Below are positions 1 through 64,000 of a DNA stretch of 64,000 nucleotides, piece by piece (the first letter of the stretch is position 1; every line of letters starts with the position of its first letter). The position numbers were made by a program, and so were the translations under genes. The DNA is from Hyphomicrobiales bacterium. GTDB taxonomy: Bacteria; Pseudomonadota; Alphaproteobacteria; Rhizobiales; Phreatobacteraceae. The notes under the pieces were generated by a model that was not told the origin of the DNA, did not search any database, and worked only from the letters and a program-made list of their open reading frames with translations. The DNA lies in NCBI GenBank assembly GCA_017304475.1, contig JAFKKV010000018.1, positions 186,001 to 250,000 on the forward strand. The letters are read 5' to 3'.

Positions 1-1
1 G

Positions 2-1135
2 GACCAGGTGCTCTATTCGGGTGTCGCCTGCATCACCGACCTGATGGTCAAGGAAGGCCTGATCAATCTCGACTTCGCCGACGTCCGCGCCGTCATGCGC
101 GACATGGGCAAGGCGATGATGGGCACGGGTGAGGCGACCGGCGAGCGGCGCGCCATCACGGCGGCCGAAGGCGCGATCGCCAATCCGCTGCTCGACGATG
201 TCTCGATGCGCGGCGCGCGCGGCCTGCTGATCTCGATCACCGGCGGCAACGACCTGACGCTGTTCGAAGTCGACGAAGCGGCGACCCGCATCCGCGAAGA
301 GGTCGATCCCGAAGCCAACATCATCCTCGGCGCCACCTTCGACGCGGCGCTCGACGGCACCATCCGCGTGTCCGTGGTGGCCACCGGCATCGATCACATC
401 CCCAATCAGAATGTCGGCGGCTCGACCATTGCCGAGCTGACCGCCAAGCTGAAGCAGAACACCCAGAAGCTCGCTTCGATGACGCCGGCCCAGCCGCCGG
501 TCATCGATACGCGCACGGCGATGGAGGCCCATCCGGCCGACGTCCAGATGCGCCAGGCGCCGGTCATGGAGGCGCCGCTTGCGCCGCCGCAGCCGGTGAT
601 CACCGCGAGCGAGGTGACGCTGCAGCCGGTTCCGGCCAAGCCGTCGCTGTTCCGCGAAGCACCGGTCGAACTGGACGCGCCGCGCCTGCCGCCGCGCGAC
701 GAGCCGATGCCGGCCCGCGACTTCATCCCGCCGGCCGCCGAAAAGCACATGCGCCCGGTGCGCATGCCGAGCGTCGACGAACTGCCGCGGCCCGGCCAGC
801 AGCAGATGCGCGCCGCCCAGCAGCCGGCTCCGGTCGCACCTCCGGTCGACAATCCCGTGGAGCGCAAGCGCACGTCGCTGATGGACAAGCTCGCCGCGAT
901 CGGCTTCACCCGCCGCGCCGACGAGCAGGAGGCCCCGGCGCCTCAGCCGCGCATGGCGCCGCCTTTGGCGCCCGCGCGTCCGGCTCCGCAGGCCCAGCGT
1001 CCCGCGGCGCCCGCCCCGCAAATCCGGCGCGAGCCGGCTGGGCTCGACATCCACGGCCGGCCGGCCGCGCCCCAGGCGCGCACCGAGGACGACCACCTGG
1101 ATATTCCGGCCTTCCTGCGGCGGCAGGCGAACTGA
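2..1135 (+). CDS. ftsZ: Cell division protein FtsZ, C-terminal part (5' end outside window)
   Basis: Tubulin-like GTPase that forms the cytokinetic Z-ring. The window opens inside the gene: the frame is open from base 2 and reads [16 protein letters not shown], which is core FtsZ sequence, so the GTP-binding half lies upstream. The first ~155 residues are the C-terminal tubulin subdomain ([17 protein letters not shown]). About 200 residues of Pro/Ala/Arg-rich linker follow, and the protein ends in [15 protein letters not shown]. That matches the conserved C-terminal peptide that binds FtsA and other partners. The long linker is usual for Hyphomicrobiales. A strong hairpin terminator follows at 1181-1213, so lpxC has its own promoter. 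Confidence 0.97.
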
Positions 1136-1180
1136 GCGTCGTCCACACCACAATTGTTACGAAATCTTGCAGGCGATCAA

Positions 1181-1213
1181 CTTACCCGGGCCCCAGCGCC
1201 CGGGTAAGTTTTT
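1181..1213 (+). terminator. Rho-independent terminator of ftsZ
   Basis: A perfect 11-bp stem (1181-1191 with 1198-1208, CTTACCCGGGC / GCCCGGGTAAG) encloses a 6-nt loop. TTTTTGTT follows directly. It lies 46 bases after the ftsZ stop. Confidence 0.9.
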
Positions 1214-1294
1214 GTTAAGTCACGCTTTTTATAGTGTTAACACGTCCGCGCAAATGCGACCGAAATTTGGTAACAGTCGGACACAAACCGTGAC

Positions 1295-1323
1295 TTGGCA
1301 CCCCCTGGGGCGCTGTCTATGGT
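1295..1323 (+). promoter_or_regulatory. Predicted sigma70 promoter of lpxC
   Basis: TTGGCA at 1295-1300 and TATGGT at 1318-1323 are separated by exactly 17 bases. The site lies downstream of the ftsZ terminator and upstream of lpxC, on the correct strand. No transcript data support it. Confidence 0.55.
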
Positions 1324-1494
1324 CCGGCCCGTTCGAGCCTGTGATGAATCACCACTGTGATTCTGATTCGCAGTGAAACCGCCGAAGCCCGTGAATGGGG
1401 ATTTGGACAGCAGGTTCGATGGGTCATGAAGGGGGCCGCCCCGGCAGCGCTGAGATCGTCAGATTTCGGTGAGCGGGTGGCAGAGACGGTCGAT

Positions 1495-2427
1495 ATGAAG
1501 ACTGCACGGCAGACGACGCTTCGCGAGCAGGTCCAACTTGAGGGAATCGGTGTCCATAGTGGCGCCGCCGTCTCGGTGACCCTGCATCCGGCCGAAGCCG
1601 GCACGGGAATAGCCTTCCTTCGCTCCGACCAGGATCATCTCGAACTTCCCGCCGTTTTCCGCAATGTTTCCTCCGCCGATCTGTCGACGGTCATCGGCCA
1701 TCCCGAGCGTGGTGGCGTGGCGACCGTCGAACATCTGATGGCCGCCTTCGCCGGTCTCGGCGTCGACAATTGCGTCGTCGAGGTCGATGGCCCGGAAATG
1801 CCGATTCTCGACGGTTCGGCCGGCCCCTTCGTCGCGGCGATCGATCAGGTCGGCCTGGCGACGCTGCCGGCGTCGCGCCGCGCCATCAAGATCCTCAAGA
1901 CCGTCATGGTCGAGACCGACCGTGGTTCGGTCGAGCTGCATCCACACGATCGCGGCATGCGGATGGAAGTCGAGATCGATTTCGCCAATCCGCTGGTCGG
2001 CCGCCAGGTCTATGGCGTCGAGATCGATCCGACCGTGTTCCGCCGCGACATCGCGCGCGCCCGCACCTTCGGCTTCATGCAGGACGTGTCCAAGCTCTGG
2101 GCCGCGAATCGCGCGCTCGGCGCTTCGCTCGAAAACACGATCGTGGTCGGCGACGACCGGATCCTCAATCCCGAAGGCCTTCGCTTCCGTGACGAATTCG
2201 TTCGCCACAAGCTGCTCGACGCCATTGGCGACCTGTCGCTGGCCGGCGCGCCGATCATCGGTCGGTTCCGCTCCTATCGCGGCGGCCATCGCATGAACGT
2301 GTCCCTGCTGCAGGCGCTGTTCGCCGATCCGACCGCTTACGAGATGGTCGAATCGACGGTTCGCCGCGACCGCGGCCATGCCGATATCGGTGTCGCGATG
2401 CCGGCCTACGGACCCGACGCCAACTGA
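1495..2427 (+). CDS. lpxC: UDP-3-O-acyl-N-acetylglucosamine deacetylase LpxC
   Basis: Zinc amidase for the committed step of lipid A synthesis, in the cytosol. The ATG at 1495 gives 310 residues, the usual LpxC length, beginning MKTARQTTLREQV. Catalytic features fall almost exactly where they do in the E. coli enzyme: Glu79-His80 in TVEHLMAA, His238 and Asp242 in HKLLDAIGDL (zinc ligands with His80), and His265 in GGHRMN. The frame is open back to 1357, but the extra 46 residues do not look like LpxC and overlap the leader, so I reject that start. A terminator follows at 2477-2505. The position next to ftsZ is conserved in alphaproteobacteria. Confidence 0.97.
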   Translation: MKTARQTTLREQVQLEGIGVHSGAAVSVTLHPAEAGTGIAFLRSDQDHLELPAVFRNVSSADLSTVIGHPERGGVATVEHLMAAFAGLGVDNCVVEVDGPEMPILDGSAGPFVAAIDQVGLATLPASRRAIKILKTVMVETDRGSVELHPHDRGMRMEVEIDFANPLVGRQVYGVEIDPTVFRRDIARARTFGFMQDVSKLWAANRALGASLENTIVVGDDRILNPEGLRFRDEFVRHKLLDAIGDLSLAGAPIIGRFRSYRGGHRMNVSLLQALFADPTAYEMVESTVRRDRGHADIGVAMPAYGPDAN

Positions 2428-2476
2428 GTGGCGGCGCGCCGCATTCTGGCCTCAACCCCATGATCAGAAGCATTCG

Positions 2477-2505
2477 GCGGGGCAGTGGCCCCGCTGTTTA
2501 TTTTA
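2477..2505 (+). terminator. Rho-independent terminator of lpxC
   Basis: A 7-bp GC stem (GCGGGGC 2477-2483 with GCCCCGC 2488-2494) has a 4-nt loop and is followed by TGTTTATTTT. It lies 49 bases after the lpxC stop. Confidence 0.8.
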
Positions 2506-2557
2506 AGGTAAGAGCTTGCCGGGCTGTGGGGGCCGCAGGGAAGACCGGGGAAGGTTC

Positions 2558-3433
2558 GTGAGCTTGGTAAAGCGTCCGTTTGATCGACTGCCGCGCCGCA
2601 CTTTCGTGCTGGCCTCGGTACTGGCTGCGACCATTCCGCTCGGCGCTTGCGCCAATGCACCGTCGTTCGGGAATCTGTTCGGCGGTACCGACCCGACCAA
2701 CCTGCCCGACGAGCCGGCCGAAAAGCTCTACAATGAAGGCCTGGCGCTGCAGAACCGGCGCGACTGGCGCCGCGCCGCGCTGAAGTTCATGGAAATCGAC
2801 CGCACCCATCCCTACACGGAATGGGCCAAGCGGGCTTTGATCATGGCCGCCTATTCCTATTACGAGTCCCAGGACTACGAAGAGACGATCAACCAGGCGC
2901 GCCGCTATATCCAGCTGCATCCCGGCTCGTCGGACGCGGCCTATGCCCAGTACCTGATGGGCGCAGCGCAATATGATCAGATCCCCGACGTCAACCGCGA
3001 CCAGGGCCGTACCGAGCGCGCGCTGGTCGTGCTGGAAGAGGTCACGCGCAAGTGGCCGCAGTCGGAATATGCCACCGCCGCCCGCCGCAAGATCGAGGTC
3101 GCCCGCGACCAGCTCGCCGGCCGCGAAATGATGGTCGGCCGCTATTACCTGGAGCGGCGCCAGTTCGCCGGCGCGATCAACCGCTACCGCACCGTGGTCT
3201 CGCAGTTCCAGACCACCCGCCATGTCGAGGAGGCGCTGGCGCGCCTGACCGAGTGCTACATGTCGCTCGGCATCGTCAACGAGGCGCAGACGGCGGCCGC
3301 GGTTCTCGGGCACAATTTCCCCGACAGCCAGTGGTACAAGGACAGCTACGCGCTGATCGCCACCCAGGGCCTTGCACCGCGCGAGGATACCGGCTCGTGG
3401 ATCAGCCGTGCCTTCCGCCGTGTCACCGGCTGA
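2558..3433 (+). CDS. bamD: Outer membrane assembly lipoprotein BamD
   Basis: Lipoprotein of the BAM complex that inserts beta-barrel proteins into the outer membrane. The GTG at 2558 (291 residues) sits 4-5 bases after a GGGGAAGG Shine-Dalgarno. A frame extension to 2516 exists but adds no signal-peptide features. The N-terminal signal peptide ends in a lipobox, LGAC, with the lipidated Cys31. Tandem TPR-like repeats follow, including the typical AEKLYNEGLALQ, YTEWAKRALIMAAYSYYE and SDAAYAQYLMGAAQYDQI segments. Its place between lpxC and recN is the standard alphaproteobacterial order. Confidence 0.96.
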   Translation: MSLVKRPFDRLPRRTFVLASVLAATIPLGACANAPSFGNLFGGTDPTNLPDEPAEKLYNEGLALQNRRDWRRAALKFMEIDRTHPYTEWAKRALIMAAYSYYESQDYEETINQARRYIQLHPGSSDAAYAQYLMGAAQYDQIPDVNRDQGRTERALVVLEEVTRKWPQSEYATAARRKIEVARDQLAGREMMVGRYYLERRQFAGAINRYRTVVSQFQTTRHVEEALARLTECYMSLGIVNEAQTAAAVLGHNFPDSQWYKDSYALIATQGLAPREDTGSWISRAFRRVTG

Positions 3434-3471
3434 CGCCCTTCCGTTCGTTCTCCGTTCGCGATAAGCCGTAG

Positions 3472-3521
3472 CCAGAGCACGTCCCGCCCAGCCTGAATCG
3501 CCTGGGCGGGACGTGCTCTGG
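3472..3521. terminator. 20-bp perfect hairpin between bamD and recN
   Basis: CCAGAGCACGTCCCGCCCAG (3472-3491) and its exact reverse complement (3502-3521) flank a 10-nt loop. No long T-run follows (GGGTTTCGG). It lies 38 bases after the bamD stop and 29 before the recN start. It probably terminates or attenuates bamD transcripts; it could also be a dispersed palindromic repeat. Confidence 0.7.
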
Positions 3522-3550
3522 GGTTTCGGCAGGGAAAACGCGGACCGCTC

Positions 3551-5206
3551 ATGCTTGCCCAGCTTTCGATCCGCGACATCGTCCTGATCGACCGGCTCGA
3601 TCTGACCTTCGGCGAAGGCTTGTCGGTTCTCACCGGCGAGACCGGCGCCGGCAAGTCGATCCTGCTCGACGCGACCTCGTTGGCGCTCGGTGCGCGCGGC
3701 GATGCCGCGCTCGTCCGCCACGGCCAGACCCAGGGCCAGGTGACGGCGGTTTTCGATGTGGCGGCCGATCATCCGGCGCGCCGGATCGCGGCAGAAGCCG
3801 ATCTCGACACCGATGGCGACGTGATCCTGCGACGGGTGCAGCTTGCCGACGGGCGCACGCGCGCCTTCGTCAACGATCAGGCGGTCAGCGTCCAGGTGCT
3901 GCGCGCCATCGGCGCCTCGCTGGTCGAGATCCATGGCCAGCATGCCGACCGGGCGCTGGTCGAACCCGAGGCGCATCGTGCGCTGGTCGACGCCTATGGC
4001 GGCCTGCTGCCGGATGCGGAAGGCGTTCGTGCGGCCTGGAAGGGCTGGCGCGACGCCCGCCGGGCGGTCGAGGCGGCGCAGGCGCGCCTGGCCAAGGCGC
4101 GTGCCGACGGCGACTTTCTGAGACATGCCGTTGCCGAGCTGACCAAGCTCAAGCCGGAAGCCGGCGAGGAGACCCAGCTCGCCGAGCGCCGGCAGGCCAT
4201 GATGCAATGGGAGAAGATCGCCTCCGACCTGTCGGAGGCCGCCGAAGTGCTGGCCGGACCCGGATCGGCGGTTCCCTCGCTTGCCGCCGCCTGGCGCCGG
4301 CTCGAGCGGCGGGCGCAGCAGGCGCCGGCCATGATCGAGCCGATCGTCAAGGCCTTTGGCGAGGCGCTCGACCGCATCGAGGATGCCCGCTCGGCGGTGG
4401 AGGCGGCCCAGCGCGCGGCCGATTTCGACCCGCGTGAGCTGGAGCGGATCGAGGAGCGGCTGTTCGCGCTACGGGCCGCCTCGCGCAAATACAGCGTGCC
4501 CGTGGAGGGACTGGCCGAGCTCGCCGAGCGCTACCAGGCCGATGTCGCGGCGCTCGATGCCGGCGAAGGCCATCTGGTGGCCCTGGAAAAGGCGGCGAAT
4601 GAAGGCGAGGCGGTCTACCGCAAGGCGGCCGAGGCGCTGTCGGCCAAACGCAAGGCGACCGCGCTGAAGCTCGATACGGCCGTCAATGCCGAGCTCGGCC
4701 CGCTCAAGCTCGACCGGGCCCGCTTCATCACCGAGATGGCTCATGACGGGGCCGGCGCCGAAGGCATCGATCGCGCCGAGTTCTGGGTCCAGACCAATCC
4801 GGGCACGCGTCCGGGCCCGATGATGAAGGTCGCCTCCGGCGGCGAGCTGTCGCGTTTCATGCTGGCGCTGAAAGTGGTGCTGGCCGACCAGGGCTCGGCA
4901 CCCACGCTGGTCTTCGACGAGATCGACACGGGTGTCGGCGGCGCGGTCGCGGATGCCATCGGGCAGCGGCTGTCGCGGCTCGGCTCGCGCGTCCAGGTGC
5001 TCTCGGTCACCCATGCCCCGCAGGTCGCCGCCAAGGCGACGCGCCATTACCTGATCGCCAAGGAGGCCGCCGGCGAACGGGTCGCGACCCGCGTCAAGCC
5101 GCTCGGCTTCGACCTCCGGCGCGAGGAGCTCGCCCGCATGCTGGCCGGCGAGACCATTACCGACGAGGCGCGGGCAGCGGCCGAAAGGCTGCTGACGGTG
5201 GGGTGA
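3551..5206 (+). CDS. recN: DNA repair protein RecN
   Basis: SMC-like ATPase acting in recombinational repair of double-strand breaks. It has 551 residues, the normal family length. The Walker A motif GETGAGKS is at 29-36. A long coiled-coil middle spans roughly 150-370 and is rich in Ala, Glu, Arg and Lys. The C-terminal head carries the signature segment ASGGELSRFMLALK and Walker B TLVFDEIDTGVGG near 453-465. The stop codon overlaps the GTG of the next gene (GTGA at 5203-5206), suggesting translational coupling. Confidence 0.96.
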   Translation: MLAQLSIRDIVLIDRLDLTFGEGLSVLTGETGAGKSILLDATSLALGARGDAALVRHGQTQGQVTAVFDVAADHPARRIAAEADLDTDGDVILRRVQLADGRTRAFVNDQAVSVQVLRAIGASLVEIHGQHADRALVEPEAHRALVDAYGGLLPDAEGVRAAWKGWRDARRAVEAAQARLAKARADGDFLRHAVAELTKLKPEAGEETQLAERRQAMMQWEKIASDLSEAAEVLAGPGSAVPSLAAAWRRLERRAQQAPAMIEPIVKAFGEALDRIEDARSAVEAAQRAADFDPRELERIEERLFALRAASRKYSVPVEGLAELAERYQADVAALDAGEGHLVALEKAANEGEAVYRKAAEALSAKRKATALKLDTAVNAELGPLKLDRARFITEMAHDGAGAEGIDRAEFWVQTNPGTRPGPMMKVASGGELSRFMLALKVVLADQGSAPTLVFDEIDTGVGGAVADAIGQRLSRLGSRVQVLSVTHAPQVAAKATRHYLIAKEAAGERVATRVKPLGFDLRREELARMLAGETITDEARAAAERLLTVG

Positions 5207-5931
5207 CGGGCCGGCGCGCGCCGGGTCTTCGGCCGGTGGTCGCCGCGTTCGGGCTGGCGATCATGGCGGTGGCCTGTCTCGGCGCGCCGCGAACGGGCCT
5301 CGCCCAGACGCCGGGCGCCGGCGGCGACCCGGCCGGCGCCTGCGCGGCAGGAACGGGGCCCTCGGTCCGCAGCACCGGCTCGACCCTGTGCTTTTCCGGC
5401 GAAATCACCCGTGCCAGCGCCGAGCGCGCCATGGCCCTCATGACGTCGGACCGCACGATCACCACCATGGTGGTCACCTCCGAGGGCGGCGAGGTCACCG
5501 TGTCGGTGCGTCTGGCGCGGGCGATCAGGGCGCGCGGCCTGACCCTCGTCGTCCAGCGCCAATGCGTCTCGTCCTGCGCCAATTTCCTGTTTACCGGCGC
5601 GCGCCGGAAGATCGTCTCACCCGGTTCGCTCGTCGTCTTCCACGGCGGCATCGCGCCGGTGGCCTTTGGCGGCCTGTTCGGCGGTGGCGAGGAGCGCGAG
5701 CTTCTGGCCCTGACCGAAGGCTTCTTTCGCGAGATCGGCGTCAACGGCGCGCTCACCTATGACCAGCCGCCGCTCGCCGGTTCGCGCGACGGCGCCGACG
5801 AATGGACGGCGAGCCCGGCGGCGCTTGCCCGCTACGGCGTTCGCGGCATCGTCTCCATGTGGTGGCCCGGCCGCGCCGCCATCGTCGCCGAGGGGCGGCG
5901 GCAGGGCATGAATCTCGGCGTTTTCGAATAG
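5203..5931 (+). CDS. Predicted periplasmic ClpP/crotonase-like protein (COG3904 type)
   Basis: A 242-residue protein whose start overlaps the recN stop. The N-terminus is a signal peptide (hydrophobic 10-27, Ala-x-Ala-like end near 34). The mature part has a ClpP-like layout: SEGGEVTVSVRLARAIRARG (93-112) resembles the oxyanion-loop strand and helix, and CVSSCANFLFTGA (121-133) corresponds to the nucleophile turn, with Ser124 the candidate. It then has a VVFHGG segment. Cys121 and Cys125 could form a disulfide. The family is described as predicted periplasmic; no substrate is known to me. Whether it is an active protease cannot be told from sequence. Coupling to recN looks positional. Confidence 0.8.
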   Translation: MTGRRAPGLRPVVAAFGLAIMAVACLGAPRTGLAQTPGAGGDPAGACAAGTGPSVRSTGSTLCFSGEITRASAERAMALMTSDRTITTMVVTSEGGEVTVSVRLARAIRARGLTLVVQRQCVSSCANFLFTGARRKIVSPGSLVVFHGGIAPVAFGGLFGGGEERELLALTEGFFREIGVNGALTYDQPPLAGSRDGADEWTASPAALARYGVRGIVSMWWPGRAAIVAEGRRQGMNLGVFE

Positions 5932-8433
<2,502 letters not shown>

Positions 8434-8480
8434 ATGCGGGTGCATCGGGCAGGGCGACGGCGCGAAGCCGTGCGTGAGAC

Positions 8481-9362
8481 ATGGACGACGGGGCGGCGAT
8501 GAGCGTCGTCGCCATCGATTTCGAGACGGCCAATGAAAGCCGCGCCAGTGCCTGCGCGATCGGGCTCGCCTGGATCGAGGCGGGCCGGGTGACACGCCGC
8601 GAACATCGCCTGATCAGGCCGGCCGGGATGCGCTTCAGCCCGTGGAACGTCCGGATCCACGGCATTCGTCCGCAAGACGTCGCGGCCTGCGGCGAATTTC
8701 CCGAGGTGATCGCGGAATTCCTTGGCGATATCGAGGGCGGCACGGTGCTCGCCCATAATGCCGCCTTCGATGTTTCCGTGCTGCGCCAGACCTTGGCCGC
8801 CTATGGCATGCGATTGCCGGCCTTTTCGTCGATCTGCACCCTGGCGGTTGCCCGCCGGACATGGCCTCAGGCGCCGGGCTTCGATCTCGCATCGATCGCC
8901 CGCCATCTCGGCATTCGGTTCCGCCACCACGATGCGGGTGAAGATGCCTTCGCCTGCGCCGAGGTGGCGCTCGCTGCGGCACGGCTGGCCAATGGCGGTG
9001 ACGTCAGGCGCCTGGACCGCCGGGACATCTTGCCGCAGGCCGCGCCGCCAGTCGGTGCGGCACCCCCGCGCCCGCCGCGCCATCAGGCCGCGGCCGGGCG
9101 AGATCGCGGCGACAGCCTGCGGTTCACGGTCCGGGGTAGCACGGGCCATCACTACGAGGTGGTCGGCGAGATCCGTGGCGGCGCGCTCGTCACCTCATGC
9201 ACCTGCGCCGCCGGCCGCAACCGCTTGCGCTGCAAGCACATTCTCGGCCTGTTCGACGGCTGCATCGATGCTCTCCTCTCCGACAATGTCGCCGATGTCG
9301 AGAGGCTGCATCGCTGGCGGTTGACATGCGGTCCGGCCGCGATGGTCAGGCCGGCCCGCTAG
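8481..9362 (+). CDS. DEDDh 3'-5' exonuclease fused to a SWIM zinc finger
   Basis: The N-terminal ~170 residues form a DnaQ-like exonuclease. It has DFETAN (Asp13, Glu15), a middle Asp in HNAAFDVSVL, and H-x4-D in HDAGED, the full DEDDh set, so it is probably active on DNA or RNA 3' ends. After a short linker the C-terminus carries Cys240-x-Cys242-x8-Cys251-x-His253, the CxCxnCxH signature of a SWIM zinc finger. SWIM fingers bind DNA or proteins, so the fusion suggests targeting of the nuclease. The ATG at 8481 is given; an in-frame ATG at 8499 (MSVVAIDFETAN) behind GGGGCGG is equally plausible. It is codirectional with ligA, but no shared function is proven. Confidence 0.85.
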   Translation: MDDGAAMSVVAIDFETANESRASACAIGLAWIEAGRVTRREHRLIRPAGMRFSPWNVRIHGIRPQDVAACGEFPEVIAEFLGDIEGGTVLAHNAAFDVSVLRQTLAAYGMRLPAFSSICTLAVARRTWPQAPGFDLASIARHLGIRFRHHDAGEDAFACAEVALAAARLANGGDVRRLDRRDILPQAAPPVGAAPPRPPRHQAAAGRDRGDSLRFTVRGSTGHHYEVVGEIRGGALVTSCTCAAGRNRLRCKHILGLFDGCIDALLSDNVADVERLHRWRLTCGPAAMVRPAR

Positions 9363-9439
9363 GCCTCGGGCCGCCGCTGCGAACCGGCCATGGTTAAGCC
9401 TTGGTGAGCCAAGCCATGCAAAGGCGGCAAGGCTGATGT

Positions 9440-9477
9440 TGCAGTGCACAATCTTGCGAATCTGCTGCACTGCACCA
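9440..9477. promoter_or_regulatory. Two PhaR-type boxes in inverted arrangement
   Basis: TGCAGTGCACAA (9440-9451) and TGCACTGCACCA (9466-9477) both fit TGCRNYGCASMA, the consensus I recall for the polyhydroxyalkanoate regulator PhaR of Bradyrhizobium. Their cores TGCAGTGCA and TGCACTGCA are also exact inverted repeats of each other. They lie 67-104 bases upstream of the DUF1127-like gene. This implies PhaR repression of that gene; binding is not shown. Confidence 0.5.
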
Positions 9478-9543
9478 AAATAGGAAATGTCGAAAGGGAG
9501 GAAGCCTCGAGGTCGTCCACTCGCTTTCAGAGGAGAGAAGACC

Positions 9544-9780
9544 ATGGCCACCATCACACTCGACAAGCTTGGCACCGCCGACACCCCGGCTTCGACCAAG
9601 CGCAGCTGGAAATCGTTCCTGCGCTCCGGTTACGACGCATTCGTCGAAGCACAGCAATTGCGTGCCCAGACCTATGTGAACGGCTATCTGGCGCATCTGT
9701 CGGACGAGGAACTGTCCCGTCTCGGCATGACCCGCAGCCAGATGGTGCGCCGCACGCGCAGCATGATGACGAGCTTCTGA
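9544..9780 (+). CDS. DUF1127-like small protein
   Basis: A 78-residue protein. The ATG at 9544 follows a strong AGAGGAGAGAAG Shine-Dalgarno; a longer frame to 9487 lacks one. The C-terminal half has the DUF1127 (YjiS-like) pattern of an Arg/Leu-rich helix followed by LSDEELSRLGMTRSQM, a segment shared by short alphaproteobacterial regulatory proteins. Some characterised relatives influence RNA turnover, phosphate or carbon metabolism; the role here is unknown. Two PhaR-type boxes upstream suggest a link to carbon storage. A second tiny gene follows at 9867. Confidence 0.8.
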   Translation: MATITLDKLGTADTPASTKRSWKSFLRSGYDAFVEAQQLRAQTYVNGYLAHLSDEELSRLGMTRSQMVRRTRSMMTSF

Positions 9781-9866
9781 CACCGACCCTGCGGCGGTCC
9801 CGTTCGCGGGACCGCGCAATCCCATGTGAGCCCTGCGGTCATCGGCCCGGGGTTTTGGAGTTTCCC

Positions 9867-10028
9867 ATGTTGATCGCCGTCCTCGCCCATTTGCTGCGCG
9901 ACCGCAGCCGGGAGCGCGCCGCGCGTGCGTTGCGCGCCGACCGGGCCGCCGTGCCGGTCGACGAGGTGAAGCGGGCGGGCATCCTGCGCACGCTCGCCGG
10001 CTCGTTCACCTTGCCGTTCAGCCGCTGA
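9867..10028 (+). CDS. Hypothetical 53-residue Arg-rich protein
   Basis: ATG at 9867 behind TTGGAG. The product starts MLIAVLAHLLRDRSRERAAR and is strongly basic, with an amphipathic helix. No family recognised. It may be a second cistron of the DUF1127-like gene, 86 bases upstream. Its last 11 bases overlap the end of the convergent thioesterase gene. It could be a chance frame; the Shine-Dalgarno and N-terminal hydrophobic start are the only support. Confidence 0.4.
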   Translation: MLIAVLAHLLRDRSRERAARALRADRAAVPVDEVKRAGILRTLAGSFTLPFSR

Positions 10029-10536
10029 CCGCGGCCGTTTTCCGGGGAATGCCGATCGTCTTGCCGACTCCCTCGGGCGTGCCGCGGCCGGCCGAAAGCC
10101 GCTTCCAGGCGTCGAGCTTCGCCATGACGTCGTCGGGGAACGGCGCCACCTTGCGCGTCGTCATGTCGACATGCAGCAGGATGGATTCCATGGTGGCGGA
10201 CAGCCAGCGCTCTTCGGCGTGGACCAATTCCACCCAGTAGTGGAACCGCTTGGCGTCGAAATCGAGCAGTTGCAGCCGGACCTGGACCGGATCGGCCAGA
10301 TGCAGTTCGCGCAGATAGCGCACATGGAGCTCGGCGGCGAAGAAGCCGAGCTGCCTGTCCCGGACATAGGATTCGGCCAGGCCCTGGCGTTCGAACAAGA
10401 GGTCGATGCCCTCGTCGAACAACTTGACATAGAAGGCCACGTTCAGGTGGCCGTTATAGTCGATCCATTCCGGACGGATCGTCATGCGCGGCGTGATGGC
10501 AAGCCCGGTGTCCGGGCAGATGTCGAACGCGATCAT
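10018..10536 (-). CDS. Hotdog-fold acyl-CoA thioesterase (4HBT family)
   Basis: A 172-residue protein with the hotdog-fold start WIDYNGHLNVAFYVKLFDEG (32-51), where Asp-x-x-Gly-His matches the 4-hydroxybenzoyl-CoA thioesterase active-site helix. LHVRYLRELHLADPVQV is the typical central strand. It should hydrolyse a small acyl-CoA; the substrate is not evident. The C-terminus carries an extra ~25 residues beyond the fold. It is monocistronic and convergent with the small gene at 9867. Confidence 0.85.
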   Translation of the reverse strand: MIAFDICPDTGLAITPRMTIRPEWIDYNGHLNVAFYVKLFDEGIDLLFERQGLAESYVRDRQLGFFAAELHVRYLRELHLADPVQVRLQLLDFDAKRFHYWVELVHAEERWLSATMESILLHVDMTTRKVAPFPDDVMAKLDAWKRLSAGRGTPEGVGKTIGIPRKTAAVSG

Positions 10537-10695
10537 GACACTCGATTAAGCGAGCCCCGCGCCGCCTGCAATCCCGCCGAACGACGGCCCTCCGCGCGCT
10601 CGCAGCGCTTCCGTGCACCCGGCGGTCCGGCTAAGCTTGCCGCTTGCCCCAGATGAAGCCGCCGGAGCGGCCGCGTCGGCCCCGAGGACCATGTC

Positions 10696-12102
10696 ATGAC
10701 CGCATCCGCCAGAACCCGTCCGACCGCAGATGTGCTGAGCGCCGTCACCGCGGAATTGCAGGCTCTGTTCGGCAACCGCGCGGTGACCTCGGAGGCGGTG
10801 CGCCAGCAGCATGGTCATACGCTCACCTTCATCCCCAACCAGCCGCCCGACATCGTGGTCTTTCCCGAAACGGTCGAGGACTGCGTCGCTGTTATGAAGC
10901 TTGCCGCCAGGCATGACGTGCCGGTCATCCCCTTCGGCACGGGCTCGTCTCTGGAAGGCCATGTCAACGCGCCCCATGGCGGGATTTCCGTCGATACCTC
11001 GCTGATGAAGGCGATCATCGAGGTCCATGCCGAGGATCTCGACGTGGTGGTCGAGCCCGGCGTCACCCGCAAGCAGCTCAACGAATATCTGCGCGACATG
11101 GGCCTGTTCTTCCCGATCGACCCGGGCGCCGATGCCTCCATCGGTGGCATGGCCTCGACCCGCGCCTCAGGCACCAATGCGGTGCGCTACGGCACGATGA
11201 AGGAGAATGTCATCGCGCTGGAAGTGGTGCTGCCGAACGGCGAGGTGATCGAGACGGCGCGGCGCGCCAAGAAGAGCTCGGCGGGCTATGATCTCACCCA
11301 CCTGTTCGTCGGCTCCGAGGGCACGCTCGGCCTGATCACCAAGATCACCCTCAAGCTGCACGGCATTCCCGAGGCGATTTCGGCGGCCGTCTGCTCGTTC
11401 CCGACGGTGAAGGCGGCGGCCGACACCACGATTGCGGCGATCCAGAGCGGCATTCCCATGGCGCGCATCGAGCTGCTCGACGAGGTTCAGGTCAAGGCGG
11501 TCAACACCTATTCCAAACTGTCGCTGCCCGAGAGCCCGCTGCTGCTGCTCGAATTCCACGGCACCGATGCCGGCGTCGCCGAGCAGGTCGAGCGGTTCCG
11601 GGCGATTGCCGACGATTTCGGCGGCGGCAATTTCGAATGGGCCGTCAAGGCCGAGGATCGCAGCCGGCTCTGGCAGGCGCGCCACGATGCCTATTGGGCG
11701 GCGCTGGCGCTCCGCCCCGGCACCAAGAGCCAGTCTTCCGATGTCTGCGTGCCGCTGTCCCGGCTCGCCGAATGTATCGACGCGACCAAGAAGGACATTG
11801 TCGAGACCGGCCTGGTCGCCCCCATCGTCGGCCATGTCGGCGACGGCAATTTCCACGTCCTGCCGCTGATGGACGAGACCGATCCGGCCGACGTCGCGCG
11901 CGTCACCGCCTTCATGGGCCGGATCGTCGAGCGGGCGCTGGCCATGGGCGGCACCTGCACCGGCGAGCATGGTGTCGGCCAGGGCAAGATGAAATATCTC
12001 AAGGCGGAACATGGCGCCGCCGCGCTGGCGCTGATGGGCGCCCTAAAACATGCGGTCGATCCGGCCGGCATCATGAATCCCGGCAAGATCGTCGCCGGCT
12101 GA
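10696..12102 (+). CDS. FAD-linked oxidoreductase, D-lactate dehydrogenase (cytochrome)/GlcD-like
   Basis: A 468-residue flavoprotein of the VAO/PCMH fold. The FAD-binding part contains PVIPFGTGSSLEGHV (positions ~74-88) and GADASIGGMASTRASGTNAVRYG. The C-terminal cap ends with GEHGVGQGKMKYL and the family-typical HAVDPAGIMNPGKI. The closest match by eye is LDHD-type D-lactate dehydrogenase; glycolate or D-2-hydroxyglutarate oxidase activity cannot be excluded. No glcE or glcF partner lies next to it, which argues for the single-subunit D-2-hydroxyacid dehydrogenase type. A 13-bp hairpin at 12125-12155 closes the unit. Confidence 0.9.
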   Translation: MTASARTRPTADVLSAVTAELQALFGNRAVTSEAVRQQHGHTLTFIPNQPPDIVVFPETVEDCVAVMKLAARHDVPVIPFGTGSSLEGHVNAPHGGISVDTSLMKAIIEVHAEDLDVVVEPGVTRKQLNEYLRDMGLFFPIDPGADASIGGMASTRASGTNAVRYGTMKENVIALEVVLPNGEVIETARRAKKSSAGYDLTHLFVGSEGTLGLITKITLKLHGIPEAISAAVCSFPTVKAAADTTIAAIQSGIPMARIELLDEVQVKAVNTYSKLSLPESPLLLLEFHGTDAGVAEQVERFRAIADDFGGGNFEWAVKAEDRSRLWQARHDAYWAALALRPGTKSQSSDVCVPLSRLAECIDATKKDIVETGLVAPIVGHVGDGNFHVLPLMDETDPADVARVTAFMGRIVERALAMGGTCTGEHGVGQGKMKYLKAEHGAAALALMGALKHAVDPAGIMNPGKIVAG

Positions 12103-12124
12103 TCCGGTTTGTCCGAAACGACAT

Positions 12125-12155
12125 CGGCACGCGGGCCATGCCGGCCCGCGTGCCG
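12125..12155. terminator. Bidirectional terminator-like hairpin between convergent genes
   Basis: A perfect 13-bp GC-rich stem (12125-12137 with 12143-12155) has a 5-nt loop. It lies 23 bases after the flavoprotein stop and 22 before the end of the leftward small gene. A T-tract is weak on both strands. Confidence 0.65.
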
Positions 12156-12177
12156 AAGGTTTGCCTTGGCGGCAGGC

Positions 12178-12483
12178 TCAGAAGGTGCAGCCCATGGGCG
12201 CCATGGCCTGCTTCATCTGCTCGGCCTGCATGGTGCAGGCCTGCTGCAACTGCGCGCGCGTCTGCGGGTTGGCGGCCAGCGCCTTCCACTGGGTGCGCAT
12301 CTGGGCGATCTGCTGGGTGAGGGTGGCGCGCTGCTCGGCCGGGGCCCTGGTGGTCACGCAGGTTTCATAGCTGGTGATGAAACGGTCGCATTCGGGCACT
12401 CCGACTTCATCGGCGGCGCGCGCGGAACCATTGGAAAAGACAACGAGACCGGCCACGAGGCCAAGAACAATACGGGAGATCAT
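12178..12483 (-). CDS. Small secreted Cys-containing protein, copy 1
   Basis: A 101-residue protein with a Sec signal peptide (cleavage near ARA-AD at 23-25). The mature part reads GVPECDRFITSYETCV, then NPQTRAQLQQAC and a C-terminal GCTF, giving four conserved cysteines. It is a close paralogue of the gene at 15033-15341: about half the residues agree, including all four Cys and the C-terminus. The pattern is periplasmic and helical; function unknown. A 10-bp inverted repeat (12511-12560) lies in its probable leader. Confidence 0.8.
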   Translation of the reverse strand: MISRIVLGLVAGLVVFSNGSARAADEVGVPECDRFITSYETCVTTRAPAEQRATLTQQIAQMRTQWKALAANPQTRAQLQQACTMQAEQMKQAMAPMGCTF

Positions 12484-12510
12484 GGGGGATTGCTCCAGAT
12501 AAGGATTGTC

Positions 12511-12560
12511 ACGGCGAAGGTTAGATTAAAATGATTTCAAAAAGTCGGGCCCTTCGCCGT
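12511..12560. other. 10-bp inverted repeat upstream of small secreted protein
   Basis: ACGGCGAAGG (12511-12520) and CCTTCGCCGT (12551-12560) are exact reverse complements 30 bases apart, 28 bases upstream of the leftward gene. It may form a leader hairpin. Function not known. Confidence 0.4.
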
Positions 12561-12737
12561 CGTTGATGACGGTATGATGATCTTCTCCTGCGTCGTCATT
12601 CACGCAGGCAGAACGTCATTCTCCCTGATGACTTGTCCAGGAGAGAACGAATCCGTCGCGGCTGTTATGGCCGAGGAGCGATGACAAGGCAACGACGGGT
12701 TGCCGAGGGGACCTGGTGCGCGTGGCCCGGCCGCCTG

Positions 12738-13631
12738 CTAGAGCCGCTCGGCCTTCAGTTCCCTGGCCAGGAAATCGATGAACAGCCGGGTCTTGGCGAG
12801 CGGCAGCTTGCTCGCCGGCCACACCGCGTGGATCGGCGCTTTCGGCGGTTCGAAAGTGGTCAGGATGAGCTCGACCTCGCCGCGGTCGACCAGGTCGCGG
12901 ATTTGCCAGAGCGGGGTGAAGCCGATGCCGAGGCCGAGAGCCACGGCCTTGTAGGTCGCGGCGGTGCTGTCCGCCCGGAACCGCCCGGAGACCTTTACCG
13001 TCCTGGGCCGGCCGTCGACCTGGAATGGCCATTTGTCGGCGTCGCCGCCGGCATTGCGTACGATGCAGCAATGCCGGGCGAGCGCGTCCGGATGTTCCGG
13101 CCGGCCGAAGCGGGCGAAATAGGACGGAGCTCCGAAAGCGACGCGGCGCAGCGCGCCGAGGCGCTTCGCCATCAGGTCGGCATCGGGCAATTCGCCGATC
13201 CTGACCGCCAGATCCAGGCCTTCGTCCTGCAGGTCGGCAAAACGGTCGGACAGTTTCAGCGAGATTTCGATCGCCGGGTGCCGTTCCATGAAGGCGGCGA
13301 TGACGGGCACCAGCTGCGCCGGGCCGAATAGCACCGGCGCGCCGATCGTCAGGTGCCCCGATGGTTCGGCGCGCCGGCTGGCCGCCTCGCGCCTTGCCGC
13401 GGCGATCTCGTCGAAGGCCGGCCGCACCCGCCGATGAAAGGCGAGGCCGGCCTCGGTCGGTTGCGACTGCCGGGTGGTGCGCCGGATGAGTTCCACGCCG
13501 ACGCTCTGTTCCAGCGTCGCCAGGGCGCGGCTGACCGATTGCAGCGATCGGTCGAGCCGCCGCGCCGCGGCGGTCAGGCTGCCGGTTTCGACAATGGCCA
13601 GGAAGGCTTCGAGGTCGTCGATCTTGTCCAA
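12738..13631 (-). CDS. LysR-family transcriptional regulator
   Basis: The N-terminal winged helix-turn-helix reads DDLEAFLAIVETGSLTAAAR with RSLQSVSRALATLEQ as recognition helix. It is followed by the periplasmic-binding-like effector domain, giving ~297 residues. I choose the TTG at 13631 rather than 13667 because family homology starts there and because a palindromic operator (13651-13665) would otherwise lie inside the gene. It is divergent from the NmrA-like gene at 13765, the usual target arrangement for LysR. Effector unknown. Confidence 0.88.
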   Translation of the reverse strand: MDKIDDLEAFLAIVETGSLTAAARRLDRSLQSVSRALATLEQSVGVELIRRTTRQSQPTEAGLAFHRRVRPAFDEIAAARREAASRRAEPSGHLTIGAPVLFGPAQLVPVIAAFMERHPAIEISLKLSDRFADLQDEGLDLAVRIGELPDADLMAKRLGALRRVAFGAPSYFARFGRPEHPDALARHCCIVRNAGGDADKWPFQVDGRPRTVKVSGRFRADSTAATYKAVALGLGIGFTPLWQIRDLVDRGEVELILTTFEPPKAPIHAVWPASKLPLAKTRLFIDFLARELKAERL

Positions 13632-13650
13632 GAGGATAATCCCGAAATAC

Positions 13651-13665
13651 GAGAGAATTTCTCTC
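13651..13665. promoter_or_regulatory. Palindromic operator between lysR and NmrA-like gene
   Basis: GAGAGAA-T-TTCTCTC is a perfect 7-bp inverted repeat around one base, 20 bases upstream of the chosen lysR start. It is likely bound by the LysR protein or another repressor controlling the divergent pair. Confidence 0.5.
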
Positions 13666-13764
13666 AAACGTCAAGTCTAGTGCCGATTTTCGGAGGATGC
13701 CATCTCAGCGGCATGCGGCACGGCAGCCCGGAGGCCCGGTTGCCGCGAGCGAGGAGAGAGACCA

Positions 13765-14637
13765 ATGGCGACAGATCATCCGACCGTTCTGGTGGTGGGG
13801 GCGGCCGGCCGTTTCGCCGGCCTGGTGGTGCCGGAACTCGTTCGCCGCGGCGCCGTCGTCCGTGGCCTGGTGCGCGATGACAGCCAGGCCGCCCTGGCGC
13901 GCAGCCGCGGCGCGGCCGAGATCGCCATTGCCGATCTGCGTGACGAAAGGAGCCTGGACCGGGCGGCCGTCGGGGTCGACGGCGTCTTCCATATCGGACC
14001 GGCCTTCGTGCCCGACGAGAGCCGGATCGGGCTCAACATGGTGGCGGCCGCGGTGCGGGCCGGAGCCCGCCGCTTCGTGTTCTCGTCGGTGATCCAGCCG
14101 ACCTTCACCCGGCTCGCCAATCACGCCAGCAAGATCCCTGTGGAGGAGGCGCTGTTCGGGTCCGGGCTGCGCTACACGATCCTGCACCCGACCAATTTCA
14201 TGCAGAATATTGGCGCGGCCTGGCCGGCCGTCCTGGCCGATGGCGTCTTCGCCGAGCCGTTTCCGAAGACGGCCAGGGTGGCGCGGGTCGATTATCGTGA
14301 TGTCGCCGAGGTCGCGGCGATCGCCCTGACCGAGGATCGCCTGGCCTTCGGCTCCTTCGACCTCTGCGCCGACGGGATGCCGAACCGCGAGGACATCGTC
14401 GCGATCATGAGCGACGTGCTCGGCCGGCGGATCACGGCCGGCGAGCCGGATTTCGCGGAATGGGCGGCACGGGCCGGATTGCCCTATGACGCCGACCAGA
14501 AGCGGCTGCTGGCGCGTGTCCACGCCCATTACGCGGCCCATGGTTCGGGCGGCAACAGCCTGACGCTGCGTGCGGTTCTCGGGCGCGAGCCACGCTCGCT
14601 GCGCCGCTACATCGAAGAGCTTGCCGCGGGCGCCTGA
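13765..14637 (+). CDS. NmrA-like NAD(P)-binding atypical SDR
   Basis: A 290-residue Rossmann protein. The dinucleotide motif VVGAAGRFAGLVVPELVRRG (10-29) is a GxxGxxG-like loop. It then has VRGLVRD, DLRDERSLDRAAVGVDGVFHIGP, FVFSSVI and LRYTILHPTNFMQN, the pattern of NmrA/QOR2-type proteins. Such proteins act as quinone reductases or redox-sensing regulators. The start follows GAGGAGAGAGACC. It is divergent from a LysR gene that probably controls it, as in many quinone- or electrophile-responsive loci. Exact substrate unknown. Confidence 0.85.
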   Translation: MATDHPTVLVVGAAGRFAGLVVPELVRRGAVVRGLVRDDSQAALARSRGAAEIAIADLRDERSLDRAAVGVDGVFHIGPAFVPDESRIGLNMVAAAVRAGARRFVFSSVIQPTFTRLANHASKIPVEEALFGSGLRYTILHPTNFMQNIGAAWPAVLADGVFAEPFPKTARVARVDYRDVAEVAAIALTEDRLAFGSFDLCADGMPNREDIVAIMSDVLGRRITAGEPDFAEWAARAGLPYDADQKRLLARVHAHYAAHGSGGNSLTLRAVLGREPRSLRRYIEELAAGA

Positions 14638-14734
14638 CGCCACGCTTCACGCCGGGCCGCGGGCCCGGTCCATCCCTTCCCGCACGGCGCCCCGTCGATC
14701 GGTCGGGCCGCTGCCCTTGCTCACGGAGTTTCCG

Positions 14735-15010
14735 ATGACATCCTTTTCGCTCCCTGCCGGCGCCAGGCTTCCCGCCCGCTATGCCGCCGTCGTCATGCCC
14801 CTGATCCTCTCCGTCCTGATGTCGGCGGTGGTCTCGGGCATATCGACGCTCTGGAGCTTCGGCCTCGCCCGGGACGTGCTCGGGATCTGGCTCAAGGCCT
14901 GGCCCGTCTCCTGGCTGGTCGCCTTCCCGACCTTGATCGTCGTCCTGCCGGTCGTCCGCCGCATCGTCGCGGCGCTGGTTCAGCCACCGCCGGCGGGTCG
15001 CGGCGGCTGA
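14735..15010 (+). CDS. DUF2798 small inner-membrane protein
   Basis: A 91-residue protein with two transmembrane helices (about 18-40 and 52-74). The sequence PLILSVLMSAVVSGISTLW and WLKAWPVSWLVAFPTLIVVLP has the DUF2798 pattern. The ATG at 14735 follows CGGAG; an upstream open frame to 14570 reads into the previous gene and lacks family sequence. It may be in an operon with the NmrA-like gene (97-base gap). Function unknown. Confidence 0.82.
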   Translation: MTSFSLPAGARLPARYAAVVMPLILSVLMSAVVSGISTLWSFGLARDVLGIWLKAWPVSWLVAFPTLIVVLPVVRRIVAALVQPPPAGRGG

Positions 15011-15032
15011 CACCGGCCCGTGGCGCTGATCA

Positions 15033-15341
15033 CTACTGGAACGTGCAGCCGAAGGGCTCCAGTCCGCGCTGCATCTGGACGCCCTGGGTACGGCAGATCT
15101 GCTCGAGCTGCGCCCGCGTCTGCGGGTTTTCGGCAAGCGATTTCCAGCTTGCCCGCAGCTGCGCCACCTGCTGGGTGAAGGTTATGCGGTGGTCGGCCGG
15201 CACCTTGGTGGTGACGCAGGCCTCATAGCGGGTGATGAACTGGTCGCAATCGGGAATGCCGATCGTCTCGGCGGAACGTGCGATGCCTGAAAAGTGGACG
15301 ACCACGCCGAAAGCGAGCGCGAGGGCCAGACGGGATACCAT
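15033..15341 (-). CDS. Small secreted Cys-containing protein, copy 2
   Basis: A 102-residue protein. The ATG at 15341 has AGGAG nine bases upstream; the open frame to 15644 adds ~100 residues without any family character. It has a signal peptide (cleavage near ARSAE) and then IGIPDCDQFITRYEACVTTK, NPQTRAQLEQICR and GCTFQ. It is paralogous to 12178-12483, with the same four cysteines and the same length. The two copies lie on the same strand, 2.5 kb apart, with four unrelated genes' worth of DNA between them. Function unknown; periplasmic. Confidence 0.8.
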   Translation of the reverse strand: MVSRLALALAFGVVVHFSGIARSAETIGIPDCDQFITRYEACVTTKVPADHRITFTQQVAQLRASWKSLAENPQTRAQLEQICRTQGVQMQRGLEPFGCTFQ

Positions 15342-15709
15342 GCGGGCATTCTCCTGGAGCAGGCAATGATACTGCTGATTGCAGGGGGCCTTGCGGCGCC
15401 CCTGTCGATTGCCGGCGAAAATGCCCGCCGCGCATTTCCGCAGGATGTCGTCGCCGGCTTCTGCCCGGGGTCTTTGTTTCGTCCGGCGCGATTTGAGAAA
15501 CATTGGAAGCCTTGGCTCCACGGCCGCGACATGGCGGTGAAACGCAAGGTGAGCAGACAGGCGCCGCGCGCCCGAAGCGGGCTTGCGCCGGCACCGTCGC
15601 GCGTCGGCGTCCGGCCGGTGCGCGTGGTAGCGAAGGACCGACATTCTGTGGCATGCTCGCCGCGGTTTGCGGCAATCCGGGTCGCCACCACCGAGGTGGA
15701 GAAGATCAC
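15342..15709. other. Intergenic region upstream of the TRAP-binding-protein operon
   Basis: This 368-base gap separates divergent genes, so it must hold promoters for both. I see only the Shine-Dalgarno of each gene. Several open frames cross it in the plus direction, but none has a convincing start or recognisable sequence. Confidence 0.5.
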
Positions 15710-16729
15710 ATGGTCGACAGGCGCGAATGCAGCCGCCGCTCCGCGGCCCTGGCCATTCTCGCGTTCGGGCTCGCCCTCGCGGCGGTCCTGGTTCTGCCTG
15801 ATATCGTCTCGCCCGTTTTGGCGCGCGAGTTTCGCGTCGCCGATACCCAGGCTGCCGACTATCCGACCGTCCAGGCGCTCGAGCGCATGGGCCAGCTGAT
15901 CCGCGAGCGCACCCACGGCCGGCACAGCCTCCGGATCTTCCATTCGCGCCAGCTCGGCGAGGAAAAGGAGACGATCGAGCAGACCCGCATCGGCGCGATC
16001 GACATCAACCGCACCAATGTCGCGCCGCTCGCCAGCTTCATCCCCGAGGCCAATGTGCTGGCCCTGCCGTTTCTGTTCCGCTCGGTCGAACACCTGCACC
16101 GGGTGCTCGACGGACCGATCGGCGACGACATCCTCGCCCGTTTCGAGGCGCATGGCCTGGTCGGCCTGGCCTTCTACGATTCGGGCGCGCGCTCGATCTA
16201 CAATTCGGTGCGGCCGATCCTGAAGGTCGAGGACCTGAAGGGCCTGCGCATCCGGGTGCAGCAGTCCGACATGATGGTCGAGATGATGCGCGCGCTGGGG
16301 GCCGAGCCGGTGGCGCTGCCCTATGGCCAGGTCAATGTCGGGCTGTCGACCGGCCTGATCCAGGGGGCCGAGAACAATTGGCCGTCCTATGTCACGACCG
16401 ACCACTACCGGGCCGCGCGTTACCTGACCTTGACCGAGCACACGATGAGCCCGGAAGTGCTGGTCGTCTCCAAGCGCGTCTGGGAGACCCTGTCGGCCGA
16501 GGACAAGAGCATTTTCCGTGAGGCGGCGCGTGAATCGGCCCGCTCCATGCGCGAACAATGGCTTAAGCTGGAACGGACTTCGCGCCGCGAGGCCGAGATC
16601 GCCGGCGTCAACGTGGTGACCCTGGCCGATCGCAGTGGCTTCGAGCAGGCGGTCTCCGGCCTGGTCGAGCGCTTCGCCGGCGAACCGGGGCTGGCGGCGC
16701 TGGTCGAGCGGATCCGCCAGGCGCAATGA
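15710..16729 (+). CDS. TRAP-type solute-binding protein (DctP family), orphan
   Basis: A 339-residue periplasmic binding protein with an N-terminal signal segment (~17-40). The DctP core is clear: GRHSLRIFHSRQLGEEKETIEQTRIGAIDI, PEANVLALPFLFRS, LKGLRIRVQQSDMMVEMMRALGAEPVALPYGQVN, and the TRAP signature GLSTGLIQGAENNWPSY. No DctQ or DctM membrane subunit is adjacent. Its stop overlaps the ATG of a histidine kinase (ATGATGG), so the protein is probably the ligand sensor for that kinase rather than a transporter subunit. The frame extends to 15503, but the ATG at 15710 follows GGTGGAGA. The ligand is probably an organic acid, by family. Confidence 0.88.
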   Translation: MVDRRECSRRSAALAILAFGLALAAVLVLPDIVSPVLAREFRVADTQAADYPTVQALERMGQLIRERTHGRHSLRIFHSRQLGEEKETIEQTRIGAIDINRTNVAPLASFIPEANVLALPFLFRSVEHLHRVLDGPIGDDILARFEAHGLVGLAFYDSGARSIYNSVRPILKVEDLKGLRIRVQQSDMMVEMMRALGAEPVALPYGQVNVGLSTGLIQGAENNWPSYVTTDHYRAARYLTLTEHTMSPEVLVVSKRVWETLSAEDKSIFREAARESARSMREQWLKLERTSRREAEIAGVNVVTLADRSGFEQAVSGLVERFAGEPGLAALVERIRQAQ

Positions 16730-18765
16730 TGGATGCGACAACGGCAAGGCGGGTGGTCGTCCGTCCCGCCATCAGATCCCTTCGGGGGCGCCTGGATGCG
16801 GCCTCCCAGACACTCCGGCACATCCCGGTGCGCTGGCGCATCGCGACCGTCGTCATTCTCAACCTCGCCTTTATCGGCCTGCTGCTGCTCTTGATCGGCT
16901 CCGGCGCCGGCGCGATCCGCTCGGCCTGGAACGAATTGCAGGACGCCCGGCGCATCGATCGCCTGCTGGCCTCGATCGAGAATGAGGCCGGCCGCCTGCA
17001 AACCCTGATCCACCGCTACTTCGCCCTGCCCAATGACGTCGTGCTGAACGACATCGAGGCGCGCCGCAAGGCGCTGCTGGCCAAGCTCGCGCTGGAAAAG
17101 GAGATCGATCTCGCGCTGCAGAACCCGGCGCGCTCGGTCACCAGCGTCACCGAGCGCTTCATGCTCGGCTTCGACGAATTGCGCAGCGTGCGCGAGACCA
17201 TTTCGTCGATCTATGAAAACGAGATCCGCAAGCCGGCGAGCGAATTGTCCCAGCTCTATGCCGTGGTCGAGACCGCCATGAGCAATCGCGCCTCCCTGAT
17301 CGCGCCCTCGCTCGGCAAGTCGCGCGAGGCCTTCTCGATCTTCCTGGTGGCGATCAACGACTATTACCTGACCCAGTCGGTGACCGCCCAGCGCGAAGCC
17401 TCCTCCAGCATCGAGGTGATCCAGACGACGGCCCCGGTCATGATCGACTTGGCCGAGACCGAGTTTCAGAAGGCCGCGCTGCAGGCCCTGCGCGAGCGGA
17501 CCGACGCGCTGCGCGCCGGCTTCGGCCGCCTGGTCACCGTGCTCGGCATGCAGAACCGCTTGCTGCAGGTCGAGATCGACGGCAATCAGGCGGTCATGGC
17601 GACCGTCATCCAGGAGGTCGCTGAGCGCGTGCGCTCCCATGAGGACGCCGCGCAGGAGCGCCTCGACCGCACGCTGCGCTCGGTCTTCGTCCAGGCGGTC
17701 GGCGTCGCCGGCCTGTTCCTCCTGTTCGTCGCGGCGATCTGGACCCTGATCGCCCGCTCGATCCGGGTGCCGCTCGACGATCTCGCCGGCAGCATGGCCA
17801 ATATCGTGCGCGGCGACCTCGCCCGTCCGCCGGCCGGGTTGATGGCGGGCGACGATATCGGCCGCATGGCGCGCGCCGTCGAGGTGTTCCGCCAGAATGC
17901 CATCGAGAAGCAGCGCGCCGAGCAGGATCTGGTCGCCGCCAAGAACCGCGCCGAGACCGCGCTCGCCCATTTGCGCGAGACCCAGGACAGCCTGATCGAG
18001 GCGGAAAAGCTGGCGGCTCTCGGCGGCCTCGTCGCCGGCGTCGCCCATGAGGTCAACAATCCGATCGGCATCAGCCTGACGGTCGCCTCCACGCTCGCCC
18101 GCCGGATCGACGAGTTCGGCCGCGACGTCGAGCGCGGCGAGCTGCGCCGCTCGAAATTGACCGAATTCGTCGAGGGCAGCCGCGAGGCCGCCGGGCAATT
18201 GTCGATGAACCTGCAGCGCGCCGGCGAGATGGTGCAGGCCTTCAAGCAGGTGGCGGTCGACCGCAGCCATGCCGAGCGCCGCTCCTTCGATCTCGCGGAA
18301 GCGACCGACCAGATTGTCGCGAGCCTGCGGCCGACGCTGAAACGCGCGGCGGTCGAGCTCAACGTGTCGGTGCCGGAGGGCATCGTGCTGGACAGCTATC
18401 CCGGCCCCTATGGCCAGGTCGTCACCAATCTCTTCATCAATGCCCTGACCCACGCCTTTCCCGACGGGCGCAAGGGCACGTTCCGCATCGACGCCAGGCC
18501 CGCCGAGGGGGAAAGCGTGGTCCTGACCTTCCAGGACGACGGGGCCGGCATGACCGAGGCCGTGCAGCGCCAGGCCTTCGATCCCTTCTTCACCACGCGC
18601 CGCGGCGAAGGCGGCACGGGCCTCGGCCTGAACATCGTCTTCAACATCGTGACGCGCCGCCTGGGCGGCCGCATCACGCTCTCCTCGGTGCCCGATGGCG
18701 GCACCACCTTCCGTATCGTCCTGCCGCTGACCGCGCCGCAGGATCCCGCCGAACGCCCGGCCTGA
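16726..18765 (+). CDS. Transmembrane sensor histidine kinase (HAMP, HisKA, HATPase)
   Basis: A 679-residue kinase. TM1 is at ~39-60 and TM2 at ~322-343, enclosing a ~260-residue helical periplasmic domain (TorS-like in layout) that could dock a binding protein. HAMP follows (~344-396), then a coiled coil, H-box GVAHEVNNPIG with His441, N-box LFINALTHAF, and G boxes DDGAGM and GGTGLGLNIV. The start overlaps the DctP stop by four bases, and the stop overlaps the next start by one. Together with the binding protein this resembles the TorT-TorS type of ligand relay. Signal unknown. Confidence 0.9.
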   Translation: MMDATTARRVVVRPAIRSLRGRLDAASQTLRHIPVRWRIATVVILNLAFIGLLLLLIGSGAGAIRSAWNELQDARRIDRLLASIENEAGRLQTLIHRYFALPNDVVLNDIEARRKALLAKLALEKEIDLALQNPARSVTSVTERFMLGFDELRSVRETISSIYENEIRKPASELSQLYAVVETAMSNRASLIAPSLGKSREAFSIFLVAINDYYLTQSVTAQREASSSIEVIQTTAPVMIDLAETEFQKAALQALRERTDALRAGFGRLVTVLGMQNRLLQVEIDGNQAVMATVIQEVAERVRSHEDAAQERLDRTLRSVFVQAVGVAGLFLLFVAAIWTLIARSIRVPLDDLAGSMANIVRGDLARPPAGLMAGDDIGRMARAVEVFRQNAIEKQRAEQDLVAAKNRAETALAHLRETQDSLIEAEKLAALGGLVAGVAHEVNNPIGISLTVASTLARRIDEFGRDVERGELRRSKLTEFVEGSREAAGQLSMNLQRAGEMVQAFKQVAVDRSHAERRSFDLAEATDQIVASLRPTLKRAAVELNVSVPEGIVLDSYPGPYGQVVTNLFINALTHAFPDGRKGTFRIDARPAEGESVVLTFQDDGAGMTEAVQRQAFDPFFTTRRGEGGTGLGLNIVFNIVTRRLGGRITLSSVPDGGTTFRIVLPLTAPQDPAERPA

Positions 18766-20543
18766 TGCCATCCGATCCGAGTGCCCCGATGAACGACAAA
18801 GACCGCGACGACGATCTGATCCAGGTGGTGGAAGACGGGCCGCCGGCGCCGGCGCGCGACAGCCACCGCTGGAAGGTGGCGATCATCGACGACGACCCGG
18901 CGGTCCATTCCGGCACGCGTTACGCGCTTTACGACTACGAGCTGGCGGGGGCCGGCCTCGAACTGCTCTCGGCCTATTCGGCGGCCGAGGGCAGGGCGCT
19001 GCTGGCGGCCCATCCCGACATGGCGGTGGTGCTGCTCGACGTGGTCATGGAAAGCGACGGTGCCGGCCTGGAGCTCGTCCAGCAGATCCGCAATGTGCTC
19101 AAGAACGACACGGTCAGGATCATCCTGCGTACCGGCCAGCCGGGCCAGGCGCCGGAGCGCCAGGTGATCGTCGACTACGACATCAACGACTACAAGGCGA
19201 AGACCGAGCTGACCGCCGACAAGCTGTTCACCGCGCTGACCGCCGCGATCCGCAGCTACCAGCAATTGATGCGGCTGGTCGAAACCCGGCGCGGGCTGGA
19301 ACTGATCGTCGACGCCGCCTCCGAGCTGTTCGACCTCAAATCCATGCGCAAGCTCGCCGAAGGCGTGCTGACCCAGATCGCCGGCCTGATCCAGGCCCAT
19401 TGCGAGGGCATCCTGGTGCTGCGCGAGGACCAGCGCGACGGTTATGCCATCCTCGCCGGCTCCGGTGTCTATGCCGGCGTCGTCGATGCCGGCGAGAGCG
19501 GCCTCGACAAGGCCATGGCCGATCTCGTCGGCTCGGCCTTCGAGCAGCGCTGCCACACCTTCCGGGGCGAGCAGACGGTGCTCTACATCAAGACCGCCAG
19601 CGGCCGTGAGGTGGTGGTGGCCCTGCAATCGGACCGGCCCTTGTCGGAGACCGACCGCACCCTGGTCGCGGTGTTCTGCGGCCGTCTGTCGACCGCCTTC
19701 GACAATGTCATTCTCTACGAGCAGCTGCAGGCGGCCAACGAGACGCTGGAGCAGCGGGTGGCCGAGCGCACCCGCCAGCTGACCCTCGCCAATGAGCGGC
19801 TGACCGCCCAGGGCAACCGGCTGAAGCGCACCAATGACCACAAGGCCGAGGTGCTGGGCACGGTCGCCCACGACCTGAAGAACCCGCTCGGCGTCATTCT
19901 CGGCCGGTCCGAGATGATGCGCGAGCTGCTCGAGCTCAGCCCCCCCAATATCGAGCGGGCCAAGGCGCAGATCGAACAGGTGCGGTCCTCGGTCGCGCGC
20001 ATGACCACCATGGTCGACGGGCTGATCAACGACGCCATGCTCGATGCCGAGGACATCGTGCTCAGGCTCGCCGATATCGACACGGTCACGGTGATCTCGG
20101 CGGTCATCAACGCCAACCGGCCGCTGGCCGAGCGCAAGCAGCAGAGCCTGGTCTATGACGGCCCGCGGACGCTGGCCGGCCGGGCCGATCCGGACCGGAT
20201 CCGCGAGGCGATCGACAATCTCGTGTCCAATGCCATCAAATATTCGCCGCCGGGCGGCCGCATCGCCGTGGTCCTCTCCACCGGAGAAGCTGGCCACCAG
20301 GTGGCGGTGACCGATAGCGGCCCGGGCCTGTCGCCCGAGGACCACAGCCGCCTGTTCGGCCGGTTCCAGCGGCTCTCCGCCAAGCCGACCGCCGGCGAGA
20401 GTTCGACCGGCCTCGGCCTGTTCATCGCCCGCCGCATCGTCGAGCTGCATGGCGGGCGCATTACCGCGGCGAGCCACGGGCCGGGTGAGGGCGCGACCTT
20501 CAGCCTGACCTTGCCGCCGGCATCGGGTGGAGCCCCGGCATGA
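18765..20543 (+). CDS. Hybrid protein: receiver, DUF3369, histidine kinase
   Basis: A 592-residue cytoplasmic protein. The N-terminal receiver has the acidic pair in IIDDDPA (~39-45) and phosphoacceptor Asp92 in VVLLDVV. A DUF3369/GAF-like sensor region follows (~190-325), then a coiled coil and a HisKA domain with His369 in TVAHDLKNPLG. The HATPase domain has N-box DNLVSNAIKYS and G-box STGLGLFIARRIVELHGG. It has no TM segments. The receiver first, kinase last order indicates a phosphorelay intermediate between the membrane kinase and the OmpR-type regulator downstream. The start overlaps the upstream stop (TGATG). An internal ATG at 18789 is an alternative start. Confidence 0.9.
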   Translation: MPSDPSAPMNDKDRDDDLIQVVEDGPPAPARDSHRWKVAIIDDDPAVHSGTRYALYDYELAGAGLELLSAYSAAEGRALLAAHPDMAVVLLDVVMESDGAGLELVQQIRNVLKNDTVRIILRTGQPGQAPERQVIVDYDINDYKAKTELTADKLFTALTAAIRSYQQLMRLVETRRGLELIVDAASELFDLKSMRKLAEGVLTQIAGLIQAHCEGILVLREDQRDGYAILAGSGVYAGVVDAGESGLDKAMADLVGSAFEQRCHTFRGEQTVLYIKTASGREVVVALQSDRPLSETDRTLVAVFCGRLSTAFDNVILYEQLQAANETLEQRVAERTRQLTLANERLTAQGNRLKRTNDHKAEVLGTVAHDLKNPLGVILGRSEMMRELLELSPPNIERAKAQIEQVRSSVARMTTMVDGLINDAMLDAEDIVLRLADIDTVTVISAVINANRPLAERKQQSLVYDGPRTLAGRADPDRIREAIDNLVSNAIKYSPPGGRIAVVLSTGEAGHQVAVTDSGPGLSPEDHSRLFGRFQRLSAKPTAGESSTGLGLFIARRIVELHGGRITAASHGPGEGATFSLTLPPASGGAPA

Positions 20544-21259
20544 GCAATTCCCAGCACGTCATGGTGGTCGACGACGAGGCGGCCGCCCGCGACATGGTCG
20601 GCGACTATCTGAAGATGCACGGCTTCCAGGTGACGCTGTGCGACGGCGCGGCCGCGCTCAGGCGCGCCATCGCGAGCGGCCGGCCGGACCTGATCGTGCT
20701 CGACCTGAACATGCCGGAAGAGGACGGCCTGTCGATCATCCGCGACCTCAAGCGCAATATGCCGGTGCCGGTGATCATGCTGACCGCGACCGCCAGCGCG
20801 GTCGATCGCATTGTCGGGCTGGAGCTCGGTGCCGACGATTATCTCGCCAAGCCCTGTGAATTGCGCGAGCTGCTCGCCCGCATCCGCTCGGTGCTGCGCC
20901 GGGCCGGCGCGCCGGCGGCCGGCAGCAAGCCCGAGGTCAAGGAGCGGATCCGCTTCGGTACCAAATGGCTCGATCTCGCCGGCCATATGCTGCGCGACGA
21001 CGAGGGGACCGAACACACGCTGACCGCCTCCGAGTTCAATCTGCTGAAGGCCTTCGCCGAGAACCCGCGCCGCGTGCTGTCCCGCGACCGCCTGCTGGAC
21101 CTGGCCGGCGCGCGCGACCCCGAAGCCTTCGACCGGGCGATCGACGTGCGCATCACCCGCATCCGCAAGAAGGTCGAGCCGGACCCGGAAGCCCCGAGCT
21201 TCATCAAGACCGTGCGTGGCGCGGGCTATATGTTCCTGCCCGACGGCGAGAAGCGCTGA
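20540..21259 (+). CDS. OmpR/PhoB-family response regulator
   Basis: A 239-residue DNA-binding regulator. The receiver has VVDDEAAARDMV, phosphoacceptor Asp55 in IVLDLNMP, and Lys in DDYLAKP. The C-terminal winged helix reads LTASEFNLLKAFAENPRRVLSRDRLLDL with the wing VRGAGYMFLP. Its ATG overlaps the stop of the hybrid kinase (ATGA). It is the output of the four-gene signalling operon. Targets unknown; the inverted repeat at 21383-21397 just downstream is one candidate. Confidence 0.93.
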   Translation: MSNSQHVMVVDDEAAARDMVGDYLKMHGFQVTLCDGAAALRRAIASGRPDLIVLDLNMPEEDGLSIIRDLKRNMPVPVIMLTATASAVDRIVGLELGADDYLAKPCELRELLARIRSVLRRAGAPAAGSKPEVKERIRFGTKWLDLAGHMLRDDEGTEHTLTASEFNLLKAFAENPRRVLSRDRLLDLAGARDPEAFDRAIDVRITRIRKKVEPDPEAPSFIKTVRGAGYMFLPDGEKR

Positions 21260-21274
21260 GGCCGGCCTCGGGGG

Positions 21275-21310
21275 CGCGGGCGGTCCGGGCTTGGTTCCCG
21301 GGCGCCCGCG
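21275..21310 (+). terminator. GC-rich hairpin after the signalling operon
   Basis: CGCGGGCG (21275-21282) pairs with CGCCCGCG (21303-21310), with an inner CCGGG/CCCGG stem. It lies 16 bases after the stop. There is no T-run, so termination strength is uncertain. Confidence 0.45.
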
Positions 21311-21382
21311 AAGCCGTCCTGAAACAAATCCACGCCCCCTGAAACGGCGCCTGGCCGGCCGCGACACCGTCAGGCAAGCCTT

Positions 21383-21397
21383 GAAACAATCTGTTTC
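21383..21397. promoter_or_regulatory. Inverted repeat, candidate operator
   Basis: GAAACA and TGTTTC are separated by three bases, 168 bases upstream of the gene at 21565. The binding protein is unknown. Confidence 0.35.
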
Positions 21398-21564
21398 GAC
21401 CTGAAATGCGCGGGGCGAATCAAAGACACTGCGGCGAAAACACGGCGCCCTAAAACCACATTCAACGCGATGACGCGGCTGGCCACGAAGGAATGAACCT
21501 TCTCGAGCGCCACAGCGACCCATCGTGGAGGCCGGCCCGAAGCGGGCGATGTGGGGAGACAGCC

Positions 21565-21972
21565 ATGACCCGGATTTCCAAGACCCGGATTTCCAAGACC
21601 CGGATCTCCAAGACCCTGGTTCTCGGCGCATGCGCAGCGATCGCCATTGCCGCCGCCCTGGTGATCCCGCCGGCCAGCCGCGCGGCCGTTTCGCCGGCAC
21701 CCGGTCTGACCCATGTCTTTTCCGCAGCCGAACTCGACCAGGCCCACCGCGCCTTCGACGGCTTCAGGAACCAGCTCGACAGCGTCCAGCGCCCCGCCGC
21801 AAGCCAAGGCCAGCCGGCCTTGATCCAGGGCGAGCGCGCGGCCGCCGCCCGCGGCGCCTGCGCCCAATATACGTGGCCCCATATTCCCCGGGCCTGCCAG
21901 ACCGCCGCCAATGGCCGGGAACTGCGCCAGATCCGCACGGTGACGGTCGATACGCCCGCCGCCACCCGCTGA
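21565..21972 (+). CDS. Small secreted protein with TRISK repeats at N-terminus
   Basis: A 135-residue protein; the ATG at 21565 follows GTGGGGAGA. The basic n-region of the signal peptide is (TRISK)x3, encoded by three tandem 15-bp units. A hydrophobic core follows, with cleavage near SRAA. The mature part contains CAQYTWPHIPRACQTAANGRE, with a Cys pair likely disulfide-bonded. No family that I can name. It is periplasmic and shares a strand with the L,D-transpeptidase 62 bases downstream, possibly one operon. Confidence 0.75.
   Translation: MTRISKTRISKTRISKTLVLGACAAIAIAAALVIPPASRAAVSPAPGLTHVFSAAELDQAHRAFDGFRNQLDSVQRPAASQGQPALIQGERAAAARGACAQYTWPHIPRACQTAANGRELRQIRTVTVDTPAATR
21568..21612 (+). 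repeat. Three tandem 15-bp repeats in a signal peptide
   Basis: The unit ACCCGGATTTCCAAG occurs at 21568, 21583 and 21598; the third copy has one T to C change, silent in Ile. Each unit encodes TRISK, so copy-number change would lengthen the basic n-region in frame. Confidence 0.9.
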
Positions 21973-22034
21973 CATCAGCCGCATCGCATTTCCCACCCTT
22001 TCAGACGCCACACCGCGCTTCCAGGAGATCTCCG

Positions 22035-22625
22035 ATGCGCCGCCTCGCCTTTGCCGCAACGCTTGCCCTCGCCGGTTTCGCCGGCACCGCCGCCCACGCC
22101 ATGCCCAATGTCATGGTCGATCCCGACACCCGCCAGCCGATGATGATGGCGCCGATGATGCAGCAGGCGCGCTCCCAGGCGCAGGCCATCCCGCGCGAGG
22201 TGGTGACCTTCACGGCGCCCTATGCCCCGGGCACCGTCGTGGTCGATAGCGAAGCCCGCCGGCTCTATTATGTGCTGCCGGACCGCCAGGCGATCAGCTA
22301 CGGCATCGGCGTCGGCCGGCCGGGCTTCGAATGGGGCGGCAGCCAGACCATCACGCGCAAGCAGGAATGGCCGGACTGGCGTCCGCCGGTGCAGATGCTG
22401 CAGCGCCGTCCCGACCTGCCGCGCTTCATGGCCGGTGGTCCGCAGAACCCGCTCGGCGCCCGCGCCATGTATCTGGGATCCTCGCTCTACCGCATCCACG
22501 GCTCCAACGAGCCGCACACGATCGGCCAGGCCGTTTCGTCGGGATGCATCCGCATGCTGAACGACGACGTCGTCGACCTCTACAACCGCGTCCAGGTCGG
22601 CACCCGCGTGGTCGTCCTGCGCTGA
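22035..22625 (+). CDS. L,D-transpeptidase (YkuD family)
   Basis: A 196-residue periplasmic enzyme; the ATG at 22035 follows AGGAG. The signal peptide is 1-22 (AHA end). The catalytic domain includes VVVDSEARRLYYVLP and GIGVGRPGFEW. The active-site stretch is HGSNEPHTIGQAVSSGCIRM, with nucleophile Cys171, the HxxxxxxxxxxxxxSxGC[IV]R YkuD signature. It makes 3-3 cross-links or attaches proteins to peptidoglycan. The longer frame to 21525 overlaps the preceding gene and is rejected. A strong terminator follows. Confidence 0.93.
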   Translation: MRRLAFAATLALAGFAGTAAHAMPNVMVDPDTRQPMMMAPMMQQARSQAQAIPREVVTFTAPYAPGTVVVDSEARRLYYVLPDRQAISYGIGVGRPGFEWGGSQTITRKQEWPDWRPPVQMLQRRPDLPRFMAGGPQNPLGARAMYLGSSLYRIHGSNEPHTIGQAVSSGCIRMLNDDVVDLYNRVQVGTRVVVLR

Positions 22626-22661
22626 TTTCTCCCCTCGTGCATGCCCCGCATGACCTCCGAC

Positions 22662-22697
22662 TGCCCCGGTGGCTTTTCAGCACCGGGGCATTTTTTT
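22662..22697 (+). terminator. Rho-independent terminator of the L,D-transpeptidase
   Basis: A perfect 10-bp stem TGCCCCGGTG (22662-22671) / CACCGGGGCA (22681-22690) has a 9-nt loop and is followed by seven T. Confidence 0.93.
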
Positions 22698-23034
22698 GTG
22701 GATCGCGCACGGGATTCGGCGCCTTGCCGCGGGCATGTGCCGGCACCAGATGCCTGTACCCCGCGCCGGTCCGCGCCGGTTTCGCGCGCGGCGCTTTTCG
22801 CCCGGGCAATTGCCGCACCACGCACACAACCGCATTTAGGCCCCGGCAAGAGCCAGGAAGGCGCGATCGGGCCGCTTTTCGCCCCGGTTCCGGCCTTCGC
22901 GAAGATGCGTCATCAACACCCTGATCTTTCGATGCGATTCTACGCGCGGGAAGGGTGGACAGGACCGAAACGAGCCCCTATAACCCCGCTCGCTCGCAGC
23001 GAGACTGTCATCGAACGGTCGCGTTGCGTGGGTT
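22698..23034. other. Gap between terminator and tRNA-Phe
   Basis: These 337 bases hold no recognisable gene. They must contain the tRNA promoter (CCTATAACCCC near 22976 is a weak -10 candidate). I see no other structure. Confidence 0.4.
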
Positions 23035-23110
23035 GCCCGGGTAGCTCAGTTGGTAGAGCATGCGACTGAAAATCGCAGTGTCGGTGGTTCGATTCCGCCC
23101 CCGGGCACCA
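23035..23110 (+). tRNA. tRNA-Phe (GAA)
   Basis: A 76-nt cloverleaf with encoded CCA. The acceptor stem is GCCCGGG/CCCGGGC, the D arm contains AGCTCAGTTGGTAGAGC, the anticodon stem TGCGA/TCGCA encloses CTGAAAA with GAA at 23068-23070, and the T arm contains GGTTCGATTCC. The discriminator is A, as expected for Phe. Its 3' end abuts a degraded integrase, typical of an element that used this tRNA as attachment site. Confidence 0.98.
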
Positions 23111-23125
23111 TTATAAATCAAGCAC

Positions 23126-23388
23126 TTAGCTCTGGTTCCGTTGGAAGTCGTTGGAACAGGCGTTGGAAGCGTCTGATCCCGGCTTGTTCTGGCGGCCGAA
23201 TCGGACCTCGGCAGCGCGCTGGGTGGCTGGCAGATCGTTGCGGGTGTAGCCGTGCATCGTTTCCTCACGCTCATGGGGCGCGGCCATCATCAGGTCGGCC
23301 GTCGGCACGCCGTTATCGCGCGCCTCGGTGAGCGCGCCAGCGCGCGAATCCATGTTCCAGACCTGCTTTGGGATGCCGTCGATCCGAT
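23126..23388 (-). pseudogene. C-terminal remnant of a tyrosine recombinase (phage-type integrase)
   Basis: The leftward frame ending 16 bases from tRNA-Phe reads GIPKQVWNMDSRAGALTEARDNG and then HEREETMHGYTRND. This is the end of an integrase catalytic domain: the Arg of SRAG, and His with Tyr nine residues later (active-site spacing). The N-terminal domain and first catalytic Arg box are missing. Homology stops near 23388, where a different gene fragment begins on the other strand. No start codon fits the remnant. Position and orientation (int ending next to a tRNA) mark a decayed integrative element. Confidence 0.7.
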
Positions 23389-23490
23389 CTGAACGAGATC
23401 GCCGCCCCTGGCCAGTTCGAGATGATCGTGGCGAACCACGCGCTGCACCATATCGTGGGATTGGAGCGGCACGACCGGGCGACGGCATGA
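23380..23490 (+). pseudogene. Fragment of an SAM-dependent methyltransferase
   Basis: A rightward frame from about 23380 to the TGA at 23488-23490 reads LNEIAAPGQFEMIVANHALHHIVGLE. The FEMIVANHALHH part is a typical class I methyltransferase motif (post-II strand plus xLHH). No start and no glycine-rich SAM loop precede it. It abuts the integrase remnant, so deletion or recombination has joined two broken genes here. Confidence 0.5.
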
Positions 23491-23503
23491 ACTTGCCGAG
23501 TGG

Positions 23504-24280
23504 TTAGCCGGGCGAGGGGGCCACGCCCGGCGTGCGCTCGCGCCGCGCCACAATGGTGAAGAGGGTATAGGTCCTGCCGCGGTGGGTCTGTTCGTGGGTC
23601 GTGGTGACCGTGGCAAAGCCCATGACGCCGAGGAACTGGGTTAGAAAGCTGGTGCTGAACTCCCACCAGGTGTCCCAGCGGTCGTTGGTCGGGTCAGGGA
23701 CCAGGCGGCACACCGGCGCCCCCTCGAGTTCGGGACAATACATATCGGTGATGACGAGGGTATCGGCGCGGCGCGCGCATTGCTCGACCACCTGGAGTGG
23801 AGCCCGCAGGTGGAGCAGCACCGCGCCCATGACGGCGATATCGAACACCCCGATCGCTCTCGGCAGGTCGTAGACATCTCCGTAGATCAGTTTCGCTTTC
23901 GAACCGAAGGCCGCATGATTGAACCACCACGAATTCTTCAGTCGCGCCATGATATCCCGCCGAGGACCGAGATGCGGGTCCAGGACATGGCTCGGGAAGG
24001 GGACGAAATCCCAACCGGGTTCGTCCGTCACCTCGACCGCCGTCACGGCGGCTCCGCGCTTCTCCATCTCGAAGGTCAGGAAGCCGCTGGCCGGGCCGAT
24101 CTCGAGAACGCGCCGGCCGTCAAGGCCGATGCCTCCGAGATAGGCGTCGAGCCTGCCGCGCAAGTCCCAGTCGCCCTCCACTGCGCCGAGGCCCGGGACA
24201 TCCATGACGTGGTAGAAATAACAATCCTCGCGGCGCAGCCCCTTCCGCTCGGGTGCGAATGGCGTTTCGTCGCCTTCCAT
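23504..24280 (-). CDS. Class I SAM-dependent methyltransferase
   Basis: A 258-residue protein. The SAM motif VLEIGPASGFLTFEMEKRGAAVTAVEV is clear at ~59-85, preceded by a ~55-residue N-terminal part (FYHVMDVPGLGAVEGDWDLRG) as in DUF1698/CmoB-like small-molecule methyltransferases. FDIAVMGAVLLHLRAPLQVVEQCAR is motif post-II. It lies in the scar region next to tRNA-Phe, so it is probably acquired. Substrate unknown; relatives are often linked to surface polysaccharide loci. Confidence 0.8.
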   Translation of the reverse strand: MEGDETPFAPERKGLRREDCYFYHVMDVPGLGAVEGDWDLRGRLDAYLGGIGLDGRRVLEIGPASGFLTFEMEKRGAAVTAVEVTDEPGWDFVPFPSHVLDPHLGPRRDIMARLKNSWWFNHAAFGSKAKLIYGDVYDLPRAIGVFDIAVMGAVLLHLRAPLQVVEQCARRADTLVITDMYCPELEGAPVCRLVPDPTNDRWDTWWEFSTSFLTQFLGVMGFATVTTTHEQTHRGRTYTLFTIVARRERTPGVAPSPG

Positions 24281-24951
24281 CGTGGAGTTCCCATTCGGTA
24301 CGGATCATGACTGCTTTGCTGCCGCGTGACAGGTCGGGCGAGTAGCAGGGGGCAGGTCCGACATAGCATCGCCACCGCGCGGCGAAAATCTCGGACTCAC
24401 GGTAAAAAGGCGGGCCTGCTTCTCCCGGCCGGTCTCATAGCCACCTGACGCGTTCTCGAAATGGTGGAGTTCGATGAAGGGCGTTCAGATATTTTCGGCG
24501 CCCACTTTCAGGGGGAATTCAACGCCCAGCGACGGCATGATCGGGCGCCGACAAAGTGAAGGGCACGCCGCACATCCGGGCGCGCCCTTGGCCACAGCCA
24601 GCTCGAAAAGCCGTGCCGGTCCAAATCAAGCGGCGGGCGGGCGCACCGTTCAAGAGACGGTCTTCAGCCGCGTTCTTGCGTGGCGAACGAGGGCAACGGC
24701 GCGATCTCCTGGTATCGGCATTGGCATTCATCCGGGCGAAGAATTCATAAGATCGGCAAGGCAATGAGGTGCCATTCGAATTGGGCGCCGCCGCCGGCGC
24801 CATCATCAATCAACCCCATGGCGTCAGCTCTACCGGGCGGCGCTGGAGGGGCTCCTCTACTGCTCCGCCCGATGCGCGCGCCCGCTTCGGAAGCAGGTCC
24901 TTAACGCCGAATGGATATGACGTTGCGGGCATCGCAACATCCGCGGCGGTC
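24281..24951. other. Non-coding accessory gap
   Basis: These 671 bases have no convincing gene. Short open frames on both strands (for example 24474-24767 plus and 24519-24809 minus) lack start signals and family sequence. A stretch near 24490-24530 (GCGCCCACTTTCAGGGGGAA) resembles the terminal sequence of some rhizobial insertion elements, but I cannot confirm it. Confidence 0.4.
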
Positions 24952-26238
24952 ATGGCGCAGCATTCCATCGAAACGGTTCCGGCACGAATGCGGCCTGCAT
25001 TCGTCATGGCGGCCTTGCTGCTCGTGCTGCTCCTGGTCGGGAGCATCAGGGCCATCCGGAAGGATGTCCAGCAGGGCTTCGACGAGCTGGCGCACGCATC
25101 CTATGTCGCCCAGATGCAGCATTCCCACGCGCTCTGGCTCGATCTCGACAGCCTGCGCATGCTGGATCCGAAAACGCTGCTGCCGACGGCGGAACCGAAT
25201 TACCTGAACCATCCGCCTTTCTACTATCGCGTCCTGGCCTGGCTCGGCCCGGCGATCGAAGGCCATCCCGAGGCCTTGCTCGTCCACCGGCTGATCAATC
25301 TGGCGGTCGTGGCCCTGGGTTTCGCAGCCTTGCTCCTGATCCCGCCCGCCACGCGCTGGTCGCAGCGGGATTTCGCCGCCTATGCCGTGCCATTGCTGTT
25401 CATGCCGGTGCTGGCGCCGCTCGCCGGCAGCATCAACAACGACAACTTCGCCTTCACCGGGGGCGCGCTCGCCTTGCTCGCGGCGTTTCGACTGCTGGCG
25501 GGTGGCGGCAAGGCCTGGCTCTGGCTGCTTCTGGCGGCCTTCGTCCTGGCCTCCTGGTCGAAGCTCTCCGGGCTGCTGCTGGTCGGCGGCTTCGTGATCC
25601 TCACCAGCGCGTGGATGGCCTGGCGGCGACAGCTCTCGCCGGGAGCGCTGCTCCTGATCGCGCTGGCGACCCTGGTTGCGGTGGCGCCCTACCTGGTGCT
25701 GATCCAGCTCTATGGTAGCGCCGCGCCCTATACCGCGGCGCTGCAGGCGACCCTGCTCGCCGATTCCGCGCGCGCCGGCTGGGCCGATGCGCCGCGGCTC
25801 TCGCTGCCGGCCTACGGCCTTCATTTCGCGGCCGACTTCCTGCGCTTCTGGATGCCGGCGCTCAATGACCGCAACCTGTTCCAATATGCCATGCTCGTGC
25901 TGCCCTTCACCGCGCTGATCTGCGCCGGCGCGGGGCTGCTGGTTTCGCTCGGCAGGATCGTCGCGAGGCGGGAAGAAGCGAGCGACGTGGTCGTGGTGGC
26001 CGGCGCGGCCGCGCTGGCGGTGACCTTCGTCCTGCATCTCCTGGTCAGCTATCAGCGTCACGTCGCGACCGGGTGGCTGATGGACGCCTATCCCCGCTAT
26101 TACCTGCCTCTGGCGGCGATCGTTCCGCTCGCCTGCCTGGCGCTGGCGTCAGCCGCCCCGCCGCGATGGCGCAAACCCGTTCTGGGCTTCTTCATCATCC
26201 AGCCGATTCTGTTCCAGGTGTTCGGCGCAGCGCTCTGA
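24952..26238 (+). CDS. Polytopic membrane protein, GT-C glycosyltransferase-like
   Basis: A 428-residue protein with about 10-11 predicted TM helices. An acidic motif after TM1, FDELAHASYVAQMQ (~42-55), matches the catalytic Asp-Glu loop of GT39/ArnT/DUF2142-type enzymes that use lipid-linked sugars. The segment YLNHPPFYYR is also typical of that loop. The ATG at 24952 was chosen because upstream sequence is not hydrophobic or conserved. It probably transfers a sugar to lipid or protein on the periplasmic side. It may belong to the same accessory segment as the methyltransferase. Confidence 0.7.
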   Translation: MAQHSIETVPARMRPAFVMAALLLVLLLVGSIRAIRKDVQQGFDELAHASYVAQMQHSHALWLDLDSLRMLDPKTLLPTAEPNYLNHPPFYYRVLAWLGPAIEGHPEALLVHRLINLAVVALGFAALLLIPPATRWSQRDFAAYAVPLLFMPVLAPLAGSINNDNFAFTGGALALLAAFRLLAGGGKAWLWLLLAAFVLASWSKLSGLLLVGGFVILTSAWMAWRRQLSPGALLLIALATLVAVAPYLVLIQLYGSAAPYTAALQATLLADSARAGWADAPRLSLPAYGLHFAADFLRFWMPALNDRNLFQYAMLVLPFTALICAGAGLLVSLGRIVARREEASDVVVVAGAAALAVTFVLHLLVSYQRHVATGWLMDAYPRYYLPLAAIVPLACLALASAAPPRWRKPVLGFFIIQPILFQVFGAAL

Positions 26239-26253
26239 GGCGCGCCAATGAAA

Positions 26254-26289
26254 AGACCCGCCACGGCCCGGTGGGGCCGAAGCGGGTCT
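26254..26289. terminator. Bidirectional terminator between convergent genes
   Basis: AGACCCGC (26254-26261) pairs with GCGGGTCT (26282-26289), with an inner CGGCCC/GGGCCG stem. On the minus strand it continues into TTTTC. Confidence 0.75.
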
Positions 26290-26338
26290 CTCCGTCATTC
26301 GCAAGGCGCGGCTTGCCAGCCCCGCCCGCCCGGTCGCC

Positions 26339-26743
26339 TTATTCGCAGACGCGGACGCGGCGCCGCTCGGGACCATAGGGACCGTCGACCCAGCGCGGCT
26401 CGATCCAGCATTCGCGCTGCGAGGCGGCGGCTGCCGCCGCGCCGCCCAGGATGAGGGCCGCGGCGCCCGCGCCGATCAGGGCGCCATTGCCGCCGTAATA
26501 ACCGCGCCCGCGATGGCCGCCATGCCTGTAGCCGCCATGCCTGTAGCCACCGTGGCGAATGCCGGCGCGCGGGCCGGCATGGCGGCGCTGCATTTCGACC
26601 TGTGACGTGTCGGCCGTGGCGCCGGCGATCGGCTCGGCGCGTTGAGCCGCCTGGGCGCCCGATACCGGCCAGGCAAGGGCGACGCAAAGAGCGAAAGCCC
26701 CGGCGGCGGATCGTACGAATCTCGTGTCCATTGCAGCGCTCAT
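26339..26743 (-). CDS. Secreted Gly/His/Tyr-rich small protein
   Basis: A 134-residue protein; ATG at 26743 with AGGAG 7-8 bases before it. A signal peptide (end near AQA-AQ) is followed by HGGYRHGGYRHGGHRGRGYYGG. Then comes one hydrophobic Ala/Gly helix (ALIGAGAAALILGGAAAAA), possibly membrane-inserted, and a C-terminal CWIEPRWVDGPYGPERRRVRVC with two Cys. Two 15-bp tandem copies (from 26521) encode part of the HGGYR repeats. The type is common in Hyphomicrobiales cell envelopes; function unknown, metal binding by His possible. Confidence 0.75.
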   Translation of the reverse strand: MSAAMDTRFVRSAAGAFALCVALAWPVSGAQAAQRAEPIAGATADTSQVEMQRRHAGPRAGIRHGGYRHGGYRHGGHRGRGYYGGNGALIGAGAAALILGGAAAAAASQRECWIEPRWVDGPYGPERRRVRVCE

Positions 26744-27307
26744 GAAACGGTCTCCTGAAATGGTATGGATCAAGTAGCAGGGTATGCGCGGGCGAAATAT
26801 CGCGTCGCCGACGATCGTCATTCTCTAACGATGACGTAGCGAGAAGTCAGCAAAAATATTCAGACAGCAATTTGTCGATCTGTATCGTTGTTGATTTGCG
26901 AGCCTCGGGAGAGGTCGTCTGGCCGGAGTTTCGAAGCAAAACAATCGCCGCAACTCGGCATGCTTTACGTGCCGCGTCTAAAAGCCTTCGCACAACCTGA
27001 AACGCTTGTCGTTGCGCCGGTTTTCGCCGTTGCAGGCAAGCCGGCGGGCGCCGCGCTATGCGCGCCGGACGGGCCGACCTGCTGAAGGCGAAATCCAACA
27101 AGACGCATTCGCAACTTCACCACCAGGAAGCAGGCAGCGGCGAATCGACGCGGGTTGGCGCGCCACGTCGTCACCGCTCTGCAAATCATGGAACGGTCTT
27201 ACGTCCCGACGATCGGGCCAGGCACCCCGCGATTGGCACGGAGCCGGAAGGGGCGCACTCCATTCATGTGTCGCAAGGCTCCTTGCCGGCCCGGCCGCCG
27301 CCGTGAC
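26744..27307. other. Non-coding gap with lower GC
   Basis: These 564 bases contain the promoter side of the preceding leftward gene. The region 26800-26960 is AT-richer than the surroundings. Short open frames exist on both strands, but none has a Shine-Dalgarno or recognisable product. Confidence 0.4.
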
Positions 27308-28159
27308 CTAACGCGCCTTGACGCCCGATACGGTCAGCGCCAGCCAGGGCAGGCGGGGTTGGCCGTTTTTCGATGCCTGATGTGCGAGAGCGAGCACCGC
27401 CTCCTTGATCTTCGCGCGCGTCGGCTCATCGGCCTTGCCGAGCCCGGCCACGACCGGCGCGGCGATCTCGGTCATGAAAGTCCAATATTCGTCCGGCGTC
27501 CGGAAACCCAGTTCGCCGCCGATCTCGTGCAGTGCGACGTCGCGCAGGCCGGCCTTGCGAAAGGCCGCCTCCATCGCGCCGGGCGCGGCGCAGCGGAACA
27601 GGCCCGGCGCGCCCGGCGGCGGCGCGGGCATGTCGACATAGTGGCCGATGGTTCCCATGACGGTGGTCGCCCAGGGGTTCCTTTCGGGGGGCCCCCAGAC
27701 GGCGGCACAGACGCGGCCACCAGGTTTGGCGACGCGGACACATTCGTCGAGGCCCGTCTCGACATCTGGGAAAAACATGAAGCCGAAGCGGCAGAGCACG
27801 GCGTCGAAGCTGTCATCGGCGAAGGGCATGGCGCCGGCATCGCATCGCCGGGTCAGGAAATTGCCGATGCCGCGGTGGCGGGCATTTTCGGCCGCGACCT
27901 CCAGCATGCGCTCCGAAAGGTCGGTGGCTGTCACCGTGCCCTTGGGAACCCGCAGGGCCGCCGTCAGGCCCGGCTCGCCGGTGCCGGCGGCGACATCCAG
28001 GACGTGATCGGTGTCCTTGAGCGCCGCGCTCTGGATCAGTTGGTCGCCCACGGGCGCCAGCCAGTTCAGGACGTGGTGGTCCCACTTCTTCCAGCCGTGC
28101 GAAAATCTGTCCCAGGTTTCACGCTGCTGATCGCGGATCTGCTCGAGCGTTGACGGCAT
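27308..28159 (-). CDS. UbiE/COQ5-like class I methyltransferase
   Basis: A 283-residue protein; ATG at 28159 with GGAG seven bases upstream, preferred over a TTG at 28171. It has motif I VLDVAAGTGEPGLTAA, then TATDLSERMLEVAAENA, motif II FDAVLCRFGFMFFPD and motif III ECVRVAKPGGRVC. This is the standard UbiE-type order. The N-terminal QRETWDRFSHGWKKWD is typical of small-molecule methyltransferases of this subgroup. Substrate unknown; it is not in an operon with quinone genes. Confidence 0.85.
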   Translation of the reverse strand: MPSTLEQIRDQQRETWDRFSHGWKKWDHHVLNWLAPVGDQLIQSAALKDTDHVLDVAAGTGEPGLTAALRVPKGTVTATDLSERMLEVAAENARHRGIGNFLTRRCDAGAMPFADDSFDAVLCRFGFMFFPDVETGLDECVRVAKPGGRVCAAVWGPPERNPWATTVMGTIGHYVDMPAPPPGAPGLFRCAAPGAMEAAFRKAGLRDVALHEIGGELGFRTPDEYWTFMTEIAAPVVAGLGKADEPTRAKIKEAVLALAHQASKNGQPRLPWLALTVSGVKAR

Positions 28160-28293
28160 GGTGGTCTCCAACGGCCGGTGGCGGGAGTTTTCCGATGCTG
28201 CCTTGCAGATTAGACCCGGTGGGCCGGCGCGCCAAGTCGCGCCGTGGCCGAGAAACCCGCGATTGCCGTCTCACCGGCGGCGGTCGACCCTGA

Positions 28294-29238
28294 TCAGCCG
28301 GCGGATGGCGCCGCCTCGGTGCGGATCGCCTTGGCGATCACCTTCTGCCGGTCGTTTTCGGCGCGCCGCCGCTCGACCTCTTCGGCCGGCATGCGTGCGA
28401 CATTCATGAAATCCTGCTTCCAGTCGGCACTCGCGCTCCAGCGCTGCGGCGACTGCACGGTGGTGCGCGCAGCGGGAGCTGCGGCGAGCAGGTCGAGCGC
28501 GAGCGCCAGCGTCTCCCGCTGGGAGGCGAGGTCCTTCGGCCGGCCGGCGGAATTGCCGAGCGGGAAATCGCTGAACAGGAAGCGCGGCACGCCGACATGT
28601 TCGACGATGTCCTTGGCGCAGCCCATCACCACGGTGGCGATGCCGTTCACCTCCAGGTGACGGGCCACCAGGCTCACCGTCTGGTGGCAGACCGGGCAAT
28701 TGGGCACCAGTACTGCCGCATCCACGCCGTCGGCCCGGCAGCGCGCGAGGATCTCCGGCGCGTCGGTCTCGATGGTGGTCTTCTGGCTGCGATTGGTCGG
28801 CGCGCCGTGGAAATGCGGGGCCAGCACCCCGATCCGGCCCTCGGCCGCGAAGCGGCGCAGCAGCGGCAGCGGAAACCAGCTGTTCGGGTCCTCGGCCCTG
28901 CTATGGGTCCGGTCATAGGCTATGTGGGAAATCCTGAGGTCGTGATCCCCGTCCGACCGGCCCGAATAGGCCGAATAGAACTTGGCCGCGGCATTATAGG
29001 CGGCCCCCGGTCCCTGATCGCCCTTGTCCGGCTGATAGGGCGCTGCGGTTGTGATGAGGGCGACCCGGCTCTCCGCCAGGTGCTTGGCCAACGGCTGGAA
29101 CGGCACGTGGTCGTAATGGGCCCAGCGATAGGGATTGCCGTAGCCGAGCGTCAGGTAATAGTCGCGGGTGCGCTGCATATAGGCGATCGGCTGATCGTCG
29201 TCGGGCGCAAATCCGAGAGCGTCGTCGGCCGGCGTCAT
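28294..29238 (-). CDS. GrdB-like (glycine/sarcosine/betaine reductase B family) protein with Cys in place of Sec
   Basis: A 314-residue protein. VALITTAAPYQP near the start, LRISHIAYDRTHSRAEDPNSWFPLPLLRRFAAEGRIG (101-137, cited in part) and VDAAVLVPNCPVCHQTVSLVARHLE are the B-subunit (GrdB/PrdB) landmarks. In clostridial reductases the position of Cys181 is selenocysteine in a U-x-x-C motif; here it is Cys181-Pro-Val-Cys184. No other Grd subunits are nearby, and the host looks aerobic, so classical amino-acid reduction is unlikely. Function unknown; a redox-active CxxC enzyme is the safest statement. Start ATG 29238 with GAGGAG upstream. Confidence 0.75.
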   Translation of the reverse strand: MTPADDALGFAPDDDQPIAYMQRTRDYYLTLGYGNPYRWAHYDHVPFQPLAKHLAESRVALITTAAPYQPDKGDQGPGAAYNAAAKFYSAYSGRSDGDHDLRISHIAYDRTHSRAEDPNSWFPLPLLRRFAAEGRIGVLAPHFHGAPTNRSQKTTIETDAPEILARCRADGVDAAVLVPNCPVCHQTVSLVARHLEVNGIATVVMGCAKDIVEHVGVPRFLFSDFPLGNSAGRPKDLASQRETLALALDLLAAAPAARTTVQSPQRWSASADWKQDFMNVARMPAEEVERRRAENDRQKVIAKAIRTEAAPSAG

Positions 29239-29340
29239 GATGGCTCGTCTCCTCGCGGTCCGATCATGCCACCGAACCCTCGGGCCTGGCGACGGGCAAA
29301 TCGGCGCGCGGACCGAGACGCGTGAATTGCGCAGCGCGGC

Positions 29341-31134
29341 TCAGGTGCCGGCCAGTTCCCGGCTCTGGCGGTCCAGCTCCTCGCTGTAGCGGCGCAGCAC
29401 ATGCTGCTCGGTCAATTGGCCGATGACCTGCAGCGTCTGGCGGTTGGTCACCACCGCCAGCGCGTCGCTTTCGGCCGCGGTGAACAGGGCGGCGGCGTCG
29501 CGCACATTCATTTCCGGCAGCAGCACGTGGGTCTGATAGTGCAGCAGTTCCGTGATGGTTTCGGCGGCCAGCCCCTCCTGGTGAGCCTCGGGCACCAGGA
29601 CGATGCCGGCATAGCGGTCGCCCTGGTCGACCACGACGACCCGCTGCGTGGCGCCGAGCGGGAACTGCCGACGGAACTGTTCGAGGGTGAGGTCGGATTT
29701 CACCGTACGCACGTCGCGCCGCATCATCCGGCCAACCGTCAGGTCGCGGATCCAGCCGATATCGGCGGCGCTGCGGATCACCTCGCCGCGCAGGTGGAAG
29801 CGCCAGGTGGTGAAGGAATAGCCGAAGACGCGCCGGACCGTGATCGACGAGATCACCGAGGCCGCCAGCACAGCGATGGTCAAAGGCAGGCTGCCGGTGG
29901 TCTCCAGCGCCAGGAAGGACATGGTCAGCGGCCCGCCGAGCACGGCGGTCGCCATGGCGCTCATGCCGATAATGCCGACCACCAAAGCCGGGATCTGCAG
30001 GCCGAAGGCCAGCATCCAGCCGATCGCCACCAGCTTGCCCAGCATGGCGCCGAGGAACAGGGCGGCGAAGAACAGGCCGCCGCGGAAGCCGGAGCCGATC
30101 GACACGGCGGAAGCGAGCGTCTTGAGCACGATCAGCAGGACCAGGAAGCCGGCGGAATAATAGGCCTCGAAACCGACATGCAGGGCCGAATGGCCCGAGG
30201 ACAGCACCGCCGGCGTGACCAGGCCGAGCACGCCGACCACCGCGCCGCCGATGGCCGGGCGGAACCAGACGGGAATGCGGCTCTGCCGGAAGGCGGCCTC
30301 GACCAGGGTGACGCCGCGCATCACGGCGATGCCGAGCAGCGCACAAAGCACGCCCATCAGCATGACCAGCGTGTAGTCGGACCAGGACAGGCTACCGGCG
30401 AAACCGACCTGGAACGAGACCGGCGTCGAGACCAGCCGCATGACGCCGATGGCCGAGATCGAGGCGATCGCGACCGGCGCAAGCGTTGCCACCGAATAGC
30501 TCGCGATGACCAGTTCGAAGGCGTAGAAGGCGCCGGTCAGGGGCGCGTCGAAGGCGGCGGCGATCGCGCCGGCCGCGCCGCAGCCGACCAGGGTCCTGAG
30601 ATCTGAGCGGCGCACGCGCAGCGAGCGGCCGAGCCTGGAGGCGATCGCCGAGCCGATCTGGGTATAGCCGGCCTCCATGCCGACCGAGGCGCCGAAGCCG
30701 TTCGACACCATGGTCTGGGCGACCACGGTGAGGCTGCCTTTCAGCGACATCCGGCCGCCATGCAGGGCATTGGCCTCCACGGGGTCGACGACCGTGCTGC
30801 GGCCGAGGCGCGCCAGCACATAGCCGATCAGCCCCATCAGCAGTCCGCCGGCGATCGGCACGAACACCGTGCGGATGGGGTCGACGAAGGGCGCCCCGCT
30901 CAGCTCGTCGCCGGGAATGGCGAACAGCACATGGTGCATTTCCCTGGCCACGGCGACCATGCCCGTGACGATCAGCCCCGACGCCATGCCGACGATGGCA
31001 GCGAGCACCGACAGCCAGATCTCGTTCTCGCGAACGATCGAGCGGACCATGCGCCACTCGGACACCTCGCGCAGGCGGCCGAGCCTTTCCCGGATCGACA
31101 AGGACGGGATGCGAAGCGAGGCGCGGGTGAGCAT
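29341..31134 (-). CDS. ClC-type chloride channel/antiporter with CBS domains
   Basis: A 597-residue protein with ~11 TM helices (35-420) followed by two CBS domains (about 450-590; WIRDLTVGRMMRRDVRT begins the first). ClC landmarks are present but altered: the gating segment reads GASVGMEAGYTQIG (canonical G-R-E-G-P with the Glu kept), and the second reads GSGFRGGLFFAALFLGAMLG instead of GxFxP. CBS domains usually bind adenosine nucleotides to gate the channel. It lies 15 bases downstream of the aminotransferase-like gene on the same strand, so it may be the last cistron of the ABC operon. Confidence 0.88.
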   Translation of the reverse strand: MLTRASLRIPSLSIRERLGRLREVSEWRMVRSIVRENEIWLSVLAAIVGMASGLIVTGMVAVAREMHHVLFAIPGDELSGAPFVDPIRTVFVPIAGGLLMGLIGYVLARLGRSTVVDPVEANALHGGRMSLKGSLTVVAQTMVSNGFGASVGMEAGYTQIGSAIASRLGRSLRVRRSDLRTLVGCGAAGAIAAAFDAPLTGAFYAFELVIASYSVATLAPVAIASISAIGVMRLVSTPVSFQVGFAGSLSWSDYTLVMLMGVLCALLGIAVMRGVTLVEAAFRQSRIPVWFRPAIGGAVVGVLGLVTPAVLSSGHSALHVGFEAYYSAGFLVLLIVLKTLASAVSIGSGFRGGLFFAALFLGAMLGKLVAIGWMLAFGLQIPALVVGIIGMSAMATAVLGGPLTMSFLALETTGSLPLTIAVLAASVISSITVRRVFGYSFTTWRFHLRGEVIRSAADIGWIRDLTVGRMMRRDVRTVKSDLTLEQFRRQFPLGATQRVVVVDQGDRYAGIVLVPEAHQEGLAAETITELLHYQTHVLLPEMNVRDAAALFTAAESDALAVVTNRQTLQVIGQLTEQHVLRRYSEELDRQSRELAGT

Positions 31135-31149
31135 GATCGGCGGCCGGGG

Positions 31150-32073
31150 TCAGGCGAGAAGGCTCTCTTGATAGATGTCGCTGATGCGCGCCGTAAAGGG
31201 GCCGGGTCGGCCGTCGCCGATCACGCGGCCGTCGATACGGGTCACCGGCGTGACGCCGCCGAGCGTTCCGGTGACGAAGGCTTCGTCGGCGCTGTAGGTT
31301 TCGGCCAGGGTGAAATCCTTTTCGCGCACCGTGCCGACCTCACGGCCGTAGAGCTTGACGATCTTGCCGCGGGTAATGCCCATGAAGTTGCAGCGGCCGG
31401 TCGAGGTCCACAATTCGCCGTCGCGGACGATGAAGAAATTGGTCGAGTTGCAGCTCGCCACGAAACCTTGCGGATCGAGCATCAGCGCCTCGTCGGCGCC
31501 GGCATTGATCGCCTGGATCAGGGCCTGGATGAAGTTCAGGCGGCTGTGCGAATTGAGCCTGAGGTCGAACACGTCGGGGCCGCTGCAGCGGATGGCCGAG
31601 GTGAACAGGGTCAGGCCCCGGGCCTTCACCTCCGGTTTCGGCGCCTTGTATTCGGCGACGATGACGATGGTCGCCTGGCCGAGCGCGAAGCGCGGGTCCT
31701 GGTTCGGCGTCTTCTTGCGCCCGCGGGTGACCATCAGCCGGATATGGGCGCCGTCGGTCATGCCGTTGCGGTCGAGGGTCGCCTGCATGGCGGCGATCAT
31801 CTCGGTCTTGATCAGGCCGATATCCAGCTGGATGGCGCCGGCGCCCTCATAGAGCCGCTTCATGTGCTCGTCGACGGCGACCAGCTTGCCGCGCACCAGG
31901 CGAAGCCCCTCCCAGACGCCGTCGCCGAGCACGAAGCCGGCATCGAAGACCGAGACGGAGGCCTGGTCGCGCGGCACGAAGGCGCCGTTGACATAAACCA
32001 GCACGTTTTCATTGCGCGGATCGTCGACATAGCCTTGGGCGCTGGACTGGCTCTGGTCTTGCGGATTGCTCAC
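31150..32073 (-). CDS. Class IV aminotransferase-fold protein lacking the expected PLP lysine
   Basis: A 307-residue protein of the BCAT/DAAT/ADCL fold: VYVNGAFVPRDQASVSVFDAGFVLGDGVWEGLR (26-58, cited in part) is the N-terminal domain, and GFVASCNSTNFFIVRDG, GITRGKIVKLY and VTGTLGGVTPVTRIDGR are family segments. In active enzymes a Lys-x-x-Asn motif precedes the helix that here begins LNFIQALIQA. In this protein the residues are His176-Ser177-Arg178-Leu179-Asn180, and there is no Lys between 151 and that helix. It may therefore be inactive, use a different residue, or act in binding. GTG start with GGAGG. It is the last enzyme of the polar amino-acid importer operon. Confidence 0.85.
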   Translation of the reverse strand: MSNPQDQSQSSAQGYVDDPRNENVLVYVNGAFVPRDQASVSVFDAGFVLGDGVWEGLRLVRGKLVAVDEHMKRLYEGAGAIQLDIGLIKTEMIAAMQATLDRNGMTDGAHIRLMVTRGRKKTPNQDPRFALGQATIVIVAEYKAPKPEVKARGLTLFTSAIRCSGPDVFDLRLNSHSRLNFIQALIQAINAGADEALMLDPQGFVASCNSTNFFIVRDGELWTSTGRCNFMGITRGKIVKLYGREVGTVREKDFTLAETYSADEAFVTGTLGGVTPVTRIDGRVIGDGRPGPFTARISDIYQESLLA

Positions 32074-32125
32074 GATGGGCCTCCTGGTAGGGCGCGCCGC
32101 CCGGCGGGCGGCGCGAAGGGTCTGT

Positions 32126-32911
32126 TCAGAACGAGAATTCGGTGAAGCGCGCGAGGAAGGCCTGCGTGCGTTCCTCGCGCGGGTGCTTCAGCACGTCGTC
32201 GGGCGTGCCGACCTCGTGGAAGCGGCCGTCGGCGAGGAAGATGACCTTGGTGGCGAAGTGATAGGCGAAGCCGAGCTCATGGGTGACCAGCAGCATGGTG
32301 CGGCCCTCCTCGGCAAGCGTCCGGATGACCCGCAGGACCTCGCCGACCAGTTCCGGGTCGAGTGAGGATGTCGGTTCGTCGAACAGCAGGATCTCGGGCT
32401 CCATGGCGAGCGCGCGGGCGATCGCGACGCGCTGCTGCTGGCCGCCGGACAGCCGGCTCGGATAGACGTCGACCTTGTCGCTCAGGCCGACCCGGGCAAG
32501 CTCTGCGGCAGCGCGCTGCCGGGCCTCGGCCCTGGCGACGCGCTTCACCGTCACCAGGCCTTCCATGGTGTTCTCGAGGACGGTCATATGCGGGAACAGG
32601 TTGAACTGCTGGAACACCATGCCGAGCCGCTCGCGCACGGCGCAGAGCTCGCTTTCCGGATAGGTCACCTGTTCCGCGCCGCGGCTGTCGGTGCGCACCT
32701 TGCCGATGCGCCGGCCGTCCACCGTGATGCTGCCGGCGGTCGGCATCTCCATGAAGTTGAGGCAGCGCAGCAACGTGCTCTTGCCCGAGCCGCTGCCGCC
32801 GATAATGGCGATGCGCTCGCCGGGTTCGACGGCAAGGTCGATGCCGCGCAGCACATGCAGCGGGCCGAAATTCTTGTGAAGGCCACGAACCTGCAGAATG
32901 GGATCGGACAT
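32126..32911 (-). CDS. Polar amino-acid ABC transporter ATP-binding protein
   Basis: A 261-residue GlnQ/HisP-type ATPase. Walker A GGSGSGKST is at 38-46, Q-loop VFQQFNLFPHMTV, signature LSGGQQQR from 154, Walker B LLFDEPTSSLDPE and switch His in VTHELGF. The insertion RTDSRGAEQVTYPESELC before the Q-loop is like that in some rhizobial amino-acid importers. It follows two permease genes in the leftward operon (binding protein, permease, permease, ATPase). Confidence 0.95.
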   Translation of the reverse strand: MSDPILQVRGLHKNFGPLHVLRGIDLAVEPGERIAIIGGSGSGKSTLLRCLNFMEMPTAGSITVDGRRIGKVRTDSRGAEQVTYPESELCAVRERLGMVFQQFNLFPHMTVLENTMEGLVTVKRVARAEARQRAAAELARVGLSDKVDVYPSRLSGGQQQRVAIARALAMEPEILLFDEPTSSLDPELVGEVLRVIRTLAEEGRTMLLVTHELGFAYHFATKVIFLADGRFHEVGTPDDVLKHPREERTQAFLARFTEFSF

Positions 32912-32942
32912 GGTCGGTCTCCTGCCCGCGCGCGGGCTTCGT

Positions 32943-33608
32943 TCAGGCGCGGCGCGCGAGGTGCCGTTCGAGCCAGGCCGACAGGAAGCTGCCGGGATAG
33001 ATCAGGACGAAATAGACCAGCGCCACGGTCGAGAGGATCTCGAGCGGCCGGTAATAGGTCGAGCTCAGCAGCCGGCCCTGATACATCAGCTCGTGCACCG
33101 ACAGGATCGAGGCGAGCGAGGTGACCTTGGCGAGCTCGATGGCGCGGTTGGTGAAGGCGGGCAGCATGCGCCGGCCGACCTGCGGCAGGATGATCCGGCG
33201 CAGGATGTCGCGATGGCGCATGCCGAGCGCACGCGCGCCTTCCCACTGGCCCGGAGCGATCGACTGGATGCCGCCCCGGAAGATCTCGGCGCAATAGGCC
33301 GAGGTGTTGAGGGTCAGCGCCAGCGCCGCCGCCGCATAGGGCGAGAGCTGCAGGCCGATGATGATCGGAAAGGCGTAGAAGAACCAGATCAGCTGGATCA
33401 GCACCGGCGTGTCGCGGAACAGCTCGACGTAACAGAGGCTCGGCAGCCTCAGCCAGCGCCGCGCCGACAGCCGCGCGAGCGCCAGGAAGAAGCCCGCGGC
33501 GAGGCCGGCGCAAAAGCAGGGCGCCCACAGCGCGATGGTGACCCAGACGCCGCGCAGCAGCACCGGCCAGGTCTGGGCGATGAGGCCGAAATCGAACTCG
33601 TAATCCAT
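32943..33608 (-). CDS. Polar amino-acid ABC transporter permease (second)
   Basis: A 221-residue inner-membrane subunit with about five TM helices. The EAA loop reads EIFRGGIQSIAPGQWEGARALGM (cited in part), the contact site for the ATPase, with the HisMQ-family GQWEGARALG motif. It is paired with the permease at 33618; a 9-base gap suggests coupling. The two form the heterodimeric channel. Confidence 0.94.
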   Translation of the reverse strand: MDYEFDFGLIAQTWPVLLRGVWVTIALWAPCFCAGLAAGFFLALARLSARRWLRLPSLCYVELFRDTPVLIQLIWFFYAFPIIIGLQLSPYAAAALALTLNTSAYCAEIFRGGIQSIAPGQWEGARALGMRHRDILRRIILPQVGRRMLPAFTNRAIELAKVTSLASILSVHELMYQGRLLSSTYYRPLEILSTVALVYFVLIYPGSFLSAWLERHLARRA

Positions 33609-33617
33609 CGGTCCGCC

Positions 33618-34283
33618 TCAGCGATAGGCCGTCATGCGGATCTCGGCGAGGCGGGCGAGCCCGCTCGCCGTCACCAGCAGCACGAGATACATCACCGCGA
33701 TGGTCGAATAGACCTCCAGCGGCCGGAAGCTCTGGCTGTTCAATTGCATCGCCTGGTAGAGCAGCTCCGCATAGGCGAGCGTGGAGGCGAGCGCGGTGGT
33801 CTTGGTCAGCTCGAACGAGCGCTCCACGAAGGGCGGCACCATGCGCGCCAGGGCCTGCGGCAGCACCACGCGCCGCATCAGCTGGCGATAGCTCATGCCC
33901 AGCGCCTTGCCGCCCTCCCACTGGCCGGTTTCGATCGACACGATGCCGCCGCGAAACACTTCCGCATAGAAGGCACCCGACTGGGTCGACAGCGCCAGGA
34001 TGGCCGCGACGAAGGGGTCGAGGCTGATATTCATCAGCACCGGCAAGGCATAGAAGAACCAGAAGAAGTGAATGATCGGCGGGGTGTTGCGGTAGAACTC
34101 GATGAAGGCGGTGGCCGGATAGCGCAAGGCCATGCGCGGCGACAGCCGCATGAAGGCGAGCATCAGGCCGACGACGACGCCGCACAGGATCGAGATCGCG
34201 GCGATCAGCACCGTATTCCAAAGGCCGACTAGCAGCATGTCGAAATGCTGGAAGACCGGTCCGAAATCCCATCGATAGCTCAT
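33618..34283 (-). CDS. Polar amino-acid ABC transporter permease (first)
   Basis: A 221-residue HisMQ-family permease, the same length as its partner. TM segments are clear, for example TVLIAAISILCGVVVGLMLAF (22-42). The EAA loop is EVFRGGIVSIETGQWEGGKALGM (cited in part). It lies 49 bases after the binding-protein gene. Confidence 0.94.
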   Translation of the reverse strand: MSYRWDFGPVFQHFDMLLVGLWNTVLIAAISILCGVVVGLMLAFMRLSPRMALRYPATAFIEFYRNTPPIIHFFWFFYALPVLMNISLDPFVAAILALSTQSGAFYAEVFRGGIVSIETGQWEGGKALGMSYRQLMRRVVLPQALARMVPPFVERSFELTKTTALASTLAYAELLYQAMQLNSQSFRPLEVYSTIAVMYLVLLVTASGLARLAEIRMTAYR

Positions 34284-34332
34284 CGCTTGCAGCCTGCCGC
34301 GCGGGTTGGAACGGGGAGCGGAGCGGGAGCCC

Positions 34333-35172
34333 TCAGCTCCAGCGCTCCCGGACCAGGCCCGGCACGGTCGAGGCGTCGATGCCCTTGGTCTTGAGATAGT
34401 CGGCGAAGAAGGCCTGCGGCCTGCCGGCCTGGTAATATTCCGCGAATTTCTGGCTCATCCAGTCGCGGAAGGCCGGATTGTCCTCCTTGCGCAGGCCGGC
34501 GCTGGTGGCCACCGCCGTGACCGGTTCGGGCAGCACGACCTTGCCGAGGCGCAGGCGCGCATATTGCACCACCAAAGCCGGGTGGAACTGGGCGACGACA
34601 TCGACGCGGCGCGCGGCGAAGGCGGCGATGGCCTCGTCATTGTTGGAGAAGCGGCTGATGCTGGCGGCCTTCAGCGTCTCGGTGACGGTGCGGTCGACCG
34701 AGGTGCCGAGCGTCACACCGACGCGCAGGCCGGCCTTGTCGAGATCGGCCCAGGTCCTGATCGCGGCATCCTGCTTCACCAGCGCGCCGAGCGCGTAATA
34801 GAACAGCGGCGCCTGCGGGAAATCGATCGCCTTGCGCCGCTCCTCGGTCGGATCGAGCACGAACATCACGTCGATCTGGTCGGCCTGCAGGGCGGCGACG
34901 CAATTGGCCCAGGTGGTTTCCACCGGCACCATCTCGACGCCGAGATCGGTGGCGAGCTGCTGGCCGATGCTGATGCCGACGCCGCTCCAGGTGCCGCTCA
35001 TCGGATCCTTGAAGAACCAGGGTTCGGCCGAGGTCACGCCGATGCGCAGGCGCTTGGACTGCTTGACCCGGTCGAGCGTCGAGGCGGCGCCCTGGGCGAG
35101 CGCCGGGGAAGCCAGGGAGAGGCCGGCGGCGGCCGCCGTCAGGGTCAGGAACTGTCTGCGCTGGATGGTCAT
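34333..35172 (-). CDS. Amino-acid ABC transporter substrate-binding protein (family 3)
   Basis: A 279-residue periplasmic protein. The signal carries a twin-Arg-like RRQFL motif and ends near ALAQ. RLRIGVTSAEPWFFKD, WSGVGISIGQQLATDLGVEMVPVETTW and DVMFVLDPTEERRKAIDFP match type 3 binding proteins. Specificity is for an amino acid or analogue; the pocket cannot be read. ATG with AGGAG upstream. It is the first structural gene after the GntR regulator. Confidence 0.93.
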   Translation of the reverse strand: MTIQRRQFLTLTAAAAGLSLASPALAQGAASTLDRVKQSKRLRIGVTSAEPWFFKDPMSGTWSGVGISIGQQLATDLGVEMVPVETTWANCVAALQADQIDVMFVLDPTEERRKAIDFPQAPLFYYALGALVKQDAAIRTWADLDKAGLRVGVTLGTSVDRTVTETLKAASISRFSNNDEAIAAFAARRVDVVAQFHPALVVQYARLRLGKVVLPEPVTAVATSAGLRKEDNPAFRDWMSQKFAEYYQAGRPQAFFADYLKTKGIDASTVPGLVRERWS

Positions 35173-35217
35173 GAGCTCAACTCCTCTGGATGCCGAACAA
35201 GTCGGTCTTGGTCTGTT

Positions 35218-35934
35218 TCAGCCGGCGTCGCGGTCACGCAGAAAGGTCTCGGTCTGCATGGCGCCGCGCATCATGTGCTGGCGGATTTCGGTGCGCATGG
35301 CGTCGAGGTCGTCGCCGGTCGCCGCGGCGATATAGCTGTCATGGCCGTCGCGGCGCGGCCCGCGCATGCCGTGCGCCCGGTGATGGGCCGCCCAGTAGAG
35401 CTGCAGCCGGCCGCGCAGGCTCGCCCAGTTGTGCTGCAGGATGCGATGGCCGGTCGCCTCATAGACGAAGCCGTGCAGGTCGAGTTCGGCGAGAATGCTG
35501 GTGCGATCGTCGCCGGCATCGATCGAGGCGGTCAAGACGTCCTGCCGGCGCAGCAATTCGCGCCGGAAGGCCGCGCCGCGCCGGTCCCAGACCTGCTCGA
35601 AAGCGAAGGTCTCCAGCGCCACGCGCATGGAGTAGATCTCCCTGATGTCCTCGACCGACAATTCCACCACATTGGTGCCGGTATAGGGGATGGTGACCAG
35701 CAGGCCTTCGTCGATCAATTGCCGGATCGCCTCGCGCAGCGGCCCGCGGCTGACCCCGAACTGCTCGGCGAGGCTGGTTTCGACCAGGGGCGTGCCGGGC
35801 GCGATGTCGCCGCTCAGGATCGCTTCGCGCAGGCCCTCGACGATATGGGCCCGAAAGGTGCTCTTCGGCACGCGCGCCACCTTCACCGCCGCGGCGGTGG
35901 GGGCCTGTGCGCGTTTCGGTCCGGACAGCAGCAA
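35218..35934 (-). CDS. GntR-family regulator, FCD (FadR) subfamily
   Basis: The N-terminal winged helix spans ~25-95 (LREAILSGDIAPGTPLVETSLAEQFGVSRGPLREAIRQL, cited in part). The C-terminal FCD ligand domain has the metal-type residues in IYSMRVALETFAFEQ and ELDLHGFVYEATGH. It has 238 residues from a TTG at 35934; a GTG at 35883 is an alternative. An in-frame stop lies 21 bases upstream of the TTG. It lies upstream of and collinear with the amino-acid importer, 45 bases apart. A classic FCD operator lies 28 bases before its start, indicating autoregulation. Confidence 0.9.
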   Translation of the reverse strand: MLLSGPKRAQAPTAAAVKVARVPKSTFRAHIVEGLREAILSGDIAPGTPLVETSLAEQFGVSRGPLREAIRQLIDEGLLVTIPYTGTNVVELSVEDIREIYSMRVALETFAFEQVWDRRGAAFRRELLRRQDVLTASIDAGDDRTSILAELDLHGFVYEATGHRILQHNWASLRGRLQLYWAAHHRAHGMRGPRRDGHDSYIAAATGDDLDAMRTEIRQHMMRGAMQTETFLRDRDAG

Positions 35935-35961
35935 TGAGGCGTCCTCGTCCTAGGGATCGTC

Positions 35962-35975
35962 GATTGTCAACAATC
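35962..35975. promoter_or_regulatory. GntR/FadR-type operator
   Basis: GATTGT-CA-ACAATC is a perfect 6-bp inverted repeat with a 2-base centre, containing TTGTNNACAA, the usual FCD-GntR half-site spacing. It lies immediately upstream of the gntR gene and so controls the whole leftward importer operon. Confidence 0.65.
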
Positions 35976-36025
35976 AATCACGACAAGGTTGCTGGCGCAA
36001 GAGGCATTGGGCGGTCCTTTGCCGC

Positions 36026-36958
36026 TCAGGCCGTCTCTGCCCGGGCGGCGCGCGCCCGGCGCTGGAGGCCGCCCCAGTCCGGCACCGAGGCGCGCAGGAA
36101 CTCGACCAGCGCGCGAACCGCGGGAGCGGGATGCGCGGTCGGCGTGGTCAAGAGAAAGATCCGGTCGCCGGGGCCGATGACCTCGTGATCCGTGAGCAGG
36201 GCGACGAGCCGGCCGTCGGCAATGGCGGGATCGGCCAGATAATGCGGCAGCATGCCGATGCCGGCGCCCGCCACCAGCGCGTCGAGCAGGAACAGGAAAT
36301 CCTCGGCCTGCAGCCTCGGCACCACCGACAGGATCCGGTTGCGGCCACGCCGCCTGAGCTGGATCGCATAGTCGCGTGCCGCCGGCGGCGGCGCGACGAT
36401 CGGGTGGCGCAACAGGTCGTCCGGCGTCGTCACGGCCAGGGCTGCGACGAGCCGGGGCGCGGCGCAGAGCCGCCATTCGACCGGGCCGAGTTCGCGCGCC
36501 ACCACCGTATCGGGCGGATCCGCCATGATCTTGACGGCGAGATCGATATTGCCGGCGATCAGGTCGCCGACCCGGTTGGTCAGGCTGACCTGCAAGGTGA
36601 TGGCCGGATGACGGTTGAGAAAGTCCAGCAGGAGCGGCGCCAGCACGAGGCGGCCGAGGCCGGTCGGCACGCTCAGGCGGACATGGCCGCGCGGATGCTT
36701 GGTGTGGCCGGCCATGGCCGCCTGGGCGGCGCCGGCGTCCTCGCGGATCCGGATCGCATGTTCATAGGCGGTGCGGCCGGCATCGGTCAGGTCGACGCGC
36801 CGGGTGGTGCGGCGCAGCAGCTGTACGCCCATCTGCCGTTCCAGGATCTTCAGCCGCTGGCTGATGCTCGACCGCGACACGCCGAGCCGCTTGGCCGCCT
36901 GGCTCAGATTGGGTGTCTCGGCGATTTCGGCGAACAGCAGCAGAAGGTTCAGATCCAT
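36026..36958 (-). CDS. LysR-family transcriptional regulator
   Basis: A 310-residue regulator. The HTH is LNLLLLFAEIAETPNLSQAAKRLGVSRSSISQRLKILE (3-40, cited in part). The effector domain follows, with VRLSVPTGLGRLVLAPLLLDFL. It is divergent from the SDR/acyl-CoA ligase operon at 37099, with a 140-base shared promoter region. It most probably activates that operon in response to a pathway intermediate. Confidence 0.92.
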   Translation of the reverse strand: MDLNLLLLFAEIAETPNLSQAAKRLGVSRSSISQRLKILERQMGVQLLRRTTRRVDLTDAGRTAYEHAIRIREDAGAAQAAMAGHTKHPRGHVRLSVPTGLGRLVLAPLLLDFLNRHPAITLQVSLTNRVGDLIAGNIDLAVKIMADPPDTVVARELGPVEWRLCAAPRLVAALAVTTPDDLLRHPIVAPPPAARDYAIQLRRRGRNRILSVVPRLQAEDFLFLLDALVAGAGIGMLPHYLADPAIADGRLVALLTDHEVIGPGDRIFLLTTPTAHPAPAVRALVEFLRASVPDWGGLQRRARAARAETA

Positions 36959-37098
36959 GACCGGCGTCTCGGTTTCATTGTCCAGCTCTTCTTAACAGTG
37001 ATGTCGAGCCCGCCCGAATTGTCCTGCGATCATGTCGGCGTAAAATAGCCTCGACAACAAGCAAAACGAGTTCGGCTCGACCAGGGAGGGAGACGGCC

Positions 37099-37992
37099 AT
37101 GTTCCAGAACGGTCTGTTCGCGGGCCACCGCGTGCTGGTCACCGGCGGCGGCACGGGGCTCGGCCGCGCCATGGCCGAGCGGCTGCTCAGCCTCGGCGCC
37201 GAGATCCATATCTGCGGCCGCCGCGCCGGCGTGCTGGAAGAGACCGCGACGGCGCTGATGGCCGCGCATGGCGGCAAGGTCGCCTGGCACACGGTCGACA
37301 TCCGCGATCCCGACGCCGTCGACGCCATGGTCGGGCGGATCTGGACCGAGGCCGGGCCGCTGACCGCGCTGATCAACAATGCCGCCGGCAATTTCATCAG
37401 CCGGACCGAGGATCTGTCGCATCGCGGTTTCAACGCGATTGCCGACATCGTGTTTCGCGGCACCTTCTACGTCACGCAGGCCGTCGGCAAGCGCTGGATC
37501 GCGGGTGGCACCGGCGGTGCGGTGCTGTCGATCGTGGTGACCTGGATCTGGACCGGTTCGCCCTTCGTCATTCCCTCCGCCATGTCCAAGGCGGGCATCG
37601 ACGCCATGACCAAGTCGCTGGCCATCGAATGGGGCCGCTACGGCATCCGCCTGAACGCCATCGCGCCGGGGGTCATCCCGACCGAAGGCGCGACCAAGCG
37701 GTTGCGGCCGGCGGCCGAGGGCGAGGCGGACGTCGCCCGCCGCAACCCTCTGGGCCGGGTCGGCACCGAGGCCGATCTCGGCGATCTCGCCGCCTTCCTG
37801 CTGGCGCCCGGCAGCGGCTGGATCAACGGCCAGACCATTGCGCTCGATGGCGGCGACTGGCTCGCCAACCGCTCCTATTTCACCGACTACCTCGCCTGGG
37901 GCGATGCCGAATGGCAGGCGGCGCGGGACCGCATCACCGCCCAGAACGCCGCCGACAAGGCCGGCCGCGGCAAGCCGGAGGGCTCCTCATGA
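37099..37992 (+). CDS. SDR oxidoreductase, 2,4-dienoyl-CoA reductase-like
   Basis: A 297-residue Rossmann protein. TGGGTGLGRAMAERL (14-28) is the NADP(H) loop; NNAAGNFISRTEDLS is the active-site strand. The canonical YxxxK is replaced by SAMSK (Lys ~164), the pattern of mitochondrial-type 2,4-dienoyl-CoA reductases, where the helix reads PSASAKAG. C-terminal LNAIAPGVIPTEGA and WINGQTIALDGGDWL are typical. With the acyl-CoA ligase downstream (ATGA overlap), it suggests degradation of an unsaturated or aromatic acid. The start follows GGGAGGGAGA. Confidence 0.88.
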   Translation: MFQNGLFAGHRVLVTGGGTGLGRAMAERLLSLGAEIHICGRRAGVLEETATALMAAHGGKVAWHTVDIRDPDAVDAMVGRIWTEAGPLTALINNAAGNFISRTEDLSHRGFNAIADIVFRGTFYVTQAVGKRWIAGGTGGAVLSIVVTWIWTGSPFVIPSAMSKAGIDAMTKSLAIEWGRYGIRLNAIAPGVIPTEGATKRLRPAAEGEADVARRNPLGRVGTEADLGDLAAFLLAPGSGWINGQTIALDGGDWLANRSYFTDYLAWGDAEWQAARDRITAQNAADKAGRGKPEGSS

Positions 37993-39485
37993 CCGCCACG
38001 CTGCGTTTCGGCGCCACCGAGCGGTCCCCGGCCACGCTCGAAGACCGGGGCAGCCGGCTGGCCGGCGGCCTGGCCGCAGCGGGCATGAAGGAAGGCGACG
38101 TGGTCGCCGTCCTGCTGCGCAACGATCCCGTCTATTTCGACGTGATCCAGGCCTGCCGGACCGGCGGCTTCACCTATTGCCCGGTCAACTGGCATTTCAC
38201 CCCCGCCGAGATCGGCTATCTCGTCACCGACAGCGGCGCGCGCGTGATTATCGGCCATGCCGACCTGCTGGCCGCGGCGCGGGCCGTCCTGCCGCCCGAA
38301 CTGCCGCTGCTGGCGGTGGGCGACGCCGCGGCGGCCGGTCTCCCGGACTACGAGGACTGGCTCGCCGCCGCCGCGCCCTATGCCGGCCCGGTGGTCTCGC
38401 CGCGCGGTCACATGGCCTATACCTCCGGCACCACCGGTCGGCCGAAAGGCATCGTTCGCCAGGCCGTGCCGCTCGCCGAGGCCGAGGCGTCGCAGCAGCG
38501 TGCGCGCGCCGTCGCGGCGGTCGCCTTCGGCATCGCGCCCGGTTGCCGCGTGCTGATCCCGGCGCCGCTTTATCACAGCGCGCCGAGCCTGATCGCCCAG
38601 ATGGCGCTGCAGCAGGCCGACTATGTCGTGCTGGCGGAGCGCTTCCGCGAGGAGGAGGTTCTGGAACAGATCGAACGGCACCGGATCGACGTGGTCTACC
38701 TGGTGCCGACCATGTATGTGCGCCTGCTGAAGCTTTCGGCGGAGACGCGCGCCCGCTACGACCTCTCGTCGCTGCGTTTCGTCGCCTCCACCGGCGCGCC
38801 CTGCGCCCCCCAGGTGAAGCGGGCGATGATCGACTGGCTCGGGCCTGTAATCCACGAGACCTATGCCTCGAGCGAGAGCGGCATGATCACGGTGATCGGG
38901 TCGGAGGAAGCGCTGGCCCGTCCGGGCAGCAGCGGCCGGCCGATCGGCGAGGCCAGGATCGAGATCCTGACCGAGGACGGCACGGCCTGCGCACCCGGCG
39001 AGATCGGGCTGATCTATGTGCGCCAGCCGGCCTATCCCGACTTCAGCTATCGCAACCAACCTGACGCCCGCGGCAAGATCGAGCGCCACGGCCTGATCAC
39101 GCTCGGCGACATGGGCTATCTCGATCGCGACGGCTATCTCTATGTCTGCGACCGCGCCTCCGACATGGTCATTTCCGGTGGCGTGAACATCTACCCCGCC
39201 GAGATCGAGCACGCCCTGGTGCGCCTGCCCGGCGTGCTCGACTGCGCGGTCTTCGGCATTCCCGACGACGAATTCGGCGAGCAGCTGCTGGCGCTGGTCC
39301 TGCCCGAGCCGGGCGCGGCGCCGGCGCCGGCCGAGCTCGCCGAGCGGCTGCGCGAGACCATTGCCGGCTACAAGATTCCCAAGCGCATCGAGATCGTCGC
39401 CGAGCTGCCGCGCGACGACAACGGCAAGATCGCCAAGCGGCGGCTGCGCGACGCCTATTGGGCCCGAAGCGGCCGCCAGATCTGA
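37989..39485 (+). CDS. AMP-dependent acyl-CoA synthetase/ligase
   Basis: A 498-residue member of the ANL superfamily. The P-loop YTSGTTGRPKG is at ~142-152, A5 YASSESGMITV, A7 LGDMGYLDRDGYLYVCDRASDMVISGGVNIYPAEIE (cited in part), and the catalytic Lys in DNGKIAKRRLRD near the end. It activates a carboxylic acid as CoA thioester; the substrate is not evident. The ATG overlaps the SDR stop (ATGA), indicating one operon under the divergent LysR. Confidence 0.92.
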   Translation: MTATLRFGATERSPATLEDRGSRLAGGLAAAGMKEGDVVAVLLRNDPVYFDVIQACRTGGFTYCPVNWHFTPAEIGYLVTDSGARVIIGHADLLAAARAVLPPELPLLAVGDAAAAGLPDYEDWLAAAAPYAGPVVSPRGHMAYTSGTTGRPKGIVRQAVPLAEAEASQQRARAVAAVAFGIAPGCRVLIPAPLYHSAPSLIAQMALQQADYVVLAERFREEEVLEQIERHRIDVVYLVPTMYVRLLKLSAETRARYDLSSLRFVASTGAPCAPQVKRAMIDWLGPVIHETYASSESGMITVIGSEEALARPGSSGRPIGEARIEILTEDGTACAPGEIGLIYVRQPAYPDFSYRNQPDARGKIERHGLITLGDMGYLDRDGYLYVCDRASDMVISGGVNIYPAEIEHALVRLPGVLDCAVFGIPDDEFGEQLLALVLPEPGAAPAPAELAERLRETIAGYKIPKRIEIVAELPRDDNGKIAKRRLRDAYWARSGRQI

Positions 39486-39543
39486 GCGGCGGCAGGGCCG
39501 CAATCCGACCTCAACAAACAAAAAACTCCGGGGAGAAACATTC

Positions 39544-40524
39544 ATGGCATCTCGCTTCAAGGGGCGACTTCTGGGGCTGGCGCTCGGCCTGCTCGGCGCC
39601 GGCGTGCCGGTACTTGCCGCCGACTATCCGACGCGGCCGATCCGCTTCGTCGTGCCTTATGCGGCAGGCGGCGCCAGCGACCAGCTGGCGCGTGGCCTCG
39701 GCGATATCCTCGGCCGGGATCTCGGCCAGCAATGGGTCATCGAGAACCGGCCGGGCGCCAATACCAGCCTGGGCGCCGAGGCGGTCAGCCGCTCCGAGCC
39801 GGACGGCCACACGCTGTTCCTGGCGAGCGGCGCCAATATGGTGCTCAACCCGCTGCTCTACAGCCGGCTGTCCTACAATCCCGACAGGGACCTGCGCCTG
39901 ATCAGCCTTCTCGCCGAAGTGCCGCTGGTCGTCGTCGTCCATCCCTCGGTGCCGGCGAAGACGCTGGCCGAATTCGTCGCCTATGGGCGGGCGCACGGCG
40001 ACCGGCTGAACTATGCCTCCGTCGGCATCGGCAATCCCCTGCATCTGGCCGCCGAGCGGTTCAAGATGGCCTCGGGCGTGCGCATGACCCACGTGCCCTA
40101 TCGCGGCAGCGCGCCGGCCTTGACCGATCTGGTCTCGGGCCAGGTCCAGGTGATGTTCGACACGATCTCGAGCTCGCTGCCGCATATCCAGGCCGGCAAT
40201 CTCAGGGCTCTCGCGGTGACCACGCCCGAGCGCCTCGCCCAGCTGCCCGACGTGCCGACGGTCGCCGAGAGCGGTTATCCGGGCTATCGCGCGTCCGTCT
40301 GGTTCGGGCTTGCCGCGCCCCGCCAGATTCCGGACGAGGTCGCCGCCCGGCTCGCCGCGGGTGTCGCCAAGGCGCTGGCCGATGAACCGCTGCGCAAGGC
40401 GCTGGAGCCCTTCGGCTTCATCGTGCTGAAGCCGCAGACGCCGGAGGAAATCGCCCGTTTCGTCGCCGAGGAGCGCACGCGCTGGGCGGAGACGATCACG
40501 TCCAACAAGATCACGCTGGATTGA
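39544..40524 (+). CDS. Bug/TctC-family solute-binding protein, orphan
   Basis: A 326-residue periplasmic protein with a signal peptide (end near LAADYP). YPTRPIRFVVPYAAGGASDQLAR (27-49, cited in part), GAEAVSRSEPDGHTL, MTHVPYRGSAPALTDLVSGQV and the family-typical VPTVAESGYPGY are present. These bind carboxylates, usually for tripartite tricarboxylate transporters, but TctA/B are not nearby. Strong GGGGAGAAAC Shine-Dalgarno. It probably supplies the acid handled by the two upstream enzymes. A hairpin follows. Confidence 0.92.
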   Translation: MASRFKGRLLGLALGLLGAGVPVLAADYPTRPIRFVVPYAAGGASDQLARGLGDILGRDLGQQWVIENRPGANTSLGAEAVSRSEPDGHTLFLASGANMVLNPLLYSRLSYNPDRDLRLISLLAEVPLVVVVHPSVPAKTLAEFVAYGRAHGDRLNYASVGIGNPLHLAAERFKMASGVRMTHVPYRGSAPALTDLVSGQVQVMFDTISSSLPHIQAGNLRALAVTTPERLAQLPDVPTVAESGYPGYRASVWFGLAAPRQIPDEVAARLAAGVAKALADEPLRKALEPFGFIVLKPQTPEEIARFVAEERTRWAETITSNKITLD

Positions 40525-40534
40525 GCTTTGTCGC

Positions 40535-40555
40535 GGGCGGGCCGCCGGCCCGCCC
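40535..40555. terminator. Hairpin between convergent operons
   Basis: A 9-bp GC stem GGGCGGGCC (40535-40543) / GGCCCGCCC (40547-40555) has a 3-nt loop, between the Bug gene and the end of livM. No T-run. Confidence 0.55.
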
Positions 40556-40573
40556 CGTCCAATGCGCTGACCG

Positions 40574-41572
40574 TTACAGCGGCCGGCGCAGCACCTTGCT
40601 GATGACGCCGACAATGCCTTCGCGGAACAGCAGCACGCAGACCACGAAAATGGCGCCCTGGACGACGGTGACCCAGGCGCCGAGGGATGCCAGGAAGTTC
40701 TGCATCGATATGATCACGACGGCGCCGATGATCGGCCCGAACACCGTGCCCATGCCGCCGACCAGCGTCATCAGCACGACCTCGCCTGACATCGACCAGT
40801 GCACGTCGGTCAGCGATGCGAGCTGCACGGCGACCGCCTTGGTCGAACCGGCGAGGCCGGCGAGCGATGCCGACAGCACGAAGACCGCGAGCTTGTACTG
40901 GTTGGCGCGATAGCCGAGCGAGATGGCACGCGGCTCGTTGTCGCGAATGGCCTTCAGCACCTGCCCGAAGGGCGAATGGATGATGCGGTAGATCGCCAGG
41001 ATGCCGCCGAAGAAGATCACCGCGACCAGGTAATAGCAGGCGCGGTCGCTGTCGATCGGGATCAGGCCGAACAGGTTGTGGCGCGGCACCGCCTGGATGC
41101 CGTCCTCACCGCCGGTGAAGCGGGGCGCCTGCAGCGAGAAGAAGAACACCATCTGCGCCAGCGCCAGCGTGATCATGGAGAAATAGATGCCCTGGCGGCG
41201 GATCGCCAATGCGCCGAAGGCCGCGCCCAGGACGGCGCTGGCGCCGGTGCCGAGCAGGATCGCCAGCTCCGGGGTCAGGCCCCAATATTTCGCGGTATAG
41301 GCGGAGACATAGCTCGCCAGGCCGAAATAGGCGGCATGTCCGAAGGACAGGAGCCCGCCATAGCCAAGCATGAGGTTGAAGGCGCAGGCGAACAGCGCGA
41401 AGCACAGCACCTTCATCAGGAAGAACGGATAGCCGATCACCGGGATGAAGGGCAGCACGGCGAGCCCGACCGCGAGCGTGATGAAGATCGTCCGGTGTAG
41501 CGCGGTGGTGGTCCTGGTTCCGGCGGCGGCTTCGGTGGCGGGAACGGGCCCGTAGGCGGCGGTATCGGCCAT
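40574..41572 (-). CDS. livM: Branched-chain amino-acid-type ABC permease LivM
   Basis: A 332-residue inner-membrane subunit with ~9 TM helices. NLMLGYGGLLSFGHAAYFGLASYV (cited in part) and QGIYFSMITLALAQMVF are LivM landmarks; the cytoplasmic loop SPFGQVLKAIRDNEPRAISLGY contacts the ATPases. The ATG at 41572 overlaps the livH stop (TGATG). It is the last gene of the leftward G-F-K-H-M operon. Specificity can be for amino acids, amides or aromatic acids. Confidence 0.93.
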   Translation of the reverse strand: MADTAAYGPVPATEAAAGTRTTTALHRTIFITLAVGLAVLPFIPVIGYPFFLMKVLCFALFACAFNLMLGYGGLLSFGHAAYFGLASYVSAYTAKYWGLTPELAILLGTGASAVLGAAFGALAIRRQGIYFSMITLALAQMVFFFSLQAPRFTGGEDGIQAVPRHNLFGLIPIDSDRACYYLVAVIFFGGILAIYRIIHSPFGQVLKAIRDNEPRAISLGYRANQYKLAVFVLSASLAGLAGSTKAVAVQLASLTDVHWSMSGEVVLMTLVGGMGTVFGPIIGAVVIISMQNFLASLGAWVTVVQGAIFVVCVLLFREGIVGVISKVLRRPL

Positions 41573-42459
41573 CAGGCGGTCCTCCCGAACAATCCGGCTG
41601 GTTTCACGAGCAATACGATGACCATGATGATGAAGATCACGGTGGCGGAGGCTTCCGGGTAGAAGACCTTGGTCAGGCCCTCGACGACGCCGAGGCCGAA
41701 GCCGGTGATGATCGAGCCGAGGATCGATCCCATGCCGCCGATGACCACCACCGCGAAGACCACGATGATCAGGTCGGCGCCCATGTTCGGATTGACCGAG
41801 TAGATCGGCGCCGCGAGCACGCCGGCAAAGGCGGCGAGCGCCACGCCGAAGCCATAGGTCAGCGTGATCAGCCGCGGCACATTGATGCCGAAGGCTTCCG
41901 TCAGGGCGGGGTTCTCGGTCGCGGCGCGCAGATAGGAGCCGAGCTTGGTCCGCTCGATGACGAACCAGGTCGCCAGACAGACGACCAGCGAGGCCACGAC
42001 CACCCAGGCCCGGTAGTTCGGCAGGAACATGAAGCCGAGATTGTGGCCCCCGGTGAGCGCCGGCGGGATCTGGTAGGGCAGGCCGGACGAGCCGAAATTG
42101 TTGCGGAACAGGCCCTGGATGATCAGCGCCAGGCCGAAGGTCAGCAGCAGGCCGTAGAGGTGGTCGAGATTGTAGAGTCTCGCCAGCAGCAGCCGCTCGA
42201 TGACGACGCCGACGGCCCCCGCGATGACCGGCGCCAGGATCAGCGCCCACCAATAGCCCACGCCGAGCCAGTTGAGCAGCATCCAGGAAATGAAGGCGCC
42301 CATCATATACTGCGCGCCATGGGTGAAATTGATGATGTTCAGCAGCCCGAAGATAACGGCGAGGCCAAGGCTCAGAATGGCATAGAACGAGCCGTTGATC
42401 AGGCCGAGCAAGAGTTGCCCGAACAGGGCCTGGGGCGGCACGCCGATAAGCTCGAACAT
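41572..42459 (-). CDS. livH: Branched-chain amino-acid-type ABC permease LivH
   Basis: A 295-residue permease. GLINGSFYAILSLGLAVIFGLLNIINFTHG (cited in part) is the LivH N-terminus. The cytoplasmic loop reads GSYLRAATENPALTEAFGINV, and the C-terminal VIGGMGSILGSIITGFGLG is conserved. ATG 42459 chosen; a frame extension to 42516 lacks TM or family sequence. The nearest Shine-Dalgarno (AGGA) is about 12 bases away. It pairs with LivM. Confidence 0.93.
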   Translation of the reverse strand: MFELIGVPPQALFGQLLLGLINGSFYAILSLGLAVIFGLLNIINFTHGAQYMMGAFISWMLLNWLGVGYWWALILAPVIAGAVGVVIERLLLARLYNLDHLYGLLLTFGLALIIQGLFRNNFGSSGLPYQIPPALTGGHNLGFMFLPNYRAWVVVASLVVCLATWFVIERTKLGSYLRAATENPALTEAFGINVPRLITLTYGFGVALAAFAGVLAAPIYSVNPNMGADLIIVVFAVVVIGGMGSILGSIITGFGLGVVEGLTKVFYPEASATVIFIIMVIVLLVKPAGLFGRTA

Positions 42460-42551
42460 GAGGCGACGATCCTGGTGAGTGGCAGGGAGCGCCGGTGGCC
42501 GGCGCTCCCCGAACATGAGATCCGTGACGTGCGATCAGAAACCGGATCGGC

Positions 42552-43763
42552 TCAGGCGCGCACCAGCGGGCAGCCGCCCTCGGTGAGCGGACGGAAGGCC
42601 TGTTCGGCCGGCAGGGTCGAGATCAGCTTGTAGTAATCCCAGGCGCCCTTCGATTCCGCCGGCTTCTTGACCTCGAACAGGTGGACCGGATGCATCTTGC
42701 GGCCGTCCAGCCGGATGCTGCCCTTGCCGAACAGCGGGTCCTCGGTGGCATTGGCCTTCATCCAGGCCATGTTGCCGGCGGTCTCGCGAGACTTCGTCGC
42801 GGCGGCCGCCTTCAGGTAGTGCAGCACGCCGGAATAGACGCCGGCCTGCACCATGGTCGGCATGGCGCCGCCACGCTGGGCGGCGAACCGCTTGGACCAG
42901 GCGCGGGTGTCGTCGTTGAGATCCCAGTAGAACGACTCGGTCAGCACCAGGCCCTGGGCCGTCTGCAGGCCGAGCGCATGGACGTCGGTGATGAAGACGA
43001 GCAGGCCGGCGAGCTTCTGGCCGCCCTGGGTAATGCCGAATTCGGCCGCCTGCTTGATCGAGTTGATGGTGTCGCCGCCGGCATTGGCCAGGCCGATGAC
43101 CTTGGCTTTCGAGGCCTGCGCCTGCAGCAGGAAGGACGAGAAATCGGTGCCCGGGAAGGGCGTGCGCACCGCGCCGATGACGCGCCCGCCGGCCTTTTGC
43201 ACCACGGCGCCGGTGTCGCGCTCCAGCGCATGGCCGAAGGCATAGTCGGCGGTCAGGAAGAACCAGGTGTCGCCGCCGGCCTTCACCATGGCGCCGCCGG
43301 TGCCCTGGGCGAGTGCATAGGTGTCATAGGTCCAGTGGACGGTATTGGGCGAGCACTGCGCGCCGGTCAGGTCGGATGACGCGGCACCCGAATTGATCAT
43401 GATCTTGTTTTTTTCGCGGGTGATCTGGTTGACCGCCAGGGCCACCGACGAGGTCGGCACGTCGGCGATCATGTCGACGCCGTCATTGTCGTACCATTGC
43501 CGTGCGATATTGGCGCCGACATCGGGCTTGTTCTGGTGGTCGGCCGAGATGATCTCGACCTTCAGGCCCTTGGCGGCGGCGCCGAAGTCCTCGACCGCCA
43601 TGCGGGCGGCGAGCACCGAGCCTTCGCCGCTGAGATCGGCATAGAGGCCGGACCGGTCGTTGAGCACGCCGATCTTGATCGGCACCGGCTGCTGTGCCTG
43701 CGCCATGGCCTTCATGGAAAAGCCGGTCGCGAGCGCGCCGGCGAGCAAAGAGCGTCGATCCAT
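42552..43763 (-). CDS. LivK-type ABC substrate-binding protein
   Basis: A 403-residue periplasmic type I binding protein with an RRSLL signal peptide. IKIGVLNDRSGLYADLSGEGS and KVEIISADHQNKPDVGANIARQWYD are typical of amide/aromatic- or branched-chain-binding proteins. GGDTWFFLTADYAFGH is the second domain hinge. The start has GGAGGA seven bases upstream. The gene lies between livF and livH in the operon. Its pattern is close to binding proteins for urea, amide or aromatic acids; the exact ligand is unclear. Confidence 0.92.
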   Translation of the reverse strand: MDRRSLLAGALATGFSMKAMAQAQQPVPIKIGVLNDRSGLYADLSGEGSVLAARMAVEDFGAAAKGLKVEIISADHQNKPDVGANIARQWYDNDGVDMIADVPTSSVALAVNQITREKNKIMINSGAASSDLTGAQCSPNTVHWTYDTYALAQGTGGAMVKAGGDTWFFLTADYAFGHALERDTGAVVQKAGGRVIGAVRTPFPGTDFSSFLLQAQASKAKVIGLANAGGDTINSIKQAAEFGITQGGQKLAGLLVFITDVHALGLQTAQGLVLTESFYWDLNDDTRAWSKRFAAQRGGAMPTMVQAGVYSGVLHYLKAAAATKSRETAGNMAWMKANATEDPLFGKGSIRLDGRKMHPVHLFEVKKPAESKGAWDYYKLISTLPAEQAFRPLTEGGCPLVRA

Positions 43764-43806
43764 CGTAGGTTCCTCCGGGTTCAGTTCGTTCTTGTTGCTT
43801 TTGCGC

Positions 43807-44550
43807 CTAGACGCCCAGGTGGGCGTGCAGCTTGGCGATGTTGCGATCCATGTCCGCGTTCGGGATCATATCCACGACGCGGCCTTGCTCCACCACATAA
43901 TGGCGGTCGGCAACGGTCTGGGCGAACCGGAAATTCTGTTCGACCAGGATGATGGTGAAGCCGTCGCGCTTGAGGCGCGCGATGGTGCGGCCGATCTGCT
44001 CGACGATGACGGGCGCCAGCCCCTCGGTCGGCTCGTCGAGCAGCAGGAGCTTGGCGCCGGTCCTGAGGATGCGGCCGATCGCCAGCATCTGCTGCTCGCC
44101 GCCGGACAATTTGGTGCCCTGGCTGGTCAGGCGCTCGCGGATATTGGGAAACAGCTCGTAGATCTGCTCGAGCGACAGCCCGCCGGGCCGGACCTGCGGC
44201 GGCAGGAGCAGGTTCTCCTCCACCGACAGGGTCGAATAGATGCCGCGCTCCTCCGGCACATAGCCGATGCCGAGCCGGGCAATGGTGCGCGAGGGGTGGC
44301 GGATCGTCTCCTCGCCCTTGAACAGGATCGAGCCCTTGCGCTTCTGCAGGATGCCGATGATCGATTTCATCGTGGTGGTCTTGCCGGCGCCGTTGCGGCC
44401 GAGCAGGGTCACCACCTCGCCTTCCGCGACATCGAAGCTGACGCCGTGCAGAACATGGGACTCGCCATACCAGCCGTGAAGGTCGCGGACCGCCAGCATC
44501 GGCTGGGCGGCAGTCGACGGGGCGAGGCGTGCGGTGCTCGTGTCAGCCAT
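43807..44550 (-). CDS. livF: Branched-chain amino-acid-type ABC ATPase LivF
   Basis: A 247-residue ATPase. Walker A GRNGAGKTT is at 51-59, Q-loop YVPEERGIYSTLSVEENL, signature LSGGEQQMLAIGRIL, Walker B LLLLDEPTEGLAP and switch VEQN. The ATG at 44550 overlaps the livG end by eight bases; a longer frame to 44670 is rejected. Residues 1-18 precede the domain, slightly longer than usual. Confidence 0.94.
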   Translation of the reverse strand: MADTSTARLAPSTAAQPMLAVRDLHGWYGESHVLHGVSFDVAEGEVVTLLGRNGAGKTTTMKSIIGILQKRKGSILFKGEETIRHPSRTIARLGIGYVPEERGIYSTLSVEENLLLPPQVRPGGLSLEQIYELFPNIRERLTSQGTKLSGGEQQMLAIGRILRTGAKLLLLDEPTEGLAPVIVEQIGRTIARLKRDGFTIILVEQNFRFAQTVADRHYVVEQGRVVDMIPNADMDRNIAKLHAHLGV

Positions 44551-45310
44551 GACCGACACCCCCGATATAGGCTTCGATGACGCGCGGGTCCTTGGACACG
44601 GTGGCATAGTCTCCTTCGGCCAGGACCCGCCCGCGGGCAAGCACGGTAATCCGGTCGGACAGCTCGGCAACGACCGACAGGTTGTGCTCGACCATCAAGA
44701 TGGTGCGGTCGGCCGAGATCTTGCGGATCAGCTGGGCGATGCGGGCGACGTCCTCGTGGCCCATGCCGGCCATGGGTTCGTCGAGCAGCAGCATTTCGGG
44801 ATCGAGCGCGAGGGTGGTGGCGATCTCCAGCGCGCGCTTGCGGCCATAGGCGAGTTCGCCGGCGGTGGCCTCGGCGAAATCACTGAGACCGACGGCCTCG
44901 ACCAGGCGCAGCGCCTCGGCGTCGAGCGTGCTCAGCACCCGCTCCGACGTCCAGAAATCGAAGGAATCGCCACGCTTGCGCTGCAGCGCGATGCGGACGT
45001 TCTCGATCACGGTCAGATGCGGGAACACCGCGGAGATCTGAAACGAGCGGACGAGGCCGAGCCGGGCGATATCGGCTGGTTTGGAGGCCGTGATGTCGCG
45101 GCCGTTATAGGTGATGCGCCCGCGGGACGGGGTGAGGAACTTGGTCAGCAGGTTGAAGCAGGTGGTCTTGCCGGCGCCGTTGGGGCCGATCAGGGCATGG
45201 ATCGAGCCGCGCTTGACCGCGAGATCGACCTCGCTGACGGCGGTAAAACCCTTGAAGTCCTTGGTCAGACCCTCCGTCACCAGGATATTGTCGTTGTTCG
45301 CTTCCACCAT
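44543..45310 (-). CDS. livG: Branched-chain amino-acid-type ABC ATPase LivG
   Basis: A 255-residue ATPase. Walker A GPNGAGKTT is at 42-50. The LivG-type signature LAYGRKRALEIA replaces LSGGQ, Walker B is MLLLDEPMAGMGHED, and the switch is VEHNLSVV. ATG at 45310 is used; the frame reaches an ATG at 45355 (270 residues) and neither has a good Shine-Dalgarno. It is the first gene of the leftward G-F-K-H-M operon, so the promoter should lie in 45311-45413. Confidence 0.93.
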   Translation of the reverse strand: MVEANNDNILVTEGLTKDFKGFTAVSEVDLAVKRGSIHALIGPNGAGKTTCFNLLTKFLTPSRGRITYNGRDITASKPADIARLGLVRSFQISAVFPHLTVIENVRIALQRKRGDSFDFWTSERVLSTLDAEALRLVEAVGLSDFAEATAGELAYGRKRALEIATTLALDPEMLLLDEPMAGMGHEDVARIAQLIRKISADRTILMVEHNLSVVAELSDRITVLARGRVLAEGDYATVSKDPRVIEAYIGGVGHG

Positions 45311-45413
45311 GCGGTCTGTTCTTTTTTGTGCATTGCTCTCCTGCCATTGCTGCATGGCGGCAGACGCCAGTCAACATGAGCCTCCTCTCCTTTTCGGCGC
45401 CCCCCTGAAAAGA

Positions 45414-45450
45414 TTTACCCCCGGGGACGGTGCGTCCTCCCGGGGGTAAA
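45414..45450 (-). terminator. Terminator of the leftward isomerase/importer operon
   Basis: A 12-bp stem (TTTACCCCCGGG at 45414-45425 with CCCGGGGGTAAA at 45439-45450), extended by one G-U pair, has an ~11-nt loop. On the minus strand it continues as TCTTTTC. It lies 154 bases past the isomerase stop. Confidence 0.75.
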
Positions 45451-45603
45451 GATCGGATGGCAAGGCGGGCGGTGCCGTATCGGCGGCCCGCGGCCCGCGC
45501 GGGCAGGCTCACCCAGGCGCATGCGCGACGCGGCGGCATCACGCGCAATTGCTCGGGCGGCAGCTGCCGGGCGGGCCGGGCCGGGCCGGCCGGGGCCTCG
45601 GCG

Positions 45604-46524
45604 CTATTCGGCCGCCTGGGCGAGCGCGTCGGCACCGAGCCCGGCGCAGAAGGCCTTGGCGGTTTCGACCGTGTTGCGGGCTTCCGACCAGTAGCGATAT
45701 TGCAGTTCGATATCGCCGACCACGCCGTCGGGGAAGCTGCACTCGGTGGCGATGCGGTCCCAGGGAATCGAGCCCCAGCCCATGGGCAGGTGCAGGTCGC
45801 CGGCGCCGAAGGCGAGGTCCTCGGTCTGCGAATAGGTCCAGAAATCCTTCGGCCGGCCGAAGCTGTCATGCAGGTGCAGGTGCTTGGAAAACGGCGTCAG
45901 GGCCTTGGCTTCGGTGACGAAATCCACGCCGACCTGGCCGCAATGCTGGTAGCCGTGGCTGAAATCGAAAGTCGCCTGGATGAACGGATGGTCGATCAGC
46001 GCGAGCTCGGCGGCAAGCCGCGACGGCAGCGCGGTATGACGGCCGAAATCATAGGTGAAGATGTTCTCGACGCAGACCACGACGTCGGCGGCTTCCGCCT
46101 CGGCCCCGAGGCCTGAGAGAATTTCGCGCTGCCGGTCATAGGCGAGTTCGACGGCGCTGCCCTGCTGCGGCCGGCAGAAGCCGGAATGGATGATCAGGTG
46201 CACCGCGCCGAGCGCCTGGGCGATCTCGAGATTGGCCTTCAGCACGTCCTTGTGCAGGCCGATGAGGTGCTGGTCCTCCATCAGGTTGATGCCCAGATGG
46301 CCATGCAGCGTATAGGCGACGCCGCGATTGGTGATGCGCTCCTTGAGGTCGGCGAGGCGTTCCCGGAGGATCCTTCCGCCGACCACGATGTCGAGCTTGT
46401 GCAGCGGCAGTTCGACGAAATTGACGCCGAGCTGGCGGGCATCGTCGATGGCCGCGCCGATATCCTTGAAATTCGGGTCCTTCACATCGATCGACAGGCC
46501 GACGCCGAGGGCTTTCGCAGTCAT
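45604..46524 (-). CDS. Sugar-phosphate isomerase/epimerase-like TIM barrel
   Basis: A 306-residue AP-endonuclease-2 fold protein. FVELPLHKLD, YTLHGHLGINLMED, HLIIHSGFC, VVVCVENIF, QATFDFSHGYQHC and KHLHLHDSFGR carry the His, Glu and Asp metal ligands in barrel order. Such proteins act on sugars or inositols. ATG at 46524; the longer frame to 46656 overlaps the permease gene and is rejected. It is the last gene of the Dpp/Opp-type operon, so the transported compound may be a sugar derivative rather than a peptide. Confidence 0.86.
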   Translation of the reverse strand: MTAKALGVGLSIDVKDPNFKDIGAAIDDARQLGVNFVELPLHKLDIVVGGRILRERLADLKERITNRGVAYTLHGHLGINLMEDQHLIGLHKDVLKANLEIAQALGAVHLIIHSGFCRPQQGSAVELAYDRQREILSGLGAEAEAADVVVCVENIFTYDFGRHTALPSRLAAELALIDHPFIQATFDFSHGYQHCGQVGVDFVTEAKALTPFSKHLHLHDSFGRPKDFWTYSQTEDLAFGAGDLHLPMGWGSIPWDRIATECSFPDGVVGDIELQYRYWSEARNTVETAKAFCAGLGADALAQAAE

Positions 46525-46553
46525 GATGGAGATCCTTGGTTGGAACGAGGGGG

Positions 46554-47471
46554 TCACTTCAGCGTCGGGTCGAGCCGGTCGCGCAGCCAGTCGCCGAGGA
46601 TCGACACCGACAGCGTGGTCAGCACGATGACCGAGCACGGCGCGATCAGGATCCACGGCGCGGTCTGGATATATTCGCGGCCATAGCCGACCATATTGCC
46701 GAGCGAGGTCAGCGGCGGCTGCACGCCGAGGCCGAGGAACGACAGCCCGGATTCGAGCAGGATCACTTCCGGGAAGGTCAGCGTCATCGAGACGATCAGG
46801 GTCGAGGCGATGTTCGGCAGGATGTGCCGGCCATAAATGCGCCAGGGCGAGGCGCCGAGGTCGCGCACGGCGGTGGCATAGCCGTGCTCATTGGCCGCGA
46901 TGGCCAGGCCACGGGCGATCCGGGCGATGCGCTCCCAGCCGTGGAAGCCCATCAGCACGGTGAACAGCACGAGCGAATTGCCGAAGAAGGCGAGCACCGC
47001 CAGCGCGATGATCATGAAGGGCATGGAGGCCTGGGCGTCGATGATCATCAGGATCAGCTGCTCGATCCGGCCGCGGAAATAGGCGGCGAGGAAGCCGAGC
47101 GAGACGCCCAGGACCGCCGAGATGACGGTGGCCATGAAGGCGAGCGACAGGCTCAGCCGGATCGACACGATCAGCCGCGCCAGCACGTCGCGGCCGAGCT
47201 CGTCGGAGCCGAGCAGATGGCGCCACGAACCGCCATCCATGAACACCGGCGGGTTGAGCCGGCCGCGCAGGTCGAGCGCCTTGAAGTCATAGGGCTGCAG
47301 GACGTCGGCGAACAGCGCGGTCAGCGCCATCAGGGCGATCCAGGCGAGCGCCAGGATCACCACGGGCGGGAAGCGTTCGAGCAGGTGGGCGAGCCGGCCC
47401 TTGGCCGCGACCACCGCGCCGGTCGCCGTCTCGGTGTTGCGCAGCAGGTCTTCAGGCGTGCGGGCGTCCAT
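46554..47471 (-). CDS. Dpp/Opp-type ABC permease (DppC-like)
   Basis: A 305-residue permease with ~6 TM helices. HLLGSDELGRDVLARLIVSIR (cited in part) is the DppC N-terminal signature. The EAA region reads RDLGASPWRIYGRHILPNIASTLIV (cited in part), and the conserved end is LLESGLSFLGLGVQPP. The ATG overlaps the DppB stop (TGATG). It pairs with the DppB-like permease. Confidence 0.93.
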   Translation of the reverse strand: MDARTPEDLLRNTETATGAVVAAKGRLAHLLERFPPVVILALAWIALMALTALFADVLQPYDFKALDLRGRLNPPVFMDGGSWRHLLGSDELGRDVLARLIVSIRLSLSLAFMATVISAVLGVSLGFLAAYFRGRIEQLILMIIDAQASMPFMIIALAVLAFFGNSLVLFTVLMGFHGWERIARIARGLAIAANEHGYATAVRDLGASPWRIYGRHILPNIASTLIVSMTLTFPEVILLESGLSFLGLGVQPPLTSLGNMVGYGREYIQTAPWILIAPCSVIVLTTLSVSILGDWLRDRLDPTLK

Positions 47472-48409
47472 CAGCCGCCTCCCGTCTTGGCCGAGGCGGT
47501 CCTGAGCCGCGGATCGACCCAGCCATAGGCGAGGTCGACGATCAGGTTGGCGGTCACCATGGTGACGCCGACCAGCAGCAGGATGCATTGCACGACGGCG
47601 AGGTCGCGATTGGCGACGGATGCGATCAGCAGGCGGCCGACGCCCGGCCATGAAAACACGCTCTCGACCACCACGGCGCCGGCGACCAGTGAGCCGACCA
47701 GGAAGCCGACAATGGTGATGGTCGGGATCGCCGCATTGGGCAGGGCGTGGTTGGTGACCACGTCGCGCCAGGTGACGCCCTTGGCGCTCGCCGTGCGGAT
47801 ATAGGGCTGGCCGAGCACTTCCAGCATGGCCGAGCGGGTGAAGCGGGCGATCACCGCAGCGCCCACCAGGCTCAAGGTGGCGATCGGCAGGATGGCATGG
47901 CGCCAGGTATCCGAGCCGCCCGAGGGCAGCCAGCCGAGCTTGACCGCGAAGACCAGTGCCAGCATCAGGCCGAGCACGAAGCTCGGCACGGTGAAGCCGA
48001 TCACCGAGACCGTCATGATCGCCCGGTCGATCCAGCTGTTGCGGTGCAGCGCGGCATAGATGCCGGCGGGAATGCCGATCACGAGTTTCAGCACGAAGGC
48101 CGGAATGGTCAGCGCCAGGGTCAGCGGCACGCGCTCGGCGACGATGTCGACCGCCGCGCGGCCGTCGCGCATGGAACGGCCGAGATTGCCTTCGAAAATG
48201 GCGCGGAAATATTCAAGATATTGCACCCAGAGCGGCTGGTCGAGGCCCCAGGCCTTGCGGAAGGCGATGATGGCGTCGGGCGGCGCGTCCGGCGTCAGGA
48301 TGGTCAGTGCCGGATCGCCGGACATCCTCAGGATGACGAAGGCGATGGTGACGACGAAGACCAGCGTCAGCGCGGCGCGCGCCAGCCGGGTCAAGAGGAA
48401 GCGGGTCAT
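47471..48409 (-). CDS. Dpp/Opp-type ABC permease (DppB-like)
   Basis: A 312-residue permease. The N-terminal MTRFLLTRLARAALTLVFVV, then PLWVQYLEYFRAIFEGNLGRSM, and the EAA loop TASAKGVTWRDVVTNHALPNA are DppB landmarks. VFSWPGVGRLLIASV near the end is conserved. It is one base away from the ATPase stop upstream and overlaps DppC downstream. Confidence 0.93.
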   Translation of the reverse strand: MTRFLLTRLARAALTLVFVVTIAFVILRMSGDPALTILTPDAPPDAIIAFRKAWGLDQPLWVQYLEYFRAIFEGNLGRSMRDGRAAVDIVAERVPLTLALTIPAFVLKLVIGIPAGIYAALHRNSWIDRAIMTVSVIGFTVPSFVLGLMLALVFAVKLGWLPSGGSDTWRHAILPIATLSLVGAAVIARFTRSAMLEVLGQPYIRTASAKGVTWRDVVTNHALPNAAIPTITIVGFLVGSLVAGAVVVESVFSWPGVGRLLIASVANRDLAVVQCILLLVGVTMVTANLIVDLAYGWVDPRLRTASAKTGGG

Positions 48410-48410
48410 C

Positions 48411-49403
48411 TCAGGCGGCTGCTTTCAGTTCGCCGTGCACGACGTGGCAGGCGACCAGCCGCCCGTCGTCGCCCGGCTGCAATGTCGGGGTGACCTCGCC
48501 GCAGACCTTGATCGCGAAGGGACAGCGCGGGTGAAAGGCGCAGCCGCGGGGCACGTCGACCGGGCTCGGCGGATCGCCGGTCAGGATCAGGCGCTCGCGC
48601 TGCTTGCGGCGGCGCGGTGTCGGCACCGCCGCGACCAGCGCGCGGGTATAGGGGTGGGCCGGCCGGTGGAACAGCGCGTCCGGCGTGCCGCGCTCGACGA
48701 TGCGGCCGAGATACATCACCGCCACTTCATGGCTGACCTGGCGGACCACTTTCAGGTCGTGCGAAATGAAGAGATAACCGACGCCGAGACGCTCCTGCAG
48801 GTCCTGGAACAGGTTGACCACCTGGGCGGCGATCGACACGTCGAGCGCCGAGACCGGCTCGTCGCAGACCAGGAGCTTCGGTTCGAGCGACAGCGCGCGG
48901 GCGATCACCACCCGCTGGCGCTGGCCGCCGGAGATCTCGTGCGGGTAACGTTCCGCCATGTCGACACGCAGGCCGACCGCGTCCATGAGGTCGCGCACCT
49001 TCTCCCGGCGCTCGGCCTTGCCGCCGCCGAGGCCGTGAATGGCCATGGGCTCGGCGATCTGCTCGGCCAGCGTCAGCCGCCGGTCGAGGGCGGCCAGCGG
49101 ATCCTGGTAGATCATCTGCATTTTCAGGCGCTGGGCCCGCCAGGCGGCATTGTGCACCGAGCCCACCGGTTCGCCCTCGAAGCGGATGCGGCCGGCAGTT
49201 GCCGGGATCATGCCCAGCACCAGCTTGGCGGTGGTCGACTTGCCGCAGCCGGATTCACCGACGACACCTAGCGTCCGTCCGGCCTTGACCTCGAAGGACA
49301 CGCCGTCCACCGCCTTCAGGGTGGCATTGCGCCCGAACAGGCCGTTGCCCAGCCGGACCGTGAAGGCCCGGCTGAGATCCTCGACTTCCAGGAGCGCGGT
49401 CAT
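48411..49403 (-). CDS. Dpp/Opp-type ABC ATPase, OppF/DppF-like
   Basis: A 330-residue ATPase. Walker [12 protein letters not shown]-loop MIYQDPLAALDRR, signature ISGGQRQRVVIARAL, Walker B LLVCDEPVSALD and switch ISHDL are intact. The C-terminal oligopeptide extension carries CAFHPRCPFAIKVC, the Cys cluster of this family. ATG at 49403 overlaps the stop of the partner ATPase (ATGA). Confidence 0.94.
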   Translation of the reverse strand: MTALLEVEDLSRAFTVRLGNGLFGRNATLKAVDGVSFEVKAGRTLGVVGESGCGKSTTAKLVLGMIPATAGRIRFEGEPVGSVHNAAWRAQRLKMQMIYQDPLAALDRRLTLAEQIAEPMAIHGLGGGKAERREKVRDLMDAVGLRVDMAERYPHEISGGQRQRVVIARALSLEPKLLVCDEPVSALDVSIAAQVVNLFQDLQERLGVGYLFISHDLKVVRQVSHEVAVMYLGRIVERGTPDALFHRPAHPYTRALVAAVPTPRRRKQRERLILTGDPPSPVDVPRGCAFHPRCPFAIKVCGEVTPTLQPGDDGRLVACHVVHGELKAAA

Positions 49404-50419
49404 GCCGGGACCAGGGTCCGCTGCGGGACCGGTTCGGCCAGGGGCTCGGCGGCCGGCAGGGCAATGTCGACGGCGCAGGCGACGCGATGGTCGCCGGCGC
49501 CGGCGAGCGCCGGAACGGCCTGCGAGCAGCCGGCCTCGGCAAAGGCGCAGCGCGGCGCGAAGGCGCAGCCATGGGGCAGCTTGCCCGGCGCCGGCACGGT
49601 GCCGGGAATGGCGGCGAGGCGCCGCCGCGGCCCGTCGAGATCGGGCAGGGCGGCGAGCAGGCCGCGGGTATAGGGGTGGCCGGGACTGTCGAACAGGGCG
49701 TCGACCGGCGCCTCCTCGACGACGCGGCCGGCATACATCACCACCACCCGGTCGCAGAGATCGGCGACCACGCCGAGGTCGTGCGAGATCAGCACCAGCG
49801 CCATGCCGCTGTCGCGCCGGATCTCGTCGATCAGGTCGAGGATCTGCGCCTGGATGGTGGCATCGAGCGCGGTGGTCGGCTCGTCGGCGACCAGGAGGTC
49901 GGGATCGCCGGCAAGCGCCATGGCGATCATCACGCGCTGGTTCATGCCGCCCGAGAGTTCGTGCGGATAGGCGTCGAGCCGGGTCGCGGCGGCGGGGATG
50001 CGGACCCGGTCGATCAGCCGCTTGGCCTCGGCCCGCGCGGCGTCGCCGGTCAGGCCCTTGTGCAGCTTCAGGGCCTCGCCGATCTGCGCGCCGATCCGGT
50101 GCACCGGATTGAGCGAGGAGGCCGGGTCCTGGAAGATCATGGCGATGCGGTTGCCGCGTATCCGCGAGAGCGCGGTTTCCGGCAGGTCCAAGAGGTTCTG
50201 GCCGTCGAGCTCGACCCGGCCGCCGACGCGGGCGCGCGGGCCGAGCAGCCGCAGGGCGGCGAGCCACGTGATCGACTTGCCGCAACCGGATTCGCCGACC
50301 AGGCCGACGGCCTCGCCGCGCCGGATGGTGAGGTCGATGCCGTGCAGCGCCCGGACGTGACGGGCGCCCTGGTCGAAATCGACCGAGAGCCCGGACAGGC
50401 TGACCAGGGGAGAGGTCAT
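49400..50419 (-). CDS. Dpp/Opp-type ABC ATPase, OppD/DppD-like
   Basis: A 339-residue ATPase. Walker [10 protein letters not shown]-loop [13 protein letters not shown], signature [15 protein letters not shown], Walker [13 protein letters not shown] and switch ISHDL. The C-terminal family Cys cluster is [14 protein letters not shown]. It lies two bases after the binding-protein gene and overlaps the OppF-like gene. The heterodimer energises the DppB/DppC channel. Confidence 0.94.
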
Positions 50420-50421
50420 GA

Positions 50422-51981
50422 TCAGGCTCCCAGGGTCAGGTTGCCGGGACCGAAATCCATGCTCTCGACCGGGTAGGGCGTCCAGTTCACCGAACGCTTC
50501 TTGGCGTAGAACATGACGAGGTCGTGCAGCGCGCAGCCCGGCGGATCCTCGGTCTCGTAGATGTCGAGCAGGCGGTCGAAGGCGCGTTTGCGGGTGGCCG
50601 GGTCGAGGCTGGTTTCGAGCACCGAGGCGGTCTCGTTGAACTGCGCGTTGGTCCATTCCTTGCTGACGTTCTGGACCGAGCCGGCAGCCCCGTAGAGCCG
50701 GGTCAGCGATCCCACCGGATCCTGGAACAGGATCGAGTTCGACCAGTCGCGAATGCCGCGCGGCGAGGAGGTGTCGAAGATCTGCTGCCAGTTCTCGCGC
50801 ACCTGCAGGTCGACATTGATGCCGGCCTGGCGCCACATCTCGACCAGGATCTGGGCGGTCTGGACCTGCTGGGTGTAATAGCTCGCATGGGTGCGGTAGG
50901 GGATCGGCTCGCCCTTGTAGCCGGCCTCGGCGATCAGCTTCTTGGCGCGATCCAGGTCGAAGGCGGTGCCGGTGCGGCTGGCGTCGTAGAGCGGCCCGAA
51001 GGCGGGATGCATCTGGGTGGCGCGGGCGACGGTGCGGCCGCCATAGAGGCTGTCGACGATCGCCTTGCGGTCGATGGCATGGGACAGCGCGCGGCGCATG
51101 CGCGGATCGGCCAGCTGCGGATGCGCCTTGTCGAAGACGAGGGCGCGGAAGTTCAGGATCGGGCCGCCAACCACGTGGCGATCGGTCATGGCCTCGACAT
51201 TGCGGACCTGGTCGAGCGAGACCTCGGTGACGATATCGGCTTCACCCGAGGCGAGCGCGTTCATCCGCGCCGCGAGCTCCGGCAGCACGCGGAACAGAAC
51301 CTCGCCGACCGGCGGCTTGCCGCCATGATAGCCGGCATGGGCCTCCAGCACGCAGCGCTCGTCGATGCGGAACTCCTTGACCCGGAACGGCCCGGTGCCG
51401 ACCGGACTGCGCTCCCAGGTCTCGAAATTCGCGGCGGCGAGGAAGGCCTTTTTCGAGATGACCTGCGCGCCCCAGCCGGCCAGCCGCTGTTCCAGGAGCG
51501 GATCGGTGGTGCGGGTGGCCACCCGGACGGTGCGCCGGTCGATCGCCTCGACCTTTTCGATGGTGCCGACGAAGACATTGGCGATCGCCTTGCCCGGCGC
51601 CTTTTCACCGGTCATGCGCTCGGGCCCGAAGGAGAAGGCGACGTCTTCCGACGTCATGACCTCGCCGTCGTGGAACCGGACGCCGTCCTTCAGCGTGAAT
51701 TCCATGACGCTCGGCGAAATCCGCCGGCGGCTCTCGGCAAGGCCCGGCACGAGCGCCAGGCCGTTCTTGTAGTCGATGCCGAGCAGGCCTTCGAAGATGT
51801 TGTAGCCGATGCGCCAGGACACATTGGAGAATTCGCGCAGCGGCTCGAGCGAGCGCGGCGTGCCCTGGATGCCGACGGTGAGCCGCCGTGCCGGCTGGGC
51901 CGCGGCCGGCAGGCCGCTCGCCGCGAATGCGGCCGAGGCCGCGAGACCCCTGGTGAAAGTCCGGCGCGTCGCTGATGTCAT
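50422..51981 (-). CDS. Dpp/Opp-type substrate-binding protein (family 5)
   Basis: A 519-residue periplasmic protein with a twin-Arg-like signal (RRTFTRG, end near AAAQPA). Family 5 landmarks: VMEFTLKDGVRFHDGEVMTSEDVAFSF (cited in part), GTGPFRVKEF, LADPRMRRALSHAIDRKAIVDSLYGG (cited in part). ATG at 51981 is chosen; an upstream ATG at 52008 is possible. It is the first gene of the leftward operon with two ATPases, two permeases and the isomerase. Ligand may be a peptide, opine or sugar derivative. Confidence 0.92.
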   Translation of the reverse strand: MTSATRRTFTRGLAASAAFAASGLPAAAQPARRLTVGIQGTPRSLEPLREFSNVSWRIGYNIFEGLLGIDYKNGLALVPGLAESRRRISPSVMEFTLKDGVRFHDGEVMTSEDVAFSFGPERMTGEKAPGKAIANVFVGTIEKVEAIDRRTVRVATRTTDPLLEQRLAGWGAQVISKKAFLAAANFETWERSPVGTGPFRVKEFRIDERCVLEAHAGYHGGKPPVGEVLFRVLPELAARMNALASGEADIVTEVSLDQVRNVEAMTDRHVVGGPILNFRALVFDKAHPQLADPRMRRALSHAIDRKAIVDSLYGGRTVARATQMHPAFGPLYDASRTGTAFDLDRAKKLIAEAGYKGEPIPYRTHASYYTQQVQTAQILVEMWRQAGINVDLQVRENWQQIFDTSSPRGIRDWSNSILFQDPVGSLTRLYGAAGSVQNVSKEWTNAQFNETASVLETSLDPATRKRAFDRLLDIYETEDPPGCALHDLVMFYAKKRSVNWTPYPVESMDFGPGNLTLGA

Positions 51982-52509
51982 GATGTCCGTCTCGGCGGTA
52001 CAGGGCAAAGAAGCCGGTCGGCAGGATGCGCCCGGCTCGTGACAGGGATAAGAAAACGGCCGGACCTTCAGTCTCTGAGCCGTCTAAGGTCTTGTTCGGC
52101 GGCGGATGCGACAAGGGCCGCCGCGAGGGCGAGCGCCGTCGCGCCGGCACGCAACGTGTCGCGGACTAAAGCGCGGGAACGTGTCAGGGGCGTCTCGGCC
52201 GGGCGACAGTCCGATGACAATCCCCGTCGGATGGCAGGTCGGATTCGCGCGACGCGCAAACGGGCGCAGGACGTCACCCCAAGGCAAAGCAATTGCTTTG
52301 CCGGGGCGAGCGAAGCGAGGGAAGGGGGTCCAGGAGTCGCTACACGGCGCCATCAGCGCATGTTTCGACACGCTTTCGTCGATGAGAGGGCGGCGCCCTG
52401 CAACTCCTGGGCCCCCTTCCCCCGCCTCCGCAGAAGCAAGGGCTTCTGCTCTGGCTCGCCGGGGGTGACGTAGCGAATACTGGCGACCGGCGGTCCTCTC
52501 CCGCCGGCG
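51982..52509. other. Intergenic region containing a large inverted repeat
   Basis: This 528-base gap holds the promoter side of the leftward importer (51982-52270) and the 201-nt structured repeat (52271-52471). Open frames on both strands across the repeat are by-products of its symmetry; none has a start signal or family sequence. Confidence 0.6.
52271..52471. repeat. 201-nt cruciform-like imperfect inverted repeat
   Basis: The two halves pair in steps. ACGTCACCCC (52271-52280) pairs with GGGGTGACGT (52462-52471). GGCGAGC (52305-52311) pairs with GCTCGCC (52454-52460). An 18-bp stem with one G-U pair joins 52320-52337 to 52403-52420, and GGCGCC (52346-52351) pairs with GGCGCC (52392-52397). 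Each arm carries its own side hairpin: a perfect 20-nt palindrome, GGCAAAGCAATTGCTTTGCC (52283-52302), on the left, and GCAGAAGC/GCTTCTGC (52430-52449) on the right. It resembles dispersed intergenic palindromes of alphaproteobacteria (MITE- or REP-like). No target duplication is evident. Confidence 0.8.
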
Positions 52510-53379
52510 CTATTCCGCGGCCCGGCGCATCTTGGCGCCGGCGAGTTCGCGGAAATCCGGCAGCGGCGTCATCCAGCGCCGCGCGAGATCGGCGCGGTCG
52601 GCCGACCAGGCGAAGGGGTCGCGGCCATGCACGCGCCAGAGCACCTTGTCGGAGAGTTCGAGCAAAGCGAAGGCGCCGGCAGCCTCGCCTTGGGTGGTGA
52701 AGGTCTCGGTCAGCGACTGCAAGGTGATGTGGGCGATGCCGTCCACCGTCGTCAGCGTGTTCCAATGGACATGGCCGGAAATCCAGATCACCGGCACGCG
52801 GGCCTGGCGCAGCACGGCGCGGATGCGGTTGGCCGAGGGATAGGTCGCATATTGCGGGTTGTTCTCGAACCAGTAATTGCCGACCTGCGAATGGCCCGAG
52901 ACCGGCACGTGGCTGACCACGACCAGCGGCCGGTCGGCCTTGCGCACCACGTCGGCGAGCCACAGGAGGTCGGCCTCGATCAGGGCGAAGCCGCCGGGGC
53001 GGTGCAGCTTGGCATCCGCGCGCCAGACCACCAGGCGCCAGTCGCCGAGGTCCTGCGTCTCGTGATGGGCTCGGCGTCCGAGGATCCGGTCATTGTCGTC
53101 GACGCTCAGATAGTCGCGGTCGTGATTGCCGTCGATGTGGAAGCGCGGGAAGCCGATCGGCGCGAAGGCCTCCGCGATCTCGGCTTCCAGCACCAGGTCG
53201 CTGTCGCGCGCCTCGTCCGAGATGCGGTCGCCGAGATCAATGACGGCATCGGGGCGGGTCTCGTCGACGAAGCGGCGGAACTCCGCCATCAGGCCGAGTG
53301 CCGCCGGGCCGGCCTTGGTGAAGGACGGCTTGCCGTGATGGATGTCGGTGACGAGGCAGAGACGGACGGAACGGGACAT
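52510..53379 (-). CDS. Calcineurin-like metallophosphoesterase
   Basis: A 289-residue protein with the full dimetal set: DIHHG (Asp-x-His, ~11-15), LGDR, DGNHDRD, SHVPVSGHSQVG and GHVHWN. These bind Fe/Zn/Mn and hydrolyse phosphomono- or diesters. It has no signal peptide, so it is cytosolic. It is the last gene of a Ugp-type importer cluster with a PhnF-like regulator; the combination resembles GpdQ-type glycerophosphodiesterases working on imported diesters. The longer frame to 54126 overlaps the binding protein and is rejected. Confidence 0.87.
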   Translation of the reverse strand: MSRSVRLCLVTDIHHGKPSFTKAGPAALGLMAEFRRFVDETRPDAVIDLGDRISDEARDSDLVLEAEIAEAFAPIGFPRFHIDGNHDRDYLSVDDNDRILGRRAHHETQDLGDWRLVVWRADAKLHRPGGFALIEADLLWLADVVRKADRPLVVVSHVPVSGHSQVGNYWFENNPQYATYPSANRIRAVLRQARVPVIWISGHVHWNTLTTVDGIAHITLQSLTETFTTQGEAAGAFALLELSDKVLWRVHGRDPFAWSADRADLARRWMTPLPDFRELAGAKMRRAAE

Positions 53380-53447
53380 GGCGGGCTCGTGGGGCAGGAG
53401 AGGGAAGCCCGCGCCTGATGCGGCGCGGGCCCTGGTTACGACGGCAC

Positions 53448-54740
53448 TCAGCCGGTGCGGCGCGGCAGCAGGCCCTGCACGGCGGCGGCCATGGAGGTCA
53501 GCGCCGCCTCCGGCTCGCGCGACTTGTTGACCACGGTCTGGACATGGTCGTTGATCACGTCGGTGATGCGCAAGGCATTCTGGCCCGGGAAGGCATACCA
53601 GCCGGTGATCACGTCCTGCTGGCGGATCGCCACCATGTGGTTCGGATTGTCGCGATAGAACTTGCCGAGCAGCTCCTCGCGTTCCGCCGGAACGGTGGTC
53701 CCCGGCATGTAGCCTGTCGCATTGACCATGGCGGTGGCGCCGATCGGGCCGGTGGCGAATTTGATGAATTTCCAGGCGGCTTCCTGCTTGGCCCGGTCCT
53801 TGGTGAACATCATGGCGACATTGCCGCCGGCCGGCAGGCGCGGGGTCGCGGCCGACAGCGGGAAGCGGCCGCAGACGAGCTTGAAACGGCCGCCGATCTC
53901 GCGGTTGTAGCGGCCGAGCTGGGCGGTCGACTGCATGGAGATGCCCAGCCGGGCGGAGAAGAAGTCCTGGAAGGCGGTGGCCGACTGGATATCGGCCATC
54001 TTGCCGTCGTCGACCATCTTGCGCAGCACGCGAATGGCCTTCTGCCCGGGCTCTTCGCTGAAGGCGACCTTGGTCTCGTCGGCATTCAGCATGGTGCCGC
54101 CATGGGCGAGCACCAGGGCCTGCCACGACCAGTTGCCGGTGATCGTCCAGTCGAAGAACAGGCCGGAGCGGTTCTGGCCGGGATTGGCGATCGCGCCGGC
54201 GAGCTTGATCAGCTCGTCCCAGGATGTCGGCAATTGCTCGGGATTGCCGCCGGCGGCCTTCACCAGCTCGGTGTTGTAATAGAGGATGGGCGTCGACAGG
54301 GCGAAGCCGATGCCGGTCTGCTTGCCGCCGACCTGGCCGAGCGACAGGAGGGTGGGCGAGAAGCCGAGCGAGGCGGTCTCCGGATCGGCATCCATGAACG
54401 GCTTGAGGTTCACCGGAATGCCACGCTCTTCCAGGGTGCGCTGGCGGTTCAGGCCGTGAAAGGCGATGTCGGGCAGCGTGCTGGTCACCACGTCGCGCAG
54501 GTTGCGCTGCAGGATTTCCTCATAGCCGACTTCCGGCGCCCGCAGGCTGATGCGGATCCCGGGATTCTTCGCCTGGAAATCGGCGGCGAGCTTTTCCATC
54601 AGCTCCTTGAACAGGACCGGCGTCGAATATTGGCAGCTGAGCTCGATGGTCGCGCTCTGGGCGCGCAGATAACCCGGCAAGGCGACCGAACCGGCAATGG
54701 CGGCCGTCGTCGTCATGAAGCTGCGGCGTGTCGTCGTCAT
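53448..54740 (-). CDS. Ugp/Mal-type substrate-binding protein (family 1)
   Basis: A 430-residue periplasmic protein. Twin-Arg-like signal RRSFMTTTAA, end near LRAQ. Family 1 segments: GIRISLRAPEVGYEEILQRN, LPDIAFHGL, ILYYNTELVKAAGGNPEQLPTSWDEL (cited in part), and PAGGNVAMMFTKDRAKQEAAWKFIKF (cited in part). The gene-order pattern (binding protein, MalF-like, MalG-like, UgpC-like) resembles sn-glycerol-3-phosphate importers, and the phosphoesterase downstream supports a phosphorylated ligand. Confidence 0.9.
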   Translation of the reverse strand: MTTTRRSFMTTTAAIAGSVALPGYLRAQSATIELSCQYSTPVLFKELMEKLAADFQAKNPGIRISLRAPEVGYEEILQRNLRDVVTSTLPDIAFHGLNRQRTLEERGIPVNLKPFMDADPETASLGFSPTLLSLGQVGGKQTGIGFALSTPILYYNTELVKAAGGNPEQLPTSWDELIKLAGAIANPGQNRSGLFFDWTITGNWSWQALVLAHGGTMLNADETKVAFSEEPGQKAIRVLRKMVDDGKMADIQSATAFQDFFSARLGISMQSTAQLGRYNREIGGRFKLVCGRFPLSAATPRLPAGGNVAMMFTKDRAKQEAAWKFIKFATGPIGATAMVNATGYMPGTTVPAEREELLGKFYRDNPNHMVAIRQQDVITGWYAFPGQNALRITDVINDHVQTVVNKSREPEAALTSMAAAVQGLLPRRTG

Positions 54741-54772
54741 GGGGAGGTTCCTTAAAGGGACGGTAAGGACGT

Positions 54773-55618
54773 TCACTTCACGGCGGTCATGGTGACGCCG
54801 TCGATGAACCAGCGCTGGGCGGCGAGGAAGGCGATCACCAAGGGCGCGGTGATCGCGGTGGCGGCGGCCATCAGCGGGCCGTAATTGGTGCCCGCCTCGG
54901 CATTGTTGAAGAACACGACGCCGAGCGGCGGGGTCGCCAGGTGCTCGGACTGGATGACGATCAGCGGCCAGAAGAACTCGTTCCAGTTCCACACCAGCGA
55001 CAGGACGCCAAAGGCGATCACCGCCGGCACCGCGGTCGGCATCATGATGCGCCAGACGATGGCGAATTCGCCGAGACCGTCGAGCCGGGCGGCATTGATC
55101 AGATCGTCAGGCACGGTCAGGAAGAACTGGTGCATCAGGAAGATGCCGAAGACCGAGATGGTCGAGGGCAGGATGATCGCCGCGTAGCTGTCGAGCAGGC
55201 CGAATTTCCAGAACAGGATATAGAGCGGGATCGCCGTCACCTGATGCGGGATCAGGAGCCCGAGCAGCACCAGGAGGAACACGGTCTCCTTGCCGCGCCA
55301 GCGCAGCTTGGCCAGGGCATAGGCGCAGGGCAGCGCGACGATGAGCTGGCAAAGGAAGATCGAGCCGGTGACGATGAAGCCGTTCAGGATGAAGCGGGCG
55401 AGTGGCTGCTTGGTGAAGGCGGCCGCGTAATTCTCCCAGGCGTGCCAGACCTTGGGCAGCAGCGTGAATTCCGGCGAGAAGATCTCGCCCGACGGTTTCA
55501 GGCTGACCGAGATCATCAGCACGAAGGGTGCCAGCATGATCAGCGCGCCTGCGGCCAGCACGACATGCCGGAACAGGGCGAAGCCGATGCGGCCGGGCTG
55601 GATCGTCTTGGTGCGCAT
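54773..55618 (-). CDS. Ugp/Mal-type ABC permease (UgpE/MalG-like)
   Basis: A 281-residue permease with six TM helices. The EAA loop reads NAARLDGLGEFAIVWRIMMPTAVPAVIAF (cited in part), the carbohydrate-type MalG signature. The C-terminus ends FIDGVTMTAVK, typical of the family (FVxGLTxGAVK). ATG at 55618; the frame beyond is antisense overlap with the other permease and is rejected. Confidence 0.93.
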   Translation of the reverse strand: MRTKTIQPGRIGFALFRHVVLAAGALIMLAPFVLMISVSLKPSGEIFSPEFTLLPKVWHAWENYAAAFTKQPLARFILNGFIVTGSIFLCQLIVALPCAYALAKLRWRGKETVFLLVLLGLLIPHQVTAIPLYILFWKFGLLDSYAAIILPSTISVFGIFLMHQFFLTVPDDLINAARLDGLGEFAIVWRIMMPTAVPAVIAFGVLSLVWNWNEFFWPLIVIQSEHLATPPLGVVFFNNAEAGTNYGPLMAAATAITAPLVIAFLAAQRWFIDGVTMTAVK

Positions 55619-55626
55619 GGCGGGCC

Positions 55627-56562
55627 TCAGCCGTAATGGGTGCGCCGTTCCTGCAACTTCACCTGGACGAGGGTGATGAGCAGGACGAAGCCGAGAAAGA
55701 CGACGGTGAGAGCCGCCGCATAGGCCGAGCGCAGGAAGGAGAAGCCTTCCTGGTACATCTGGAACAGGAGCACGTTGGTCGCCTTGTTCGGCCCGCCATC
55801 GGTCAGCACCGAGACGGTGTCGAAGACCTGGAAGGCGCGTGTCGCGGTGATGGTGACGACGAACAGCATGGCCGGGCCGAGCATCGGCCAGGTGACCCGC
55901 CTGAACCGCTCGAACGGGCCATCGGCGCCGTCGACGGAGGCCGCCTCGTAGAGTTCTTTCGGCACGGCCTTGAGGCCGACGATGAACAGCACCATGGACA
56001 GGCCGACGGCCTGCCAGATGCCGATGACGCCGAGCGCGAAGATCGCCGTGTCCGGGTTCTTCAGCCAGTCCGTGGTCGGCAGGCCGACAAGCGACAGCAC
56101 GCGGTTGATCGCACCGAGGCTCGGATGGAAGGCGAACTGGAATACCAGCGCCATGGCCAGCAAGGTCGAGGTAACAGGCAGGAAGAAGGCCGCGCGATAG
56201 AAGCCGCGCAGGCTGGGTCCGGCCTCGATCAGCAGCGCCGCGCCGAGCCCGATGAAGACCGAGAGCGGCACCACGAAGGCGACATAGACGAGCGTGTTCT
56301 TCAGCGTCTTCCAGAACACCGGGTCGGCGATCATCTCCTGGTAATTGCCGAGGCCGATCCAGGCGATGGTCGGCATGCCGAAGGTCCAGTCGGTGAACGA
56401 CAAAACGAGCACGGCGACCGCCGGTCCGAGCAGCATGATCCACATCAGCGTGATCGCCGGTCCGGCCAGCACCCAGGCGGCGAGGATTTCGGCACGCGCG
56501 CCGGCGCGGCCCTTGGCACGGCGCGTGACGCCCTGCGGCAGGGCGAGAGCGATGTCAGCCAT
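55627..56562 (-). CDS. Ugp/Mal-type ABC permease (UgpA/MalF-like)
   Basis: A 311-residue permease with six TM helices. The EAA loop reads KELYEAASVDGADGPFERFRRVTWPMLGPAML (cited in part). Residues GGPNKATNVLLFQMYQEGF are the conserved periplasmic loop of MalF/UgpA types. Its ATG overlaps the end of the ATPase gene by eight bases, and it lies eight bases before the UgpE-like gene. Confidence 0.93.
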   Translation of the reverse strand: MADIALALPQGVTRRAKGRAGARAEILAAWVLAGPAITLMWIMLLGPAVAVLVLSFTDWTFGMPTIAWIGLGNYQEMIADPVFWKTLKNTLVYVAFVVPLSVFIGLGAALLIEAGPSLRGFYRAAFFLPVTSTLLAMALVFQFAFHPSLGAINRVLSLVGLPTTDWLKNPDTAIFALGVIGIWQAVGLSMVLFIVGLKAVPKELYEAASVDGADGPFERFRRVTWPMLGPAMLFVVTITATRAFQVFDTVSVLTDGGPNKATNVLLFQMYQEGFSFLRSAYAAALTVVFLGFVLLITLVQVKLQERRTHYG

Positions 56563-57742
56563 GGGCGGCCTCGCGGACCCGCTCGCGCGGTGCGGTGAAG
56601 GCGGTCTCGCGCGGCCGCAGGCGCTTGCCGTCGGTGCCGAAGACCAGGATGCGCGACGGGCGGACGCCCAGCGTCACCGCCTCGCCGATGGCGAGGGCTG
56701 CGCCGGCGACCGGCTCGACCCGCGCGATCATCGGCTTGGCTAGGGGTTGGGCGCCGACATGGACGAGCGTCTCGGAGCCGAGATGTTCGAGGTGGCGGAT
56801 CGTGCCCGACACGGTCGCGGCCTCGGTACGGGCGCCCTGCATCAAGATGAAGGCTTCCGGCCGGATCGCCACCGTGACGGAAGCGCCGGCCGGCGCGGCA
56901 ACCGCGATCGGCCAGGTCCGGCCGAGCACGTCGACCGCGCCGTCGGTATGGACGGTCGCCGGAATGCAGTTGATGTCGGGCGTGCCGATGAAGGTGGCGA
57001 CCGCGAGATCGGCGGGATCGTCATAGATCGTCTGCGGCGCGGCGACCTGCAGCAGGTGACCGCCCATCATGACCGCGACGCGATCCGACATGGTCATGGC
57101 TTCGGCCTGGTCATGGGTGACATAGACGAAGGTCGCGCCGAGGCTGCGATGCAGTTCGGCGATCTCGGCGCGCGCCTGGACGCGCATCTTGGCGTCGAGG
57201 TTCGACAGGGGCTCGTCCATCAGGAAGGCCTTGGGCTGGCGCACCATGGCGCGGCCCAACGCTACGCGCTGGCGCTGGCCGCCGGACAGCTGCGCCGGCC
57301 GGCGGCTGAGCAGGTGGCCGATCGACAGGCTTTCGGCGACGCCACGCATATCGGCCTGGATGCCGGCGCGCTTGGCCGCCGATCCCGGCACCAGGCGGCC
57401 GATCAGCGGCAGCCGCTCGATCGCCGACAGCCGCCGCATGGTCAGCGGCAGGGCAATGTTCTCGGCCACCGTCATATAGGGGTAGAGCGCATAGGACTGG
57501 AACACCATGGCGACGTCGCGCGCCTTGGGCGGCAGGTCGTCGACCATGGTGTCGCCGATGAACACGTCGCCGGCGTCCTGGGTCTCGAGCCCGGCCAGGA
57601 TCCTGAGCAGCGTCGTCTTGCCGCAACCGGACGGCCCGACGAGGGTCAGGAATTCGCCATCGGCAATGTCGAGCGACACGCCGTGCAGCACGGCGGCGTC
57701 CTTGAAACTCTTGCTGACTGCCTTGATCGAAATACCGGCCAT
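56555..57742 (-). CDS. Ugp/Mal-type ABC ATPase (UgpC/MalK-like)
   Basis: A 395-residue ATPase. Walker A GPSGCGKTT is at 36-44, Q-loop VFQSYALYPYMTV, signature LSGGQRQRVALGRA, Walker B FLMDEPLSNLDAK and switch VTHDQ. The C-terminal half is the TOBE/regulatory domain (VAIRPEAF). A ~25-residue insertion, SAIERLPLIGRLVPGSAAK, in the helical domain is unusual. ATG at 57742 is preferred to the longer frame, which runs into the operator region. It is the first gene of the leftward operon. Confidence 0.93.
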   Translation of the reverse strand: MAGISIKAVSKSFKDAAVLHGVSLDIADGEFLTLVGPSGCGKTTLLRILAGLETQDAGDVFIGDTMVDDLPPKARDVAMVFQSYALYPYMTVAENIALPLTMRRLSAIERLPLIGRLVPGSAAKRAGIQADMRGVAESLSIGHLLSRRPAQLSGGQRQRVALGRAMVRQPKAFLMDEPLSNLDAKMRVQARAEIAELHRSLGATFVYVTHDQAEAMTMSDRVAVMMGGHLLQVAAPQTIYDDPADLAVATFIGTPDINCIPATVHTDGAVDVLGRTWPIAVAAPAGASVTVAIRPEAFILMQGARTEAATVSGTIRHLEHLGSETLVHVGAQPLAKPMIARVEPVAGAALAIGEAVTLGVRPSRILVFGTDGKRLRPRETAFTAPRERVREAAHG

Positions 57743-57781
57743 GGATCGTTCGCCCGATCGTCCTGGACGAGGCCCCAAGGG

Positions 57782-57831
57782 CCTCACATGTGAGGCTTGC
57801 GACCTCACTTGTCGGCATTAACTCGACAAGT
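57782..57831. promoter_or_regulatory. Two inverted repeats in the ugp-type promoter region
   Basis: CCTCACATGTGAGG (57782-57795) is a perfect 14-nt palindrome. ACTTGTCG (57807-57814) and CGACAAGT (57824-57831) are exact inverted repeats nine bases apart. Both lie between the regulator gene and the ATPase start, on a promoter-proximal spot. They are candidate sites for the PhnF-like regulator. Confidence 0.55.
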
Positions 57832-57879
57832 TAACGGGCGTGTGACGGTCGGTTTCCGGGAGCGAGGACGTGGCGGCGA

Positions 57880-58596
57880 TCAGAGGGTGTCGACGCGCAC
57901 GACCAGGCTGCCATTGGGGATCACGGCATTGCCGTAGAGCAGGGCGCGGCCCTCGGCGTCGCGGTCGACATACATCATGACCAGGACCGGGGCATCGAGC
58001 GGGATGGCCAGCGCCTCCGCTTCGCAGGGGCGGGGCATGCGGCAGTCGATCCAGGTCGAGGCGCGGAAGAAGCGCTCGACGCCGAATTCCCGGAGCGCCT
58101 CGGTATAGCTGCCGGTGCGGGCGACCGCCGCATCGATGCCGGCGAAGCGGTCGCGATCGAAGACGTGGTAGCTGTAGATCAGCAAAGCCGGCGTCGAGCC
58201 GCGGACGGTCTCGACCATCAGGATCGGCGCCCCCTGGGCAAGGCCGAGCATCTCGGCGATCGCGACCGAAGCCGGACGCTCGGAGACGCCGACGAGACGG
58301 CCGGACGGCGCGGCATTCATCTCGCGCTCGATCTCGCTCCATTTGGAATCGCGGGTGATGCGATATTCCGGCGGCCGGTCTTCGACGAAAACGCCACGTC
58401 CGCGCCGCGCCCGGGCAAGCCCGGCGATCGCCAGATTGGCGAGTGCGGTGCGAACGGTGTGGCGGTTGACCTGGAACCGTTCGGCCAGATCATGCTCGGA
58501 GGGCAGCTGATCGCCGGGCCCGATCAGGCCGGAACGGATCTCCGCCTCGAGCTCGCTCTGGATCAGCCGCCAGACCGGAAATCGGTTCTTCGCCAT
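57880..58596 (-). CDS. GntR-family regulator, HutC/PhnF (UTRA) subfamily
   Basis: A 238-residue regulator. The winged helix includes LEAEIRSGLIGPGDQLPSEHDLAERFQVNRHTVRTALANL (16-55, cited in part). The UTRA ligand domain follows, with GAPILMVETVRGSTPALLIYSYHVFDRDRFAGI (cited in part) and a YTEALREFGVERFFRAS segment typical of PhnF. The frame extends to 58872 without homology, so ATG 58596 is used. It is collinear with the Ugp-type operon 138 bases away and probably responds to a phosphorylated or phosphonate-like ligand. Confidence 0.88.
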   Translation of the reverse strand: MAKNRFPVWRLIQSELEAEIRSGLIGPGDQLPSEHDLAERFQVNRHTVRTALANLAIAGLARARRGRGVFVEDRPPEYRITRDSKWSEIEREMNAAPSGRLVGVSERPASVAIAEMLGLAQGAPILMVETVRGSTPALLIYSYHVFDRDRFAGIDAAVARTGSYTEALREFGVERFFRASTWIDCRMPRPCEAEALAIPLDAPVLVMMYVDRDAEGRALLYGNAVIPNGSLVVRVDTL

Positions 58597-58998
58597 CTCA
58601 CGCTCTCGGGGCGCCGCGGCGCGACCGCCGCGACAATGGGCACGGCATGCCGTGTTTGGCGCCCGTCGGTGGCTCATAGCATGGCCGGACCCGGCGAAGA
58701 TGACGGTCGCGCCGCCGTCATGGTCATGTTCGCACCTCGATCCGCCGGCTCTTGTCCAGGGCATACAAGCGGTTTTTCCATCCGCTAAAGTGCGGATCGC
58801 GCTTTGTCGTAGCCACGCTAACCTGCCCCGCGATGGAACTGGCCCACACCTTGCTTTGCTGCGCTGCCGCATAAGGGGGGATCAGGCCAGGCAACCGAAA
58901 CGACGACCCATGCACTCCGGTGCATCAAGAAGAAACGTGCATTCCAGAACGCCGCATCAAGCGGCGTGCGTCAAAGACGGTGGACGAGGGGCATTTCA
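58597..58998. other. Divergent promoter region
   Basis: These 402 bases separate the leftward regulator from the rightward importer. ATCCGC-TAAAGT-GCGGAT (58780-58797) is a perfect 6-bp inverted repeat and a candidate operator. No gene seen; open frames on both strands are not supported. Confidence 0.5.
58780..58797. promoter_or_regulatory. Inverted repeat, candidate operator
   Basis: ATCCGC and GCGGAT flank six bases, TAAAGT. It is about midway between the divergent genes. The bound regulator is not identified. Confidence 0.35.
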
Positions 58999-60789
58999 AT
59001 GAAAGAGCAAGAACTGCGCGGCCTGGTCGCGGAGGTGAAGGACGGTACGCTGTCGCGGCGCAGCTTCGTTCAGCGCATGGTGGCGCTCGGCCTGACGGCG
59101 CCCATGGCGACCATGATGCTGGCCCATCACGGCGTCGCCATGGCGCAGCCGGCAAGCGCCTATACGCCGACCAAGGCAGGCGGCGGCGGCCCCCTGAAGC
59201 TCCTGTTCTGGCAGGCGCCGACTTTGCTCAATCCGCATTTCGCCGTCGGCACCAAGGACCAGGAGGGCTCGCGCCTGTTCTACGAGCCGCTGGCCGGCTG
59301 GGACCCGGACGGCAATATGGTGGCGATCCTCGCCGCCGAAGTGCCGAGCCGGGAGAATGGCGGGCTTGCCGCCGACGGCATGTCGGTGACCTGGAAGCTG
59401 AAGCGCGGCGTCAAATGGCACGATGGCAAGCCGTTCACCGCCGATGACGTGGTGTTCACCTGGAAATATGCCTCAAACCCCGAGACCGCGGCGGTCACCT
59501 CGGGCAGCTACACCGACGTGGTTGCCGAGAAGATCGACGATTACACCGTTGTGGTGAAATTCAAGAAGCCGACGCCGTTCTGGGGCGATGCCTTCGTCGC
59601 GGCCCTCGGCCAGATCATTCCTAAGCACCTGTTCGAGGACTATATCGGCGCCAAGTCGCGCGACGCGCCGACCAATCTCAAGCCGGTCGGCACGGGGCCC
59701 TATCGTTTCGTCGAGTTCAAGCCGGGCGATATCGTGCGGGGCGAACGCAATCCCGACTATCACATCGCCAACCGGCCCTATTTCGACACGGTCGAAATGA
59801 AGGGCGGCGGCGATGCCGTCTCGGCGGCGCGCGCGGTGCTGCAGACCGGCGAATTCGACTATGCCTGGAACACGCAGGTCGAGGACGAGGTCCTGCTGCG
59901 CATGGAGACCGGCGGCAAGGGCAAGACCGCGATCACCGAGGGCGGTGACATCGAGTTCATCCAGCTGCAGACCTGCGACCCCTGGACCGAGGTCGACGGC
60001 GAGCGCGCCAGCCTCAAGGTGCCGCACCCGATCTTCACCGACAAGGCGGTGCGCCAGGCGATCGGCATGCTGGTCGACCGGACCTCGATCCAGAAGTTCA
60101 TCTATGGCCGCACCGGCGTCGCCACGCCGAACTTCCTGACCAATCCGAAGCAGTTCCGATCGGCCAAGACGACCTGGGAGTTCAACACCGAGAAGGCGGC
60201 CCAGCTGCTCGAAAGCGCCGGCTGGAAGCGCGGTTCGGACGGCATTCGCGTCAAGGACGGCAAGCGCCTGAAATTCGTCTTCCAGACGTCGATCAACGCC
60301 CCGCGCCAGAAGACCCAGGCGATCATCAAGCAGGCCTGCCAGCGCGCCGGCATCGACCTCGAGCTCAAATCGGTGGTCGGCTCGGTGTTCTTCTCCTCCG
60401 ATGTCGCCAATCCCGACACCTACACCAAGTTCTACTGCGACATTCAGATGTTCACCACGACCATGACGCAGCCGGACGCCGAGCGCTTCATGAACCAATA
60501 TTGTTCGTGGGAAGCCGCCACCAAGGAGAACAAGTGGCAGGGCCGCAACATCGTCCGCTGGCGCAGCGAGGAATATGACAAGCTGTTCCGCGCGGGCCAG
60601 GGCGAGCTCGATCCGGTCAAGCGTGCCGCGCTGTTCATCCAGATGAACGACCTGGTCATCGCCGACGGGCACGTCATGGGTGTGGTGAACCGGCCCAAGA
60701 CGGCTGCCGTCATCAACAAGCTGAAGACCAATGTGAGCGGCTGGGACAATTCGCTCTGGTTCATCGGGGAATGGTTCCGCGAGGCATGA
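58999..60789 (+). CDS. Dpp/Opp-type substrate-binding protein (family 5), large
   Basis: A 596-residue periplasmic protein, longer than the usual ~530. A long n-region is followed by a twin-Arg motif in LSRRSFVQRM, with cleavage near AMAQ. Family 5 landmarks are VTWKLKRGVKWHDGKPFTADDVVFTWKY (cited in part), GTGPYRFVEFKPGD and FTDKAVRQAIGMLVDR. Peptide-type binding. The ATG at 58999 follows GACGAGGGG. It starts the rightward importer operon and shares the divergent region with the PhnF-like gene. Confidence 0.92.
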   Translation: MKEQELRGLVAEVKDGTLSRRSFVQRMVALGLTAPMATMMLAHHGVAMAQPASAYTPTKAGGGGPLKLLFWQAPTLLNPHFAVGTKDQEGSRLFYEPLAGWDPDGNMVAILAAEVPSRENGGLAADGMSVTWKLKRGVKWHDGKPFTADDVVFTWKYASNPETAAVTSGSYTDVVAEKIDDYTVVVKFKKPTPFWGDAFVAALGQIIPKHLFEDYIGAKSRDAPTNLKPVGTGPYRFVEFKPGDIVRGERNPDYHIANRPYFDTVEMKGGGDAVSAARAVLQTGEFDYAWNTQVEDEVLLRMETGGKGKTAITEGGDIEFIQLQTCDPWTEVDGERASLKVPHPIFTDKAVRQAIGMLVDRTSIQKFIYGRTGVATPNFLTNPKQFRSAKTTWEFNTEKAAQLLESAGWKRGSDGIRVKDGKRLKFVFQTSINAPRQKTQAIIKQACQRAGIDLELKSVVGSVFFSSDVANPDTYTKFYCDIQMFTTTMTQPDAERFMNQYCSWEAATKENKWQGRNIVRWRSEEYDKLFRAGQGELDPVKRAALFIQMNDLVIADGHVMGVVNRPKTAAVINKLKTNVSGWDNSLWFIGEWFREA

Positions 60790-60835
60790 TGATGACGTGC
60801 CTCGGTAGGGTTCGTTCTGACCGGCGAGGCGGCTG

Positions 60836-61795
60836 ATGGGCAACTACCTCGTCCGGCGTCTCCTGATCGCGATACCGAGCTTGCTCGGTATCAGCCTCGT
60901 GCTCTTCACCGTCCTGGCGCTCGCCCCCGGCGATCCATTCGGCGAGCTCGCGACCAATCCCAATGTGCCTCCCGAAGTCCGGGAGGCACTGCGCATCAAG
61001 TTCGGCCTCGATGACCCGATCATGGTGCGCTACCTGCGTTGGCTCGCCGCCATGGCCCAGGGCGACTGGGGCTTTTCCTTCGCCAGCCGCATCAATGTCG
61101 ACACGCTGATCCTGCAGCGGCTGCCGACCACCTTGTTCGTGGTCGGCTCGTCGCAGATCCTCGCCTTGATGATCGCCATGCCGATCGGGGTCTATGCCGC
61201 GACCAAGCCCTATTCGGTGTTCGACCAGATCGCCAATACGCTGGCCTTTGTCGGCTTCTCGCTGCCGACCTTCTTCACCGGCCTGCTGTTCATCCTGGTG
61301 TTCAGCGTCCAGCTCGACTGGTTGCCCTTCGTCTATCGCTCGGACATCAGCGCCACCGGCTGGCAATTCTATTGGCAGCATCTGCGCCAGGCGATCATGC
61401 CGATCGCGGTGCTCGGCCTGTTCCAGGCGGCCTCCTACACCCGCTACATCCGCTCGGCCGTGCTCGACGTGATCCGGCTCGACTATGTCACGACGGCCCG
61501 TGCCAAGGGCCTCGACGAGGGCGTGGTCATCGTCAAGCACGTGGTGCGCAACGCCATGATCCCTGTCGTCACGCTGGTGGCGCTGCAGATGCCGGCGATC
61601 TTCGGCGGCGCCATCGTCACCGAGCAGATCTTCCGCGTGCCCGGCATCGGCTCGCTTTTGATCGACGCCATTCTCGCCAACGACACGCCGGTCATCATGG
61701 CGGTGACCTTCGTGTTTTCCTGTCTCGTGGTCTTTTTCAATCTGGTGGCCGATATCCTCTATGGCTGGCTCGACCCCCGCATCTCCTACCGCTGA
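60836..61795 (+). CDS. Dpp/Opp-type ABC permease (DppB-like)
   Basis: A 319-residue permease. The N-terminus NYLVRRLLIAIPSLLGISLVLF (cited in part) and APGDPFGELATNPNVPPEVREALR are typical of DppB. The EAA loop reads TARAKGLDEGVVIVKHVVRNAMIPV (cited in part). It ends WLDPRISYR. It overlaps the next permease gene by 35 bases. Confidence 0.94.
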   Translation: MGNYLVRRLLIAIPSLLGISLVLFTVLALAPGDPFGELATNPNVPPEVREALRIKFGLDDPIMVRYLRWLAAMAQGDWGFSFASRINVDTLILQRLPTTLFVVGSSQILALMIAMPIGVYAATKPYSVFDQIANTLAFVGFSLPTFFTGLLFILVFSVQLDWLPFVYRSDISATGWQFYWQHLRQAIMPIAVLGLFQAASYTRYIRSAVLDVIRLDYVTTARAKGLDEGVVIVKHVVRNAMIPVVTLVALQMPAIFGGAIVTEQIFRVPGIGSLLIDAILANDTPVIMAVTFVFSCLVVFFNLVADILYGWLDPRISYR

Positions 61796-62701
61796 CGTCG
61801 GCATCGCCGCCGCCGCTCCGACAAAACATGTCTCGCCGGGCCTCGACGCCTGGCGGCGTTTCCGCCGGCATCGCCTGGCGGTCGTCAGCGGCGGCATCCT
61901 CATCCTGATGATCCTGGCGATCGTCTTCGGGCCCTGGCTCTGGCGCGTGCCGATCGACGAGATCGACTTCAGCGCCCGCCTGGCGCGGCCGTCCTGGGCC
62001 CATCCCTTCGGCACCGACGATCTCGGCCAGGACCTGCTGGCCCGGATGATCTATGGCGGGCGCATCTCGCTTGCCGTCGGCCTCGCCGCCATGCTGGTGG
62101 CGGTGACGGTGGGAACCATTATCGGCGCGATTGCCGGCATTTCGCGCGGCAGTGTCGACGCCGTCCTGATGTGGGTGACCGACCTGTTCCTGTCGCTGCC
62201 GCAGCTGCCGCTGCTGCTCCTGGTCATCTATCTCTTCCGCGACGCCCTGAAATCCATGTTCGGCGTCGAGGGCGGCGTCTTCATCCTGATCGTCGTGGTC
62301 ATCGGCGGCCTGCGCTGGATGCCGGTGGCGCGCCTGGTGCGGGCGCAGTTCCTGTCGCTGCGCGAGAAGGAATTCGTCGAGGCGGCACGCGCGCTTGGCG
62401 CTTCCAAATGGCGCCAGGTGGTCAGGCATATCCTGCCCAATGCGCTCGGGCCGGTGATCGTCGCCGGCACGATCGACGTCGCCGCCGCGATCATCGCGGA
62501 ATCGACCTTGTCCTTCCTTGGCCTCGGCTTCCCGCCGGATATTCCCACCTGGGGGCGCATTCTGTTCGACGCCAAGGACTATCTCGACCACGCGCCGCAT
62601 TGGGCGCTGTTCCCGGGCGCCGCGATCTTCCTGACCGTGCTGTCGATCAATTTCATCGGCGACGGCCTGCGCGACACGCTCGACCCCCGCAAGGTGATGT
62701 A

Positions 62702-62702
<1 letters not shown>
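61761..62702 (+). CDS. Dpp/Opp-type ABC permease (DppC-like)
   Basis: A 313-residue permease. [22 protein letters not shown] (cited in part) is the DppC signature. The EAA loop reads [26 protein letters not shown] (cited in part), then the ending [20 protein letters not shown]. The 35-base overlap with dppB is long but frames are clear; an ATG is present at 61761. The stop overlaps the ATPase start (TAATG). Confidence 0.93.
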
Positions 62703-63714
<1,012 letters not shown>

Positions 63715-63718
<4 letters not shown>

Positions 63719-64000
63719 CCGAGCCCCTTCTCAGCGTCAAGAACCTGGTCAAGAACTACGCGATAACGGGCGGATTGCTGTCGCGCGAGGTCGGCCGCGT
63801 CCATGCCGTCGACGGCGTCAATTTCGACATCAAGGCCGGCGAGACGCTCGGCCTGGTCGGCGAATCCGGCTGCGGCAAATCGACCACCGGACGCTGCATC
63901 CTCCGGCTGATCGAGCCGACCGCCGGCGAGATCTGGTTCGAGGGCAAGGACGTCATGTCGCTTGGCCATGACGCGCTGACGGCGCTGCGCCGCGACATGC
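63715..64000 (+). CDS. Dpp/Opp-type ABC ATPase, OppF/DppF-like (3' end outside window)
   Basis: GTG at 63715 overlaps the oppD-like stop (GTGA). Ninety-five codons are visible. They read [19 protein letters not shown] and [44 protein letters not shown] (cited in part), with Walker [10 protein letters not shown]. This is the OppF pattern (RxVxAVDGV, GCGKST). The frame is open to the last base, so the gene continues beyond the window and carries the rest of the ATPase. Confidence 0.9.

Follow-up and report, generated by a model that had tools for sequence, protein, structure and literature searches.

Replacement of the PLP lysine in evolution is known from the ColD-type sugar dehydratases, which are transaminase-fold proteins of fold type I. 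They differ in fold from the protein described here and their Lys was exchanged for His, whereas here Lys was exchanged for Asn and a Glu column was changed as well. A much closer system is deposited in the PDB. Entry 7z79 (released 2022), an 'aminotransferase-like protein from Variovorax paradoxus', belongs to the same family as our protein (412 bits over residues 8-303), and entry 9j32 (released 2025) is the N174K mutant of the 7z79 protein, indicating that the depositors had already picked out Asn174. Given 9j32, the missing lysine by itself is not new. By title, no published function of the Lys-less family was found in the open-licence literature, and there may be a paper describing 7z79 or 9j32. 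The passages of PMC9309667 located by term make no mention of a Lys-less class IV clade, and three terms sought in PMC5131300 were absent. The fold is also like that of the archaeal branched-chain aminotransferases 5e25, 5cm0 and 5mqz (Z 29.5, 28.9 and 29.1; 37-40% identity), whose DPR and phosphate-cup residues align with our protein but which carry Lys and Glu where it has Asn174 and Ser207. It resembles as well the D-amino-acid aminotransferase 1daa and its E177S mutant 1g2w (Z 26.8 and 27.1; about 26% identity). We take E177 to be the N1 ligand of that enzyme, so that the 1g2w mutant bears the Ser that the clade has naturally; unlike our protein, this aminotransferase keeps its Lys.

Results

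The window, by which we mean the whole analysed stretch of 64,000 nucleotides, holds the gene on the minus strand. It begins with a GTG start and has an open frame of 307 aa. On that strand the operon runs from a GntR/FCD regulator through a family-3 binding protein, two permeases and an ABC ATPase to the Lys-less gene and a ClC channel, with gaps of 9-52 bp:

35218..35934, minus strand, GntR/FCD transcriptional regulator (PF00392, PF07729)
34333..35172, minus strand, family-3 solute-binding protein (PF00497)
33618..34283, minus strand, ABC permease, HEQRo type
32943..33608, minus strand, ABC permease, HEQRo type
32126..32911, minus strand, ABC importer ATPase, amino-acid type (best NCBIfam match cystine TcyN, below cut-off; upstream neighbour in 60/80 loci)
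31150..32073, minus strand, Lys-less class IV aminotransferase-fold protein, 307 aa (ORF, PF01063, orthologous PDB chain 7z79)

The protein matches PF01063 (Aminotran_4) over profile positions 1-223 of 223 (E 1.1e-40, 140.3 bits, cut-off 28.5). Nineteen NCBIfam models match it, every one below its curated cut-off, and the best is PRK08320.1 with 246 of 363 bits. By profile and by fold, its nearest families are the branched-chain aminotransferases. The predicted model (pLDDT 78.0, below 50 at 168-177) agrees with the class IV aminotransferase fold: among the 50 entries listed its Z ranged from 25.7 to 31.8, with 31.8 to 7z79 and 29.5 to 5e25. Similarity to the V. paradoxus 7z79 protein is full-length, with 64% identity in the Foldseek alignment. 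That protein has Asn174 in the same motif (NSHSRLN) with the same numbering and shares Lys120 and Ser207; compared by entry titles and sequences, no important difference between the two sequences was seen.

The residues on which the following analysis turns are encoded at these positions on the minus strand:

31855..31857, minus strand, Arg73 codon, invariant in clade and outgroup
31714..31716, minus strand, Lys120 codon, the only column with Lys in more than 90% of the clade
31552..31554, minus strand, Asn174 codon AAT, in the catalytic-Lys column (codon read; alignment)
31453..31455, minus strand, Ser207 codon, in a column occupied by Glu in the Lys-bearing outgroup (alignment; position computed from the ORF coordinates)
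31372..31374, minus strand, Thr234 codon, invariant in clade and outgroup

The motif around the site reads R-L-N174-S-H-S-R-L-N, and the Lys of 5cm0, 5e25 and 5mqz aligns with Asn174 with no gap from the motif to the following helix. The earlier note had reported that no Lys occurs after residue 151 until the following helix; this is true, as Lys150 is followed by Lys237 with none between. It had also placed the replacement at His-Ser-Arg-Leu-Asn 176-180. The loss was confirmed but the position was not, the true column being Asn174, with His176-Ser177-Arg178 two to four residues beyond it.

A contig search gave 375 confirmed relatives, and among the best 80 of the 375, which were kept, all 80 carry Asn-Ser-His-Ser-Arg. 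The orthologue alignment that the earlier note had called for comprised 151 rows, 129 with Asn174 (window included) and 22 with Lys174, six of the latter being the other class IV proteins of the window genome (L002-L007), all with Lys; the window's own copies L001 and L088 were excluded. Lys is absent clade-wide, with Asn174 in 129/129 clade rows against Lys in 22/22 outgroup rows, so that the Schiff-base Lys of a PLP-dependent class IV transaminase is replaced by Asn throughout. Orthologues with Lys at 177 or 178, which the earlier note had named as evidence against the loss, do exist in the literal sense: column 178 is Lys in 36 of the 129 rows, the remaining 93 having Arg. The loss stands nevertheless, because this column lies four positions beyond the catalytic one and all 36 rows also carry Asn174. 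On the same grounds, Lys178 of this sister branch was rejected as the aligned catalytic Lys; residue 178 may contact a ligand. A role of His176 as an essential base was weakened by Leu at this position in 2/129 rows (L129, L141).

The same note had described the remainder of the fold as well kept. This is right only in part: column 207 is Glu in 22/22 Lys-bearing outgroup rows (Glu in 5cm0 as well), whereas the 129 clade rows divide into 92 with Ser and 37 with Thr. This is a second loss, absent from the earlier note. We take the Glu of this column to be the pyridine N1 ligand of PLP in BCAT and DAAT, in which case the N1-contacting residue of a transaminase is replaced by Ser207 in our protein. 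Arg73 and Thr234 were invariant in all 129 clade and all 22 outgroup rows, and presumably represent the PLP-phosphate Arg and a phosphate ligand (or a residue near the phosphate), so that the phosphate cup of a transaminase would be present. In 20 columns one residue reached at least 98% in the clade while the same residue was at most 15% in the outgroup; H110, K120, Q125, N174, H176, S177, N209 and S224 are among them.

Lys120 was found in 129/129 clade rows and in 7z79. It also occurs in L142 (213.6 bits) and L108 (202.2 bits), the top-scoring Lys174-bearing matches to the clade profile; since these two keep Lys174, Lys120 is probably older than the loss of Lys174. The idea that Lys120 was gained as a replacement when Lys174 went is weakened by the same two proteins.

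A single branch with SH-aLRT 100 separated the Asn174 from the Lys174 rows in a quick, unrooted tree search with several long outgroup branches. The order sample gave a match above 320 bits in 45/150 genomes (next best 202 bits), and the residue, read in 20 of the 45, was always Asn. In the class sample 40/289 genomes passed E 1e-55, four of them solely through Lys-bearing proteins, leaving 36; the residue was read in 29 of these and in the window's, and was Asn in each. Forty-one of 398 genomes passed 1e-70 in the phylum sample, a count that goes by score alone for the matches new to that sample. Five contigs binned as Chloroflexota (L039, L047, L062, L064 and L071, the last titled Thermoflexus) carry copies nested among proteobacterial ones in the tree, which may reflect transfer or mis-binning.

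With a dN of 0.15 and a dS of 0.54 in a single pair (window gene against the Azospirillum orthologue L008), the window gene appears from its sequence to be an intact, selected member of its clade. The window copy stands nearer to Azospirillum copies (79-81%) than to L090-L092, the copies of three genomes from its own genus (70-74%). The window genome is 8.4 Mb in size with 5.44% contamination listed; taken with these values, the Azospirillum likeness may be read as transfer or as a mixed assembly.

Coupling of the gene to an amino-acid importer under GntR control, as claimed in the earlier note, recurs elsewhere. In the 80 loci nearest to the window (the best 80 of the 375, a choice that favours importer context), the ATPase lay upstream on the same strand within 2 kb at 60/80, or at 56 of 74 when loci with less than 1.2 kb of sequence upstream are set aside; a permease was upstream at 56, a binding protein at 50 and a GntR gene at 32. 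The ATPase was missing at 20/80 of these loci, thus the importer and the Lys-less protein can occur apart. The ClC channel with a CBS domain (29341-31134, minus strand) starts 15 bp behind the Lys-less gene. A ClC homologue was seen at 15/101 loci; in most cases it follows the Lys-less gene directly, in Azospirillum, Methylobacterium and Rhizobium-type loci. Beyond it, 28294-29238 (minus strand) encodes a PrdB/GRDB-like reductase protein in a proteobacterial genome (PF07355; TIGR04483 at 85.8 bits, below its cut-off of 300), and no UGA has to be read as selenocysteine to keep its frame open.

Other branches show a different neighbour. A Sulfotransfer_5 gene was near the Lys-less gene at 27/128 clade loci (window not counted), namely at 9/92 loci with Arg178 and 18/36 with Lys178, counts that are lower bounds owing to short flanks at some loci. 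Twenty-five of the 27 genes shared the strand of the Lys-less gene and lay no more than 150 bp from it, while that of L095 was further away and that of L104 on the opposite strand. Importer ATPase and Sulfotransfer_5 occurred together at 0/80 loci; L018, L028 and L032 have Sulfotransfer_5 without the ATPase. PF19798 matched the four Sulfotransfer_5 proteins examined (L113:5251-5991, L119:5240-5992, L104:6906-7646 and L128:5231-5971), for which there was no NCBIfam match, and a WSGPRN-I-STA stretch is almost invariant in the Sulfotransfer_5 proteins adjoining Lys-less genes. The sole PDB match of this partner was the polyketide-synthase chain 4gox (E 1.8e-4). In the window genome neither protein search nor family search detected a Sulfotransfer_5 protein; the family search found it in 2/9 genomes (G058, G330) and in 0/14 control genomes. 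Plant proteins are known that fuse Sulfotransfer_5 and Lys-less-type domains. We failed to find a paper on these fusions under two Arabidopsis locus names, and among the 128 loci the search for a single-frame fusion gave seven ORFs longer than 480 aa with SHSKLN or SHSRLN, none of which had GPRN.

Discussion

Our comparison suggests that the Lys-less protein is most likely a repurposed pocket and not a conventional transaminase. In the rows read, this clade of fold type IV has exchanged the Schiff-base Lys for Asn174 and, at column 207, Glu for Ser or Thr, apparently once, and has retained the phosphate cup through both replacements. The pocket would then hold a phosphate-anchored ligand, be it PLP, PMP or some other compound bearing phosphate or sulfate, with no covalent bond at 174. 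In the window's branch the protein may act on a compound imported by the adjoining ABC transporter, and in other branches it may act together with the neighbouring Sulfotransfer_5 protein. We put at about even the chance that such a phosphate-anchored pocket has a job other than ordinary transamination. The retained cup would also fit plain non-covalent binding of PLP, which counts against this explanation, as does the lack of the importer ATPase at 20 of the 80 nearest loci.

The alternative that fares best is a former transaminase that no longer catalyses and serves the importer operon by sensing, buffering or chaperoning a compound that resembles an amino acid or PLP. Loss of both the Lys and the Glu column speaks for such a binder, as does the recurrence of the transporter, often with a GntR regulator, in its neighbourhood. 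However, the invariant columns specific to the clade seem more than a bare scaffold would need and lean towards a reworked active site rather than a sensor or chaperone, so we regard a non-catalytic binder as possible but rather unlikely.

It is doubtful that the protein is a PLP enzyme whose lysine has moved, with Lys120 serving as Schiff-base or general base in place of Lys174. The loop with Lys120 presumably reaches the partner subunit's active site, as in related enzymes, and its conservation in all 129 rows, as the only Lys column above 90%, and in 7z79 would suit this role; but Lys120 is already found in L108 and L142, both with Lys174. An ordinary but slow transaminase, binding PLP without a Schiff base, would account for the retained phosphate cup and for a fold and nearest families that are those of branched-chain aminotransferases. 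We consider it improbable, as two PLP contacts are gone across the whole clade and all 19 matching NCBIfam models stay below their curated cut-offs.

A more elaborate proposal joins several of these elements. At the pyridine N1, the fold-type-II arrangement with Ser or Thr favours beta-elimination over transamination. Ser/Thr207 might resemble that arrangement while Lys120, reaching in from the other subunit, stands in for Lys174. The substrate could be an amino acid activated by sulfate or phosphate, which the adjacent Sulfotransfer_5 protein would make in some branches and the ABC transporter would import in the window's branch; we regard the whole proposal as a long shot. Sequencing error, contamination artefact, pseudogene or recent decay can be dismissed almost entirely despite the listed contamination of the genome, since the frame is open and Asn174, with its motif, is common to the whole clade, being identical in the 128 other rows and in 7z79.

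As far as our searches go, the family is a variant of the class IV fold that has been crystallised but, within the open-licence literature, has no described function. The clade, seen in 36/289 class-sample genomes, has the fold of a BCAT or D-amino-acid transaminase without two residues that such enzymes use, and therefore a name assigned by similarity would be misleading. Both the importer operon and the Sulfotransfer_5 partner offer direct handles on the substrate, and the true job of the clade would reveal how a PLP fold is re-used once its lysine is lost.
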